Source: Myxococcales bacterium
GTDB lineage: Bacteria; Myxococcota_A; Polyangia; Polyangiales; Houyiibacteriaceae
Assembly: GCA_019637115.1 (NCBI GenBank)
Contig: JAHBWH010000023.1
Location: 1-64,000, forward strand
Length of the DNA: 64,000 nt
Direction: 5' to 3'
Within the stretch, counting starts at the first letter, position 1. Each line of letters starts with the position of its first letter. The notes under the pieces were generated by a model. That model was not told the DNA's origin. It was given only the letters and a program-made list of their open reading frames with translations, and searched no databases. The position numbers were made by a program, and so were the translations under genes. Of the stretch, positions 1-64,000 are shown in pieces.

Positions 1-51
1 TCGGACTCGGACTCGGACTCGGACCCGGACTCGGACTCGGACTCGGACTCG
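1..51 (+). repeat. (TCGGAC)n hexamer array inside the prepilin peptidase frame
   Basis: About eight hexamers of TCGGAC with one CCGGAC variant. In frame they encode a Ser-Asp run. The array continues off the left edge, so its full length is unknown. It is the first of many related arrays in the window. Confidence 0.85.
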
Positions 52-180
52 GAGCACACGGGCAGCCCTTCGAGCTCCCGACTCCGGATGCCGTTCGGAC
101 CCTTCCTCGCGCTCGCGGCGCTCGAGTGGCTCTTCTTCGGCGACGTCCTCACGGAGTGGTTCCTCGCGCTCTTCGACTGA
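1..180 (+). CDS. Prepilin peptidase, C-terminal fragment
   Basis: The reading frame is open from the window edge to the TGA at 178-180. The last 30 residues begin MPFGPFLALAALEWLFFG, which matches the final membrane helix of type IV prepilin leader peptidases (PilD, peptidase family A24); that family typically has a (I/L/M)PFGPFLALGA motif there. The family cleaves and N-methylates prepilins at the inner membrane. The catalytic aspartates would lie upstream of the window, so activity cannot be judged. Unusually, the in-frame sequence before this helix is a run of Ser-Asp repeats (bases 1-51) followed by a Ser-rich linker, where the family normally has a short loop. An ATG at 88 could be read as a start but would leave only one helix, so I treat it as internal. 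Confidence 0.7.
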   Translation, partial: SDSDSDSDPDSDSDSDSEHTGSPSSSRLRMPFGPFLALAALEWLFFGDVLTEWFLALFD

Positions 181-226
181 GGCGTCCGCTCCGACGAGGG
201 TCGCTCCTCCGCGACTGTACGCGGAC

Positions 227-474
227 CGTCACGTGAGGGCGCCGTGCGCCGAGCGTCACGTGAGGGCACCCGTGCGCGGAGCGTCACGTGAAGACACCGT
301 GCGGAGCGTCACGTGAAGACACCGTGCGGAGCGTCACGTGAGGGCACCCGTGCGCGGAGCGTCACATGAAGACACCGTGCGGAGCGTCACGTGAAGACAC
401 CGCGCGGAGCGTCACGCGAAGACACCGTGCGCGGAGCGTCACGTGGAGACACCGTGCGCGGAGCGTCACGTGAG
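227..474. repeat. Tandem array of ten 25-28 bp units with a CACGTG core
   Basis: Ten copies of a unit centred on CGTCACGTG start at 227, 254, 282, 307, 332, 360, 385, 410, 437 and 464. Spacing alternates between 25 and 27-28 bp because some units read GTGCGG and others GTGCGCGG. Two copies have a mutated core (CACATG at 360, CACGCG at 410). The array fills the space between the convergent prepilin peptidase and proB genes, and its last copy contains the proB stop codon. The core is a perfect palindrome, which is compatible with a binding site, but no regulator is implied by the context. Confidence 0.9.
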
Positions 475-1569
475 GACGAGGTCGTCTCGATGGACGATGA
501 CCCCCGAGCCTGGGCGTCCGAGCCGCGCCTCGACGTGCTCCCGCTTCGCGCCCGCGAGCCGCGCCACGTCGAGCGTCGCGTAACGCGCGAGGCCCCGAGC
601 GAGCTCGGTGCCCGCGACGGTGAGCACGCGGACCGCGTCGCCGGGCTCGAAGTCCCCTCGAACCCCGATGACGCCCGCGGGGAGCAAGCTCGCCTTGCCG
701 CTCTTGAGCGCGGCCTCTGCGCCAGCGTCCACGAGGATCTCGCCACGTGGCCTCAGCGTGTACGCGATCCAGTGTTTGCGGCTCGGCAGCCGCGCGCCCT
801 GCGGCAAGAAGAGCGTGCCGACGTCGTCCCCGGCGACGATCCGCGTGAGCGTGTCGGCGCCGTCGGGGCGTTCGACGGACGCGATGAGCACGGGCACGCC
901 GCGCAGGGTCGCGCGGCGCGCGGCCTCGACCTTGGAGGCCATCCCGCCCAGACCCACGTCGTCGGTCGGCGCGCGGAGGAAGCGGGCGACCTCGTCCACG
1001 TCGTAGACCACCGGCACCCGGACACCCTCGGCGTCGAGCACTCCGTCCACGTCGGTCATCAGCACGAGCAGGTCGGCCCCCACGAGCGTGGCGACCATCG
1101 CGGCGAGCTGGTCGTTGTCGCCGAACTTGATCTCGTCGACGGCGACGGTGTCGTTCTCGTTGATGATGGGGACCGCGCCGAGCTCGAGGAGCGCGTCGAG
1201 CGCGCGTCGTGCGTTGAGGTATCGATCGCGATCGCCGAGGTCGGCGTGCGTGAGGAGGACCTGCGCGGCGGGGAGCCCGTGCGGCTCGAAGGCGTCTTCC
1301 CAGGCCCGCACGAGGCGCGATTGGCCCGCGGCGGCCGCCGCCTGCAGCCTCGGGATGTCCTTGGGGCGTGCGTCGAGCCCGAGGCGCGCGCGGCCGAGCG
1401 CGATGGCGCCCGACGACACCAGCACGACCGAGCGCCCGTCCGCACGCAGCGCCGCGATCTCGGCCGCGAGGCGCTCGAAGCGGCCCGGCGCGACGAGCGA
1501 GCGCGAGCCGACCTTCACGACGACGCGGCGGGCTTCTGCGAGGGAGGCGCGGAGGTTGGGCTCGGTCAT
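466..1569 (-). CDS. proB: Glutamate 5-kinase
   Basis: Glutamate 5-kinase phosphorylates L-glutamate to gamma-glutamyl phosphate, the first step of proline synthesis, in the cytoplasm. The protein is 367 residues, the same length as the E. coli enzyme. The amino acid kinase domain shows the N-terminal KVGSRSLV loop (about 19-26), INENDTV (136-142) and FGDNDQL (149-155). A C-terminal PUA-like domain begins near residue 275. The frame is open further upstream, but the ATG at 1569 (MTEPNLRA) gives the family N-terminus. It is the last gene of a probable minus-strand unit with the two genes at 1763-2874, although 193 bp containing a duplicated hairpin element separate it from them. No proA is seen in the window. 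The final codons run into a tandem repeat array. Confidence 0.95.
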   Translation of the reverse strand: MTEPNLRASLAEARRVVVKVGSRSLVAPGRFERLAAEIAALRADGRSVVLVSSGAIALGRARLGLDARPKDIPRLQAAAAAGQSRLVRAWEDAFEPHGLPAAQVLLTHADLGDRDRYLNARRALDALLELGAVPIINENDTVAVDEIKFGDNDQLAAMVATLVGADLLVLMTDVDGVLDAEGVRVPVVYDVDEVARFLRAPTDDVGLGGMASKVEAARRATLRGVPVLIASVERPDGADTLTRIVAGDDVGTLFLPQGARLPSRKHWIAYTLRPRGEILVDAGAEAALKSGKASLLPAGVIGVRGDFEPGDAVRVLTVAGTELARGLARYATLDVARLAGAKREHVEARLGRPGSGVIVHRDDLVLT

Positions 1570-1584
1570 GGCTCGGATCCGTCG

Positions 1585-1710
1585 AAGCGCTCCGCTCGGA
1601 GCGGCGTGTGCTGGGGGAGGTTCGGCTCGGCTTCGCCGAGCGCTGCTCGAAAGAGCTCCGCTCGGAGCGGCGTGTGCCGGGGGAGGTTCGGCTCGGCTTC
1701 GCCGAGCGCA
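1585..1710. repeat. 66-bp direct repeat with two hairpins per copy, upstream of proB
   Basis: Two nearly identical copies (about 1585-1649 and 1651-1710, period 66 bp) lie in the gap upstream of proB. Each has GCTCC-GCTC-GGAGC and a stronger GCTCGGC-TTC-GCCGAGC stem of 7 bp. They would be transcribed in the proB leader if the upstream genes are co-transcribed. An attenuator, RNA-processing or REP-like role is possible; none is shown. Confidence 0.8.
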
Positions 1711-1762
1711 GGGGGCCTCTCGACAGAGCCCCAGGAGGAGAGCGAGAGACTCGGGGAGGCCC

Positions 1763-2404
1763 TCAAGGGGCCGTCTCGCTCGCGCCGAGAGCGTCGAACG
1801 GCGAGGCCGCGTCGAAGTCTCGCGCGAGCGCGTCGAAGAGATCGCCAGGCACGTCGGCGGCGGCGTCGAGCAGCGCGTCGACGACGCGCTCGATGGGGGT
1901 TCGGTCTTCCAGCTCTTCGCCCACGATGGCGCGCCCCGTCCGCTGCGCCACCGTGACGCCGCCTCGGGGCAAGCCGACGAGCGTCTTCCATGCGGCGCCG
2001 CGGCGCGCGGCCGCGACGGCGGCGACGATGGCGCGGGCCTCGTCGGCGCCGAGCGGGGCGTGCGCACGACGCGCGCGGCGCCCGAGGTGCCGATCGAGGA
2101 GCCGGGCGTCCACGAGCACACCGAGGGCGGCCTCGACGCGCTGGGCGACGAGGAGCGGCGCGGCGATTCGCGCGGTCATCGCGCCGACGACGCGGCGCGC
2201 GATCCCTCCGGGGGTCACCGCCTCGGGGGGACGGGCGAGGATCGCGCGGGCCTCGCGGGTCAACCGGACGCTGCGGGCGTGCGCGACGCGTCGGAGCGCC
2301 GCGCCGCGCACGAGCTGCAGCGCGCGAGGGGCGAGCAGGGGCACGGGGAGCGAGCTGACGACGGCGGCGGCCAACGCGTGCGCTCCGACGGGCGGCGAGG
2401 TCAT
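1763..2404 (-). CDS. Protein of unknown function
   Basis: A 213-residue Ala/Arg-rich protein that I do not recognise. It has no signal peptide and no convincing membrane helix. The N-terminal half is basic (RVAHARSVRLTREAR) and the C-terminal end is acidic (the last ~50 residues are rich in Asp). The ATG start at 2404 lies 5 bp after the stop codon of the upstream lipoprotein gene, so the two are probably translated from one transcript. It runs in the same direction as proB, 193 bp further on. No catalytic motif is visible. Confidence 0.6.
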   Translation of the reverse strand: MTSPPVGAHALAAAVVSSLPVPLLAPRALQLVRGAALRRVAHARSVRLTREARAILARPPEAVTPGGIARRVVGAMTARIAAPLLVAQRVEAALGVLVDARLLDRHLGRRARRAHAPLGADEARAIVAAVAAARRGAAWKTLVGLPRGGVTVAQRTGRAIVGEELEDRTPIERVVDALLDAAADVPGDLFDALARDFDAASPFDALGASETAP

Positions 2405-2409
2405 GAGGC

Positions 2410-2874
2410 TCAGATGCCGAGGTCGATCACGTCGACCCGTGCGTGGCTCGAGACGTCTTCGTCATCGGGATCGTCGAGGGACGACTCCCGAACCCGCTCG
2501 CCATCGAGCGGGACGAGGTCCGTGCTCCGAACCCCGCGCTCGCCGCAAGCGTTCGCGCGTGTGTTTCCCTCCGAGGCGCAGGGGTCGCCGCGGCGGTAGT
2601 TGCGTGCCCCGAGGAGAAAGCTGCAGTCGGTCACGGTCGCGAGGCACGCGTACTCGTTCCGGACCCCACGGTGGCATCGCTTGCCCTTCTCCTCGCGCCA
2701 CTCCATGGCGGCGAGGCAGCCCCAGAGGCAGTTGCGCTCGGCGAGGTCGCCACCGCACGTGAAGATGTACTGGTCGCAGTAGGCTTCGCACGCCTCCTGC
2801 GGTCCCGGTGCCGAGCAGGCGGCGAGGGACACGGCGAGGGACGCGGCGAGGGGCAGGACGGCGGCGAGACGCAC
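2410..2874 (-). CDS. Small Cys-rich lipoprotein
   Basis: A 154-residue predicted lipoprotein. The GTG start gives a typical signal peptide, with lipobox SLAAC placing the lipidated Cys near residue 20. The mature part has about eight more cysteines in a pattern such as CEAYCDQYIFTC and CLWGCLAAM, suggesting a small disulfide-stabilised periplasmic or surface domain like those common in myxobacteria. The C-terminus is acidic. It is the first gene of the unit that continues with the unknown protein 5 bp downstream. Function is not known. Confidence 0.7.
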   Translation of the reverse strand: MRLAAVLPLAASLAVSLAACSAPGPQEACEAYCDQYIFTCGGDLAERNCLWGCLAAMEWREEKGKRCHRGVRNEYACLATVTDCSFLLGARNYRRGDPCASEGNTRANACGERGVRSTDLVPLDGERVRESSLDDPDDEDVSSHARVDVIDLGI

Positions 2875-2940
2875 GCTCGCACGTTACGGCATTCGACCGA
2901 GGCGCGCCAAAGCCGAAAACTCGACCCTCCGGGCCGGCCC

Positions 2941-3732
2941 ATGCGACCAGGAGTCATGTCGCCCGTCCCGCGCGACCTCCGCGGCCACAGCCTCCGAGAG
3001 GTGCTCTCGGCGCTCGCGCGCGTCGACGCCGAGGGGGAGCTCTCTTGTGTCGACTCGAGCGGGCGGAGACATCGCCTGCTGCTGCGTGGCGGACGGCTCG
3101 TCGCGGTGCACGTCGAGGGGCGATTCGACCCGCTGCTGGCGCGCCTCCGCCGGAGCGGCGTCCTCGACGAAGCGGCGCACCGGAGGGCCCTCGAGGCCCT
3201 CGCGTCGAGCGAGCGGCGCGCGGGAGAGCTCGCGCGGCGCGAGGGCGCGGACCCTCGCGCGATCGACGAGGCGGTCGACCGGCAGCAGACGGCGGCGCTC
3301 GAGGCGCTCGCGAGGCGTGTCGACGGGACGTCGGCGCGCCTCGCCTTCGAGCCCCGGGTCGTCGTCGCCCGCGAGGTCGTGAGCTGGCGCCGCCCCGCCC
3401 ACCGAGCTCCCTGCGCGACCAGCGAGCCCCCGACCCGCCGAGCTCCCGGCTCGACCAGCGAGCCCCCGACCCGCCGAGCTCCCGGCTCGACCAGCGAGCC
3501 CCCGACCCACGGAGCCCCCCGCTCGACCGCTGACCCACGCCGCGCTCCCCGCGCCGCTCCGCTCGTCGAGCCGCCGCCCGCGATGGATCGCGCGACCTTC
3601 CGCCGCTTGGTGCGCGAGCTACACCCCGACCTCCACGGGCACCTCCCCGCCGACGAGCGCGCGCGTCGTGCGGCCCGCCTCGCCGAGCTCACCGCCCGTC
3701 ACGGGCGTGATCGGCGCGCACCCGGACGGTGA
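2941..3732 (+). CDS. DUF4388-like protein with a C-terminal J-domain-like segment
   Basis: About 263 residues from the ATG at 2941; an in-frame ATG at 2956 (MSPVPRD) is an equally good start. The N-terminal part (about 6-110) resembles DUF4388/PATAN-type domains found in myxobacterial signalling proteins (LREVLSALARVDAEGEL, then GGRLVAVH). A Pro/Ser/Thr linker made of a 12-residue repeat follows. The C-terminus has FRRLVRELHPDLHG with an HPD triplet at 228-230 and a following helix, as in J-domains that stimulate Hsp70. The J-like segment is short and lacks a clear helix I, so a true cochaperone role is inference. The last codons are duplicated downstream. Confidence 0.75.
   Translation: MRPGVMSPVPRDLRGHSLREVLSALARVDAEGELSCVDSSGRRHRLLLRGGRLVAVHVEGRFDPLLARLRRSGVLDEAAHRRALEALASSERRAGELARREGADPRAIDEAVDRQQTAALEALARRVDGTSARLAFEPRVVVAREVVSWRRPAHRAPCATSEPPTRRAPGSTSEPPTRRAPGSTSEPPTHGAPRSTADPRRAPRAAPLVEPPPAMDRATFRRLVRELHPDLHGHLPADERARRAARLAELTARHGRDRRAPGR
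3405..3541 (+). repeat. 36-bp tandem repeat within the DUF4388/J gene
   Basis: Units begin at 3405, 3441 and 3477, with a degenerate partial copy from 3513. Each 36-bp unit encodes 12 residues (APGSTSEPPTRR), forming a flexible linker between the two domains. The unit length keeps the frame. Confidence 0.9.
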
Positions 3733-3840
3733 GCTCGGCTGGAGCCTGAGCTCGATCGCGCGGGCCGCCTCGCCGGGCTCATGGGCGTGTTCGGCGCGCA
3801 CCCGGACGGTGCGCTCGGCCAGAGCCCAGAGCTCGATCGC
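3671..3840. repeat. Tandem duplication covering the 3' end of the DUF4388/J gene
   Basis: Bases 3671-3760, holding the last ~20 codons of the gene at 2941-3732 plus its stop and flank, are copied at 3761-3840 with a 10-bp deletion. The shared word TCGGCGCGCACCCGGACGGT occurs at 3711 and 3791. The second copy is non-coding for this gene and abuts the stop of the convergent VWA gene. Confidence 0.85.
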
Positions 3841-3851
3841 GGCCGCGTGCG

Positions 3852-5033
3852 TCAGCGACCGCGGAGCAGGTGCGCCATCGCCTCGCCGAGGCCTTCGAGC
3901 GTGAGCGGGAACATGTCGAAGACCGAGCGGACGTGCTCGATCGTGTTCCCCTCCCAGTAGCGCGGCGGCTCGGGGTTGAGCCACACGCTCTTGCGGAAGT
4001 GGTTGCGCAGCCGCATCAGCCACGTGATGCCCTCGGCGCGCTCTTCGCCGTCGTGCGAGATCGCGCCTCCCGCGCTCAGCAGCTCGTAGGGCGCCATCAG
4101 CGCGTCGCCGACGCAGATGAGCTTGTAGTGCGGGCCGCACTCGTGGAGGAGATCGTTGACGCGGATCGGGTCGGTGAAGCGCTCGGTCTCGTAGACGCGC
4201 CCATAGACGCAGTTGTGGAAGTAGTAGGTGCGCAGCTCCTTGAAGTGCGTCGACTTCTTCGCCGCGCTGAAGAGGCGCGAGCAGAGCAGCGCGAAGGGAT
4301 CCATCGAGCCGCCCACGTCCATCATCAGGATGACGCGCGTGTTCGGGCGCCGCGGCGGCCTGACGACCACCTCGAGCTCGCCCGCGTTCTTCGCCGTCGC
4401 GGCGATGGTTCCGTCGAGGTCGAGCTCCTCGTCGCCGCCGGCGCGCGCGTAGGTGCGGAGCTTGCGGAGCGCGATCTGCATCTGCCGGACGTCGAGCGTG
4501 AGGTCTTGCCGGTAGCCGGCGTAGAGGCGCGCGTCGGCGGTGCGGATCGCGCTGCGCCCGCCGCCCGGCCCTCCGACGCGGATGCCCGCGCGCTTCGCCT
4601 TGCCGCTGTGGCCGAAGGGCGAGGTGCCGGCCGTGCCGATCCATTTGTTGCCGCCGTCGTGCCGCTCCTTCTGCTCGCGCAGTCGCTCCTCGAAGAGGCG
4701 CTCGAGCTCCTCCGGGTCGAGGTTCTCCAGCAGCGCGCGCTCCTCCTCGGTGAGCTCGCCTTCGATCTGCGCGGCGTCGCGCAGCCATTGCAGCAGGTCG
4801 TCCTTCAGCTCCTTGGACGCGACCTCGACGCCGCGGAAGACCTTGAGGAACGCCTGGTCGAAGTCGTCGAGGTGGCCCTCGCGGTGGACGAAGAGCGCAC
4901 GCGCGACGTGATAGAAGCCGTCGAGGCTCTGCTGGTGCAGCCCTGCCTCCAGCGCGCGCGCGAGCTGCACGGCCTCCGTCGTGCCGACCGGCACCCCCCG
5001 CGCGCGCAGCTCGTAGAGGAAGGGCAAGAACAT
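3852..5033 (-). CDS. VWA domain protein, CoxE-like
   Basis: A 393-residue cytoplasmic protein with a von Willebrand factor A domain in its C-terminal half. The metal-ion-dependent adhesion site reads DVGGS (D239, G241, S243). The N-terminal half (MFLPFLYELRARGVPVG, then a helical acidic region around 95-125) matches the CoxE-like/VWA family that is paired with MoxR AAA ATPases. The MoxR gene ends 7 bp upstream of this start, so they form an operon. In known MoxR-VWA pairs the two act together as a chaperone that inserts cofactors or remodels enzymes; the target here is not evident. Its 3' end abuts the duplicated tail of the convergent gene. Confidence 0.9.
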   Translation of the reverse strand: MFLPFLYELRARGVPVGTTEAVQLARALEAGLHQQSLDGFYHVARALFVHREGHLDDFDQAFLKVFRGVEVASKELKDDLLQWLRDAAQIEGELTEEERALLENLDPEELERLFEERLREQKERHDGGNKWIGTAGTSPFGHSGKAKRAGIRVGGPGGGRSAIRTADARLYAGYRQDLTLDVRQMQIALRKLRTYARAGGDEELDLDGTIAATAKNAGELEVVVRPPRRPNTRVILMMDVGGSMDPFALLCSRLFSAAKKSTHFKELRTYYFHNCVYGRVYETERFTDPIRVNDLLHECGPHYKLICVGDALMAPYELLSAGGAISHDGEERAEGITWLMRLRNHFRKSVWLNPEPPRYWEGNTIEHVRSVFDMFPLTLEGLGEAMAHLLRGR

Positions 5034-5040
5034 CGCGTGC

Positions 5041-5880
5041 TCAGCTCCGCCACCGCCCGCCGCCGGCGAGCTGGTCGGCGAAGGCGACGAGATCCTGCTC
5101 CTTCTTGAGGAGCGTGCCGAGGAAGGGCAGGGCGGCAGAGAGCTTCACGTCAGCGACGCCCGCGGCGCGGAGGACGGCGATCCAGTCCACGAGCTCGCTC
5201 GTGCTGGGGCGCTTGCGCAAGCGCTTCATCGTGCGGAGCTCGTAGAAGGCCTCGATCGCCTGCTCGGCGAGGCGCTCGTCGAGATCCGGGTGGTGGACCC
5301 GCAGGATCCCCGCCATCAGCTCGGGCGTCGGGAAGTCGATGAAGTGGAACACGCAGCGCCGGAGGAAGGCGTCGGGCAGCTCTTTCTCCGCGTTGCTCGT
5401 GATGATCACGACCGGACGCTGCCGCGCGACGACCTCCTCTTGGAGCTCGTCGATGAAGAAGCGCATCCGGTCGAGCTCGTTCAGCAGGTCGTTCGGGAAC
5501 TCGACGTCCGCTTTGTCGATCTCGTCGATGAGCAGCACGACGCGACGCTCCGAGGCGAAGGCCTCGCCCATCGGGCCGAGCTTGATGTACTGCCGGATGT
5601 CTCCGACGTCCTTGTCCTGAAAGCGCGAGTCGTAGAGGCGCTGCACCGTGTCGTAGACGTAGAGCCCGTCTTGGGCGCGGGTCGTGCTCTTCACGTTCCA
5701 GCGGATCAGCGGGAGATCCAGCGCCTCGGACGCGGCCTCGGCGAGCAAGGTCTTGCCCGTCCCCGGCTCGCCTCGTACGAGCAGGGGGCGCTCGAGGACG
5801 AGCGCGCAGTTGACGGCGGCCTCGAGGGCGTCACTCGTGAGGTAGGTGGTGGTGCCGCGGAAGCGAGCGAAATCGGACAT
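5041..5880 (-). CDS. MoxR-family AAA+ ATPase
   Basis: A 279-residue ATPase. Walker A is GEPGTGKT (37-44), Walker B is VVLLIDEID (about 114-122), and sensor 1 is ITSNAEKELPDAFLRRC with its arginine finger region. This is the MoxR subgroup, hexameric ATPases that work with a VWA partner. The frame stays open upstream to 5970, but the ATG at 5880 (MSDFARFRGT) fits the family and avoids overlapping the divergent gene that starts at 5915. The VWA gene follows after 7 bp. The 34-bp gap to the divergent gene must hold both translation signals. Confidence 0.93.
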   Translation of the reverse strand: MSDFARFRGTTTYLTSDALEAAVNCALVLERPLLVRGEPGTGKTLLAEAASEALDLPLIRWNVKSTTRAQDGLYVYDTVQRLYDSRFQDKDVGDIRQYIKLGPMGEAFASERRVVLLIDEIDKADVEFPNDLLNELDRMRFFIDELQEEVVARQRPVVIITSNAEKELPDAFLRRCVFHFIDFPTPELMAGILRVHHPDLDERLAEQAIEAFYELRTMKRLRKRPSTSELVDWIAVLRAAGVADVKLSAALPFLGTLLKKEQDLVAFADQLAGGGRWRS

Positions 5881-5914
5881 CGTGGGGATCACCTGGGCGA
5901 GGGGAGAAGGCTCG

Positions 5915-6901
5915 ATGCGTGGTCGTAGCCCGCAGTCGAGCGTTTCTGAATCGTCGTTCAACTCTACCACCCGGGCACGTGGGCGCTACCCCTCGGTGCT
6001 CGCGCTCCTCGGCGCGCTCGTGATCGGGTGCGGGCGCTGCGGCGAGCCGGGGCCCACGGTCGAGGGCCCACACCCCTACGTGCGCTGCGGGGAGATGGCG
6101 CTGACGGAGGGGCGCTTCGGCAGCGACGGCGTGACCTTCGACGTCGACGGGCGGACCGTCCGCCTCGCGGGTGCCTCGCGGCTGCTCGTGCTCGCGGCGA
6201 CCGACGCGACCCCTGCCGCGCTCGCGGGCGCGCCGGTGTTGCCGACGCTCGTCCTCGGGGGCTTCGGCCGCGACGAGGCGCAGGCGCGCGCGCTGCTCGA
6301 GGCGCTCGGCCCGCGGCCCGCGCTCCTGCTCGCGGGCGGCGAGGACGAGCCCGCCGCGATCGAAGCCGCCCTCCGCGGGCTCTCAGGACGCCAGCGCGTC
6401 GCGCACATCTCGGGGGCCCACCGCCTCGAGACGCCGCACGGGACGTTCGTGATCCTCCCCGGCGCCCCCAACGGCCGCTACGCGCGCGGGAGCCGGGCCT
6501 GTGGCTTCTCGGACGCCGACGTCGCTGCGCGAGCGTCGAGCCTCGGGCCGGCCGAGGGCGAGCGCCGATGGCTGCTGTCGTGGGCAGCGCCTTCGGGCGG
6601 CGGAGAGCACGCGCCGGACCGAGGGTTCGGCGGCGTGCGTGTAGGATCGGACGAGGTCGCGACGCTCGCGCGACAGACCGGCGCGCGCGGGGGCCTCTTC
6701 GCCTGGCCGCGGACCACCGCGGGGCTCGCGTCGGCTGGGGAGGGTGCCCGTGAGGTGCCGGTCGGCGAGGCCGCCGAGGACCTCGCGGTCGTGGTCCCGC
6801 TCGCGGGCGCGGCGACGGAACGATTCGACGGAAGCCTCCTCCGCGCATCGTGGCTCGTCCTCGAGCTCGGCCCGGAGGGGCTGCGGGTCGTGGGCGAGTA
6901 G
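5915..6901 (+). CDS. Putative lipoprotein of unknown function
   Basis: A 328-residue protein. The ATG at 5915 is preceded by GGAGAAGG at a good distance. The N-terminus is long and polar for a signal peptide (about 27 residues before the hydrophobic stretch SVLALLGALVIGC), but VIGC is a plausible lipobox. The mature part has a repeated alpha/beta look (LLVLAATDA, TLVLGGFG, ALLLAGGEDE, FVILPGAP), which could be a degenerate metallophosphoesterase-like fold; no complete metal-binding motif is visible, so I leave it unassigned. It is divergent from the MoxR gene and is followed by a 16-bp repeat array. Confidence 0.6.
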   Translation: MRGRSPQSSVSESSFNSTTRARGRYPSVLALLGALVIGCGRCGEPGPTVEGPHPYVRCGEMALTEGRFGSDGVTFDVDGRTVRLAGASRLLVLAATDATPAALAGAPVLPTLVLGGFGRDEAQARALLEALGPRPALLLAGGEDEPAAIEAALRGLSGRQRVAHISGAHRLETPHGTFVILPGAPNGRYARGSRACGFSDADVAARASSLGPAEGERRWLLSWAAPSGGGEHAPDRGFGGVRVGSDEVATLARQTGARGGLFAWPRTTAGLASAGEGAREVPVGEAAEDLAVVVPLAGAATERFDGSLLRASWLVLELGPEGLRVVGE

Positions 6902-6914
6902 GACACCGGACGCC

Positions 6915-6972
6915 GCGCTACCGACGACGTGCGCTACCGACGACGTGCGCTACCGACGACGTGCGCTACCGA
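6915..6972. repeat. 16-bp tandem repeat, 3.6 copies
   Basis: The unit GCGCTACCGACGACGT starts at 6915, 6931 and 6947, with a partial fourth copy at 6963-6972. It occupies the gap between the convergent genes ending at 6901 and 6992. Whether it acts as a terminator is unknown; it has no strong stem. Confidence 0.9.
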
Positions 6973-6991
6973 CTTGCTGGTCCGAGCCCGC

Positions 6992-8920
<1,929 letters not shown>

Positions 8921-9035
8921 GGATTTTCCGACCGCGAGTCTAGCGGTACCCTTGGGAACTTCAAAGCAAGCCGTCACCCGAGGCTCGTGAGCGCACGAAA
9001 CGTCTTCGGGGTCTGGCCGACTGTCTGGCACCACG

Positions 9036-11219
9036 ATGTACGCGCGACTCCCTTGGCTTCTCTCCTCGTTCTTACTCTTCGGCGGCGTTTTCGGCTGCGG
9101 AGACGACGACGCCCCGCCCCTCGATGGCGGCGGCGATGCCGGTCTCACTGGAATTTCGGCGCTCTTCGCGCCCGCCGCCGATCCGATCCCGTGGGGCGCG
9201 GTCCCCTTCCCGGACGACCTCTACCTGGACGCGGACGGCAGAGTCGCGCTCGCCGACTACCCCAACGAGGCGCGGAGCGAGTACGCGAGCTACGTCGAGT
9301 CCCTCCGCGAGACGCTCGGCTGGCTCGACGGCTTCGGGGTCGTCTCGCCCATCTTCTTCCCCCTCGACGCGGCGGTGGACCCAGGCTCGCTGCCCGCGAG
9401 CAGCGCCGACTCGCTCCTCCCGGAGGCGACGGCGTTCCTCCTCGATGCAGATCCCGCCTCGCCGACTGCGTTCCAGCGGATCCCGGTCGAGGCGCGCCGC
9501 GTGCCCGCCGAGGTCGCGGGGGGCGTCGAGATGGTCGCGCTGCGGCCGGCCGATGGGTACCCGCTCGCGCCTCGCGGCCGATACGCCGCCGTCCTCACGA
9601 CGCACGTCCGGGGCGCCACGGGGGAGCGGCTGCGCCCCGCGCCCGCGTTCGAGGCGCTCCGAGATGGCAGCGCGAGGCCAGAGGACGCGACCCTCGGCGA
9701 GGCGTGGGATCGATACCAGCCCGTGATCGCGAGCCTCGGGACGGCGGGCGTCGCCCGCGACGAGATCGCCGCGCTGGCGGTCTTCCGGGTGCAGAGCGTC
9801 GTCACCGACCTCGAGGACGTCCGCGCCGCGCTCTGGGCGGAGGACGCGCCCGAGGTGCGCGTGGAGGCGATCGTCTCGGGCGACGGCCTCGACGCGCTGC
9901 TCGGCGTGCCGAGCGAGCCCGCGATCGGCTTTGGCGCCCCGGGTGGGGTGCTCCACGACGCGATCGGTTGGATCGTCCAAGGGAGCTTCGACGCGCCCTG
10001 GTACCTGCACGAGCGGGCGGGCGTTCACGGCCCCTTCGAGCGCGATGGTGAACGGGTGCGCGTCAAGCGCACCGAGCGGGTGCCCTTCTCGCTCGTGTTG
10101 CCCGCGAGCGCGAGCTCGGCCAGCCCCGTCCCGGTCGTCGTCTTCCAACATGGGCTCACGGCCGATCGGAGCGACGCGCTCGGGGTGGCCCAGACCCTCT
10201 GCGCCGCGGGGTACGCGGTCGTCGCCATCGACGCGCCCTACCACGGCCTGCGCGCCCTCGGCGGCGACGTCGACACCGTGCACCGCTTCACGGGCGCCGC
10301 GGGCCCCGATGGCTTCGGCGACCGGCGCGGCGCGGCGATCATCATCGACTTCGCCGGGCTCCAGGACTTCGCCGGCGACCTGATGGACTTCCACCCGTAC
10401 TACTTCCGCGACGCGATGCGCCAAGGCTCCGCGGATCTGCTCGCCCTCGTGCGGACGCTCCGCGGCGCGGACTGGTCACTGCTCGCCGAGGAGGACGCCT
10501 CGCTCGCGGGCATCCAGCTCGCGCCCGATCGGCTCGGCTTCATCGGCTACTCGCTCGGGGGAATTCTCGGCGCGATGTTCGTCGCGGTCGAGCCCGAGGT
10601 CGGCGCGGCGGTGCTCGCGTTCACCGGGGGGTCGATCGTGCACGCGGTGTCGGAGAGCCCGGCTTTCAACCCGACGTACCTCCCCCAGCTCTTCCCGCTC
10701 GTGGGCCTCGATCCGAGCGAGATCGACTACGAGGCGCTCCACCCGAGCTTCTATCCCGGCATCGCGCTCTGGCAGACACTCTTCGACCGCGGTGACTCGA
10801 TCGCCTACGCGCGGCGGCTCCGACGAGGCGGCGCGAACCTCCTCCTCCCCATCGCGCGGCACGACGAGACCCTGCCGAACGTCAACAGCGAGGCCCTGGC
10901 CCGCGCCCTCGCGATCCCCATGGTCGGCGGGGAGCCGCTCTACGTCGGCCTCGAGCTCGCGGCGCTGCCGCTGCGCGCCAACGTGGTGGTGGAGGCGGGC
11001 ACGCGCACGCGCGGCGCGCAGCTCTGGGACCCCGCGAACCACGGCGCGCTCCTCTGGCGCACCGACAGCCGCACATACACGCCGCCGCCGCGCCCGCCCT
11101 TCCGCCGCATGGCGTCCCCGACGCCGATCGACAACCCGGTCGACGCCGTGCAAGGGCAGGTCCTGCGCTTCTTCGAGAGCTGGCGCGCGGGCACGGCCGA
11201 GATCAGCTTGGCGGATTGA
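9036..11219 (+). CDS. Alpha/beta-hydrolase (lipase-like) lipoprotein
   Basis: A 727-residue predicted lipoprotein (signal peptide with lipobox GVFGC, Cys about residue 21) followed by an Asp/Gly-rich tether. The N-terminal domain (about 45-300) resembles the N-terminal region of bacterial virulence-factor lipases. The C-terminal part is an alpha/beta-hydrolase: VVVFQHGL near 370 for the oxyanion hole, nucleophile elbow GYSLGG with S506, and a likely catalytic His in DPANHGAL near the C-terminus. It probably acts on lipids or esters at the cell surface. The start lies 115 bp from the divergent kinase start, so a shared promoter region is likely. Its stop is directly followed by a duplicated copy of the convergent gcvPA tail. 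Confidence 0.85.
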   Translation: MYARLPWLLSSFLLFGGVFGCGDDDAPPLDGGGDAGLTGISALFAPAADPIPWGAVPFPDDLYLDADGRVALADYPNEARSEYASYVESLRETLGWLDGFGVVSPIFFPLDAAVDPGSLPASSADSLLPEATAFLLDADPASPTAFQRIPVEARRVPAEVAGGVEMVALRPADGYPLAPRGRYAAVLTTHVRGATGERLRPAPAFEALRDGSARPEDATLGEAWDRYQPVIASLGTAGVARDEIAALAVFRVQSVVTDLEDVRAALWAEDAPEVRVEAIVSGDGLDALLGVPSEPAIGFGAPGGVLHDAIGWIVQGSFDAPWYLHERAGVHGPFERDGERVRVKRTERVPFSLVLPASASSASPVPVVVFQHGLTADRSDALGVAQTLCAAGYAVVAIDAPYHGLRALGGDVDTVHRFTGAAGPDGFGDRRGAAIIIDFAGLQDFAGDLMDFHPYYFRDAMRQGSADLLALVRTLRGADWSLLAEEDASLAGIQLAPDRLGFIGYSLGGILGAMFVAVEPEVGAAVLAFTGGSIVHAVSESPAFNPTYLPQLFPLVGLDPSEIDYEALHPSFYPGIALWQTLFDRGDSIAYARRLRRGGANLLLPIARHDETLPNVNSEALARALAIPMVGGEPLYVGLELAALPLRANVVVEAGTRTRGAQLWDPANHGALLWRTDSRTYTPPPRPPFRRMASPTPIDNPVDAVQGQVLRFFESWRAGTAEISLAD

Positions 11220-11220
11220 C

Positions 11221-11345
11221 GACGTGGGTGCTTCCGCGTCGTCAGGCCGCCGAGAGGGCCGCGACGAGGCGGTCGGCGTCGGCCTGCGTGTGCTTCTCCG
11301 TGACGACGAGGTCGTGTTGAGCGACGCGGGCGCTCCCGCGCGTTG
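11221..11345 (-). pseudogene. Duplicated tail of gcvPA (non-functional copy)
   Basis: This stretch repeats, with a period of about 105 bp, the last ~24 codons of gcvPA, its stop and its downstream flank. On the minus strand it encodes EKHTQADADRLVAALSAA and a stop, against EKHTKADLDRLVAALAAA in the real gene. GTCAGGCCGCCG occurs at 11241 and 11346. Both copies carry substitutions, so the event is not recent. There is no start codon or upstream coding sequence for this copy. Confidence 0.85.
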
Positions 11346-11346
11346 G

Positions 11347-12693
11347 TCAGGCCGCCGCGAGGGCCGCGACGAGGCGGTCGAGGTCGGCCTTCGTGTGCTT
11401 CTCGGTGACGGCGACGAGGAAGTCGTGGTCCCACGCTTCGCGGAACGCGCCGAGGTCCACGCCCGCGAGCAGATCCTGCGCGGCCAACGCGGCGAGCAGC
11501 GGCGCGGCGCGGCCCTCCCGGCGGCGAACGACGAACTCGTTGAAGGTCGGCGTCGCGTAGGGGATCGAGTAGGCGTCGAGCTTGCCGATCTCGGCCTTGA
11601 GGTACTCCGCGTTCGCCAGGCAATGGCGCCCGGCCCCCTCGAAGCCGCTCTTGCCGAGCATCGCGACGCGGATCGTGAACGCGAGCGCGATGAGCCCGTG
11701 GTTCGTGCAGATGTTCGACGTCGCCTTCTCGCGGCGGATGTGCTGTTCGCGGGTCGAGAGCGTGAGCACGAAGCCGCGCTGGCCGTCCTGGTCGACCGTC
11801 TGCCCGACGAGCCGACCGGGGATCTGCCGGAGGAACTGTTCCTTACAAGCGAAGAGGCCGACGCCGGGGCCGCCGAGCTGCAAGGGCACCGCGAGGGGCT
11901 GGCCCTCGCCGACGCAGATGTCGGCGCCGAGCGTGCCAGGCGCCTCGAGCAAGCTGAGCGCGTAGGGCTCGGTCGTGATCGTGACGACGAGCGCGCCCTT
12001 CGCGTGCGCGCGCGCTGCGATCGCCGCGACGTCCTCGACGCAGCCGAGGAAGGTCGGGTACCCGACGACCACGACGGCGGTGTCGTCGCGCAGCTTGGCG
12101 TCGAGGTCGGCGAGGTCCGTGACGCCCTCCGCCTCTGCGACGACCTCGAGGTCGGGTTGGTTGTCGTCCGTGCCGTTCAGGAAGGTGCGGATGGTGTCGA
12201 GGTGGTGGGGGTGCACCGCGCCGCTCACGAGCGCGTGCGTGCGCCGCGTGATCCGTCGCGCCATGAGCACCGCCTCGGCCGCGCCGCTCGCCGCGCAATA
12301 CATCGAGGCGTTCGCGACCTCTTGGCCGAAGAGCTGGCAGACGAGCGTCTGGAACTCGAAGATGGCCTGCAGCGTCCCTTGCGAGACCTCCGCCTGGTAG
12401 GGCGTGTACGCCGTGTAGAACTCGCTTCGCAGGAGGAGCTGGTCGACGGCGGGCGGGACGTGGTGGTCGTACATGCCGGCGCCGAGGAACGAGAGCGCGT
12501 TCGCCGCCGCGTTCTTCGTGGCCAGCGACTCGAGGTGTGCCATCAAGGCCGGCTCGGGGAGGGCCGGCTCGAGGTCGAGCGGGGCGGCCCGGAGGGGCGC
12601 GGGGATGGGCTCGAAGAGCGCGGCGACGGAGTCGACGCCGATGGTCTCGAGCATCGCCTGGATCTCTTGCTCGGTGTGCGGGAGGTAGCGCAT
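11347..12693 (-). CDS. gcvPA: Glycine dehydrogenase (decarboxylating) subunit 1
   Basis: The 448-residue N-terminal half of the split P-protein of the glycine cleavage system. The P-protein is PLP-dependent, decarboxylates glycine and passes the aminomethyl group to lipoyl-GcvH. Family features are MRYLPHTEQEIQAML at the start, LGAGMYDHHVPPAV, the TAYTPYQAEVSQGTLQ segment and YCAASGAAEA. In split systems the PLP-binding lysine lies on subunit 2 (GcvPB), so this subunit alone should be inactive. gcvT and gcvH precede it in the same direction. gcvPB, usually the next gene, is not here: the tail is followed by its own duplication and a convergent gene. Confidence 0.95.
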   Translation of the reverse strand: MRYLPHTEQEIQAMLETIGVDSVAALFEPIPAPLRAAPLDLEPALPEPALMAHLESLATKNAAANALSFLGAGMYDHHVPPAVDQLLLRSEFYTAYTPYQAEVSQGTLQAIFEFQTLVCQLFGQEVANASMYCAASGAAEAVLMARRITRRTHALVSGAVHPHHLDTIRTFLNGTDDNQPDLEVVAEAEGVTDLADLDAKLRDDTAVVVVGYPTFLGCVEDVAAIAARAHAKGALVVTITTEPYALSLLEAPGTLGADICVGEGQPLAVPLQLGGPGVGLFACKEQFLRQIPGRLVGQTVDQDGQRGFVLTLSTREQHIRREKATSNICTNHGLIALAFTIRVAMLGKSGFEGAGRHCLANAEYLKAEIGKLDAYSIPYATPTFNEFVVRRREGRAAPLLAALAAQDLLAGVDLGAFREAWDHDFLVAVTEKHTKADLDRLVAALAAA

Positions 12694-12804
12694 GGACGTC
12701 TCGCGTTCGGGGACAGAGCGGCCGCCGGGTCGAGCGGCGGGGGTCGAGCGGTGGGGCTTATTGCCGTCGGGGGAGCGGTCGTCTGCTCGGCGGGACGGCG
12801 ACGC

Positions 12805-12841
12805 CGAGTGGCCCTCGAGGCTCCTCGAGGGCGCCCACTCG
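12805..12841. other. Long inverted repeat between gcvH and gcvPA
   Basis: CGAGTG at 12805-12810 pairs with CACTCG at 12836-12841, and the inner CCTCGAGG words extend the stem. It lies in the 178-bp spacer between gcvH and gcvPA, so it could cap or stabilise the upstream transcript or act as an internal terminator. There is no T-run. Confidence 0.45.
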
Positions 12842-12871
12842 GCCTGCGGTCAGCTTGGGATCAGCCTGGGG

Positions 12872-13261
12872 TCAGTCGAGGCCGCCGACGTAGTCCTCGT
12901 ACGCTGCGGCGTCGAGCAAGGCCTCGAGCTCGGTGGGATCGCTCACGCGAATGACGACCATCCACCCCTTGTCGTAGGGGGACTCGTTCACGAGCTCGGG
13001 GCTGTCCTCGAGCGCCGCGTTGATCTCGACGACCTCGCCGCCGATCGGCGCGAAGAGCTCGCTGACCGTCTTCACGCTCTCGATGTCGCCGAACTTGGCG
13101 TGCGCCTCGACCTCGCCGCCGATGGCCGGGAGGTCGACCAGCGTCACGTCGCCGAGCTGCTCGACGGCGTAGGCGGTGACGCCGACGCGGACGAGGTCAC
13201 CCTCGATGCGCGCCCATTCGTGGTCTTTCGTGTAGCGGAGGTCGGTGGGGTATTTGGCCAT
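12872..13261 (-). CDS. gcvH: Glycine cleavage system H protein
   Basis: A 129-residue lipoyl carrier protein, the normal family length. The lipoylated lysine is K64 in DIESVKTVSEL. Other family signatures are YTKDHEWARI near the N-terminus, GVTAYAVEQLGDVTLVDLP, and the C-terminal ESPYDKGWMVVIRV. It shuttles the aminomethyl group between the P- and T-proteins and is reoxidised by dihydrolipoamide dehydrogenase (not in the window). The ATG at 13261 gives the standard start. It lies between gcvT and gcvPA, but with unusually long spacers (221 and 178 bp). Confidence 0.97.
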   Translation of the reverse strand: MAKYPTDLRYTKDHEWARIEGDLVRVGVTAYAVEQLGDVTLVDLPAIGGEVEAHAKFGDIESVKTVSELFAPIGGEVVEINAALEDSPELVNESPYDKGWMVVIRVSDPTELEALLDAAAYEDYVGGLD

Positions 13262-13482
13262 GGTGCTCTTCGAATCTCCCGCGCGATGCGCGGTCTGGGG
13301 GCTCGGGGCGACGCGCGCTTCGCAGGGCGAAAGGCGTCGTGACGGGGGCTCGGTCGTCCGTCGGAGAGCTCCGTCTTCGGCGGACTGCGGGTCGGGGGCT
13401 CGGCTCTGCCGAGGGGAGGGGGCTCTTCGAGAGATCCCGAAGCAAGAGAAGGTGTCCGTCGAGAGAACGTCTCGACGGGCTG
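13262..13482. other. 221-bp spacer between gcvT and gcvH with small hairpins
   Basis: No gene is visible. It contains two inverted repeats: GTCCGTCG (13356) with CGGCGGAC (13378), and a perfect CTCGGC-TCT-GCCGAG at 13399-13413. These could affect processing between gcvT and gcvH. It does not resemble a glycine riboswitch. Confidence 0.4.
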
Positions 13483-14613
<1,131 letters not shown>

Positions 14614-14741
14614 GGCGGCGGACCTTAGCAGGCGAGCCGCGCCGCCCCAAGGGCCGTCGACGCTGTCCAAAGCCCATTCGAGGAGGTCGGCCTAGGAGAT
14701 CGGCGTCGTGGGCCGCGGTGGCCCGGAACGAAGGGCGGAGA

Positions 14742-15641
14742 CTACTTGCGGAGGCATGCCTCGAGCGCGGGCTGGAGCTCGGGGTACCGCCACGCGAAGC
14801 CCCAGGATCGCAGCCGCTCGGGGAGCACCTTGGCGCTCGCGAGGAGCGCCTCGTCGACGAGCTCACGACCGAACGCCGCCCGAACGGCGAAGCGCGGGAC
14901 GGGCAGGAAGGTCGGGCGGCGCAGCGCGGCGCCGAGGGCTGCGGTGAAGTCGGTGTTTCGCGCCGGGGCGGGCGCGACGGCGTTGAACGGTCCGACGACG
15001 CGCTCGTCGTCGAGCGCCAGGAGGATCATCGCGACGACGTCCTCGAGGTGCACCCAGCTCATCCACTGGCGCCCGTCGCCGAGCTTGCCTCCGACCCCGA
15101 GCGAGAAGGGCGTGCGCATCTTCTCGAGGGCGCCGCCCTCGGCGGCGAGCACGATCCCGATGCGCGCCCGAGCGACGCGGACGCCGACGCTCGAGGCCCG
15201 TGAGGCCTCGCGCTCCCACGCCACGCAGACCTCCGCGAGGAAACCCTCGCCCGGCGGCGACTCCTCGTCGAGGGGCTCGTCGCCGCGGTCGCCGTAGATC
15301 CCGATCGCCGACGCGCTGACCAGCACCGCCGGGCGTCGCTTGGCGGCCGCGATGGCGTCGACCAGCGTCCGGGTGCCGTCGACGCGGCTGCCCAGGATCG
15401 CGGCCTTGCGCGCCTCGGTCCAGCGGCCTCCGGCGACGTTCTCGCCGGCGAGGTGGACGATGGCGTCGATGCCCTCGAGGCTACCCGGATCCAGCACGTG
15501 GTCCGCGGGGTTCCAGAAGAGCTCGTCGGGGGAACGAGGGGGTCGACGAACGAACCTGAGCACGTCGTCGCCGCGCGCTTCGAGCGCGCGGCCGAGTGAT
15601 GTGCCGATGAGCCCGGTGCTCCCCGTGATGGCGACGCGCAT
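14742..15641 (-). CDS. TIGR01777 family epimerase-like protein
   Basis: A 299-residue Rossmann-fold protein of the extended SDR group (TIGR01777, related to E. coli YfcH). The nucleotide-binding motif GSTGLIG is at about 6-12, followed by DAIVHLAGENVAGGRW and SASAIGIYGDRG. The C-terminal domain ends with LRSWGFAWRYPELQPAL, as in this family. NAD(P) binding is expected; the substrate is unknown across the family. The ATG at 15641 gives the classic MRVAITG start; an ATG at 15653 would add four residues. Sequence upstream is a repeat array that happens to be open in this frame and should not be included. It lies 128 bp upstream of gcvT in the same direction. Confidence 0.9.
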   Translation of the reverse strand: MRVAITGSTGLIGTSLGRALEARGDDVLRFVRRPPRSPDELFWNPADHVLDPGSLEGIDAIVHLAGENVAGGRWTEARKAAILGSRVDGTRTLVDAIAAAKRRPAVLVSASAIGIYGDRGDEPLDEESPPGEGFLAEVCVAWEREASRASSVGVRVARARIGIVLAAEGGALEKMRTPFSLGVGGKLGDGRQWMSWVHLEDVVAMILLALDDERVVGPFNAVAPAPARNTDFTAALGAALRRPTFLPVPRFAVRAAFGRELVDEALLASAKVLPERLRSWGFAWRYPELQPALEACLRK

Positions 15642-15688
15642 GAGCGGGAGCATGGGGCCATCGGGCGGCGATACAAGCGGCGCTCTGG

Positions 15689-15845
15689 GGCCGTGTCGGT
15701 GTCCGCGTGTCGGTGTCCGGGTCCGTGTCCGCGTGTCCTTGTCCGGGTCCGCGGGTCCGCGTCCGGGTCCGGGTCCGGGTCCGGGTCCGGGTCCGCGTCC
15801 GGGTCCGGGGCCGGGTCCGCGTCCGGGGCCGCGCCTGGTCCGTGT
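15689..15845. repeat. GGTCCG/GTGTCC hexamer array between the TIGR01777 and scoB genes
   Basis: An intergenic array of hexamers, chiefly GTCCGG and GTGTCC/GCGTCC, with the cleanest run at 15760-15830. With its flanks it fills most of the 304-bp gap at 15642-15945. I see no other feature in that gap except a CCCTCGAGGG palindrome at 15933-15942, close to the scoB stop. Confidence 0.85.
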
Positions 15846-15945
15846 CTGCGTCGCGTCCATCGGCGGGTCCGCGCCTGGCTCCCGGTCTGGTCGCGGTGGG
15901 TCCCGGTTGCTCGTCCTCGCAGCGCGGCGGCGCCCTCGAGGGTCC

Positions 15946-16605
15946 TCAGCCCGCGACCATCTCGCGTAGATCCGACGCCACCGAGAAGCTGGCCTCGGTG
16001 GCCGCGCGGACGTCGTCGACGCTGAGACCGGGCGCGAGCTCGCGGAGGATGAGCTCGCGCTCGCCTACGTCGAACGCCGCGAGATCCGTGAAGACCTGGT
16101 GGACGACTCGCACGCCTGTGAGTGGGAGCGTGCACTCCTTCAAGAGCTTGGCGCTCCCGTCCTTCGCCGTGTGCTCCATCATCACGAGCACGCGCTTGGC
16201 GCCCGCGACGAGGTCCATCGCGCCGCCCATGCCCTTGATCATCTTTCCGGGGATGGTCCAGTTCGCGAGATCGCCGCGCTCGTTCACTTGCATGGCGCCG
16301 AGCACGCAGAGGTCGATGTGGCCGCCGCGGATCATCGCGAACGACTCGGCGCTGTCGAAGAAGGACGAGCCGGGCAGCGTCGTCACGGTCTGCTTCCCCG
16401 CGTTGATGAGGTCGGGATCCTCCTCGCCTTCGTAGGGAAAGGGCCCGATCCCGAGCAGCCCGTTCTCGCTGTGGAGGACGACCTCCACCCCCTCGGGGAC
16501 GTGGTTGGCGACCAGGGTCGGCATGCCGATGCCGAGGTTCACGTAGAAGCCGTCCTGCAGCTCGCGCGCGATGCGGCGGGCCAAGGTGTCGCGGTCGAGG
16601 GCCAT
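15946..16605 (-). CDS. scoB: 3-oxoacid CoA-transferase, subunit B
   Basis: A 219-residue beta subunit of a succinyl-CoA:3-ketoacid (or related) CoA-transferase. The catalytic glutamate is E47 in [12 protein letters not shown], which forms the glutamyl-CoA thioester; GIGMPTLV and [11 protein letters not shown] are also typical. The enzyme activates acetoacetate or a related acid with CoA from succinyl-CoA. Its ATG overlaps the scoA stop by one base (TGATG), and AAGGAGGGG sits 5 nt upstream inside scoA, so the subunits are translationally coupled. The exact acyl specificity cannot be read from the sequence; an AtoDA-type role is the alternative. Confidence 0.95.
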
Positions 16606-17309
16606 CAGCTCCCCTCCTTCTGACGCAGCGTGCGCTGCTCGATGGGCTTGTCGTAATGCGGTCCGACGAGGATGCGCTGCACGTAGATGCCGGGCGTGTG
16701 GATCTCGTCGGGATCGAGGGCGCCCACGTCCACGAGCTCCTCGACCTCGGCGATCGTGATCCGGCCGGCCATCGCCATCATCGGGTTGAAGTTCCGCGCC
16801 GTCTTTCGGTAGACGAGGTTCCCGTGGCGGTCGCCCTTCCAGGCCTTCACGATCGCGAAGTCCGCCGTGAGCGCCGTCTCCATCACGTAGGTGCGACCGC
16901 CGAACTCGCGGGTCTCCTTGCCCTCGGCGACCTGCGTGCCGACGCCCGTCGCGGTGAAGAACGCGGGGATGCCGGCGCCGCCGGCGCGGATCCGCTCGGC
17001 GAGCGTGCCCTGTGGGTTCAGCTCCACCTCGAGCCGGCCGCTCAAGAACTGCTCGGCGAAGATCTTGTTCTCGCCGACGTACGACGAGATCATCTTCTTC
17101 ACCTGCCCGTTCGCGAGCAACACGCCGAGCCCCTTGTCGGTGGTCCCGCAGTTGTTGCTGATGATCGTCAGGTCCCGGACGTTCTTCTCGCGGAGGGCGC
17201 GGATCAGGTTCTCGGGGTTGCCGCAGAGGCCGAAGCCGCCGCTCATGAGCGTGATCCCGTCGCCCACGTCCGCGATGGCGTCGCTGGCGGAGGCACAAAG
17301 CTTGTCCAT
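16605..17309 (-). CDS. scoA: 3-oxoacid CoA-transferase, subunit A
   Basis: A 234-residue alpha subunit. The CoA-binding loop [13 protein letters not shown] is near residue 26, followed by [14 protein letters not shown] and the [22 protein letters not shown] segment that is typical of succinyl-CoA:3-oxoacid transferases. It forms a heterotetramer with ScoB. The ATG at 17309 (MDKLCASAS) is used; the open frame extends 17 codons upstream but the extra sequence is basic and unlike the family. It is the first gene of a two-gene operon overlapping scoB by one base. Confidence 0.95.
16611..16619 (-). promoter_or_regulatory. Strong Shine-Dalgarno site for scoB inside scoA
   Basis: On the minus strand this reads AAGGAGGGG, 5 nt before the scoB ATG and overlapping the last codons of scoA. 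It is close to the ideal anti-16S complement and fixes the scoB start. Confidence 0.8.
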
Positions 17310-17500
17310 GGCGCGAGAGCATCGGCGCCCTCGGGGCGAGGGGTCAAGGCGCGACCTCACGCCTTCGATCCGAAGCCAACGACGGAGGCCCGAGGGCGTT
17401 GCTCGAGGACACCGGGCCGCCGGACACGGACACCGACACCGACCGGTCGTGGAGGGCTGCGTTTGACCTCCTCCACCCGGGTGTCATCTTCGGCGGCCCC

Positions 17501-18136
17501 ATGAGCGACGAGACGACGCAGAGCCGCACCGAGGTGCCCGTCCCCTACGGGACGATGGCGCCCCGCCCGCCCGCCGAGGGGGAGCTCGACCTCGACGCGC
17601 TCGTGCCGGGGCACGGGCCCATCGAGCTCGACATCGGCTTCGGCCGCGGCATGAGCGTCGTCCGACGTGCGGCGAAGGCGCCCGACGCCCGCATCCTCGG
17701 GATCGAGATCAAGGCGAAGCTCGCGTTCCGGTTGAGCGAGCGAGTGATGCGCCTGGGGCTCTCGGATCGCGTCCTCGTGTGGGCTTGCGACGCGCGCGAG
17801 ACCCTCGCGCGGAGCGGGCCGGCCGGCTGCGTCTCGCGGGCGTTCGTTCACTTCCCCGATCCGTGGTGGAAGAAGCGACACACGAAGCGCCGCGTGCTCG
17901 GGGACGACTTCCTCAGCAGCCTCGCGCGCCTCATGGCGCCGGGCGCCGAGCTCTTCGTGCAGACCGACGTCGAGGACAGGCACGCGCTCTACGTGTCGTT
18001 CGTGGAGGCTCACCCGGACTTCGAGCTGGTCGACGCGCACCTCGACCACAACCCCTTCGGCAGCGTCTCGAACCGCGAGGCGCGCGCCGAAGAGGACGGA
18101 CTGCCGATACACCGTCTGCTCGCGCGCCGCCGATGA
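17501..18136 (+). CDS. trmB: tRNA (guanine-N7-)-methyltransferase
   Basis: A 211-residue SAM-dependent enzyme that methylates N7 of G46 in tRNA. The SAM-binding motif is ELDIGFGRGMS (about 42-52), with LGIEIKAK for the acidic loop. The family hallmark FPDPWWKKRH is at 118-127, followed by KRRVL. The ATG at 17501 was chosen; upstream sequence is open in frame but is Asp/Thr repeat-like. It is divergent from scoA (191-bp gap) and converges with the gene ending at 18158. Cytoplasmic, housekeeping. Confidence 0.95.
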   Translation: MSDETTQSRTEVPVPYGTMAPRPPAEGELDLDALVPGHGPIELDIGFGRGMSVVRRAAKAPDARILGIEIKAKLAFRLSERVMRLGLSDRVLVWACDARETLARSGPAGCVSRAFVHFPDPWWKKRHTKRRVLGDDFLSSLARLMAPGAELFVQTDVEDRHALYVSFVEAHPDFELVDAHLDHNPFGSVSNREARAEEDGLPIHRLLARRR

Positions 18137-18157
18137 CGAGCGGTCGACCGTCCTGCG

Positions 18158-19180
18158 TCAGAAGCGGCCGCCGAGCGTGAACGCGGCGCCTTGCGGGACG
18201 ACTGCGACCCCGGCGCCGTCGAAGCGGACGCCTTCGGGCTCGGGCAGGAGCCAGCTCACCTCGCCCTCGGTGCCTGCCTCGCGCTCGAGACGGTCGCGGA
18301 GCTCTCGGTACGCCCGCCAGCGTCGCTCGGCGTCCGAGCGCGTGAGCAGCGAGATGAGCCCGCTGAGCACCGAGATGCCCGAGCCGATGAGGATGAAATA
18401 GTCGAAAGGGTCGACGATGCGGAAGTCGTTTGGCGCGAGGTAGAGCGGGATGAACGCGAGCCCGGCCCCGATGTTGATGGTCGCGTCGAGCACCCGCGCG
18501 ATCTTGGTGCGGCGGGCCAGCCGCTCGAGCGCGGCCTCGCCGAAGTCGAGGCGCTGGCGGACTTGCTCGGGGGTGGTCATCGGCATGTGCGCGTACGCGA
18601 TCGCCGGTCCGGTCGGGTTCGGGGTCACGACGAGGTCGATGATCCCGCGGACGAGGTTCGAGCCGCCCCAGAGGACCAGGTAGCTCGCCAAGTTGCGGTT
18701 GGCCTCCCACTGCCAGATGCCGATGCCGGTCATCACGCCGCCTGCGACCAGCGAGAGGATCCCGTCGATGAGCCGGTTTCGGCCTCGGATCGCGAGCGCC
18801 TGGAGGCTGCCGTCGAGCACCCGCAGGCGCGTCGCGATGCGGCTCGGGATGCGCCCTTCGAGCGGGTCGCTGACGAAGCCACGCACGCCTGCGGGGGCGG
18901 GCGCGGGGTATTGCACGGCCGGGTCGTAGCCGGTCGGCGGGGGAGGGGGGACGGACGGGAGCTCGTCGCTGGTCGGCGCGGCCGCGTCGGCGGACGGTGT
19001 CGCCGCAGCGGGCGAAGGTCTCGCGGGCGTCGTCGTGGCAGCCGGATCCGTCGTGGTCGGCGCGGTCGGCGTCACCGCGCTCGTCGAGCCTCGGGGCCGG
19101 CTCAGCGCATCGGCGCCCTCGCCCTGGGCCCAAGCGGTCGCCGAGGTGAGGGTGAGGGCTACGAAGAGGAGCCAACGCAT
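18158..19180 (-). CDS. Exported multi-span membrane protein of unknown function
   Basis: A 340-residue protein with a clear N-terminal signal sequence (MRWLLFVALTLTSATAWAQG), then a Pro/Thr/Ala-rich linker of about 70 residues. Four hydrophobic segments follow (for example GILSLVAGGVMTGIGIW, IGAGLAFIPLYLA and YFILIGSGISVLSGLISLL). A short charged helical region (RRWRAYRELRDRLERE) lies near the C-terminus. I do not recognise the family. It converges with trmB, 21 bp away, across a GGTCGACC palindrome, and lies just downstream of the TPR gene in the same direction. Confidence 0.65.
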   Translation of the reverse strand: MRWLLFVALTLTSATAWAQGEGADALSRPRGSTSAVTPTAPTTTDPAATTTPARPSPAAATPSADAAAPTSDELPSVPPPPPTGYDPAVQYPAPAPAGVRGFVSDPLEGRIPSRIATRLRVLDGSLQALAIRGRNRLIDGILSLVAGGVMTGIGIWQWEANRNLASYLVLWGGSNLVRGIIDLVVTPNPTGPAIAYAHMPMTTPEQVRQRLDFGEAALERLARRTKIARVLDATINIGAGLAFIPLYLAPNDFRIVDPFDYFILIGSGISVLSGLISLLTRSDAERRWRAYRELRDRLEREAGTEGEVSWLLPEPEGVRFDGAGVAVVPQGAAFTLGGRF

Positions 19181-19227
19181 GTCGAAGAGTATGGGGGCAA
19201 TTCGGTGCGATGTCAGGAGCGAGTCAG

Positions 19228-19330
19228 GCGTCATCGGGCTCGCGCCTCGAGCAGGCGGAGCGCTTCTCGCGCTCGGGCGTCATCGGGCTCGCGCCTCGAG
19301 CAAGCGGAGCGCTTCTCGCGCTCGGGCGTC
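19228..19330. repeat. 49-bp tandem duplication of the TPR gene's 3' end
   Basis: A 49-bp unit starting GCGTCATCGGGCTCG occurs at 19228 and 19277, with a diverged partial third copy from 19326 inside the TPR gene. It encodes on the minus strand DDARAREALRLLEARAR, the TPR protein's C-terminus; the outer copy is past the stop codon and is not translated from that gene. Confidence 0.9.
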
Positions 19331-20278
19331 GTCGGGCGCGAGCCGGAGCGAATCACGGGCCGCCTCGCGTTGGCCGAGGGCCAGCAGCGCCAAGCCCCGC
19401 ACCGCGTAGGCGCGCTGGCGCGCGCTGCCCTCCGAGCGCGAGGCGGCCCGCGCGGCGGCGCTCGCGGCCTCCCGCAGGCGACCCGCCTCGAGGGCGGCGG
19501 CGGCGTATCGAAGGAGGTCCGCGGGCTGCCCCTGGCGGGCGACGTCCTCGAGGATCGCCAGCGCCTCACCCTCGCGTCCGTCGGCGAGGAGGGCCAGGCC
19601 GAGGTCGCGGCGCGACTCGAGGTCGCCAGGCTCGACGCGCAGGCGGATCGTCAGGAGCTGGACGGCCTCCGCGGGCCGCCCACGGGCGACGAGCAGGGCG
19701 GCGAGCTCCCGCAGCACCTCGGGGTCCTGGGGGAGCGCCCCGTGCGCTCGACGGAGGGCGAGGAGCGCCTCGTCTGGCGCGCCGCGACGCAGCGCGAGCG
19801 CGGCGACTCGACGAAGCAGCGCCACGCCCGCGCGATCTTGAGGCGCGAGGGGGAGCGCCGCCGCGGCCCGCTCACCGCAGATCGCGTCCGACCAAGCCGC
19901 GAGCCGTGACGCCTGCGCTCGCTCGTCGCTCGACACCTCGACTCGGCCTGCGAGGGCGCGGAGCCAGCGCGCGTCGTCGAGCACCTCGTCGCTCGGATGC
20001 ACGAGGCTCTCGAGGTCGTCGGGGAGGAGCCGGGCCACGAGGAAGAGCACCCGAGGGTCGGACGGCGCCCGCGCGGCGGCGCGCGCGAGGAGCGGGCGCG
20101 CCCGTCGCGGGGCGTTCGCGTCGAGCGCTCGTGTCGCGCTGGCGAGCCAGCGCTCGAGCGCCCGGTCCTGCGCGCGCGCAGGGAGCGTGGACGCGCCGAC
20201 GAGCGCGAGCGCCAAGAGGGCGTAGGGGAAGCGGCGCGACAACCGCGGCAGGGTAGTCGAGCCCCCGCTCACTCGCAC
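19280..20278 (-). CDS. Exported tetratricopeptide-repeat protein
   Basis: A 332-residue Ala/Leu/Arg-rich protein. It has a signal peptide (RRFPYALLALALVGASTLPARAQ) and then helical repeats with the TPR pattern, for example PDEALLALRRAHGALPQDPEVLRELAALL and later DGREGEALAILEDVARQG. TPR proteins in the periplasm usually scaffold complexes; the partner is unknown. The GTG at 20278 or a second GTG two codons downstream (with GGAAG at better spacing) could start it. The last 17 residues are a recently repeated segment. The 98-bp gap to the next gene is partly that duplication. Confidence 0.75.
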   Translation of the reverse strand: MRVSGGSTTLPRLSRRFPYALLALALVGASTLPARAQDRALERWLASATRALDANAPRRARPLLARAAARAPSDPRVLFLVARLLPDDLESLVHPSDEVLDDARWLRALAGRVEVSSDERAQASRLAAWSDAICGERAAAALPLAPQDRAGVALLRRVAALALRRGAPDEALLALRRAHGALPQDPEVLRELAALLVARGRPAEAVQLLTIRLRVEPGDLESRRDLGLALLADGREGEALAILEDVARQGQPADLLRYAAAALEAGRLREAASAAARAASRSEGSARQRAYAVRGLALLALGQREAARDSLRLAPDDARAREALRLLEARAR

Positions 20279-20299
20279 TTCCGACGCTCAATCCCGGAC

Positions 20300-20388
20300 G
20301 GTCCTCGGCCCCGGTCCTCGGCCCCGGTCCTCGGCCCCGGTCCTCGGCCCCGGTCCTCGGCCCCGGCTTCGGACCCGGCTTCGGACCC
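20300..20388. repeat. 13-bp GGTCCTCGGCCCC array upstream of the HTH gene
   Basis: Five exact 13-bp units start at 20300, 20313, 20326, 20339 and 20352, followed by two 12-bp GGCTTCGGACCC units. The array lies between the divergent TPR gene and HTH gene. The same 13-bp unit recurs at 41957-42040. Confidence 0.92.
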
Positions 20389-20486
20389 GGACGCACGAAA
20401 GTTCTCACAACCACGCAACTGGGGCGGAGACGGGACGAGACGAGGACCATCGGAGCCGCCGACGAAGGCGGCGCCGGGAGGTCCCC

Positions 20487-21158
20487 ATGCACACCGTCGC
20501 CGTCCTCACGCCCTACCCGCCCTTCGCCGCTCTCATCGAGCACGCGTTCCGCGACCAGCTCGTCACCAGTCACCAGCGCGCCGAGACCGTGCTCAAGGGG
20601 GCCCCGCCCGCCGTGGTCCTCATCGACGCCGACGCTCGCCACGCGGACCTCGCCGCGCTCCGCGCGCCTCGCGACGTCCCGCCGAAGCCGCGGAACCTCA
20701 TCGTGGTGCACCACCGCGAGCAGAGCGACGCGTCTGTCGAGGCGCGCCCGTGCAACGACGTCGAGCATCTCCCGGTCCCGCACCTCGGCGTGCTCCGCGC
20801 CCGCGTCGCCGACCTCCTCGACGTCTCGCTCCCGCCCGTGGACGCCCTCCGCGTGAATCGGCGCTGGATGCGGGACGAGCGGCTCGCCTGGGCCTTGGTC
20901 CGCGCTGGCGCGGAGCACGAGCTCACGCCCGTCGAGCTCGACGTCCTCGCCGTGACGGCCGAGCACGCCTGCCGTCGGGAGGCCGCCGCCGCCCTCGGGC
21001 GCTCGCCCCACACCCACCGCAAGCACATCGAGTCGATCCAGCGCAAATGCGGGAAGTCCCCCGAGCAGCTGGCGCTCGACGTGCTCCATGACGCGCTCGC
21101 ATCCGACCGACCGCTCCGCCGCCCCGCCAGCGAGACGCGGCTCCGCGCGGTCGGCTGA
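20487..21158 (+). CDS. Orphan LuxR-type HTH regulator with degenerate receiver-like domain
   Basis: A 223-residue protein. The C-terminal region LTPVELDVLAVTAEHACRR followed by AAAALGRSPHTHRKHIESI matches the LuxR/NarL-type helix-turn-helix (about 150-200). The N-terminal 115 residues have a receiver-like alternation (VAVLTPYPPFAALIEHAF, VVLIDADARH, NLIVVHHRE), but the phosphoacceptor pocket is not convincing, so control by phosphorylation is doubtful. A good ribosome site (GGGAGG) precedes the ATG. It is flanked on both sides by 13-bp arrays and has no partner gene next to it. Target genes unknown. Confidence 0.7.
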   Translation: MHTVAVLTPYPPFAALIEHAFRDQLVTSHQRAETVLKGAPPAVVLIDADARHADLAALRAPRDVPPKPRNLIVVHHREQSDASVEARPCNDVEHLPVPHLGVLRARVADLLDVSLPPVDALRVNRRWMRDERLAWALVRAGAEHELTPVELDVLAVTAEHACRREAAAALGRSPHTHRKHIESIQRKCGKSPEQLALDVLHDALASDRPLRRPASETRLRAVG

Positions 21159-21159
21159 C

Positions 21160-21382
21160 GATGACCGGGGCCGAGGACCGGGGCCGAGGACCGGGGCCGA
21201 TGACCGGGACCGATGACCGGGACCGATGACCGGGACCGATGACCGGGACCGATGACCGGGACCGATGACCGGGACCGATGACCGGGACCGATGACCGGGG
21301 CCGATGACCGGGGCCGATGACCGGGTGCGAAGCCGGGTCCGAAGCCGGGTCCGAAGCCGGGTGCGAAGCCGGGTCCGGGGGC
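21160..21382. repeat. 13-bp GATGACCGGGACC array plus 12-bp GAAGCCGGGTCC array
   Basis: About thirteen 13-bp units (GATGACCGGGACC and GAGGACCGGGGCC variants) run from 21160 to 21328, followed by four 12-bp GAAGCCGGGTCC/GTGC units to about 21382. It fills the 240-bp gap between the convergent HTH and lon genes. No terminator-like stem is apparent apart from the repeats. Confidence 0.93.
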
Positions 21383-21398
21383 GCGTCGGAGGCTCAGA

Positions 21399-23888
<2,490 letters not shown>

Positions 23889-23949
23889 TCGGTCTCCACT
23901 CCAGGTCGGGCGCTACGGCGCCAGGGAAAGGGGAGGGACGTGCGCGAGC

Positions 23950-25200
<1,251 letters not shown>

Positions 25201-25204
25201 TCGG

Positions 25205-25209
25205 TCCTC
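25205..25209 (-). promoter_or_regulatory. Ribosome binding site deciding the clpX GTG start
   Basis: On the minus strand this reads GAGGA followed by CCGA and GTG. The lon start has a very similar arrangement (GGAGA, CCGA, ATG). It supports a GTG start at 25200. Confidence 0.65.
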
Positions 25210-25338
25210 GTTCTGCTGGGCCTTCTGCCCTCGTAGCCGGTCGCGAGGCGGGGTGCGCACGGCACCCTCGACCCCGACGAAGAGTCTAGCGCCGGCCTCC
25301 CAGGCCGGCAAGATTCGCAATTCCGATGGGTTGCGTGC

Positions 25339-25971
25339 TCACTGGGTGCCCGTCTTCCGGGGCAGGACGACTTCGTCCACCACCCCGTACTCCTTGGCCT
25401 GGACGGCATCCAGGAAGCGATCCCGCTCGGTGTCCTCCCGGATGCGATCCTTGGGCTGCCCCGTGTGGAACGCCAGGATGTCGGTCGTCCACTCTCGGAG
25501 CTTGAGGATCTCCTTGGCGTGGATCTCGATGTCGGTCGCCTGGCCGCTGAAGCCGCCGAGCGGCTGGTGGATCATCACCCGGCTGTTGGGGAGCGCCCGG
25601 CGCATCCCCTTCGCACCCGCCGCGAGGAGCCACGCGCCCATGCTCGCCGCCTGCCCGATGCACACCGTCGCGACAGGGCAACGCACGTACTGCATCGTGT
25701 CGTAGATCGCGAGCCCGGCCGTGATCACGCCGCCGGGGCAGTTCAGGTAGAGCGTGATCTCCTTGTCGGGATCCTCGCTCTCGAGGAAGAGCATCTGCGC
25801 GATGATGGCGTTCGCGACGTCGTCGTCGATGGGCGTCCCGAGGAAGATGATCCGGTCCTTGAGGAGCCGGCTGAAGACGTCCCACGCGCGCTCCCCGCGG
25901 TGCGTCTGCTCGACGACCAGGGGGATCCACGCCGCTCGCGTTCGCTCGTCGTTCGCCGGCCCTCGGTTCAT
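25339..25971 (-). CDS. clpP: ATP-dependent Clp protease proteolytic subunit
   Basis: A 210-residue serine protease of the ClpP family. The catalytic residues are S110 in GQAASMGA, H135 in MIHQPLGG, and an Asp near 184 in TERDRF. It forms a double-heptamer barrel that works with ClpX, encoded next downstream. The ATG overlaps the tig stop (ATGA), which indicates translational coupling. Of the N-terminal residues, [23 protein letters not shown] is the usual family start; about 18 residues before it are likely propeptide. Confidence 0.98.
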
Positions 25972-27278
25972 TCCTCGCTCCCCGCGGCCTCGGCCGCGTC
26001 CTCTGCTTCGGTGCTCTCTGCTTCGGTGATCTGGGCGCGCGCCTCGAGGAGCGCGAAGAGCTTCTCCTCGAGGATGTCGTTCACGAGCGCGTCGCGTTTC
26101 TCGCCGGTGTGCTCGGCGCGGAGCCGGGCGATGTGCTTGCCGCTGGTCGCGGCCATCTCGGCGAGCTTGGCCTCGACGGCCTCGTCGCCGATCTCGACGC
26201 CCTCTTGGCGCGCGAGGGCGCCGAGCAGGAGGCCCGCCTTCACGCGGCGCTCGGCGCGCTCGTCGAGCCCCTCGAAGTCGGCTGGCGTGATCTGACGCCC
26301 CATCATCTGGGCGAACGTCATCATCTGGTAGAGCGACTGCCGCTTCTCCTGCTGGATGAGCGTCGGCGGGACGGTGATCTCGTTCTTCGCGATCAGCGCG
26401 TCGATGAGCTTGTCCTTGAGCTCCGCCTCGCGCCGCCGGGCCCCGAGGCCCTCGAGCTTGGCGCGGATGTCCGCGCGGAGCGCGTCCAGGGTCTCGAACT
26501 CACCGACGTCCTGGGCGAAGTCGTCGTCGAGCGCGGGCAAGAGCACCTCGCGCAGGGCCGAGACGGTGACGTGGAGCACCGCCGTCTTGCCGCGGATCTC
26601 CTCGTTCGGGTGGGTGTCGGGGAAGACGAGCTCGACGTCCTTCGACTCACCGACGCTCACGCCGACCAAACCCTTGGAGAGCCCCTCGAGGAGCGAGTCG
26701 TCGCCGAGATCGACCTCGCGGTCGCTCGCCGCCATCTCGGGCTTTTCTTCACCTTCGATCTCCACGGTGTAGGAGATCGTCAGGCGGTCGCCGGCCTTCG
26801 CGGCGCGCGGGGCGTCGGGCTCCTTCAGGTCCGCGTGCTCCTTGCGGAGCTGCGCGAGCTCGGCCTCGACGGCCTCGTCGGGCACGCTCGTCTTGCGGAC
26901 CGTCACGGCGAGCCCATCGAGTGCGACGGACGCGATCTTCGGCTGGATCTCCAGCGTGGCCGTGAACTCGTAGTCGGCGCCCTCGGTGAGGGGGGGCGGC
27001 GAGACGGTCGGCTGCGCGACGACGTGCAGCTCGTGTGTCTGGACGGCGTGCGTGAGGCCGGCCTCGATCATGTTGCCCGCGACCTCCGCCCGCACTTGGG
27101 GGCCGAAGACCTTGCGCACCACGTCGCGCGGCACCTTGCCCGGCCGGAAACCCTTGAGCTTCGCGCTCTTCGCGACGCGCAAGAAGGTGGAGTCGAGATC
27201 CTTGCGGACCTGATCCCACGGGACCTGAACCTTGACCTCGACCTCGACGGGGCTGATCTCACTAACCTCGGAATGCAC
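25968..27278 (-). CDS. tig: Trigger factor
   Basis: A 436-residue ribosome-associated chaperone with peptidyl-prolyl isomerase activity. The ribosome-binding signature GFRPGKVP is at 43-50. The FKBP-type domain follows (about 155-245, with [14 protein letters not shown]), then the helical C-terminal chaperone domain; the last 20 residues are acidic. Translation starts at GTG (27278), preceded by GAGGAG at 5-nt spacing; no ATG is available there. It heads tig-clpP-clpX-lon and lies 76 bp after the lipoprotein gene at 27355, so it could share a transcript with rnj. Confidence 0.97.
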
Positions 27279-27283
27279 GCCTG

Positions 27284-27289
27284 CTCCTC
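27284..27289 (-). promoter_or_regulatory. Ribosome binding site for the tig GTG start
   Basis: On the minus strand this reads GAGGAG, then CAGGC, then GTG. The spacing is ideal and supports the GTG start for trigger factor. Confidence 0.7.
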
Positions 27290-27354
27290 AACGCTTGCTC
27301 GGCCGAACGACGGACCGGCTGGAAGAGCGTAACTAGTCCTCGGCGCTGGCCCCG

Positions 27355-28659
27355 TCAACGCGCGGGAGCGGGCACGGGCGGCCCAGTCTCCGCTGGCTGG
27401 GTGGCGATCCAGGTCGCGCAGGTCGCCACGAGCGGCGCCGGGAGGTGTCGGGTGATGGCGATCGAGCGTCCATGTCGGTGGACGCTCTCCTCGGGTCGGG
27501 GCGTCCGGCGCAGGGCACGCTCGACCCGAGCCGCCGCCGCTTCGTCGTCCCACGTCGTGATCCAGACGATCGCCTCGCGCCCCTCGGGGCCCTCGTAGAG
27601 GCCGACGCGGTCCCCGCCCCATCCGCGGGCGGCCTCGGGCGCGAGATCCCGGCCCGTGTCGCGGGCCAAGAAGACCGAGAGCTCAAGCTCGCCGAGCGTG
27701 TCTTCGTGCACCAGGCGCCAGCTCTCGAGCGGGGGGAGGGCGACCTCCTCGGGGGCCTCGTCGCGGAGGTACGAGTCGGGGTGAAGGATCTGCTCGGTGC
27801 TGCGAGGCAGCCGGTGGAAGGCCTCGTCGACCGCGCGCCAGCCGCCGCGGGCGTGGAGCGCGCGGACGAAGCCGAGCCCGGCGAGGTAGGGCATCACGAG
27901 ACCGACCCGGACGATCGGCGGCGCGCGGGCGAGGGCGCCGTCGTCGGGCGCGCTGCCGACGAGCGCCTCGACGGCGGCGTCGGTCGTGATCTGCTCGACG
28001 GGCACGCGGAGGGTGGTCGCGAGATCCAGAAGCATCGCGTAGGTCGCGTCGCCCTCGACCAGCGCATGGAACGCGGTGTCGGCGTCCGATCCGCGCTTCA
28101 GCTCGCTCGACGCGGCGAGCCCGAGCCGCTGATCTTGCAGCGCGTGCACCAGCTCGTGGACGACGACGAGGCGCGCCTCGGCGGCGGCGGCGCTACCCGG
28201 CCGCGACGCGAGCAGCTGCGCGACCTCGTCGCGCACGACGAGCCGCGCGCGATCGGTGTCGTAATAGCCCAGCACCTGCTCGGTGAGCAGCTCGCGCAGG
28301 TGCGCGCGAAGATCGAGCTCGGCGGGCAGGAGGCCGAGCCCGCGATAGAGCCGCTGCGCGATCTCGAGCTCGGCGGGATCGAGCTCGGCGTCGGCGTGAG
28401 CCGCGATCTCCTGGGCGCTCTCGATCGCGACGAGGGGGGGACGCACGAAGGTGAGGTCGCGCGCCGCCTCGGCCGCCCGGATGAGGCGGCGCATGGCGTT
28501 CGCTTCGAAGGTCGTGAGGCCACGCGAGGACGTGGCGGACGGCTCGACGGCCGAGGTGACCGAGACCGGCGGTGGGGGCGCGACGCTCGCGGGGGTCGAG
28601 CTCGCCCCGCACGCGACGAGCAGCAGGATCCCGAGCAGCGAGCGCGGCGCGCCGCTCAT
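27355..28659 (-). CDS. Lipoprotein with an HExxH metalloprotease-like motif
   Basis: A 434-residue predicted lipoprotein (lipobox LLVAC, Cys17) with a Pro/Ser/Thr tether. A helical region precedes LVVVHELVHALQDQ, whose HELVH (168-172) is a zinc-binding HExxH motif; EGDA about 35 residues later could supply the third ligand, as in gluzincin-type peptidases. The rest includes repeated acidic and Trp-containing segments. Peptidase activity is inferred from the motif; the family is not one I can name. Its ATG overlaps the rnj stop (ATGA), so the two are coupled; it would act in the periplasm or on the outer membrane. Confidence 0.75.
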   Translation of the reverse strand: MSGAPRSLLGILLLVACGASSTPASVAPPPPVSVTSAVEPSATSSRGLTTFEANAMRRLIRAAEAARDLTFVRPPLVAIESAQEIAAHADAELDPAELEIAQRLYRGLGLLPAELDLRAHLRELLTEQVLGYYDTDRARLVVRDEVAQLLASRPGSAAAAEARLVVVHELVHALQDQRLGLAASSELKRGSDADTAFHALVEGDATYAMLLDLATTLRVPVEQITTDAAVEALVGSAPDDGALARAPPIVRVGLVMPYLAGLGFVRALHARGGWRAVDEAFHRLPRSTEQILHPDSYLRDEAPEEVALPPLESWRLVHEDTLGELELSVFLARDTGRDLAPEAARGWGGDRVGLYEGPEGREAIVWITTWDDEAAAARVERALRRTPRPEESVHRHGRSIAITRHLPAPLVATCATWIATQPAETGPPVPAPAR

Positions 28660-30311
28660 GCGCGCTCGCGTCGCCCGTTCACCTCGAGCGCGATGGCCGT
28701 GACGAGGGGCTTTTTGCCGATGGCGCGACCGAAGAAGCGCCGGACCGCGCGGCGCGCGCGATCCTCCAGCGTGTCGAGGTCTCCCTCGCGCGCGCGACGG
28801 AGCTCGTCGTCGAGGAAGTCGAGCGCGTCGTCGAGGAGCTCCTCCTCCATCTTCGGGTGCAGGAAGCCCCGCTGGACGAGGTCGAGCGAGCCCGCGTACC
28901 GGCCTCGATCGTCGGCGGTGAAGCTGACGATCACGTGGCCCAGCTCCCCGAGGAGCTGCCGATCGCGGAGCTGGGCGGGATCGACCTCGAAGCCGCGATC
29001 GATGTGCACATGGCCGGTCTCGACCCGGTCGACGATCTCGAGCCGACCGTGCTCGAGGCTGACGACGGCGCCGTTCTCGACGACGAGCGTCTGCGGTACG
29101 CCTTCGGCGCGGGCGAGCGCCGCGTGCGCCTTCATGTGGTGGTAGGTGCCGTGGACCGGGATGAAGGTCCGCGGGCGGCAGAGCGAGATGAAGCGGCGCT
29201 GCTCGTCCCGGGCGGCGTGGCCGCTGACGTGAACGAAGGGATCGCTCTTTCGCTCGATCACGACGCAGCCGAGCCGCTCGAGCTGGCAGATGAGATCGAA
29301 GACCGTTCGCTCGTGGCCGGGGATGATGCGCGAGGAGAGGATGATGGTGTCGCCAGCAGAGAGCGCGAGCGCCGGGTGCGTGCCCTTGGCAAGGCGAGCG
29401 AGCGCGGCGGGCGGCTCGCCCTGGGTCCCGGTGGCCATCACGCAGAGCTCACGCGGGGCGAGCCTGCTCGCGTCCTCGACGGGGATGAGGACGCGCGCGA
29501 GCTCGGGGACGAGGCCGAGATCGCGGCTCACGTCTGCGTGGGTCTGCAGCGAGCGACCGAGGAGGCAGACCTTCCGCCCCGTCGCGTGGGCGGCGGCCGC
29601 GACGGCCTTCATCCGGTAGACGTTCGAGGCGAACATCGCGACCACGAAGCGCCCCGTGGCCGCTGCGGCGAGCGCCTCGAGGCGCGCGGCGACGTCGGCC
29701 TCTTCGCCGCTGCGCCCCTCGACGTCGATGTTCGTCGAGTCGCTGAGGAGGAGGTCGACGCCCTCGTCGCCCGCGCGCTGGAGGGCCTCCGCGCCGAAGG
29801 CCTCGCCGTCGATGGGGCGATCTTCGATCTTGAAGTCCCCCGTGTGGATCACCGTGCCCGCCGCGGTGCGGAGGATGAGCGCGGTGCAGTCGGGGATGGA
29901 GTGGTTGACGCGGACGGGCTCGATCTCGAAGGCGCCCACCCGGAAGCGCCGGCCTGGGGTCGTGGCCTCGAAGGTCACGTCGGGATCGCCGTGCTCCGCG
30001 AGTCGGCGCTTCATCAGCGCGACGGCGTACGGAGGGGCGTAGACTGGGACGGGTCGGGCGAGGCCCCGGAGGAGATAGGGGATGGCGCCGATGTGGTCCT
30101 CGTGCCCGTGCGTGACGAGGACGCCACGCAGCTGGCTCTGTCGGTCGAGGACGTAGTCGAGCTTCGGGTGGGCGAGGTCGATGCCGTGCGTGCGACCGGG
30201 GAAGGTGACGCCGCAGTCGACGACCACTAGGTCACCTTCCGTCTCGAGCGCGAAGCAGTTCATCCCGACCTCACCGAGGCCGCCGAGGGGCACGAAGTTC
30301 AACGTCGACAA
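28656..30311 (-). CDS. rnj: Ribonuclease J
   Basis: A 551-residue metallo-beta-lactamase/beta-CASP nuclease that processes and degrades RNA, with endo- and 5'-exonuclease activity in characterised members. Motifs: HGHEDHIG (68-75), IPDCTALI region, HTGDFKIED, SDSTN, and the beta-CASP VSGHAA and PVHGTYHHM. I propose the TTG at 30311 (MSTLNFVPLGGLGEVG): GGAG lies 9 nt upstream and the protein then starts at the conserved region. The frame is open to 30458, but that extension is basic and unlike the family, and another TTG three codons downstream is possible. It overlaps the lipoprotein gene by 4 nt. Confidence 0.93.
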   Translation of the reverse strand: MSTLNFVPLGGLGEVGMNCFALETEGDLVVVDCGVTFPGRTHGIDLAHPKLDYVLDRQSQLRGVLVTHGHEDHIGAIPYLLRGLARPVPVYAPPYAVALMKRRLAEHGDPDVTFEATTPGRRFRVGAFEIEPVRVNHSIPDCTALILRTAAGTVIHTGDFKIEDRPIDGEAFGAEALQRAGDEGVDLLLSDSTNIDVEGRSGEEADVAARLEALAAAATGRFVVAMFASNVYRMKAVAAAAHATGRKVCLLGRSLQTHADVSRDLGLVPELARVLIPVEDASRLAPRELCVMATGTQGEPPAALARLAKGTHPALALSAGDTIILSSRIIPGHERTVFDLICQLERLGCVVIERKSDPFVHVSGHAARDEQRRFISLCRPRTFIPVHGTYHHMKAHAALARAEGVPQTLVVENGAVVSLEHGRLEIVDRVETGHVHIDRGFEVDPAQLRDRQLLGELGHVIVSFTADDRGRYAGSLDLVQRGFLHPKMEEELLDDALDFLDDELRRAREGDLDTLEDRARRAVRRFFGRAIGKKPLVTAIALEVNGRRERA

Positions 30312-30487
30312 AGCACGCGCTCCATGCGCGGGAGGCTCGCACGCTTCCGAAGCGGCGGCCACCGCGACCAAGCGGGGAGCGGGGCGTCGGGGGGCTCTCC
30401 GGCCGTTCCCGCATCGAACCCAAACACACCGTCCGCGCGAGTCGGGCGTTGGCCCCATCCGCGAGCCGTGCTAGCAGGCTGCGGGCC

Positions 30488-32425
<1,938 letters not shown>

Positions 32426-32534
32426 GGCCATGATGACGACTCGCCGCCACCGCCGACCCGACGTTGCCCTGATGGAGCGTGCGTGGTACCCCCGCGCCGC
32501 GCAGGGAGGACCGACGAGCAGCGCTTTCGAGGTG

Positions 32535-34439
32535 ATGATGCGCTCCTTCACACGTTTCTGGCTCGTGCTCGGCTTGGCGACGGCGTGGCTCGCGCCGGCG
32601 CTGCCTGCGCTCGCGCAGCCCCCCACGGACGCTCCCGACGCCTTTGACGAGGACGAAGAGGACGACGAGGCGGACGACGACGAAGAAGACGAGGATCCCG
32701 GCCTCCGCGCGCCGAGCCTCGGGATGCCCGAGGTCGGTGACTGGAGCGAGCCGGAAGAGACGCCCTCCGAGGGCACTCTCCTCCAGCGCGCGGCGCCGCC
32801 CTCTGGGGATCCGACGCGGCCCGATTGGCGAGGTCCGCAGACGGCGTTCACGCTCCACGGCTACTTCCGCGTCCGCGGCGAGCTCTGGGACCAGTTCAAC
32901 CTCGGCCGCACCGACAGCCCCTTCGATCTCTTCCGCCCCGCCTCGGTCGCGGCGGCCGCCCCCTCGGGCGGCTGTGGCGACTCGCCGACCTCCGGGCCCG
33001 AGACCGAAGCCTGCGAGGGCAAGCGCATCCGCTTCGCCAACACGCGCCTGCGCCTCCAGCCGACGCTCTCGCTCAGCGAGGACGTGCGCGTCCGGATGAC
33101 GGTCGACGTCTTCGACAACATGGTCCTCGGCTCGACCCCCGACGGCTACGCCTACCGCTACGAGCCCGGCACCGGCTTCGTGCGCTCGGACCGGGTGCCG
33201 GGCGTGCCGCTCGACTCGTTCACGACGGGACAGAACCCGCCGCAGGACTACCGCAACTCCTTCCGCGACAGCATCTACGTCCGGCACGCCTGGGCCGAGG
33301 TGACCAACCGCGGCCTCGGTCAGCTCCGCTTCGGCCGCATGCCCTCGCACTGGGGCCTCGGCCTGCTCGCTCACGACGGCTCGGGCATCGACGGCGACTT
33401 CTCGACCGACGCCGACCGCATCATGGGCATCACCCGGATCGCGGGCATCTACGTCATCGCCGCCTACGACTTCGCGTCCAAGGGCATCCTCAGGCAGTTC
33501 TCGCCCTATGATGTGCGCGGCTTCGCCTACGACGCCTCGCCGCTCGACGACGTGCGCCAGTTCGTCTTCGCGCTCGCGCGGCGCACCGACCCGGAGGAGG
33601 CCCGAAACCGTCTCCAGCGCGGGAGCTGGGTGCTCGACGGTGGATTCTATTTCGTCTACCGCCACCAGTTCCTCAGCTCGGCCGGCGTGACCAACGCCTA
33701 CCCCTCCCAAGCCGACTTTCGCTTCGTCCGCCGCGACGCCCGCGCCTTCATCCCCGACCTCTGGTTGCAGTTCCGCTGGGGCGGGCTGCGACTCGAAGCG
33801 GAGGCGGTCTACGTCGGGGGCCGCGTCGCGAACATCCAGAACGACAGCTACCGGCAGGACAACCTGAAGATCCGGCAGTTCGGTTTTGCGTTCGAGGGCG
33901 AGTATCGGCTGCTCAACGACAAACTCTCCATCCGCCTCTACACGGGCTACGCGACGGGCGATCCCGACATCGACGGCCTCTCGGACCGGCAGGGCATCCT
34001 CGCCCAGCAGGGGACCGGCCGCGGGATCAACACGGCCAGCCACTTCCAGTTCCACCCGAACTACCGCGTCGACCTCATCTTGTGGCGCTACATCATGGGG
34101 CGCGTGGCGGGCGCGTGGTACCTCCGCCCCGGCGCGAGCTACGACATCATCCGCAGCCCCTTCGGGCAGCTCTTCGGGCTCGGCGTCGACGTGATCTACA
34201 GCCGCGCGGCCGAGGAGGTGCAGGCGTACGGCGCCGACCCGAACCTCGGCATCGAGATCGACGCCTCGCTCTATTACCGCAGCGAAGACGGCCCCGACCT
34301 CTTCGACGGCTTCTACGCGCAGTTCAACTACGGCGTGCTCTTCCCGTTCCGTGGCCTCGGCAGCGCGCCAAACGTGACCGAGCCGGTCTCTCTCAAGAAC
34401 GCGCAAGTGCTCAGGCTCATCCTGGGCGTGCAGTTCTGA
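32535..34439 (+). CDS. TIGR04551-like outer-membrane beta-barrel protein (copy 2)
   Basis: A 634-residue paralog of the preceding gene. They share blocks such as VDVFDNMVLGSTPDGYAYR, TGQNPPQDYRNS, FGRMPSHWGLG and the terminal LILGVQF. The start is one of two adjacent ATGs (32535 or 32538) after GAGGTG. A signal peptide is followed by an Asp/Glu-rich stretch, shorter than in copy 1. Both probably form outer-membrane barrels. The tandem arrangement in one direction suggests duplication followed by divergence; co-transcription is likely. Confidence 0.8.
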   Translation: MMRSFTRFWLVLGLATAWLAPALPALAQPPTDAPDAFDEDEEDDEADDDEEDEDPGLRAPSLGMPEVGDWSEPEETPSEGTLLQRAAPPSGDPTRPDWRGPQTAFTLHGYFRVRGELWDQFNLGRTDSPFDLFRPASVAAAAPSGGCGDSPTSGPETEACEGKRIRFANTRLRLQPTLSLSEDVRVRMTVDVFDNMVLGSTPDGYAYRYEPGTGFVRSDRVPGVPLDSFTTGQNPPQDYRNSFRDSIYVRHAWAEVTNRGLGQLRFGRMPSHWGLGLLAHDGSGIDGDFSTDADRIMGITRIAGIYVIAAYDFASKGILRQFSPYDVRGFAYDASPLDDVRQFVFALARRTDPEEARNRLQRGSWVLDGGFYFVYRHQFLSSAGVTNAYPSQADFRFVRRDARAFIPDLWLQFRWGGLRLEAEAVYVGGRVANIQNDSYRQDNLKIRQFGFAFEGEYRLLNDKLSIRLYTGYATGDPDIDGLSDRQGILAQQGTGRGINTASHFQFHPNYRVDLILWRYIMGRVAGAWYLRPGASYDIIRSPFGQLFGLGVDVIYSRAAEEVQAYGADPNLGIEIDASLYYRSEDGPDLFDGFYAQFNYGVLFPFRGLGSAPNVTEPVSLKNAQVLRLILGVQF

Positions 34440-34542
34440 GCGAGTCGGCGCGCCGGGCTCGTTCGTCGCGCGGCGGGCCGTGGCCCGTGGTGGGCGAGGG
34501 CGGGCGACGGTAGGCGGCGGGGGGCGGGCGAAGGTAGGCTCG

Positions 34543-34590
34543 GATCGCGCGACGGTAGGATCGCGCGACGGTAGGATCGCGCGACGGTAG
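34543..34590. repeat. 16-bp GATCGCGCGACGGTAG array upstream of radA
   Basis: Three perfect copies start at 34543, 34559 and 34575. Related CGACGGTAGG words also occur just upstream (about 34500-34540). The array is 78 bp upstream of the radA start, in the probable promoter or leader region. Confidence 0.9.
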
Positions 34591-34667
34591 CCTCGGATCG
34601 CGTGACGCACGGCAGCGTGCCGACGAAAAGGGGCGCAACCGAGGGCCCGCGGAGGCGAGAAGGCGAC

Positions 34668-36041
34668 GTGGCGAAGGCGAAGACGAGCTGGGTCTGCAGC
34701 GCTTGCGGCGCGCGCTTCCCTCGGTGGATGGGGCGCTGCGGGACGTGCGGCGAGTGGAGCACCCTCGAAGAGGAGGTGGCCCGCGCCGCGCCCAGCGCGG
34801 GCTCGAAGGAGCGGACGGGGGCGAGCGGCGCCATCCGGATCGGGGAGGTCTCGACCGATGATGCGCCTCGTCTGCCCACCGGGATCGGCGAGCTCGACCG
34901 CGCGCTCGGCGGAGGGCCCGTGCGCGGTGGGGTGGTGTTGCTCGGCGGGGATCCGGGCATCGGCAAGTCGACGCTCTTGATGCAGGCGCTCGCGGGCCTC
35001 GCCGGCAAGGGCCGGAGCGTCCTCTACGTGACGGGCGAAGAGAGCGCCTCGCAGGTCGCGCTTCGGGCGCGACGCATCGGTGGGCCGGCGATGGACGACG
35101 TGCTCCTGCTGGCGACCACCGAGCTCGAGGACGCCGAGGGCGCGCTCTCACGCGAGAAGCCCGAAGTCGCGGTCATCGACTCGATCCAGGCGCTGCGCGC
35201 GTCGAGTCTGGCGAGCGCGCCGGGGAGCGTCTCGCAGCTCCGCGAAGTGGCGGCGCGCCTCGTCGACGTCGCGAAGCGGCACGGCATCGCGCTCTTCCTG
35301 ATCGGGCACGTGACCAAGGAGGGGACGCTGGCGGGGCCGAAGGTGCTCGAGCACCTCGTCGACACGGTCCTCTCGTTCGAGGGGGATCGGAGCCACGCCT
35401 TTCGGATGGTCCGCGCGACGAAGAACCGCTTCGGTCCTGCGCACGAGGTGGGGGTCTTCGAGATGGACCGGGACGGGCTGCGCGAGGTGCCCGATCCGAG
35501 CGCGCTCTTCCTCGCGGAGCGGCCCGCGAACGCCGCAGGCAGCGTCGTCGTGCCGACCGCGGAGGGGACGCGCCCGCTGCTCGTCGAGCTGCAGGCGCTG
35601 GTCGCGCCAGCGCTCTATGGCGCCGCACGGCGTGTCGTCAGCGGCGTCGACGGCAACCGGCTCGCGATCCTGCTGGCCGTGCTCGACCGGAAGGCCGAGG
35701 TGCGCGTGCTGGATCGCGACGTCTTCGCGTCGGTCGCCGGTGGGGCGCGCGTGGACGAGCCCGCGCTCGATCTCGCGCTCGCGCTGGCGGTCGTCTCGAG
35801 CTTCCGGCAGAAGCCGCTCGCTCCCACGCTGGCGGTCTTCGGGGAGGTGGGGCTCGCGGGGGAGGTGCGCGCGGTGTCCCGGCCGGGCCCGCGGCTCATG
35901 GAGGCGAAGAAGCTCGGCTTCGAGGTGGTCGTCTTGCCAGCCGCCAACGCCACGCGGCTGACCCCCGCGGAGCGGAAGGGGCTCCGGCTGGTCCCCGTGA
36001 GCAGCTTGGCCGAGGCGCTCGACGCGACGCTCGCGGGCTGA
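34668..36041 (+). CDS. radA: DNA repair protein RadA
   Basis: A 457-residue RecA-like protein that promotes branch migration during recombination. The N-terminal zinc finger is CSACG...CGTCG (C10, C13, C24, C27). Walker A is GGDPGIGKST (about 93-102); the RadA-specific KNRFG motif is near 250; the C-terminal Lon-protease-like domain ends the protein. The GTG at 34668 with AGAAGG upstream is used; upstream in-frame codons are Arg-rich and unlikely. E. coli RadA is 460 residues. The hpf gene follows after 120 bp. Confidence 0.96.
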   Translation: MAKAKTSWVCSACGARFPRWMGRCGTCGEWSTLEEEVARAAPSAGSKERTGASGAIRIGEVSTDDAPRLPTGIGELDRALGGGPVRGGVVLLGGDPGIGKSTLLMQALAGLAGKGRSVLYVTGEESASQVALRARRIGGPAMDDVLLLATTELEDAEGALSREKPEVAVIDSIQALRASSLASAPGSVSQLREVAARLVDVAKRHGIALFLIGHVTKEGTLAGPKVLEHLVDTVLSFEGDRSHAFRMVRATKNRFGPAHEVGVFEMDRDGLREVPDPSALFLAERPANAAGSVVVPTAEGTRPLLVELQALVAPALYGAARRVVSGVDGNRLAILLAVLDRKAEVRVLDRDVFASVAGGARVDEPALDLALALAVVSSFRQKPLAPTLAVFGEVGLAGEVRAVSRPGPRLMEAKKLGFEVVVLPAANATRLTPAERKGLRLVPVSSLAEALDATLAG

Positions 36042-36161
36042 GCTCGACGCTGAGCGCTCCGTGTGATGGCCGGGTTTTCGACGGGCGCGCGCGTGCCGTG
36101 TGCTACCGTGGATGGTCCCGGACGCGGTCGCACCGCTCCGGCGCGTAGAAGGAAGCACGCG

Positions 36162-36482
36162 ATGAAGATTCAAGTGAACACCGACCGGAACATCCAGGGT
36201 GACGAGCGCCTCGCCGAGTACGTGGAGGACGTCGTCCTCGATCGGCTGTCGCGCTTCCGGGATCAGATCACCCGGGTGGAGGTCCACCTCAGCGACGAGA
36301 ACGGCGGCAAGAGCGGCCCCGACGACAAGCGCTGTGTGATGGAGGCGCGCGTCGAAGGGCGGCAGCCGACCGCGGTGACGCACATCGCCGGCAGCGTGAA
36401 CGAGGCGATCGACGGCGCGGTCGAGAAGCTCCGCCGTGCGCTCGACAGCGCCCTCGGCAAGGCGCACCGCCCGCGCCCCTGA
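36162..36482 (+). CDS. hpf: Ribosome hibernation promoting factor
   Basis: A 106-residue HPF/YfiA-family (sigma-54 modulation) protein that binds the 30S subunit and inactivates ribosomes when growth stops. Typical features are MKIQVNTDRN at the start, EYVEDVVLDRLSRF and VEVHLSDEN. The short length corresponds to the short HPF type without the C-terminal dimerisation extension. A strong site (GAAGGAAG) precedes the ATG at 36162. It follows radA in the same direction; the gene pair has no obvious functional link. Confidence 0.92.
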   Translation: MKIQVNTDRNIQGDERLAEYVEDVVLDRLSRFRDQITRVEVHLSDENGGKSGPDDKRCVMEARVEGRQPTAVTHIAGSVNEAIDGAVEKLRRALDSALGKAHRPRP

Positions 36483-36597
36483 GGTGGGTGAAGGGGCAAT
36501 CGCCCGTGCCCGTGCCCATGCCCTCGTGAGCGGGGGCCGTCATGGCCACATTGAAAACGTCGGCCTCGGCCGTACCCAACTGAGCCCTCGGAGGACC

Positions 36598-36710
36598 AGC
36601 CGCGGCTCGGTCTCGGCCTCCGCCTCGGACGCGGTCTCGGACCCGGTCTCGGACCCGGCCTCGGACCCGGCCTCGGACACGGCCCGGACCCCGTCTCGGA
36701 CCTCCCCCAG
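36598..36710. repeat. GGTCTCGGACCC-type array downstream of hpf
   Basis: A degenerate array of 12-bp units (GGTCTCGGACCC and GGCCTCGGACCC) at about 36608-36700, inside the 265-bp gap between the convergent hpf and NosL-like genes. The rest of the gap (36483-36597) shows nothing I can name. Confidence 0.8.
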
Positions 36711-36747
36711 CACCAGGCCGAGCACCGACCCAGAGCCAAGCGGCCGC

Positions 36748-37290
36748 TCAGCGGCGGTCGAGCGAGGCGATCAGCGCCTCGTCGACCTCCGCCGCCGACA
36801 CGGCTCGACCGCCGTGGTCCGCCGCGAAGCGCGCGGCCTCCGCCCCGTCGCGCAGAGGGACGAGATCATCGCCCATGGGAGAGAGGACGTCCGAGCCCAC
36901 GACGAAGTGCGCCTCGGTCCAGGGAAGGCGGGTCGCGCCGTAGTACTCGGTGACCCAAGCGTCCCCGAGCGGCTTCGACTCGTCGGAGGCCCAGCGGAAG
37001 AGGCATTTCGGCCCGTCGAAGCGGGCCTCGCCGTGGCCCGCCAGCCAAGCGGGGGCCGTGTCGACGCGCATCCCGCAGCGGGCGCACCGCGGGTGCTCCT
37101 CGCGGTCGCCGCATCCGATGAGCGAGAGCGCCGCGACGAACAGCGTCACGACGCTCGTGCCGGCGTGGCGGGGGGGACGCGAAGGGTGTCGTCGGGCGCG
37201 CTCCCGAGGCGAAACGAAGGGGAGGGCGCGTCGAAGCGGTTGGGACCAGGTGGCGTGGCTCATCATCGGTCTCTGGAGGGGCGGGCTCAT
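36748..37290 (-). CDS. NosL-like lipoprotein
   Basis: A 180-residue predicted lipoprotein: a long N-terminal region, then hydrophobic TLFVAALSLIGC with the lipidated Cys at 60. The motif CARCGMRVD (C69, C72) followed by a FDGPKCLFRWA segment resembles NosL, a copper-delivering lipoprotein, so copper binding is likely. There are no nos genes here, so a role with nitrous oxide reductase is not supported. The ATG at 37290 overlaps the stop of the upstream membrane-protein gene (ATGA); internal ATGs at 37266/37263 would shorten the N-terminus. The two genes should be co-translated. Confidence 0.8.
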   Translation of the reverse strand: MSPPLQRPMMSHATWSQPLRRALPFVSPRERARRHPSRPPRHAGTSVVTLFVAALSLIGCGDREEHPRCARCGMRVDTAPAWLAGHGEARFDGPKCLFRWASDESKPLGDAWVTEYYGATRLPWTEAHFVVGSDVLSPMGDDLVPLRDGAEAARFAADHGGRAVSAAEVDEALIASLDRR

Positions 37291-38309
37291 CCGAACACGC
37301 TCGCGCCGGTGCGGGCCCAGTACGTCGCGACTGGCAGCGCGACACAGACGACGACCACCGCCCACCCGAGGGCGCCCCACCGACCCAGCGCGCGAGCGCT
37401 CTCGTCGACCGCGCCGGGGTCGTTCGCCCGAGGGCGGAGGAGCTCGACGAGGCCGAGGCCGAGGCCGAGCGTCGTCGCCAGAAAGAGGCCGCCGAAGAGC
37501 GGCCAGCCGATGCCGTTCGCGCCCGCGTGCAGGAGGCAGAAGGGGCACCGGTGGTGTGGGAGCTCGTAGGCGTGCGGGGCCACGTACAGGAGCACCGCGG
37601 GGAGCGTCGTCGTCGTCGCCGCGACGCTCGCCAAGGCGGCGAGGAGCCCGGAGGCGCGGCTCGGGCGGCGGGCGCTCCAGCAGAGCACGGCGATCGCGAC
37701 CGCGCAGAGCCCAAGCGAGAGGGCGAAGAACGTCGCGCCGGGCCCGGCCCCCGCGCCCTGCGCGCCACGCCCCGCGAAGCCGTCGAGCCCGACGCTGCAG
37801 CATGAGGCGACGACGTCGAAGTCGAGCTGGCTCGCGAAGGCCGCGAAGACGCCGAGGTCGAGCACGACGAGCGGCGCGACCACGTTCAGCGCGAGGAACT
37901 TGGTGCGGGTGAGCCGCGGCTCCTCGAGGCGGAGATCGAGCCGGTGGAGGACGAGCCAGAGGGCGCACGCGAGCGCGGCCGCGGCGCTCGTCGCGAGGGG
38001 CCAGAGTCCGACGGCGGTGCTGTCGAAGACGCCCCAGGCGCACATCGCGCCGCGGATGGCGTCCGCGCTCCGATCGGCCGCGAGCACGGTGAGGACGAGG
38101 CTCGTCAGCGAGAGAAACAAGCCGGCCTGCACCTGTGTGGCGACGAGCTCGGCCCGTCGCTCGAGGGCGAGCTGGCCTTCGCTCGTGGCGCCGACGCGCC
38201 AATGACGGAGCACGCGCCAGGCGACGAAGAGCGCCGCGAGGCAGAGGGCGACCGTGACGAGGCCCGAGAGGAGTCGGGCGAGGAGCCATGGTCGAGCGAG
38301 CGCGTCCAC
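37287..38309 (-). CDS. Polytopic membrane protein partnered with the NosL-like protein
   Basis: About 340 residues with eight or more predicted membrane helices. A conserved-looking motif HHRCPFCLLHAG lies in a loop near residue 240, and a second cluster SCCSVG near 165. The Cys-rich loop CPFC resembles disulfide-handling or metal-handling membrane proteins (it recalls vitamin K epoxide reductase-like architecture, but helix order does not prove this). The GTG at 38309 gives a protein starting just before the first helix; the frame is open to 38594 so the start is uncertain. Overlap with the NosL-like gene (ATGA) implies a joint role in copper or thiol chemistry at the inner membrane. Confidence 0.7.
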   Translation of the reverse strand: MDALARPWLLARLLSGLVTVALCLAALFVAWRVLRHWRVGATSEGQLALERRAELVATQVQAGLFLSLTSLVLTVLAADRSADAIRGAMCAWGVFDSTAVGLWPLATSAAAALACALWLVLHRLDLRLEEPRLTRTKFLALNVVAPLVVLDLGVFAAFASQLDFDVVASCCSVGLDGFAGRGAQGAGAGPGATFFALSLGLCAVAIAVLCWSARRPSRASGLLAALASVAATTTTLPAVLLYVAPHAYELPHHRCPFCLLHAGANGIGWPLFGGLFLATTLGLGLGLVELLRPRANDPGAVDESARALGRWGALGWAVVVVCVALPVATYWARTGASVFG

Positions 38310-38605
38310 GTGGGCAAAGCTGGCGCCGTGGGCCCCCGCCGTCCAGCGCAGGTCGGCCGTTCCTCGGATCGCGTTCGTTCGAGCTCGTGCGTCAGCACGA
38401 GCGACTGGGTGGGGGCCCCGGAGGGCTTCGCCCGACGGGGGAGGGGCGAAGCCCCTCGGAAACGGAGTTCCCGTAAGAGATTGTAAAGGTTCGAAACTAG
38501 TGAGCTTTCGTTCACGGTGGTGGCTCGTGGTTCGCGGCGTGTCGACGGGAGGAACGTTGTTCGCGGGCGGTTTCGGCTGGCATGGTCCTTCCATAGGCGG
38601 TGCTC

Positions 38606-40558
38606 ATGTCTTCGAAGCTCACCTTCTGGCTCTCGCTCCTGGCGCTGGTGTCCACCACCGGATGCGGGTTCTTCGTGCAGATGAACGCCCCCCGGGTCGT
38701 TCCTCCGAACCCGGTTGCCGTCGTCGTCGTGGACGACGAGAAGGTGGAGGAGGAGGCGAACCCCTTCGCGGACGCGGTGCTCGTGGCGGAGGCGGGTGAG
38801 GGCGGCCATGCGGAGCTCGACGCTTCGGTGGACGTCACCCTCGACGCCTCCCTGCGGGTCGGACTCCACAGCGGTGTCGTCGAGGGTGGCGTCGTCGTCG
38901 AGGGCGGCGTGGCGGGCTCCGGTGTGGAGGCCTCCGGCGCGGAGGTGGTCGGTGTGTACGGCGCAGGCGTCGCAGGCGTCGCAGGCGCCGCTGGCGCGGA
39001 CGTGCGGGAAGCGTCTTTCCATCACGGCGACGACCACGGCGAGCTCGTGGTCTCGGCCGAGGCGGGGATCGACCTCGGCGCGCTCGCCGCGGGGGGGCTC
39101 GCCGTGGAGGTCGACGTCGCGCTGCGCGGAACCCCGGGTGTCGCGGCGGAGGAGCTCGGAGGTGGCGTCGGGGTGCGCGCGGCTCCCGGCCCGGACGGTC
39201 GCCGCGCGCGTCAGCCGGCGCTCGCGGCGCTCGCGACGGAGATCGGGCTCGACGTGGACGGCTTCCGCACCCGGCTCGGGGACCTCGGCCCGCTCGCGCC
39301 GCGCGCACGCGAGCTCGAGGCGGCGGCGGGCATCCGCCTGGACACGGACGGTCGCGTCGACGTCCGCGCCGAGCTCGAGCACGTGCAGCTCCCGCGCGCT
39401 GGCGGCGAGACCCACCTCGTCGTCCGCGTCCGAGGCGGCGCGCTGCCCGCGAACGCGCGCAACCCGGTGCGCGTGCACCTCGTCATCGACCGCAGCTCGT
39501 CGATGCGGAGCGTGTGGCCGGAGGTGCTCGCTTCTGCGCGCGCCGTCATCGATCAGCTCGCGCCGGAGGACGAGATCCACATCGTCGGTTACGACGGGAG
39601 CGCGACCGAGGTCGTCGCCGTGGGGCCCGTCGGCGATGGAGCGCGCGCGCGCGCCGCGCTCCGGCGGTTGAACGTCGGTGGCGGGACCAACATCGAGGTG
39701 GGCCTGCGCATGGCCTACGACGTCGCCGTGCGGACCCCTGGGATCGCGCAGCCCCTCGTGATCCTGCTCAGTGACGGCGTGCCGAACGGCGGCGCGTTCA
39801 CCGCCGACGAGCTCGCGCCGATGGCCGGGCGGGCGCGCGCCAGCGCGGGTGTGACCACCACCGTCGTCGGGCTCGGTAACGAGTTCGACGCCGACGTACT
39901 GCAGGCCATCGCGGCAGCTGGGCGCGGCGGCTACCACGTCGCGCACGGGATCGAGGACCTCGGCCTGGTGCTACAGGCCGAGGTGCGAGCGCAGGTGCGG
40001 ATCGCGGCGCGGCAGGTCGAGGTCGGCGTCGCGCTCCCGGAGGGCGTCGAGCTGCTCGAGGGACCGAACGAGGTCGAGCGCCTCGGGGGGCGGATGCTGC
40101 TGAAGCTCCCGCAGCTGCGCGAGGGCGAGGAACGTCGACTGGTCTTCCGGGTCCGGGTCGGGGCGCGGGTCACGCGCGTGGCGCACATCGACGCGCGCTA
40201 CCAGGGCGCGCGCGGCGCGGTCTCGGCGTCCAAGGACGTGGCCGTCGCGATCGGGGCGCGGGCAGAGCGCTCCGGGGGCGCGGCGATGCTGGCGGTGGCG
40301 GACGCGGATCTCGGCGAGGCGCTCCACCTCGCAGCGGGCCATCTGCGCGATGGGCGCGCCGGCGAGGCCGAGGCGGCGCTCCGCGCTCACGTCGGTCGCT
40401 ACCAGGGCGCGCGCGGGAGCGTCGCGCTTCAGCATCGGACCGAGGCGGTCGCGCGCTTCGCGACGGGGATCGCGGCGCTCGCGCCCGCGGCAGGGTGGGG
40501 GCCGCGACGTGAGCTGGCGCTGGCGATGGGCGGGCTCTCGGTGCGGCTGCGGCGGTGA
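38606..40558 (+). CDS. VWA domain lipoprotein
   Basis: A 650-residue predicted lipoprotein (lipobox STTGC near residue 20) with a long low-complexity Val/Gly/Ala region (about 70-140). The VWA domain occupies roughly 280-470, with the metal site DRSSS at D295, S297, S299 and a later LLSDGVPNGG. A beta-rich domain follows (LLKLPQLREGEERRLVFRVRV), as in VIT/VWA-type surface proteins. The C-terminus has a helical segment. It may bind protein ligands at the cell surface. The ATG at 38606 is used; a GTG at 38600 is also in frame. The membrane-protein gene is divergent. Confidence 0.85.
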   Translation: MSSKLTFWLSLLALVSTTGCGFFVQMNAPRVVPPNPVAVVVVDDEKVEEEANPFADAVLVAEAGEGGHAELDASVDVTLDASLRVGLHSGVVEGGVVVEGGVAGSGVEASGAEVVGVYGAGVAGVAGAAGADVREASFHHGDDHGELVVSAEAGIDLGALAAGGLAVEVDVALRGTPGVAAEELGGGVGVRAAPGPDGRRARQPALAALATEIGLDVDGFRTRLGDLGPLAPRARELEAAAGIRLDTDGRVDVRAELEHVQLPRAGGETHLVVRVRGGALPANARNPVRVHLVIDRSSSMRSVWPEVLASARAVIDQLAPEDEIHIVGYDGSATEVVAVGPVGDGARARAALRRLNVGGGTNIEVGLRMAYDVAVRTPGIAQPLVILLSDGVPNGGAFTADELAPMAGRARASAGVTTTVVGLGNEFDADVLQAIAAAGRGGYHVAHGIEDLGLVLQAEVRAQVRIAARQVEVGVALPEGVELLEGPNEVERLGGRMLLKLPQLREGEERRLVFRVRVGARVTRVAHIDARYQGARGAVSASKDVAVAIGARAERSGGAAMLAVADADLGEALHLAAGHLRDGRAGEAEAALRAHVGRYQGARGSVALQHRTEAVARFATGIAALAPAAGWGPRRELALAMGGLSVRLRR

Positions 40559-40650
40559 GCGCGCGCGGTTGCAGCGGCCAGGAAGCGGAGTCCGAGACCG
40601 AGACGGATTCGTGAGAAGAAACCCCGAGCGCTCGGCATCGACTAGAGCCT

Positions 40651-41045
<395 letters not shown>

Positions 41046-41111
41046 GAGGCGGCCGACGGCCTGGGCCGCGTCGGCGTTGACCGCGCGGCGCGGCTCTGGG
41101 AGCGTTCTCTC

Positions 41112-41930
41112 GTGCTCGCCGAACTCACCGCGCCCACCGACCCCGAGCTCCGCGCGCTCGGGGAGCAGCTCTTCGATGAGACGAACGAGTGGGGCTACGA
41201 CGCCTGGGGCGCGTCCAAGCACGCCGCGACCCGCTCGCTCGGTTTCGTGCGCTGGCTCTACCGGACCTATTTCCGCGTGGACGCGCGAGGGCTCGAGCAC
41301 GTCCCCGACGGTCGCGTGCTCATCATCGGCAACCACAGCGGTCAGCTGCCGCTCGACGGCCTGATCGTCGCGTCCGCCGTGGCCTTCGACCGCGATCCGC
41401 CGCGTCACGTGCACGCGATGATCGAGCGCTTCTTCGCGTCGCTCCCCTTTCTGAGTGTCTACATGCAGCGCGTCGGCCAGCAGATCGGGCTGCCGCAGCA
41501 CTGCGAGCGCCTCCTCGTGAACGAGGACGCCGCGGTCTTGGTCTTCCCGGAGGGTGTGAAGGGCTCGGGGAAGCTGCTGTGGGAGCGCTACCAGCTGATG
41601 GGCTTCGGGCAGGGCTTCATGCGGCTCGCGATGCGAACGAAGAGCCCGATCGTCCCGTTCGGTTTCGTCGGGGGCGAGGAGATGGCCTTCAGCTTCTCGC
41701 GCCTGCGACCGCTCGCGCGCGCGATGGGCCTGCCCTACCTGCCTCTCTCGCCGACGCTCGCGCTGCCGCTCCCTGTGCGTTGCTTCCTCACCTTCGGGCC
41801 GCCGCTCGTTTTCGAAGGCACCGGAAACGAGGTGGATGAGGTGGTCAACGCGAACGTGCGCGAGGTGGAGTCCGCCGTCGCGAACCTCATCGCCGAAGGC
41901 CGCCAACGCCGCGGTCGTCGGTACTTCTGA
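41112..41930 (+). CDS. Lysophospholipid acyltransferase-like protein
   Basis: About 272 residues from a GTG at 41112 (GGGAG lies 9 nt upstream). The PlsC-like motif I reads GNHSGQLPLDG (H75, D82, with an unusual six-residue spacing), and motif III is FPEGVKG near 141. The central part includes FVGGEEMAFSF; the C-terminus has the usual hydrophobic strand. Members of this group transfer acyl chains to lysophospholipid or related acceptors in the membrane. The frame is open upstream through a hexamer array, which would add a ~100-residue Arg/Glu/Thr low-complexity N-terminus; I consider that non-coding, but with modest confidence. Confidence 0.8.
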   Translation: MLAELTAPTDPELRALGEQLFDETNEWGYDAWGASKHAATRSLGFVRWLYRTYFRVDARGLEHVPDGRVLIIGNHSGQLPLDGLIVASAVAFDRDPPRHVHAMIERFFASLPFLSVYMQRVGQQIGLPQHCERLLVNEDAAVLVFPEGVKGSGKLLWERYQLMGFGQGFMRLAMRTKSPIVPFGFVGGEEMAFSFSRLRPLARAMGLPYLPLSPTLALPLPVRCFLTFGPPLVFEGTGNEVDEVVNANVREVESAVANLIAEGRQRRGRRYF

Positions 41931-41956
41931 CGCCTAGCCAGCGGCCAGGCGACGGG

Positions 41957-42040
41957 GGTCCTCGGCCCCGGTCCTCGGCCCCGGTCCTCGGCCCCGGTCC
42001 TCAGCCCCGGTCCTCGGCCCCGGTCCTCGGCCCCGGTCAC
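41957..42040. repeat. 13-bp GGTCCTCGGCCCC array
   Basis: Six copies (one with TCAG) of the same 13-bp unit as at 20300-20364. It lies between two plus-strand genes, the acyltransferase and the Cys-rich lipoprotein. The next 150 bases to the lipoprotein start look unremarkable. Confidence 0.92.
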
Positions 42041-42201
42041 GACGGCGAACGAGTTACACTTGATTCGTGAGGAGCCACACGAGCCGCGGATTCCTGAGGA
42101 TTTCTCGCCTGTGACGGCGTTGACACGTCCACCGCGGCCCCGCTAGCGTGAGCGGCGCTGCGCAGATGTGCGCGGCCTTGATTTGCGTAGAGGAGCTGTC
42201 G

Positions 42202-43227
42202 ATGGCCCGCGCCCTAGCTTTGGTCCCGTTCTTCGTTGCCCTGATGACACTCCTCGCCGCGTGCGGCGACGACAACCGCGGTGGAGGCGGCGGCACCGGG
42301 TGCAGCCCGGCGTGCTCTCCTGGCGAGGGGTGCTGCAACCGCATGTGCGTCGCGCTCAATTCGACCTCGAACTGCGGCCGCTGCGGCGTGGTCTGTAGCT
42401 CGGGCCAGACGTGCCAGATGGGCATGTGCGTGGGCGGCACCACGATGGGCGACGGCGGGACGACCATGTCGACGTGCACGCCCGAGTGCTCGGCGAGCCA
42501 GCGTTGCTGTGGCGGGTCTTGCGTCGATCGCCAGGCGCCCGCTGGCACGATGGACGGCCGGTCTCATCCGAGCTTCCAGAACTGCAACGGCTGCGGTGTG
42601 AGCTGCGACCCCGACCGCGCGAGCGTTTGCGGCGCGACCGGGTGCATGTGCGGCGCGACGGCTCAGTGTCCCACCGGACAAATCTGCGGGGTGAACCCGG
42701 CTGGTGTGGTGAGCTGTGTCAGCACCGAGTTCGATCGCAACAACTGTGGCGGTGTCGGCATCGTCTGTGGTGAAGGGGAGAGTTGCGTGAGCGGTGTCTG
42801 TGCCTGTGGAACCACGGGGATGCGTTGTGCGGCGGGTCAGGCGTGCTGCGGTGGGGCGTGTGTGGACGTGGCCACTGATGGGATGAACTGCGGTGCTTGT
42901 GGGAACGTCTGCGGGAGCAACGCGCCCAATTGCAACGCTGGTTCGTGCACGTGTGAGGCTGCTGGCCGCGCTTGTGCCGAGCCGATGGCCGGGATCTTCG
43001 GCATGGGCGGATCCACCGGCGAGAGCTGCTGTGCCGGCATGGGTTGCGTAGCCAACACGAACGCGAGCTGCGAGTGCGCGCCGTGCGGGGATGGCACCAC
43101 TTGTGGGGTGGCTGGAGGCGGACTGATCCCGGGAATGGGTGATGGCACCGTCCGCGCGTGTTGTGGCACGAGCACCCTCGGGCATATGTGCGCGGGCGAC
43201 TCACCGTTCCCGTTCCCCTTCCCCTGA
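42202..43227 (+). CDS. Cys-rich repeat lipoprotein
   Basis: A 341-residue predicted lipoprotein (lipobox LLAAC; Cys about 20). The mature protein has more than 40 cysteines in repeating patterns such as CSPGEGCCNRMCVA, CGACGNVCGSNAPNC and CCGGACVDV. These are the tandem disulfide-rich repeats common in myxobacterial surface proteins. It has no recognised catalytic domain. A good ribosome site (AGAGGAG) precedes the ATG at 42202. It converges with the coiled-coil gene, whose stop is 49 bp away. Confidence 0.8.
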   Translation: MARALALVPFFVALMTLLAACGDDNRGGGGGTGCSPACSPGEGCCNRMCVALNSTSNCGRCGVVCSSGQTCQMGMCVGGTTMGDGGTTMSTCTPECSASQRCCGGSCVDRQAPAGTMDGRSHPSFQNCNGCGVSCDPDRASVCGATGCMCGATAQCPTGQICGVNPAGVVSCVSTEFDRNNCGGVGIVCGEGESCVSGVCACGTTGMRCAAGQACCGGACVDVATDGMNCGACGNVCGSNAPNCNAGSCTCEAAGRACAEPMAGIFGMGGSTGESCCAGMGCVANTNASCECAPCGDGTTCGVAGGGLIPGMGDGTVRACCGTSTLGHMCAGDSPFPFPFP

Positions 43228-43275
43228 GTCGCGATCGCGCTTCGGAGTCCTCGATTCGAGGGGGGCTCTGCGCAG

Positions 43276-44388
43276 CTATCGAAGCGCAAGCGCGAGGATG
43301 GCCGTCAGGAGAACCAGCATGACGACGCCGATGAGCATCTGGCCCTGCAGGTAGCCCTTCGCGTCGTACTCGTCGGCGGCGCGCTCGTGGAGGGCGCGCT
43401 CTCGGCGGACCGAGTCACGCTCCTCGACGGCCGCTCGGGCGCGGTTGGCCGCACCGCCGCTCGGGTGGAGGCCGGCGTGGAGGCCCGCTTCTCCGAGGTC
43501 GCGTAGGGTCGTCGCGCGAGGGGTGGGGACGCGGCTCGTCCCCGCACGCTCGGCCTCGCGTGAGAGCTCGTGGATCAGCGCCTCGGCGCGCCGCAGGCGC
43601 TCGAGGGCGTCCGCGAGCTCCGTTCGGAGCGCCCGGAGCGCAGCGTCCTTGGCAGTCCACCGCTCGGTGGCGAGCTTCGCCTCGGCGCGTCGTGCTTCAA
43701 AGGCCGGCTCGAGCGGCGCGCGCGTGGCGGGGTCACCCAGCGCGTTTCGGAGCTCGATCTCGACCCGCTGGAGCGCGGCGTCTGCGCGTTTCTTCTCGCG
43801 GAGGAGGGCGTCGGTCTCGTCGGCGAGGGCCTTCTCGCGGGCCTTCAGCGGTTCGGTCGCCGCGGTCGCGGTTTGGCGGGCGGCTTCGGCGTCTCGGCGG
43901 GCGCGCGCCTGGTCTTCGCGGCTGGCCGCGGCTGCCTGAGCGGCGCTGGCGTGGGCTTCCCTATCCTGCTGGGCTCGCTGTGCGAGGGCGTCCAGGCCCG
44001 CCCCTGCCAGCGCGTCCGGGTGCGCGAGCAGCGCCTCGCCGAGCTGCGCGAGGGAGGCATCGGCGCGGCGGCTCGCGACCTGCTCTCGGGCCGCGAGGTC
44101 TCGCGCTTGGGCTCGCAGCTCGCGGCGGCGAGGCCAGACGGTCAGCACGTAGAGCAGGGCGGCAGCGGGGTTCTCCGGGGGCTCGGGGTAGGCTGCCAGC
44201 GCGCGGACCTCCGCCGCTCGGATGTCGTCTTCGGGGGCGGCGGGCTTCGCGGGTCGTTTCGCTTCGGCCTGCGGCGAGGCCACCTCGACGGAGCGGCGCG
44301 GCGGCGGCGCGGGGAGGTCGAGCTCGAGCGCCGGGAGCTCCCCGCCCGCGAGCGGGTCGAGGGGGTCGTCGAAGTCGTCGAAGGACAC
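43276..44388 (-). CDS. Membrane-anchored coiled-coil protein
   Basis: About 370 residues. After an acidic N-terminus (DDFDDPLDPLAGGELP) come a short hydrophobic segment near 90 and a long Ala/Arg/Glu-rich region (about 105-320) with strong coiled-coil character. The C-terminus has one membrane helix (MLIGVVMLVLLTAILALAL). The GTG at 44388 was chosen because the frame upstream runs through a repeat array. I do not recognise the family. It is divergent from scpA across the array; a link to chromosome organisation is only positional. Confidence 0.65.
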   Translation of the reverse strand: MSFDDFDDPLDPLAGGELPALELDLPAPPPRRSVEVASPQAEAKRPAKPAAPEDDIRAAEVRALAAYPEPPENPAAALLYVLTVWPRRRELRAQARDLAAREQVASRRADASLAQLGEALLAHPDALAGAGLDALAQRAQQDREAHASAAQAAAASREDQARARRDAEAARQTATAATEPLKAREKALADETDALLREKKRADAALQRVEIELRNALGDPATRAPLEPAFEARRAEAKLATERWTAKDAALRALRTELADALERLRRAEALIHELSREAERAGTSRVPTPRATTLRDLGEAGLHAGLHPSGGAANRARAAVEERDSVRRERALHERAADEYDAKGYLQGQMLIGVVMLVLLTAILALALR

Positions 44389-44461
44389 CGCGGCGAGCTT
44401 ACCGCACCGCGCTGGCGCACGGGGCGGAGGTGTTTCGCTCGTAGGGGTTCCCCGTCGTCGG

Positions 44462-44715
44462 GGCCCAGGGTCCGGGGCGGGATCCGGGTCGGGGTCCGGG
44501 TCGGGGTCCGGGTCGGGGTCCGGGTCGGGGTCCGGGTCGGGGCCGGGTCGGGGTCCGGGTCGGGGTCCGGGTCCGGGTCCGGGTCCGGGTCCGGGTCCGG
44601 GTCCGGGGTCCGGGTCGGGGTCCGGGTCCGGGTCGGGTCGGGTCGGGTCGGGGTCGGGTCGGGGGTCCGGGTCGGGGTCCGGTCGGGGCCAGCGCCGGGT
44701 CGGGGTCGGGGCCGG
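44462..44715. repeat. GGGGTCCGGGTC 12-bp / GGTCCG 6-bp array upstream of scpA
   Basis: About twenty units of 12- and 6-bp repeats (GGGGTCCGGGTC, GGGTCC, GGTCGG) fill most of the 504-bp gap between the divergent coiled-coil and scpA genes. Of the remainder, 44716-44892 holds the scpA leader; I see no terminator or promoter that I would name. Confidence 0.9.
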
Positions 44716-44892
44716 TGTCTCCCCTGCATCTGCGGGAGAACGTGGTTCTAGAGCGGGCGCGCTGGAGGGCGGGTCTGGCACCTTCGTTGACACCCCCGCG
44801 GCGCCTTGGTAGCGCTGGCGTTCGCGCGCGCCTCTCGCGTGTCACACGTCGTCGGCATGATCCCTCCCCCCTCCGCACTCCGCTGAGCTCCC

Positions 44893-46634
44893 GTGGCCGA
44901 CGACGCCAAGCCGAAGACCTTTTCCGACGCGGACCCGCCGCCCGACGCGCCGGTCCCGATCGATCCGAACTTCCGGATCCAGCTGCCCGGCTTCGAGGGG
45001 CCGCTCGACCTGCTGCTCTTCTTGATCCGCAAGCACGAGCTCGACGTGCTCGACCTCCCGGTCGCGTTCGTGACCGAGAAGTACCTCGAGTACCTCACGC
45101 TGATGGAGCAGCTGAACCTCGACGTCGCGAGCGAGTACCTCGTGATGGCGGCGACGCTGGCGCACATCAAGAGCAAGAGCCTGCTCCCGAAGGCGCCGGA
45201 CGACCCGGACGACGGCGACGACGAGGACGAGCTCGACCCTCGCGCGGAGCTGATCCGCCGCCTGCTCGAGTACCAGAAGTACAAGAAGGCCGCCGAGCAG
45301 CTCGGGGCACGGGGCGTCGCCGGGCGCGACGTCTTCCCTCGTGGGATTCCGGGGCCAAAGGCCGAGGGCGACGCGCCGCTGGCCGAGCTCAGCGTCTTCA
45401 AGCTCATCGACGCGTTCAGCAAGCTCGTCAAGAAGCGGCAGGGGCAGATCTCGTTCGAGGTCGACGCCGAGCAGGTGACGATCCAGGAGCGCATCGGCCA
45501 GATCGTCGAGAGCTTGAAGCGCCACGAGCGCATCTCGTTCGTCACGCTCTTCGAGGGGTACGCGACGACCTATGACCTCGTGGTGACGTTCTTGGCGCTG
45601 CTCGAGATGGCGAAGATGCGGATGATCCGCATCTACCAGCCGAGCCCCGAGGAGAGCATCTACCTCGAGTATCGCGTGCTGGACGAGTCGGCCGTGGGGC
45701 CGGCGTACGGGGACGTCGCGCTCCAGGTCACTTCGGACGAGCACGAGCCGGTGGACTTCGACCGTCCGCCGCCGCTCCCTGAGCTCAGCGACGAGGAAGA
45801 GGGGGACGAGGAGGACTTCGACGTCGACGAGTGGGCGGCGAAGGCCGACGCGCGCGCGGCGGGGGTCGAGGCTGTCGAGGGGCTCGACCTCGACGCCGAG
45901 GGCGACGACGAGGTCGAGGTCGAGGGGGACGCTTCGGGGTGGGCGGATGCGCTCGCGGCGATTGATGATGTCGAGCTCGCGGAGGAGCTGGAGGAGCTCG
46001 AGGGGTTCGAGTCGGAGTCGGACGAGACGGGGGGTGAGACGGAGTTTGGGGCGGAGGCTGGGTTCGAGACGGGGTCCGAGACCGGGTCCGAGTCCGAGGC
46101 TGGGTTCGAGACCGAGACCGAGACCGAGACCGAGTCAGGGTCCGAGTCCGGGTCCGGGTCCGAGACCGGGTCCGAGTCCGAGACCGGGTCGGAGACCGGG
46201 TCCGAGTCCGAGACCGGGTCCGAGTCCGGGTCCGTGTCCGAGACCGGGTCCGGGTCCGGGGCCGAGTCCGAGACCGAGTCCGGGTCCGAGTCCGAGTCCG
46301 GGTCCGGGTCCGGGACCGAGACCGGGACCGAGACTGAGACTGAGACTGAGACTGAGACTGAGACTGAGACTGAGACTGAGACTGAGACTGAGACTGAGAC
46401 TGAGACTGAGACTGAGACTGAGACCGGGTCCGAGACTGAGACCGGGGCCGAGACTGAGACCGGGTCCGAGACAGCGGCAGGGACCGAGACCGAGGCCGGG
46501 GCTGGGGCCGAGGCGGGGGCGGGGGCCGGGAGTGAGCGCGGGCTCGGGGCGGAACGCTCGGAGGGGGAGGGCGCGGACGTCGAAGCTGACGAGGCGCTTG
46601 AAATTACCGACGATCCGGAGCAAGACGGGGCGCC

Positions 46635-46638
<4 letters not shown>
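44893..46638 (+). CDS. scpA: Segregation and condensation protein A with acidic repeat tail
   Basis: A 581-residue ScpA, the kleisin of the bacterial Smc condensin. The conserved core occupies about residues 28-265: FEGPLDLLLFLIRKHELDVLDL near the start, then ATLAHIKSKSLLP, and a C-terminal winged-helix region. Kleisins of this type are usually about 250-280 residues. Here about 290 more residues follow, almost all Glu, Ser, Thr, Gly and Asp (TE, SE and GSE repeats). A GTG start at 44893 is used. The scpB start overlaps the stop (GTGA), so the two are coupled. Within the tail is a run of about fifteen ACTGAG hexamers. Confidence 0.94.
46063..46500 (+). repeat. Intragenic hexamer arrays in the scpA tail
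   Basis: GAGACC, GGGTCC, GAGTCC and GAGACT hexamers encode the Glu/Ser/Thr/Gly tail. The purest run is GAGACT from about 46328 to 46423. All units are multiples of three. Confidence 0.93.
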
Positions 46639-47921
<1,283 letters not shown>

Positions 47922-47936
47922 GCTGTCGGAGCGAGC

Positions 47937-48881
47937 ATGTACTTCCAGGACCTCATCCTCACCCTCGAACGCTTCTGGGCCGAGCACGGGTGCCTCATCG
48001 GCCAGCCCTACAACTCAGAGGTCGGCGCTGGGACCTTCAACCCGCACACGTTCTTGCGCGCCATCGGCCCAGAGCCGTGGAACGTCGCCTACGTCGAGCC
48101 GTCGCGGCGCCCGACGGACGGGCGCTACGGAGAGAACCCCAACCGGCTCCAGCAGTTCCACCAATACCAGGTGATCCTCAAGCCGGCGCCGATCGACATT
48201 CAGGAACTCTACCTCGACTCGCTCCGGGCGCTCGGGACCGACCCGACCAAGCACGACGTCCGCTTCATCGAGGACGACTGGGAGTCCCCGACGCTCGGCG
48301 CGTGGGGGCTCGGCTGGCAGGTCTGGCTCGATGGGCTCGAGATCAGCCAGTTCACGTACTTCCAGCAGTGCGGCGGCATCGACTGCAAGCCGATCAGCGG
48401 TGAGCTCACGTATGGGCTCGAGCGCATCGCGCTCTACTTGCAGGACTGCGACGACGTCTACGACTTGCAATACGCGCCCGGGGTCCGGTACGGCGATGTC
48501 TTCCAGCGGGCCGAGCGCGAGTGGTCGACGTACAACTTCGAGCGGGCAGACACCGCGCTGCAGGCGCGGCTCTTCGATGACTACGAGGCGCAGGTTCACG
48601 CGCTCCTCGGCCTCTCGACCGAGAAGGGCAAAGGCGGCTCGCTGGTCTGGACTCAGACCGATCCGCTCGCCCGCCTCGTGCTGCCCGCCTACGACTGCGT
48701 CATCAAGTGCAGCCACTACTTCAACGTCCTCGACGCGCGCGGCGCGATCAGCGTGACGGAGCGGCAGCGCTTCATCGGTCGTGTCCGCCACATCGCGCGG
48801 GCGGCCGCGGTGGCCTGGTACGAGCAACGGGAGGCGCTCGGCTTCCCCCTCCTGCGCGCGGCCGCGCAAGCCGCCGAGTAG
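47937..48881 (+). CDS. glyQ: Glycyl-tRNA synthetase alpha subunit
   Basis: A 314-residue class II aminoacyl-tRNA synthetase catalytic subunit. It begins [19 protein letters not shown] and carries [42 protein letters not shown] (motif 2 region) and [15 protein letters not shown] (motif 3). It forms alpha2beta2 with GlyS, encoded after a 395-bp gap filled by a repeat array. It starts 15 bp after scpB, so it is likely on the same transcript. High confidence. Confidence 0.98.
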
Positions 48882-48937
48882 CGCTCACCGTCGTCGACCC
48901 AGACGCGGACCGGACGCGGTCGACGGAAGCCGTCGAG

Positions 48938-49130
48938 CCCGAGTTCCGAGCCCGAGTTCCGAGCCCGAGTTCCGAGCCCGAGTTCCGAGCCCGAGTTCGA
49001 GCCCGAGTTCCGAGCCCGAGTTCTGAGCCCGAGTCCGAGCCCGAGTCCGTGCCCGGGGCCGAGGCCGCGCCCGAGTCCGTGCCCGAGTCCGAGTCCGAGC
49101 CCGAGTCCATGCCCGAGTCCATGCCCGAGT
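48938..49130. repeat. 13-bp GAGCCCGAGTTCC array between glyQ and glyS
   Basis: Exact 13-bp units run at about 48938-48990, then degenerate 12-bp and 6-bp GAGTCCGAGCCC/GCCC units to about 49130. It fills most of the 395-bp glyQ-glyS gap, where I see no other gene. In many genomes glyQ and glyS are nearly adjacent. Confidence 0.9.
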
Positions 49131-49276
49131 CGTCGACCGAAACGGTCACGGATGCTGTCGACGGACCGAGCCTCGTTGCGGACGGCGCCGCGAACTGCCT
49201 CCGCGGCCGAGCATCCGCGACCCCTCGTGTACTCGCGCGTTGAGCGTGCGAAGCCGCGATGGTAGGACGCACGCAC

Positions 49277-51337
49277 ATGCCGGACTTCCTTCTGGAACTG
49301 GGGCTCGAAGAGCTCCCCGCTTCGTTCGTTCGTTCGGGCCTCGAGAGCCTCGGCGCGACCGCGAAGGAGCTGCTCGGGCACCATCGCCTCGACGCCGTCT
49401 CCTTCGAGGTGCACGGCACGCCACGGCGGCTCGCGCTCCGCGTGCTCGCGCTGCCCGCGGCGCAGCCCGACCGCGAGGAGGTCGTGACGGGGCCTCCGGC
49501 GAGCGTCGCCTTCAAGGACGGCAAGCCGACGAAGGCGGCCGAGGGCTTCGCGAAGAAGAACGGCGTGTCACTCGACGCCCTCTACGAGGAGACGAGCGAG
49601 CGCGGCACCTACGTCGCCGCGAAGGTCTTCGAGAAGGGGCGCTCGACCGCCGACGTGCTCGCCGAGCTGCTCCCCGAGCTCTGTCGGCGGGTGAGCTTCC
49701 CGAAGACCATGCGCTGGGGCGAAGGCGACTTCGCGTATGGGCGCCCGGTCCACTGGATCGTCGCGCTGCTCGACGACGCGGTGGTGCCCTTCTCGTTCGC
49801 GGGCGTCGAGAGCGGCCGCTCGACGCGAGGACATCGGTTCCTCGCCCCCGAGGCCTTCTTGCTCGCGAGCGCCCACGAGTACGAGGACGCGCTCGAGGGC
49901 CGGCACGTGCTCGTGAGCTTGGACCGGCGCCGCGCGTTGATGTCGAGCGCGCTCGAGCTCGCGGCGTCGAGCCTCGGCGGGCGGCTCGTCCCCGACGCCT
50001 TCCTCATGGACGAGTGCGTGATGCTCGCGGAGAAGCCCTTCGTCGTGCCCGGCTCCTTCGACGAGGAGTTCCTGGCGCTCCCCGAGGCCGTGATCGTCTC
50101 GGTGATGCGCGATCATCAGCGCTACTTCGCCGTGACGGGCCCCGACGGGAAGCTCCTGCCGCGCTACCTAAACGTGGTCGGCACCGCGAACGACCCCGCG
50201 CGCATCGCGAAGGGCAACGATCGCGTGCTCCGCGCGCGCCTCGCCGACGCGCGCTTCTTCGTCGAGGAGGACCGCAAACAGCCGCTCGAGGCGCGCCGCG
50301 CGAAGCTCGACGCCGTGACCTTCCAGCACCGCCTCGGCTCGATCGGCGACAAGGTCGAGCGCGTCGCGAAGCTCGCGGCGGCGCTCCGGCCCGAGGGCGT
50401 GACCGAGGCGCAGCTCGCGCGCGCCGCGACGCTCTGCAAATGCGACCTCGAGACGCTCATCGTCTACGAGTTCCCCGAGCTCCAGGGGCAGATGGGGCGC
50501 TTCTACGCGGAGCGCGATGGAGAGGATGCCGAGGTCTGCCTCGCCATCGAGGAGCATTGGCGGCCGGCGGGCGCGAGCGACGCCGTGCCCTCGAGCGCGC
50601 TCGGCTCGTTGCTCTCCGTCGCCGACCGCCTCGACACGCTCGTCGGCTGCTTCGCCATCGGCCAGCAGCCGAAGGGGAACGCCGACCCGTTCGGGCTGCG
50701 CCGCGCAGCGCTCGGCGTCGTGCGCGTCGCGCTGGAGGGGGCGCTGGACGTGCCTCTGCGCGCTGCCGTCCAGCACGCCGCCGCCGGGCTCACGAACGTC
50801 GACTTCGACCGCCCCGCGCTCGTCGACGAGGTGCTCGCGTTCTTCGCCGCGCGGCTCGAGGCGCAGTTCCGCGGCGAGTACGGCGTCGATCTCGTGCAGG
50901 CGGTGCTCGGAGCCTGGGGCTTCGGCTCGCTCCGGGACTTCCGCGCGCGGCTCGACGCGCTCGCGGGCTTCCGCGGCGCGCCCGAGTACGAGCCGCTCGC
51001 CGTCGCCTTCAAGCGCGCCTTCAACATCGCGCCCGCGGCGGATGGCGTGGTCGACCCCGCGCTGCTCGAGGCGGGCGCCGAGCAGGCGCTCGCCGACGCC
51101 TTCGCGCGCGCGCGGGGGCCGATCGACGCGCTCGCGAGTGAGGGCGCGTACGCGGAGGCGCTCGCCCGCGTCGCCACCGAGCTCAAGGAGCCCATCGACA
51201 CCTACTTCGCCGACGTGTTCGTCATGGTCGACGACGAGCGCGTGCGCGCCAACCGCCTCGCGTTGCTCGGGCAGATTGCGGGCTGCGTCAGCCGCATCGT
51301 CCACTTCCACAAGCTGCAGCCCGCCGAGCGTGGGTGA
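49277..51337 (+). CDS. glyS: Glycyl-tRNA synthetase beta subunit
   Basis: A 686-residue beta subunit, which recognises tRNA-Gly and completes the alpha2beta2 enzyme. It starts MPDFLLELGLEELPASFV; other landmarks are TPRRLALRV, GRPVHWIVAL, FDEEFLALPEAVIVSVMRDHQRYF and NRLALLGQI at the C-terminus with the anticodon-binding domain. I prefer the ATG at 49277 (AGGA 9 nt upstream) over the ATG at 49259. It is followed 12 bp later by ppdK. The opposite strand is open over this gene and ppdK, but that is a codon-bias artefact. Confidence 0.97.
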   Translation: MPDFLLELGLEELPASFVRSGLESLGATAKELLGHHRLDAVSFEVHGTPRRLALRVLALPAAQPDREEVVTGPPASVAFKDGKPTKAAEGFAKKNGVSLDALYEETSERGTYVAAKVFEKGRSTADVLAELLPELCRRVSFPKTMRWGEGDFAYGRPVHWIVALLDDAVVPFSFAGVESGRSTRGHRFLAPEAFLLASAHEYEDALEGRHVLVSLDRRRALMSSALELAASSLGGRLVPDAFLMDECVMLAEKPFVVPGSFDEEFLALPEAVIVSVMRDHQRYFAVTGPDGKLLPRYLNVVGTANDPARIAKGNDRVLRARLADARFFVEEDRKQPLEARRAKLDAVTFQHRLGSIGDKVERVAKLAAALRPEGVTEAQLARAATLCKCDLETLIVYEFPELQGQMGRFYAERDGEDAEVCLAIEEHWRPAGASDAVPSSALGSLLSVADRLDTLVGCFAIGQQPKGNADPFGLRRAALGVVRVALEGALDVPLRAAVQHAAAGLTNVDFDRPALVDEVLAFFAARLEAQFRGEYGVDLVQAVLGAWGFGSLRDFRARLDALAGFRGAPEYEPLAVAFKRAFNIAPAADGVVDPALLEAGAEQALADAFARARGPIDALASEGAYAEALARVATELKEPIDTYFADVFVMVDDERVRANRLALLGQIAGCVSRIVHFHKLQPAERG

Positions 51338-51349
51338 GGAGCCGACGTC

Positions 51350-54040
51350 ATGACCCGTTACGTCTACCCCTTCGAAGCAGCGCTCCCGGCGCGAGACCCC
51401 AAAGAGCTGCTCGGCGGCAAGGGCGCGGGGCTGAACGTGATGACGGCGCTCGGCATCCCGGTGCCGCCGGGCTTCACGTTGACGACCGACGTCAGCGCGG
51501 CGAAGAGCGCGACGGGGAGATACCCTGACGGGCTCGAGGCCGAGGTGAAGGTAGCCCTGGAGGGGGTCGAGCTGAGGGTGGGGCGAAAGTTCGGCGCCGC
51601 CGACAACCCGCTGCTCGTCTCGGTCCGCTCGGGGGCGCGCGTGTCGATGCCCGGCATGATGGACACCATCTTGAACCTCGGGTTGAACGACGAGACGGTC
51701 GAGGGCCTCGCCGGGCGCAGCGGTGATCGACGCTTCGCGTTCGACGCCTACCGGCGCCTCCTGCAGATGTATGGCGACGTCGTGCTCGGCGTGGACCACC
51801 ACCACTTCGAGGAGATCCTCGGCGGATTGAAGAAGGAGCTCGGCGATCCGACCGTGCTCGACTCGCAGCTCACGGCCGACGCGCTCGAGGAGCTGGTGAA
51901 GCGCTACAAGGCGCTCCTCGAGCGCGAGGGCAAGCCCTTCCCGCAAGACGTGAACGTCCAGCTCTGGGACGCGATCGGCGCGGTCTTCGAGAGCTGGGAC
52001 AACCCCCGCGCGGTCCGCTACCGGAAGATGCAGGGGATCTCGAGCGACTGGGGCACCGCGTGCACCGTGCAGGCGATGGTCTTCGGCAACCTCGGTGAGA
52101 CCAGCGGCTCTGGGGTCGCGTTCACCCGCAACCCGTCGACGGGAGAGCGCGTGCTCTACGGCGAGTACCTCGCGAACGCGCAGGGCGAGGACGTGGTCGC
52201 GGGCATCCGCACGCCGCTCCCGCTGACCGCCGAGGCGGCGCCCCCGGGGCGCGAGCACGAGACGCTCGAGCGGAAGATGCCTGAGGTCTTCGCCGAGCTC
52301 GCAGACCTCGCGGCGCAGCTCGAGCGCCACTACGGCGACATGCAGGACATCGAGCTCACGGTCGAAGAGGGCCGCGTCTACATCCTGCAGACGCGCACGG
52401 GCAAGCGCACCGCGCACGCGGCGATCCGCATCGCCGTCGACCTCGTGCGCGAGGGCGCGCTCACGCGGGAGCAGGCGCTCTCGAAGATCGATCCGTCGAG
52501 CCTCGAGCAGCTGCTGCACGCGCGCCTGCCGACGCCCGACGAGCTCGCGGCCAAGGGGATCACGGCGCTGGCGGTGGGTCTGCCGGCGAGCCCTGGGGCG
52601 GCGGTCGGGCAGATCGTCTTCGACGCGGACGAGGCCGAGCGGCTCGCGGCGGAGGGCAAGGACGTGCTCCTCGTGCGCCGCGAGACGAGCCCCGAGGACA
52701 TCCACGGGATGAAGGCCGCGCGCGGCATCGTCACGGCGACGGGCGGGATGACGTCGCACGCCGCCGTGGTCGCCCGCGGGCTCGGCAAATGCTGCGTCGC
52801 TGGCGTCGGCGCGCTGAACGTGGACTACGCGACGCAGACGCTGAGCCTGCGGACGCCGAGCGGAGAGCCGAAGGTCTTCGCCAAGGGCGCGGTGCTGAGC
52901 CTCGACGGCACGCATGGGCGCGTCTACGAGGGCGCGCTCGACGTCGTGGCGGCCGCGAAGGTCCCCGAGCTGGACGAGGTGATGCGCTGGGCGGACGACG
53001 TGCGCGCGATGAAGGTGCGCGCGAACGCCGACACGCCGCGGGACGCCCGACGCGCCCGCGCGTTCGGGGCGGAGGGCATCGGCCTGTGCCGGACCGAGCA
53101 CATGTTCTTCGCCGAAGAGCGGCTCGAGGCCGTGCGCTGCATGGTGCTCGCCCGCACCGAGGAGGAGCGCGAGGCGTGGCTCGAGAAGATCGAGCCCATG
53201 CAGCGCGGCGACTTCGCGGCGATGCTCGAGGAGATGGACGGGCTGCCGGTCACGGTGCGCCTGCTCGACTGGCCGCTCCACGAGTTCTTGCCGCGCGAGG
53301 AGCGAGAGTTCGAGCACGTCGCGCGGGCCCTCGGGGCGCCCGTCGAGGTCGTCCGGCAGCGCGCGGCGCAGCTGCACGAGGTCAACCCGATGCTCGGGTA
53401 CCGCGCGGTGCGCGTGGGGCTGACGATCCCGGCCATCTACCGGATGCAGGTGCGCGCGCTGCTCGCGGCGGCGCTCGATCGGCAGGAGGCGGGGGGCGAC
53501 CCGAAGCCGGAGATCATGATCCCCGTCGTGGGGCTCGAGAGCGAGCTCGCCCGCATGAAGTCGATCGTGACCGAGGAGGCCGAGCGTCTCTTCGCGGCGC
53601 GCGGTGGGCGGGTCCACTACGAGTACGGCACGATGATCGAGCTGCCGCGGGCGTGCTTGGTCGCCGATCGGCTCGCCGAGAGCGCCGAGTTCTTCAGCTT
53701 CGGGACGAACGACCTGACGCAGACGACCTTCGGCCTGAGTCGTGACGACGCTGCCCACTTCCTCCCTGCCTACGTGGACGGCGGCATCGTCCCGGAGGAT
53801 CCCTTCGTGCGGCTCGACGAGGCGGGCGTCGGCGCGCTCGTCGCGCTCGCTTGCGAGAAGGGCCGAGCGACGCGTCCGGGGATCTCGCTCGGCCTCTGTG
53901 GAGAGCACGGCGGTGACCCCCGCTCCGTGGCCTTCTGCGCGAAGCTCGGGCTCTCGTACGTGAGCTGCTCTCCGCCCCGCCTGCCCATAGCGCGCCTCGC
54001 GGCGGCGCAAGCGGAGCTGCGCCTGCGCCCCGTGGGCTGA
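51350..54040 (+). CDS. ppdK: Pyruvate, phosphate dikinase
   Basis: An 896-residue enzyme that interconverts pyruvate, ATP and phosphate with PEP, AMP and diphosphate. The N-terminal ATP-grasp domain starts YVYPFEAALP...LLGGKGAGL. The phospho-acceptor histidine is H470 in GGMTSHAAVVAR, and the C-terminal PEP-binding barrel has GTNDLTQTTFG and GLCGEHGGDP. It lets the cell switch between glycolysis and gluconeogenesis at the PEP-pyruvate node. It follows glyS by 12 bp, and the glyS-ppdK order recurs in related bacteria. All catalytic motifs are intact. Confidence 0.97.
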   Translation: MTRYVYPFEAALPARDPKELLGGKGAGLNVMTALGIPVPPGFTLTTDVSAAKSATGRYPDGLEAEVKVALEGVELRVGRKFGAADNPLLVSVRSGARVSMPGMMDTILNLGLNDETVEGLAGRSGDRRFAFDAYRRLLQMYGDVVLGVDHHHFEEILGGLKKELGDPTVLDSQLTADALEELVKRYKALLEREGKPFPQDVNVQLWDAIGAVFESWDNPRAVRYRKMQGISSDWGTACTVQAMVFGNLGETSGSGVAFTRNPSTGERVLYGEYLANAQGEDVVAGIRTPLPLTAEAAPPGREHETLERKMPEVFAELADLAAQLERHYGDMQDIELTVEEGRVYILQTRTGKRTAHAAIRIAVDLVREGALTREQALSKIDPSSLEQLLHARLPTPDELAAKGITALAVGLPASPGAAVGQIVFDADEAERLAAEGKDVLLVRRETSPEDIHGMKAARGIVTATGGMTSHAAVVARGLGKCCVAGVGALNVDYATQTLSLRTPSGEPKVFAKGAVLSLDGTHGRVYEGALDVVAAAKVPELDEVMRWADDVRAMKVRANADTPRDARRARAFGAEGIGLCRTEHMFFAEERLEAVRCMVLARTEEEREAWLEKIEPMQRGDFAAMLEEMDGLPVTVRLLDWPLHEFLPREEREFEHVARALGAPVEVVRQRAAQLHEVNPMLGYRAVRVGLTIPAIYRMQVRALLAAALDRQEAGGDPKPEIMIPVVGLESELARMKSIVTEEAERLFAARGGRVHYEYGTMIELPRACLVADRLAESAEFFSFGTNDLTQTTFGLSRDDAAHFLPAYVDGGIVPEDPFVRLDEAGVGALVALACEKGRATRPGISLGLCGEHGGDPRSVAFCAKLGLSYVSCSPPRLPIARLAAAQAELRLRPVG

Positions 54041-54062
54041 CCCGCACGGCCCGACCGACCCG

Positions 54063-54275
54063 CACGGCCCGGACCCGGTCTCGGACCCGGTCTCGGACCC
54101 GGTCTCGGACCCGGTCTCGGACCCGGTCTCGGACCCGGTCTCGGTCTCAGTCTCGGTCTCAGTCTCGGACCCGGTCTCGGTCTCGGACCCGGTCTCGGTC
54201 TCGGACCCGGTCTCGGTCTCGGACCCGGTCTCGGTCTCGGACCCGGTCTCGGTCTCGGACCCGGTCTCGGTCGCG
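54063..54275. repeat. GGTCTCGGACCC 12-bp / 18-bp array downstream of ppdK
   Basis: A dense array of 12-bp (GGTCTCGGACCC) and 18-bp (with an extra GGTCTC) units fills the 248-bp gap between the convergent ppdK and rhomboid genes. A related word occurs at 36608-36700. Confidence 0.92.
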
Positions 54276-54288
54276 AACGAAGAGCGAG

Positions 54289-54912
54289 CTACTTCCGACG
54301 CCGCTTCGTCCCCACGAAGCGCGCGGCGCCGACGCCGCCGAGGAGGCCGAAGAGGTGGCCCTCCCAGCTCACGCCCTCTTGGGTCGGGAGCACGCCGAGC
54401 AGCATCGTGCCGAAGCCGACGGCGAGCGCGACGCTGACCAAGATGGACGCGAGGCGACGCTCGTAGATTCCCACGGCGAGCATGTAGCCGAAGTAGGCGA
54501 AGACGACGCCGCTTGCGCCGACGTGCACGCCGTAGCGCCCGACGAGGCTCCCGAAGAGCCAGGTGCCGATACCTCCGACGAGCGCGCCGGCGAGCGTGAC
54601 GAAGACGAGCTCGCGGCGCGAGCGCATCGCCACCATCGTGCCGAAGAGCGCGATGCCCACGGAGTTCGCGGCGACGTGCGGGAACCCGGCGTGCAAGAGG
54701 GGCGCGAAGACGATCCCAGGCAGGCCGTCGAGGCGTCGTGGCAGGATGCCGTAGGCGTGGAGGCGGTGGCCCACGAGGAGGTTGACGAGCTCGATGACCC
54801 AGAGGGTCACGATCATCACCGCGATGGTGCCGAGGACGCGGCGGAGCCAGCGCTTGCCCTGGCGCTCGCTGGCGTCATCGCGCGGAACCTTCATGGTGAC
54901 AGCATGACCCAT
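54289..54912 (-). CDS. Rhomboid family intramembrane serine protease
   Basis: About 207 residues with six predicted membrane helices. The catalytic serine is S134 in GASGVVF and the histidine is H186 in SWEGHLFG; H79 and N83 in HVAANS match the oxyanion region. It cleaves membrane proteins within the bilayer. The ATG at 54912 or the one at 54894 (MKVPRDD) starts it; both lack a strong ribosome site. The gap upstream to 55157 (244 bp) contains no gene I can support. It is minus strand like the next cluster but not clearly part of it. Confidence 0.9.
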   Translation of the reverse strand: MGHAVTMKVPRDDASERQGKRWLRRVLGTIAVMIVTLWVIELVNLLVGHRLHAYGILPRRLDGLPGIVFAPLLHAGFPHVAANSVGIALFGTMVAMRSRRELVFVTLAGALVGGIGTWLFGSLVGRYGVHVGASGVVFAYFGYMLAVGIYERRLASILVSVALAVGFGTMLLGVLPTQEGVSWEGHLFGLLGGVGAARFVGTKRRRK

Positions 54913-55156
54913 GCTCGGTTCTACGCACGGGCGGGTCGGTTTGTTTCGTTTTCGACGAGACTCCTCCGTGCGCGCCCCAGCGCGTCGTCGTGGGGTCGTG
55001 GACGGCCGCGTCGCGGCATCGACCACGCTGCGCGTTTGCGCGCGGGCGGGCGCAGCCGTCGGAAGCTCCAGCACGGCGCGCGCGCCACCGCTGCGCGCGG
55101 GCTCAGCCCTCCCAGCTCCGTGACGACCTTCGTTCGTCGACCGCCGCCGGACCGCG

Positions 55157-57370
55157 CTATTGCAGAGGTCGCGAGCGCGTGCGCAGCCTGGTGAGCACGC
55201 CGTCCAGCGCCTCGTAGACGATGAGCTCTCGGTCGCCGTCGCGGACCGACGCGACCGCGCGCGCGCCGACGCGCTCGGTCGAGTCCACGCCCGTTACGCT
55301 CTCGTCGTCGATGAGCCGCCAGTGCAAGAGATCGTCGCTGACGAAGAGCGCGACCTGCCAGCGCGTCCCGCGGCGGGTGTCGACGCGCACGCGGTAGGTC
55401 GCGCGCTCGACGGTGAGCCGCGGGACGCCGACGGCGTCGACGTGCAGGCCCTCGGTCGGGAGGTCGCTCCACCGCTCGAAGCCGAGCCCGTCGTGGGACG
55501 CGTACGCGGTGGCGCGACCCGCGACGTCGGTCGCGACGAGCACCCACCGGCCCACCGGGCCGACCCACGTCACGGCGAGCCCGACGAGCGGCGTCCGGGG
55601 CGTCGGCGTGAGCCGGAGCGTCTCCACGTCGCCCGCGGGGGCGAGCGCGTCCTCGTCGATCGCGACCCGCACGGGCCGCGGGCCGCCCTCCTCGTGACGC
55701 AGCGCGTGCAGCCAGAAGCCCGCGTCGCCCGCGCGCCGAGTGAGCGAGGGGCTCGTGAAGGGGTGGTCGCCCGCGAGGAGCGGGGTGTCGTCGAAGCCGC
55801 CCGGGGCGCGGGGGACGAAGCGGTCGCGGCGCCCGGGGTCCGGGGCCTTCGCCGCGAAGAGCGCGCCCTCGTCGGCGAAGACGAGCGTGGGGACGCCCTC
55901 GGCGTCGAGCGCGAGCGCAGGATCGCGCGGGTCGAACGCCTGCCAGATCTCGGGGCCGCGCTCGAAGCGCAAGGTGGTCGGCGCGCTCCACGCGCTCGGC
56001 ATGTCGCAGCGCGCGGCGCCCGTCTCGAGCGACGCGATGCGCGCGCCCTGGGAGTCGGTCGCGCCTGGGTTGCGGCTGTGCCCGTAAAGGACGACGTGCG
56101 CGCGCGCCGCGGGCGCGAAGCGCGCACCTTCGAGCAGGATCTCGTCCGCGCGCGCGACCGTGAGCGCGCCCGTCGGCGCGAGCTCGAGCGCCCACGGGCC
56201 TTCGGAGGCGTCCCATCGCGCGACGACGACACCAGCGACGACGAGCCGCACCTCGCTCCGCGCGCCGGAGAGCACGAGCGCGGCGAGCGCGTCGACGTGG
56301 TCGAAGGCGCCGAGGGTGGCCTGGGTGGTCACGCCGAACGCGGCGGACTCGAAGCAGCCGTCACAGTCGACTGGGAGCTCGAAGCGGGCGGCGATCCGCA
56401 CGCGCTCGTGGCGCAGGTCGTAGACCTCTTGGAAGAGGACGCCGCTGTCGTAGTGGGTGTCCCCGCCGAGCGCGAGCGTGGGCCCGACCACGAAGGGCGA
56501 GGGGGCGCCGAAGAGCGTGCTCGCGCCGAGGCAGCTCTCGAGGTCCACGCAGCCCTCGAGCTGCTCGGCGGAGAGACGTGGGCCGGGTGCGTAGTCGCCG
56601 CAGCACGCAGCGCGGCCCGGGCAGCAGCTCGCCAGCGCGCCGCAGCGCGGGTCGCTGCAGTCGGCGTCGGGGTCGTAGGGCGTGTCGTAGCAGGCGGAGA
56701 GGTCGCGGCCGCCATCACCGCGGGCCTCGCCTGAGTCGGTGTAGTTCGCGCTGTCGTCGAGGGGTAGCGGCGCCGGCGCGCTCGGCTGCGGTGGCGCGGC
56801 GTCCTGGCCGGGTACGGTGCCGGCGTCGACGTCGGCGATCGGGCCGGTGTCTGCGTCGCGGCCTTCGGTGGAGTCGTCGAGCGCCATGCAGCCGGTCGCG
56901 AGCACGAGCGCGACGAGCGCGAGCGTCGCGCCCAGCGGTTTGCGTGCGCTGCTGTGCGTGGGGCGTCCGGAGTCGGGACCGTGTTCGCGTCCGTGTCCAT
57001 GTCGTCCGGGACCGCGTCCGCGTCCGTGTCCGTGTCCGGGACCGCGTCCGTGTCCGTGTCCGTGTCCGTGTCCGTGTCCGGGACCGGGACCGGGACCGTG
57101 TCCGTGTCCGGGACCGTGTCCGGGACCGCGTCCGTGTCCGGGACCGGGACCGTGTCCGTGTCCGGGACCGCGTCCGTGTCCGGGACCGTGTCCGGGACCG
57201 CGTCCGTGTCCGGGACCGTGTCCGGGACCGGGACCGTGTCCGTGTCCGGGACCGTGTCCGGGACCGTGTCCGGGAGCGCGTCCGGGACCGCGTCCGTGTC
57301 CGGGACCGGGGCGAACCACCCGTTGGTGGGTCGGCGCGGCGCCGAGGTGTGACGCTTCAGGTGCGCTCAC
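55157..57370 (-). CDS. Large lipoprotein C, with a repeat-rich N-terminal region
   Basis: The mature part (about 600 residues) is a paralog of the next gene: a Cys-rich segment (CYDTPYDPDADC, RAACCGDY), then beta-rich domains with VLYGHSRNPGATDSQ and FERGPEIWQAFD that look like a jelly-roll and a beta-propeller. The hydrophobic stretch LGATLALVALVLATGC is a lipobox-like signal, but it lies about 150 residues after the GTG at 57370, behind Gly/His/Pro repeats from a hexamer array. That GTG overlaps the upstream stop (GTGA). Either translation starts nearer the signal peptide, or the array interrupts it; I could not find an in-frame start there. Function unknown. Confidence 0.65.
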   Translation of the reverse strand: MSAPEASHLGAAPTHQRVVRPGPGHGRGPGRAPGHGPGHGPGHGHGPGPGHGPGHGRGPGHGPGHGRGPGHGHGPGPGHGRGPGHGPGHGHGPGPGPGHGHGHGHGHGRGPGHGHGRGRGPGRHGHGREHGPDSGRPTHSSARKPLGATLALVALVLATGCMALDDSTEGRDADTGPIADVDAGTVPGQDAAPPQPSAPAPLPLDDSANYTDSGEARGDGGRDLSACYDTPYDPDADCSDPRCGALASCCPGRAACCGDYAPGPRLSAEQLEGCVDLESCLGASTLFGAPSPFVVGPTLALGGDTHYDSGVLFQEVYDLRHERVRIAARFELPVDCDGCFESAAFGVTTQATLGAFDHVDALAALVLSGARSEVRLVVAGVVVARWDASEGPWALELAPTGALTVARADEILLEGARFAPAARAHVVLYGHSRNPGATDSQGARIASLETGAARCDMPSAWSAPTTLRFERGPEIWQAFDPRDPALALDAEGVPTLVFADEGALFAAKAPDPGRRDRFVPRAPGGFDDTPLLAGDHPFTSPSLTRRAGDAGFWLHALRHEEGGPRPVRVAIDEDALAPAGDVETLRLTPTPRTPLVGLAVTWVGPVGRWVLVATDVAGRATAYASHDGLGFERWSDLPTEGLHVDAVGVPRLTVERATYRVRVDTRRGTRWQVALFVSDDLLHWRLIDDESVTGVDSTERVGARAVASVRDGDRELIVYEALDGVLTRLRTRSRPLQ
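56990..57316 (-). repeat. GTGTCCGGGACC 12-bp / GTGTCC 6-bp array before the lipoprotein C signal peptide
   Basis: A long array of GTGTCC, GGGACC, GCGTCC and GTGTCCGGGACC units. In the lipoprotein C frame it encodes Gly-His-Pro-Arg repeats. It separates a start codon overlapping the upstream gene from the signal peptide. Confidence 0.93.
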
Positions 57371-59181
57371 GAGCCGCCTCCGAGGCGGGCGTCCCGTGGC
57401 GCCTCGCGGCGCGTACGGGCGAGACGGCGGCGGACTCCGTCGTCGGCGACGTAGTAGAGGGCGAGCTCGTCACCGTCCGAGAGCGCGCTCGCGGCGCGCG
57501 GGCCTCGCGCGTCGAAGCCGACGCTCGCCTCGAGCGCGTCGGGACGCACGCTGCGCCAGGCGACGAGCTCGTCGCTCGCGACCAGCCCGAGCTGCCAGCG
57601 TGTGCCGCTGCGCCAAGCGTGGTGCAGGAGGAACGCGCGCTGATGGACGACGAGCGTCGGCTGACGCGCCCCCTCGAGGTCGTCGAGCGCGCCAGGGAGG
57701 CCTGCCCACACGTCGCCCGTGCTCGGGCCGCGTAGGTGGACGACGATCCGCTCGCCGTCGCGGGCGACGAGGACGGCGTGCCCGAGGTGGTAGAGGAGCG
57801 AAGGCTCCGAGAGGCCGTGCGGGAGGGTGTGGAGGTCGAGGCTCGATGAGACGAAGCGCGCCTCGTCCCACCGGAAGGCCGTGAGCCCACCGCCTTCGGC
57901 GACGACGACGAGCTGGAGGTTGCCCGTCGGGTCCACGGCGAGGGCCGGGCTCGACGCGGCGCGGAGCGCGTCGGGGTAGGCGGCGCTCGGGAGCAGCGCG
58001 AAGCCAGCGCTGTCGCGGGCGACGTGGAGCTCGCGGCGATCGTTCTCGACGGCGGTGAAGGCGAGCCAGGTCGTCGCGCCGACGCGCGCGACGCTGACGT
58101 CCTCGACCTCGTCGAAGACGCGCTCGGTGGCACCCTCGAAGATTCGGAGCAGCTCGCGGCCTCGCCAGGCGCTCGCCGCGTCGCAGACGGCCACCTGCGC
58201 CTCGAGTTCGCGGAGCAGCACGCGTGGCTCTCCGCTCTCGGTGGCGCCGGGGTTGAGGGCGTGGCCGAAGAGCACGACCCGCGCGGCCGGGGCGGGCGCG
58301 TAGCGCGCGGTGGCGACCGGGACGTCGTCGCGAAGGAGCGTCGCGAGCCCGTCGGGGCGCGCCTCGAGCGTCCAGCGCGCGTCCGCGTCGAAGGAGGGGG
58401 CGCGCGCGACCTCGCGATCCGCCACGACGAGCGCGACGCCGTCGCGGGCCGCGGAGACCTGCATCGCGATGAGCGGGGTCACGTGGGTGGTCGTGTCCAC
58501 CGCCGTCTGCGCGGTGAGGCCGACGGAGAAAGCGACGACGCAGCCCCCATCGGTGCAGGGCGTGCGGTCGAAGCGCGCCGTAAGGCGTACGCGGCGGCTC
58601 GTGAGGCCGAGGGCCCCTCCGAGCAGGAGCCCGCTGTCGTAGTGCCCGTCTCCGCCCGCCGCGAGGCCAGCGGTGCCGACCGTGAAGGGCTCGGGCGCTC
58701 CGAACCGTACGTGCGGCACCTCTGCGAGGCAGGCGTCGAGCTCACAGGCGAAGGGCAATGCCTCCGGGAGGTCGCTCTCGGTCTCCACGCAGCAGTCGGC
58801 GCGGCCGATGCAGCAGCTCGCGAGCTCGGCACACGCCCCGCCTGCGCACGCGCTCTCATAGCACGAGGCGCGATCCTCCCCGGCCCCTGGCGAGAGGCCG
58901 ATGTCGTTCTCGGGGTCGGCCGAGAACCCCGGGAAGGGGACGGCGGCTGCGGCGTCGGTGGCCGAAGCGTCGCTGAAGTCAGCCCCACCATCGGACGGCG
59001 GGGTGCGTCCGCCACCGTCTCCTGGGCTCAGCGGGGCCTCCGCGCCGCAGGCGGCGAGGAGCAGGGCGAGCGCCCCGAGCCCGAAGGTCGTTCTCCTCGT
59101 CCTGGGTATCCGCGGGCGAGGGCGCAGGTTTCGCGTGCGGGTCTCCTCGAAGAGGCAACGACCTGGGCGCTGATCGCCCAC
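57367..59181 (-). CDS. Large lipoprotein B
   Basis: About 604 residues. The signal GLGALALLLAACG (lipobox LLAAC) is followed by a Gly/Asp/Ala-rich tether, a Cys cluster (CYESACAGGACAELASCC and CCVE), then beta-rich domains, including VVLFGHALNPGATES and LLRIFEGATERVF, shared with lipoprotein C. The two are clear paralogs by layout and these shared blocks. The GTG at 59181 is a weak choice of start; it leaves a long N-terminal region before the signal. Its stop overlaps the lipoprotein C start (GTGA). The 260-bp gap before the next gene upstream (59182-59441) shows no gene. Confidence 0.7.
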   Translation of the reverse strand: MGDQRPGRCLFEETRTRNLRPRPRIPRTRRTTFGLGALALLLAACGAEAPLSPGDGGGRTPPSDGGADFSDASATDAAAAVPFPGFSADPENDIGLSPGAGEDRASCYESACAGGACAELASCCIGRADCCVETESDLPEALPFACELDACLAEVPHVRFGAPEPFTVGTAGLAAGGDGHYDSGLLLGGALGLTSRRVRLTARFDRTPCTDGGCVVAFSVGLTAQTAVDTTTHVTPLIAMQVSAARDGVALVVADREVARAPSFDADARWTLEARPDGLATLLRDDVPVATARYAPAPAARVVLFGHALNPGATESGEPRVLLRELEAQVAVCDAASAWRGRELLRIFEGATERVFDEVEDVSVARVGATTWLAFTAVENDRRELHVARDSAGFALLPSAAYPDALRAASSPALAVDPTGNLQLVVVAEGGGLTAFRWDEARFVSSSLDLHTLPHGLSEPSLLYHLGHAVLVARDGERIVVHLRGPSTGDVWAGLPGALDDLEGARQPTLVVHQRAFLLHHAWRSGTRWQLGLVASDELVAWRSVRPDALEASVGFDARGPRAASALSDGDELALYYVADDGVRRRLARTRREAPRDARLGGGS

Positions 59182-59441
59182 GCCGGTGACTCGGAGCGAG
59201 CTTCGGGTCGGAGCAATGAGGGCGGGCGAGGGGCGCACGCGGACAGGGTATACACGCGCCGTGCCGTCGCCTACCGGCCCAAGCCGCCTCGTGGGCGGCC
59301 GCCTCGGCGCCTCGCTCCCATTCGGGTGGCGCCGCCTCCGGCGCCGGCCCGGACGTCCTCGTGAAGCGTTTTGCCGGCTGTGCCACCACGTGCCACAGGG
59401 CGCGTCCGCGTGGGCGCTCGTGTCGCGGCGCGGCTCCGAGC

Positions 59442-61553
59442 TCATCGGCCGACGCGCCACGGCTGGTCGAGGGCGACGAGCTCGAAGCGGCGACCCATCG
59501 CGGGCATCGGGACGCGGCGGGTGACGAGGAAGCGGAGCCGGTCGGGGCTCGCGCCGTGGCGGGCGACCGAGACGCCGTCGAGGGTGCAGCCCGCGCAGTC
59601 CTCGAAGGCCCGGTCCAGCCGCGTCAGGATGGGGTTGGCGGGGTAAGGGACGAAGCGGGGAAGCTCCCCGTCGACGGCCTGCTGGCCGACCGCGACGCCG
59701 ACGGAAGCGCCGGCCACGTCGTCGAGGCCGAGGAACCAGAGCCGGTAGACGTAGCGCGTGACGGGCCCGTCTGGCGTGGGCTCGACGTAGGCGTCGAAGA
59801 TGGGCTCGGGCGAGCGCACGCCGTCCCGCGCGAAGAGGCCGAGGTCGTCCGAGGTGAGCACCTCGACGGAGCGCGCGCCGGGGACGACCTCGAAGCCGTC
59901 GATGCGACGGGCGGCGATGGCGCGCAGGGTGCTGCGCGCGCCGTCCTTCATGCACGTGAAGAAGAGCCAGTAGTCGTCGGGCTCAGGCGCGTCGAGGTCG
60001 ACGACGCGCGGCGCGACCGCGGGGTCGCGGAGCGAGTCACAGTCGGGCTCGTCGGCGGCGGCGTGGACGAGCGCGCTGTCCGAAAAACCGTCGAGGCGCC
60101 GATAGTGCAAGTCGAAGCGCTCGCTCGTCATGCGCTCGCGGGCGAAGACGACGGCGGGCACGGTCGACCCGGCGGCGCGCAGCGCGAAGGCGTGCGGCTC
60201 CCGGGCGGCGGCGGAGGGGGTGCAGCTCCCGTCCAGGCAGGACGCGGGCGCGGGTCCGAACCACGGGTCCTCACGCCCGTGCCGCCAGCGGACGCGTGAC
60301 CAGCTCGCGTCGTTCTCGAGCTCTTGCGCGTAGCCGATCGACCAACCGACGCGCGCGGTGGTCGAGAGCTCGGGTTGATCGTTCGTGGCCTCGACGAGCA
60401 CGTGCCAGCAAGCGCTGCTCGTGGGCGCGGGGGAGACGCAGGGGTGCGCGAGGAGGGCGCTCGAGCGGAGCGCCTCGCTGGCCCACCGAGGCTGCCTCGG
60501 GGCCTCGTGCGGCGGCTCGTCGAAGCCGAGGCTCGCCGTGGGTGTGCCGAGCACCTCGCCGGCGGTGAGCGGCCGCCCCTCGCGCGTGAACTGGCTCGGG
60601 TTGGTGCAGTCGAGGGGGTCGACCCGGAAGCCGGGGCCGACCTCCACGCCGACGCCGCGGCCCTCGACGGCGAGGTAGAGGCCCGGCACGGCCTCACAGG
60701 GGGCGCCAGGCTCGGTCACGAGGTTGCGTTGCTCGAGGATCGTCCCGCGCCACTCGAGCAGGGTGGTGCCCGTGAGCGTCACGCGGAGGCTCGCGGCGAG
60801 CGCGGCGCGGCCAGCGGCGTCGACGTCGGCGGTGAGCGTGAGGTCGACCGAGTAGTCTTGCGCGGGGGAGGGGGCGAGCGCGACGGGCTCGGCGACGAGC
60901 GCGCCGGCCTGCGTGATCTCGACGCGCCCCGAGGCGTGGAAGGTGATGGCGAGCTCGTCGAGCAGCCGGCGGCCCACCCGCTGGGTGTCGACGGGGCTGA
61001 GCACGAGCGCGGCGAGCGCGTCACACCGACCGTCTCCGTCGCACATCGCCGCGGGGGTCGGGCCGAGGGCGCGGAAGCTCGCGCGCACGCGGGCGCCGAG
61101 CGCGAGCGGGACACACTCGTCGTAGACGATCGCGAAGGGGTCGATGCCCTCGAAGCGTGTGATGCGACCCCCCTCGACGAGCGGTCGTCGGGTCTCGAGG
61201 GCGGGCTGCCAGCGCGCGAGATCCATGGGCCACGGCCCCTGATCGACGAGGGGCGGCACCACCACGTCGGGCACGCAGCAGTTCGCGTCGGGGTCGGACG
61301 CGCAGTCGAAGTCTTCGCAGTCGACGAGGCCGTCGCCGTCGTCGTCGACCCCGTTGTTGCAGATCTCGCGCGGCCGCGCGTCCGGAGGATCCGCGTCCCC
61401 GGCGTCGCTGGCGTCGCTGGCGTCGCTGGCGTCGGGGTCACCACCGTCGCCGGCGTCCACGCCGCCGTCTTGCTCGAGCAGCCCGGGGTCGGGCGCGTTG
61501 AGGATCGTGCAGCCGGTGAGGGCGAGGGCGACGAGCGTGAGCGAGGCGCGCAT
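59442..61553 (-). CDS. Large lipoprotein A
   Basis: A 703-residue lipoprotein (MRASLTLVALALTGC; lipobox ALTGC). A tether rich in Asp follows, with DASDASDASDAGDAD, then a calcium-binding-like segment NNGVDDDGDGLVDCEDFDC typical of myxobacterial surface proteins. The rest is beta-rich and includes a probable jelly-roll segment and a region with NPILTRLDRAFEDCAGC that resembles beta-propeller glycosidase-type proteins, though no catalytic residues can be assigned. Its ATG overlaps the stop of the PEGA gene by one base (TGATG), so it is co-translated with PEGA and the kinase. It has the same general order of parts as lipoproteins B and C. Confidence 0.8.
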   Translation of the reverse strand: MRASLTLVALALTGCTILNAPDPGLLEQDGGVDAGDGGDPDASDASDASDAGDADPPDARPREICNNGVDDDGDGLVDCEDFDCASDPDANCCVPDVVVPPLVDQGPWPMDLARWQPALETRRPLVEGGRITRFEGIDPFAIVYDECVPLALGARVRASFRALGPTPAAMCDGDGRCDALAALVLSPVDTQRVGRRLLDELAITFHASGRVEITQAGALVAEPVALAPSPAQDYSVDLTLTADVDAAGRAALAASLRVTLTGTTLLEWRGTILEQRNLVTEPGAPCEAVPGLYLAVEGRGVGVEVGPGFRVDPLDCTNPSQFTREGRPLTAGEVLGTPTASLGFDEPPHEAPRQPRWASEALRSSALLAHPCVSPAPTSSACWHVLVEATNDQPELSTTARVGWSIGYAQELENDASWSRVRWRHGREDPWFGPAPASCLDGSCTPSAAAREPHAFALRAAGSTVPAVVFARERMTSERFDLHYRRLDGFSDSALVHAAADEPDCDSLRDPAVAPRVVDLDAPEPDDYWLFFTCMKDGARSTLRAIAARRIDGFEVVPGARSVEVLTSDDLGLFARDGVRSPEPIFDAYVEPTPDGPVTRYVYRLWFLGLDDVAGASVGVAVGQQAVDGELPRFVPYPANPILTRLDRAFEDCAGCTLDGVSVARHGASPDRLRFLVTRRVPMPAMGRRFELVALDQPWRVGR

Positions 61554-62902
61554 CAGAACGACCCTCCGACGCTGGCGCCCAGGGGACCGAGGCGCAGCTC
61601 GACCTGCGCTTCGCTCGGGCTGCCTCGTCCACCTCGACCGCGCGCCGCGAAGAGCACGATCGTGGTCACGAGCAGCGCGCTCGCCACGCCGAGCGTGAGG
61701 TCGGCGACGAGGTTGAGGAGCTTCACCCGATCGAAGCGCGCCTGGCAGTCGTCGGCGGCGGGGCACCGGGATTCGTAGCGCCCGTTCGCGGCGAGAGCGC
61801 CCCCCACGAGGCCGGCCCACGCCGCGGCGGCGACGCCGGTCGTGACGGCGAGCGCTGCGGGAGCCGCGCCGAAGCGGCGCGTGGGGGCGTCGAAGCGGAA
61901 GCGGACACGCGCCTCCGCGTGAGCCGCGATCGTGACCTCGCGACGCTGGGTCTCCCCGCCGACCTCGACCTCGACGACGCGCTCGCCGGGCGTGACGGTG
62001 GCGCGCACCTCGATGCCCTCGCCGATGAGCGCGCCGTCGACGCGCACCCGCGCGGGGCGGGTCGCCTCGACGATGAGCGTCGCCTGCTCGGCCTGCGGGA
62101 CGCGCAAGACGAGCGTCTGCGGGGCGTCTCCCGCGGCGATCCGAAAGCGGCGCTCCTCGCGGCGTCCGTCGGGCAGCGCAAGCACGGCGACGTGCTCGCC
62201 CGGGGGCAGCGTGTGACGGCCGGGCTCGATGGCGGCTCCGTCCAGGGTGAGGGCCACGCCGGCCGCGTCGCCCTCGACCCGGAGGTCGAGCGCGACCCCG
62301 CTGGCCTCGAGGGCGATGGCGACGTCGACGGCCTCGCCCGTGCGCGCGGTGACGCGGCGGCGCGCCTCTTCGTAGTGCGGGTGGCGCGTGACGAGGGTGT
62401 GCGGCCCGGGCTCGAGGGCGAGCTCGAGGGGGGTCCGCCCACGCGGGGCGAGGTCGAGGCGGTCGACGAAGACCTCGGCTCCGGGTGGGGTGCTCGTCAC
62501 CCGCACCACGGCGACCCGGGGGCGCAGCGCGGTGACGCGCGCCTCCCCGTCGCGCCGCTCGGCGTCGGAGAGGCCCTCGATCGCGAGGTACTCGACGAGG
62601 TAGGCGAAGGCCTCGTTCGGGCGCTCGAGGCGCTCGAGGACGACGGCAGCGTTGAAGAGCGCGTTGCGGCTGCGGACGATGCGCAGCGTCGAGACGTAAG
62701 CTTGGAGGGCCTCTTCGAGCAGCGTCCGCTGGCGGGCGCCGCGGGCGCGGGCCGACTCGGCGAAGAGGCGGTTGCCGCGCTCGAAGAAGACCTGCGCTTC
62801 GGCGTTGACGTCCGCCGTCTGCGCGCGCGCCACGAGGGGGCCGAGCGCGCCCCCGAGGGCGAGCAGGGCGACGAGGAGGTGAGAAGCGAAGCGAGGGTTC
62901 AC
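61553..62902 (-). CDS. PEGA domain protein
   Basis: A 449-residue exported protein. It has a signal peptide (ASHLLVALLALGGALGPLVARAQ), helical TPR-like repeats (about 30-125), then PEGA domains (STPPGAEVFVDRLDLAPRGRTPLELAL and later beta-rich repeats). Near the C-terminus two hydrophobic segments (AALAVTTGVAAAAWAGLVGG, LTLGVASALLVTTIVLF) could anchor it. PEGA domains in this group often bind sugars or peptidoglycan at the cell surface. A GTG start follows the kinase stop by 7 bp. It is in the middle of the kinase-PEGA-lipoprotein unit. Confidence 0.8.
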   Translation of the reverse strand: MNPRFASHLLVALLALGGALGPLVARAQTADVNAEAQVFFERGNRLFAESARARGARQRTLLEEALQAYVSTLRIVRSRNALFNAAVVLERLERPNEAFAYLVEYLAIEGLSDAERRDGEARVTALRPRVAVVRVTSTPPGAEVFVDRLDLAPRGRTPLELALEPGPHTLVTRHPHYEEARRRVTARTGEAVDVAIALEASGVALDLRVEGDAAGVALTLDGAAIEPGRHTLPPGEHVAVLALPDGRREERRFRIAAGDAPQTLVLRVPQAEQATLIVEATRPARVRVDGALIGEGIEVRATVTPGERVVEVEVGGETQRREVTIAAHAEARVRFRFDAPTRRFGAAPAALAVTTGVAAAAWAGLVGGALAANGRYESRCPAADDCQARFDRVKLLNLVADLTLGVASALLVTTIVLFAARGRGGRGSPSEAQVELRLGPLGASVGGSF

Positions 62903-62909
62903 GGAGGGG

Positions 62910-64000
62910 TCAGAGCGACATGCGGATGGGGAGGTCGTCGGTCGTCGGGGTCGTGGGCCGACGCCGCGGGGTCAGCCGCGGGCTGAGCTCGGTCCCTTCG
63001 CGGGGGGTGACGAGCACGCGCTCGGGAGCGTACCCCGAAAGGCGGAAATGCACCTCCACGGGCGAACCTGCTTCGAGGGGATGCGTGAGCGGCGTGCGGC
63101 CGAGCTCGGTGTCCCCGACGACGACGGCGGCGCCGGAGGGGCTCGAGGCGAAGCGGACGTCGACGAGGTTGGGGAGCGCAGCCCCCTCTGGCACGGGCTC
63201 GGGCTCGGCGGGGATCGGTGGGTCGGGGGGGGCGACGGGGGCTGGGACGTCCGAGGGCATGATGCTCGGCGCCGCGGCGGTGGCGACGGGAGTCTCGGCG
63301 GGGGTGCGGAGGACGACGTAGCCGAGGGCCCCGAGGAGCGCAGCGACCGCGAGGCCACCGAGGGCGAGGAGCTGGCGCGAGGGGGCTGAGGGGGCGGCCG
63401 TGGGCTGGACGGCACCAGGCTCGGCCGGCGCTGGTTGGGCAGGTGCTGGTTGGGCCAGGGCCACGGGGGTCGCGCGTGCTTCGCTGGGCGTCGGAGCCGA
63501 GGGGCGGAGCGGCGGCATCGAGACGAGGCGCGCCGGGGTCTCGAGCCCCGGGGTCGCGGCGAGGAGCGCCTCCTCGAAGGCCTGCATGCTCTGGAAGCGC
63601 GCGTCGGGGGTCTTCGCCAGCGCGCGCATCAGCACCGCGTCGAGGGCGGGCGGGAGGTCGGGCTGGAAGCTCAACGCCGAGGGTGGCGGCTCGTTGCCGT
63701 GTTTCCAGAGGAGCTGGAAGTAGTTCGAGCCCTCGAAGGGAGGCCGGCCCGTGAGCATCTCGAAGAGCATCACGCCGAGCGCGTAGACGTCCGCGCGGTG
63801 GTCGACGTCCGTCTCCCCGCGGGCCTGCTCGGGCGACATGTAGAGGGGCGTGCCGAGCAGCTGGCCGGTCTTGGTCACCCGCACGGCCTCGGCCTCCGCC
63901 GTGCGGACCTTCGAGATGCCGAAGTCGAGGACCTTCACGAAGTCGGCGTCGTGCTTGCGACAGATGAAGACGTTCTCGGGCTTCAAGTCGCGGTGGACGA
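62910..64000 (-). CDS. Ser/Thr protein kinase with PEGA-like tail (truncated at window edge)
   Basis: The first base of the window's end cuts the gene: VHRDLKPEN appears at the edge, so the N-lobe lies outside. Visible parts are the catalytic HRD, DFG, the GTPLYMSPEQ activation segment, the C-lobe, a Pro/Ala-rich linker (repeats of QPAPA), one membrane helix (LALGGLAVAALLGALGYVV), and a C-terminal PEGA-like domain (SSPSGAAVVVGDTELGRTPL). It would sit in the inner membrane with the PEGA part outside. Its stop is 7 bp before the PEGA gene. Substrates are unknown. Confidence 0.9.
   Translation of the reverse strand, partial: VHRDLKPENVFICRKHDADFVKVLDFGISKVRTAEAEAVRVTKTGQLLGTPLYMSPEQARGETDVDHRADVYALGVMLFEMLTGRPPFEGSNYFQLLWKHGNEPPPSALSFQPDLPPALDAVLMRALAKTPDARFQSMQAFEEALLAATPGLETPARLVSMPPLRPSAPTPSEARATPVALAQPAPAQPAPAEPGAVQPTAAPSAPSRQLLALGGLAVAALLGALGYVVLRTPAETPVATAAAPSIMPSDVPAPVAPPDPPIPAEPEPVPEGAALPNLVDVRFASSPSGAAVVVGDTELGRTPLTHPLEAGSPVEVHFRLSGYAPERVLVTPREGTELSPRLTPRRRPTTPTTDDLPIRMSL

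Follow-up and report, generated by a model that had tools for sequence, protein, structure and literature searches.

The closest described events are bacterial de novo tandem duplications, which Yi et al. (2014; PMC4169377) ascribe to replication slippage between direct repeats of 3 to 8 nt, each duplication beginning with the upstream repeat and stopping just before the downstream one. Slippage of this kind is an accepted route to such duplications. The locus described here, at the 3′ end of a DUF4388-like gene of a Myxococcales bacterium, shares with these events two head-to-tail copies and perhaps a short repeat at the junction. However, the published duplications were obtained under drug selection and lay within a gene whose frame had to be kept, whereas the unit at our locus is diverged, spans a stop codon, and appears neutral. 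In Borg elements, tandem repeats can begin within the ends of ORFs (PMC9879509), but those units are described there as perfect and recently formed, in contrast to the diverged copies here. Template switching (PMC8794818) can create stems of the type represented by a perfect 13-bp inverted repeat in our first copy; at the DUF4388 locus, however, no ancestral sequence displays such an event. None of the titles and abstract openings surveyed announced a test of stop- versus start-containing duplications in bacteria, which is no proof that such a test is absent from the literature.

By pairwise alignment, two head-to-tail copies occupy positions 3666-3841 of the window, the 64,000-nt stretch of DNA that was analyzed (Table 1). 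The two align over 96 columns with a 10-nt and a 1-nt gap, at 79% identity if gaps are included, and their alignment score is 104, compared with a mean of 18.8 (sd 3.2, maximum 38) for 2000 dinucleotide-shuffled pairs. They abut directly, as a slippage-type short tandem duplication would have it. Of the unit, 67 nt are coding, made up of 21 sense codons, the stop, and one further nucleotide, and the noncoding part is the beginning of the spacer toward the convergent VWA gene, so placed that 23 nt separate the stop from copy 2 and 10 nt separate copy 2 from the VWA gene. An earlier note on this DNA had claimed a tandem copy of the last ∼20 codons and flank with a 10-bp deletion in one copy, and the alignment confirms both.

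Table 1. Features of the duplicated gene end and its surroundings (window coordinates)
Feature	Position	Strand	Description and basis
DUF4388-like gene	2956-3732	+	Start set by our codon-based caller; ORF opens at 2443
Copy 1	3666-3755	+	Final 21 codons of DUF4388 gene with its stop, then 23 nt of spacer; alignment, last codons of same-genus orthologue match
Left arm of perfect 13-bp inverted repeat	3682-3694	+	In copy 1; broken in copy 2
10 nt of copy 1 missing in copy 2	3689-3698	+	Lost between 3778 and 3779; TCA direct repeats at bounds
Right arm of perfect 13-bp inverted repeat	3727-3739	+	In copy 1
DUF4388 gene stop codon	3730-3732	+	Inside copy 1
Copy 2	3756-3841	+	Decayed tandem copy, 10 nt missing, in-frame stop TGA changed to TGC; alignment, sequence
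VWA (CoxE-like) gene	3852-5033	-	Convergent to DUF4388-like gene; PF05762, E 2.7e-11

The missing 10 nt open with TCA and are followed in copy 1 by another TCA, so that the loss looks like a slippage deletion between 3-bp repeats. The codons for AELTAR are common to copy 1 and the same-genus orthologue (G001), and their DNA includes the 10 nt; since G001 retains the matching codons, it was copy 2 that suffered the deletion. The copy pair is absent from the list returned by TRF, probably because of the alignment gap.

The name of the host gene derives from a PF14332 match (E 0.00058, 20.3 bits) that falls under the Pfam cut-off of 25. The Pfam search found no J domain in the gene, as the second half of the previous label, DUF4388/J, would suggest; its tail does contain an HPD triplet, a motif typical of J domains, that is conserved in three orthologues. 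The orthologues in G001 and in a member of the same family (G006), 53 and 54% identical, respectively, terminate near the position that matches the gene end in copy 1. Both genomes carry the gene end once, and their spacers show no clear alignment with ours (the downstream score of 20 for G006 was reached by 7% of controls). The G006 protein ends in HGL-stop, which suggested an ancestral frameshift (a 1-nt loss, with the protein extended by RDRRAPGR before duplication); in view of the downstream similarity just given, we do not claim it. Of the 57 genomes searched, 49, the host genome among them, contain a match to the VWA neighbor with an E value of at most 0.001. As a separate observation, the DUF4388 gene has internal 36-bp repeats (3393-3528), which extend a linker by 12-residue repeats; the two relatives have a shorter linker.

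The account that we consider probable is that of an ordinary short tandem duplication that persisted because the gene was left intact; spacer arrays abound in this genome, and start-side copies would be selected out. One event, most likely slippage during replication or a template switch between two short stretches that resemble each other (TCGTGCGGCC at the upstream and TCGCGGCC at the downstream edge), would have copied ∼90 bp running from the 3′ end of the DUF4388 gene into the spacer. The copies overlap at their junction by 5 bp (TCGCG) with an imperfect longer similarity, a figure from diverged copies and without a chance control; an overlap of at least 3 bp, likewise without a chance control, occurs in 16 of 34 two-copy arrays of the genome sample described below. 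The gene still ends in copy 1 with, it appears, nothing lost, and the duplication could therefore persist. Copy 2, presumably free of selection, would since have decayed through substitutions, loss of its stop, and the 10-bp slippage deletion. Elsewhere, duplications that cover a start or a promoter would be removed by selection, which we propose as the reason for the many events at gene ends and the few at starts.

We screened for tandem duplications containing a stop codon in 101 sequences of 1,501,253 bp including the window (1.50 of the 8.88 Mb genome). The sample is nonrandom: it takes in every seventh contig, then neighboring contigs and two pieces of contig C24, up to 20 kb each. Its 1111 genes were called by our codon-based caller from sequence only, and wrong starts would blur the 5′ count. 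Self-BLAST gave 138 tandem arrays, of which 61 were short-period and 77 were long-unit. Among the latter, 29 lay in coding sequence and 48 touched spacer (a stop alone was included in 18, a start alone in 3, both in 2, and neither in 25); leaving out the window, stop-only and start-only arrays numbered 15 and 3. The self-BLAST screen missed the array at 19227-19344 and probably other units below 50 bp, and TRF was added as a second detector. For units of at least 25 bp, TRF counted 51 arrays in coding sequence only, 45 in spacer only, 13 with a stop, 4 with a start, and 2 with both, the comparison of 13 stop-only with 4 start-only giving P 0.026 (12 vs. 4 and P 0.043 without the window). Shorter units by TRF covered 13 stops and 10 starts. 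The short-period arrays from self-BLAST avoid both gene ends: 46 touch spacer, with a stop in 2 (18.1 expected) and a start in 6 (19.8 expected). Tolerance of the 3′ end is, therefore, a property of long-unit duplications and not of every kind of array.

The 3′/5′ asymmetry is real, and the broadest null traces it to too few starts rather than to too many stops. When the long-unit arrays were placed at random so that they touched spacer, 20 stops were seen vs. 20.0 expected, and 5 starts were seen vs. 21.6 expected, a value so low in 0 of 300 trials. The same null without the window gave 17 vs. 17.9 for stops and 5 vs. 19.9 for starts. With the window kept and start-bearing placements barred as well, stops stood at 18 vs. 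23.5 expected. A single-unit null, in which the unit was placed at random on a map with the spare copies removed, yielded, for units without a start, stops in 18 of 43 arrays against an expected 31% (P 0.14; 15 of 39 against 32% and P 0.39 without the window), together with a depletion of starts (3 of 21, P 0.0006; 3 of 18, P 0.003 without the window). Plain random placement over the whole sample, coding sequence included, gave 18 stop-only arrays vs. 7.8 expected and 3 start-only vs. 8.5 expected, a result that also mirrors the arrays’ general avoidance of coding sequence. An apparent positional preference of mutations can, in other words, arise mostly from survival.

A mechanism that favors 3′ ends, with replication or transcription stalling or terminator hairpins raising the rate of duplication, is the best-surviving alternative, although we judge it unlikely. 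It is what the earlier note had put forward, suggesting stalling near convergent genes as an example and proposing the screen. The screen, on the part of the genome sampled, bore out the predicted asymmetry, 18 stop-only arrays to 3 start-only, and stops do outnumber starts; the proposed cause and an excess of stops under the broadest null did not emerge. Some further results favor such a mechanism. In arrays whose copies are at least 85% alike, a stop was present in 13 of 23 (P 0.005; 0.009 in a second test), or in 11 of 20 without the window (P 0.023), and two-copy arrays contained a stop in 14 of 30 against 31% expected (P 0.08); both are subsets among four sets tried. Nulls limited to footprints of at most 65, 50, and 40% coding sequence also gave more stops than expected (19 vs. 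13.2, 18 vs. 10.3, and 18 vs. 8.5, respectively). We think that these footprint nulls are biased, because the spare copy counts as spacer and a two-copy footprint that spans a stop is, therefore, less than half coding. Part of the 3′ excess in the strict nulls and in the high-identity subset may be geometry, as the spare copy becomes spacer, combined with promoter avoidance. A weak mechanistic 3′ bias is possible. That duplications begin more often at 3′ ends in this lineage, with selection at 5′ ends accounting for just part of the asymmetry and the younger, high-identity arrays showing the raw bias, seems to us rather doubtful. If such a residual bias is true, duplication would be tied to the ends of transcription units.

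Against a 3′-favoring mechanism stand the nonsignificant excess under uniform unit placement given above and the distribution of arrays over classes of spacer. Nine stop-bearing arrays fall on 348 convergent stops and 10 on 500 co-directional stops (P 0.64; an array may cover two stops), so that stalling near convergent genes, as the note had it, is not supported: convergent stops are no richer than co-directional ones. Of the 11 arrays within convergent spacers, 9 reach a stop where 6.9 are expected (P 0.23). Co-directional spacers have 12 of 23 arrays touching an end (14.3 expected, P 0.39), and of the 9 arrays in divergent spacers, a single one reaches a start (4.2 expected, P 0.04). A tendency in the other direction, toward 3′ ends, is that arrays confined to co-directional spacers are closer to the stop upstream than to the start downstream, although without significance (n = 11, P 0.37; short-period arrays n = 18, P 0.25).

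Folding leads to the same result. The hairpin at the DUF4388 gene stop in copy 1 is strong, matched by 2.75% of 400 control ends, and it is a point in favor of terminator hairpins as promoters of duplication. The raw folding energies of duplicated ends are slightly below those of controls (P 0.035), but the difference is gone after correction for composition: relative to dinucleotide shuffles, duplicated 3′ ends have a mean z of -0.49 (n = 23) vs. -0.37 for controls (n = 200; P 0.61). Given the absence of a fold difference and of a convergent excess, stalling at convergent genes or at hairpins is unsupported as a general cause.

We also considered that the duplication might be a functional element kept by selection, such as a doubled bidirectional terminator between the two convergent genes, which we regard as highly improbable. 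Consistent with such a role, the perfect inverted repeat surrounds the stop, repeats of at least 13 bp occur at just 11 of the 1054 gene ends in the sample, and copy 1 folds well on both strands (z of -2.8 and -3.3). However, the stem is gone from copy 2, whose z values are -1.2 and -0.5 and for which 32 and 55 of 200 shuffles (on its two strands) fold equally well. Moreover, no T run follows the 13-bp stem as read from the sequence, so that the copy 1 stem does not have the form of an intrinsic terminator, and in 28 of the 29 relatives’ loci examined there is no TRF array at the end of the VWA gene. A terminator or other RNA element was, therefore, rejected: copy 1 folds well, copy 2 does not, and duplicated 3′ ends are not special once composition is removed.

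Least probable of all, and rejected, is membership of the unit in a dispersed mobile or repeat family. Among the 40 of 437 candidates that were scored, nine weaker matches (E 3e-5 to 0.009) occur elsewhere in the genome, including one within the window, and three of them begin at query base 83-85. However, the nine extend over 25-103 bp at 71-92% identity, with the window itself at 72% GC, and carry no composition control; the best aligns with 81 of 176 bp at 73% identity, and the three that begin together are just 25-34 bp long. No second full-length copy, as a dispersed repeat or miniature transposon would have, was among those scored.

The preferred reading, a duplication of ordinary origin that survived, sets this locus among many. 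This lineage carries a high load of spacer tandem arrays. By the same self-BLAST screen, 94 arrays touch spacer in 1.50 Mb here vs. 1 in 0.40 Mb from one contig of G009, which belongs to the same family and has a genome of 9.3 Mb, and TRF counts were 255 vs. 4. Noncoding sequence makes up 16.2% here and 8.5% of the G009 sample, and scarcer spacers thus explain about a factor of two of the difference in arrays. In a genome with so high a load, new spacer sequence arises by duplication. The hexanucleotide pattern CCGNGN has 3034 matches in the genome (overlapping ones counted) vs. 92 for a reversed control pattern; elsewhere, it has 185 in G001, the other genome of the genus, 39 in G009, and 2765 in G035, which is from another family. 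Loss of repair genes was rejected as the reason for the many arrays, as those that were searched for are present, with matches over the cut-off for MutS1, RecJ, and SbcD and both N- and C-terminal MutL matches. The MutL match (G000, contig C15, 3587-5860) consists of two halves, separated by ∼960 bp, within a single open frame of 1082 codons; in the other 11 genomes, the best MutL matches over the cut-off lie in frames of 533-816 codons.

Two more repeats in the window had been cited as like events at 3′ ends, and both do exist there. A 101-bp duplication at 11216-11414 covers the end of gcvPA, the GDC-P gene at 11347-12693 (-), and begins at the stop of the convergent gene at 9036-11219. A 49-bp unit repeated 2.4 times at 19227-19344 lies at the 3′ end of the TPR gene 19280-20242 (-), but it extends as far as the start called for the following gene, 18158-19234 (-), and so spans a 3′ and a 5′ end.

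Other arrays were noted in passing. A 25/78-bp tandem array at 221-477 begins at the 3′ end of the gene 466-1569 (-), which has AA_kinase and PUA domains and is presumably proB-like. Arrays with units of 6, 12, 13, or 18 bp, several of them of the CCGNGN type, occur at 15691-15846, 21159-21377, 40829-41038, 44468-44715, 46023-46531, 48934-49131, 54070-54272, and 56974-57308. In G006 (locus L012), the sole case among the 29 relatives’ loci, a different, perfect 14-bp array of 4.1 copies lies 3-59 nt past the matched end of the VWA orthologue.
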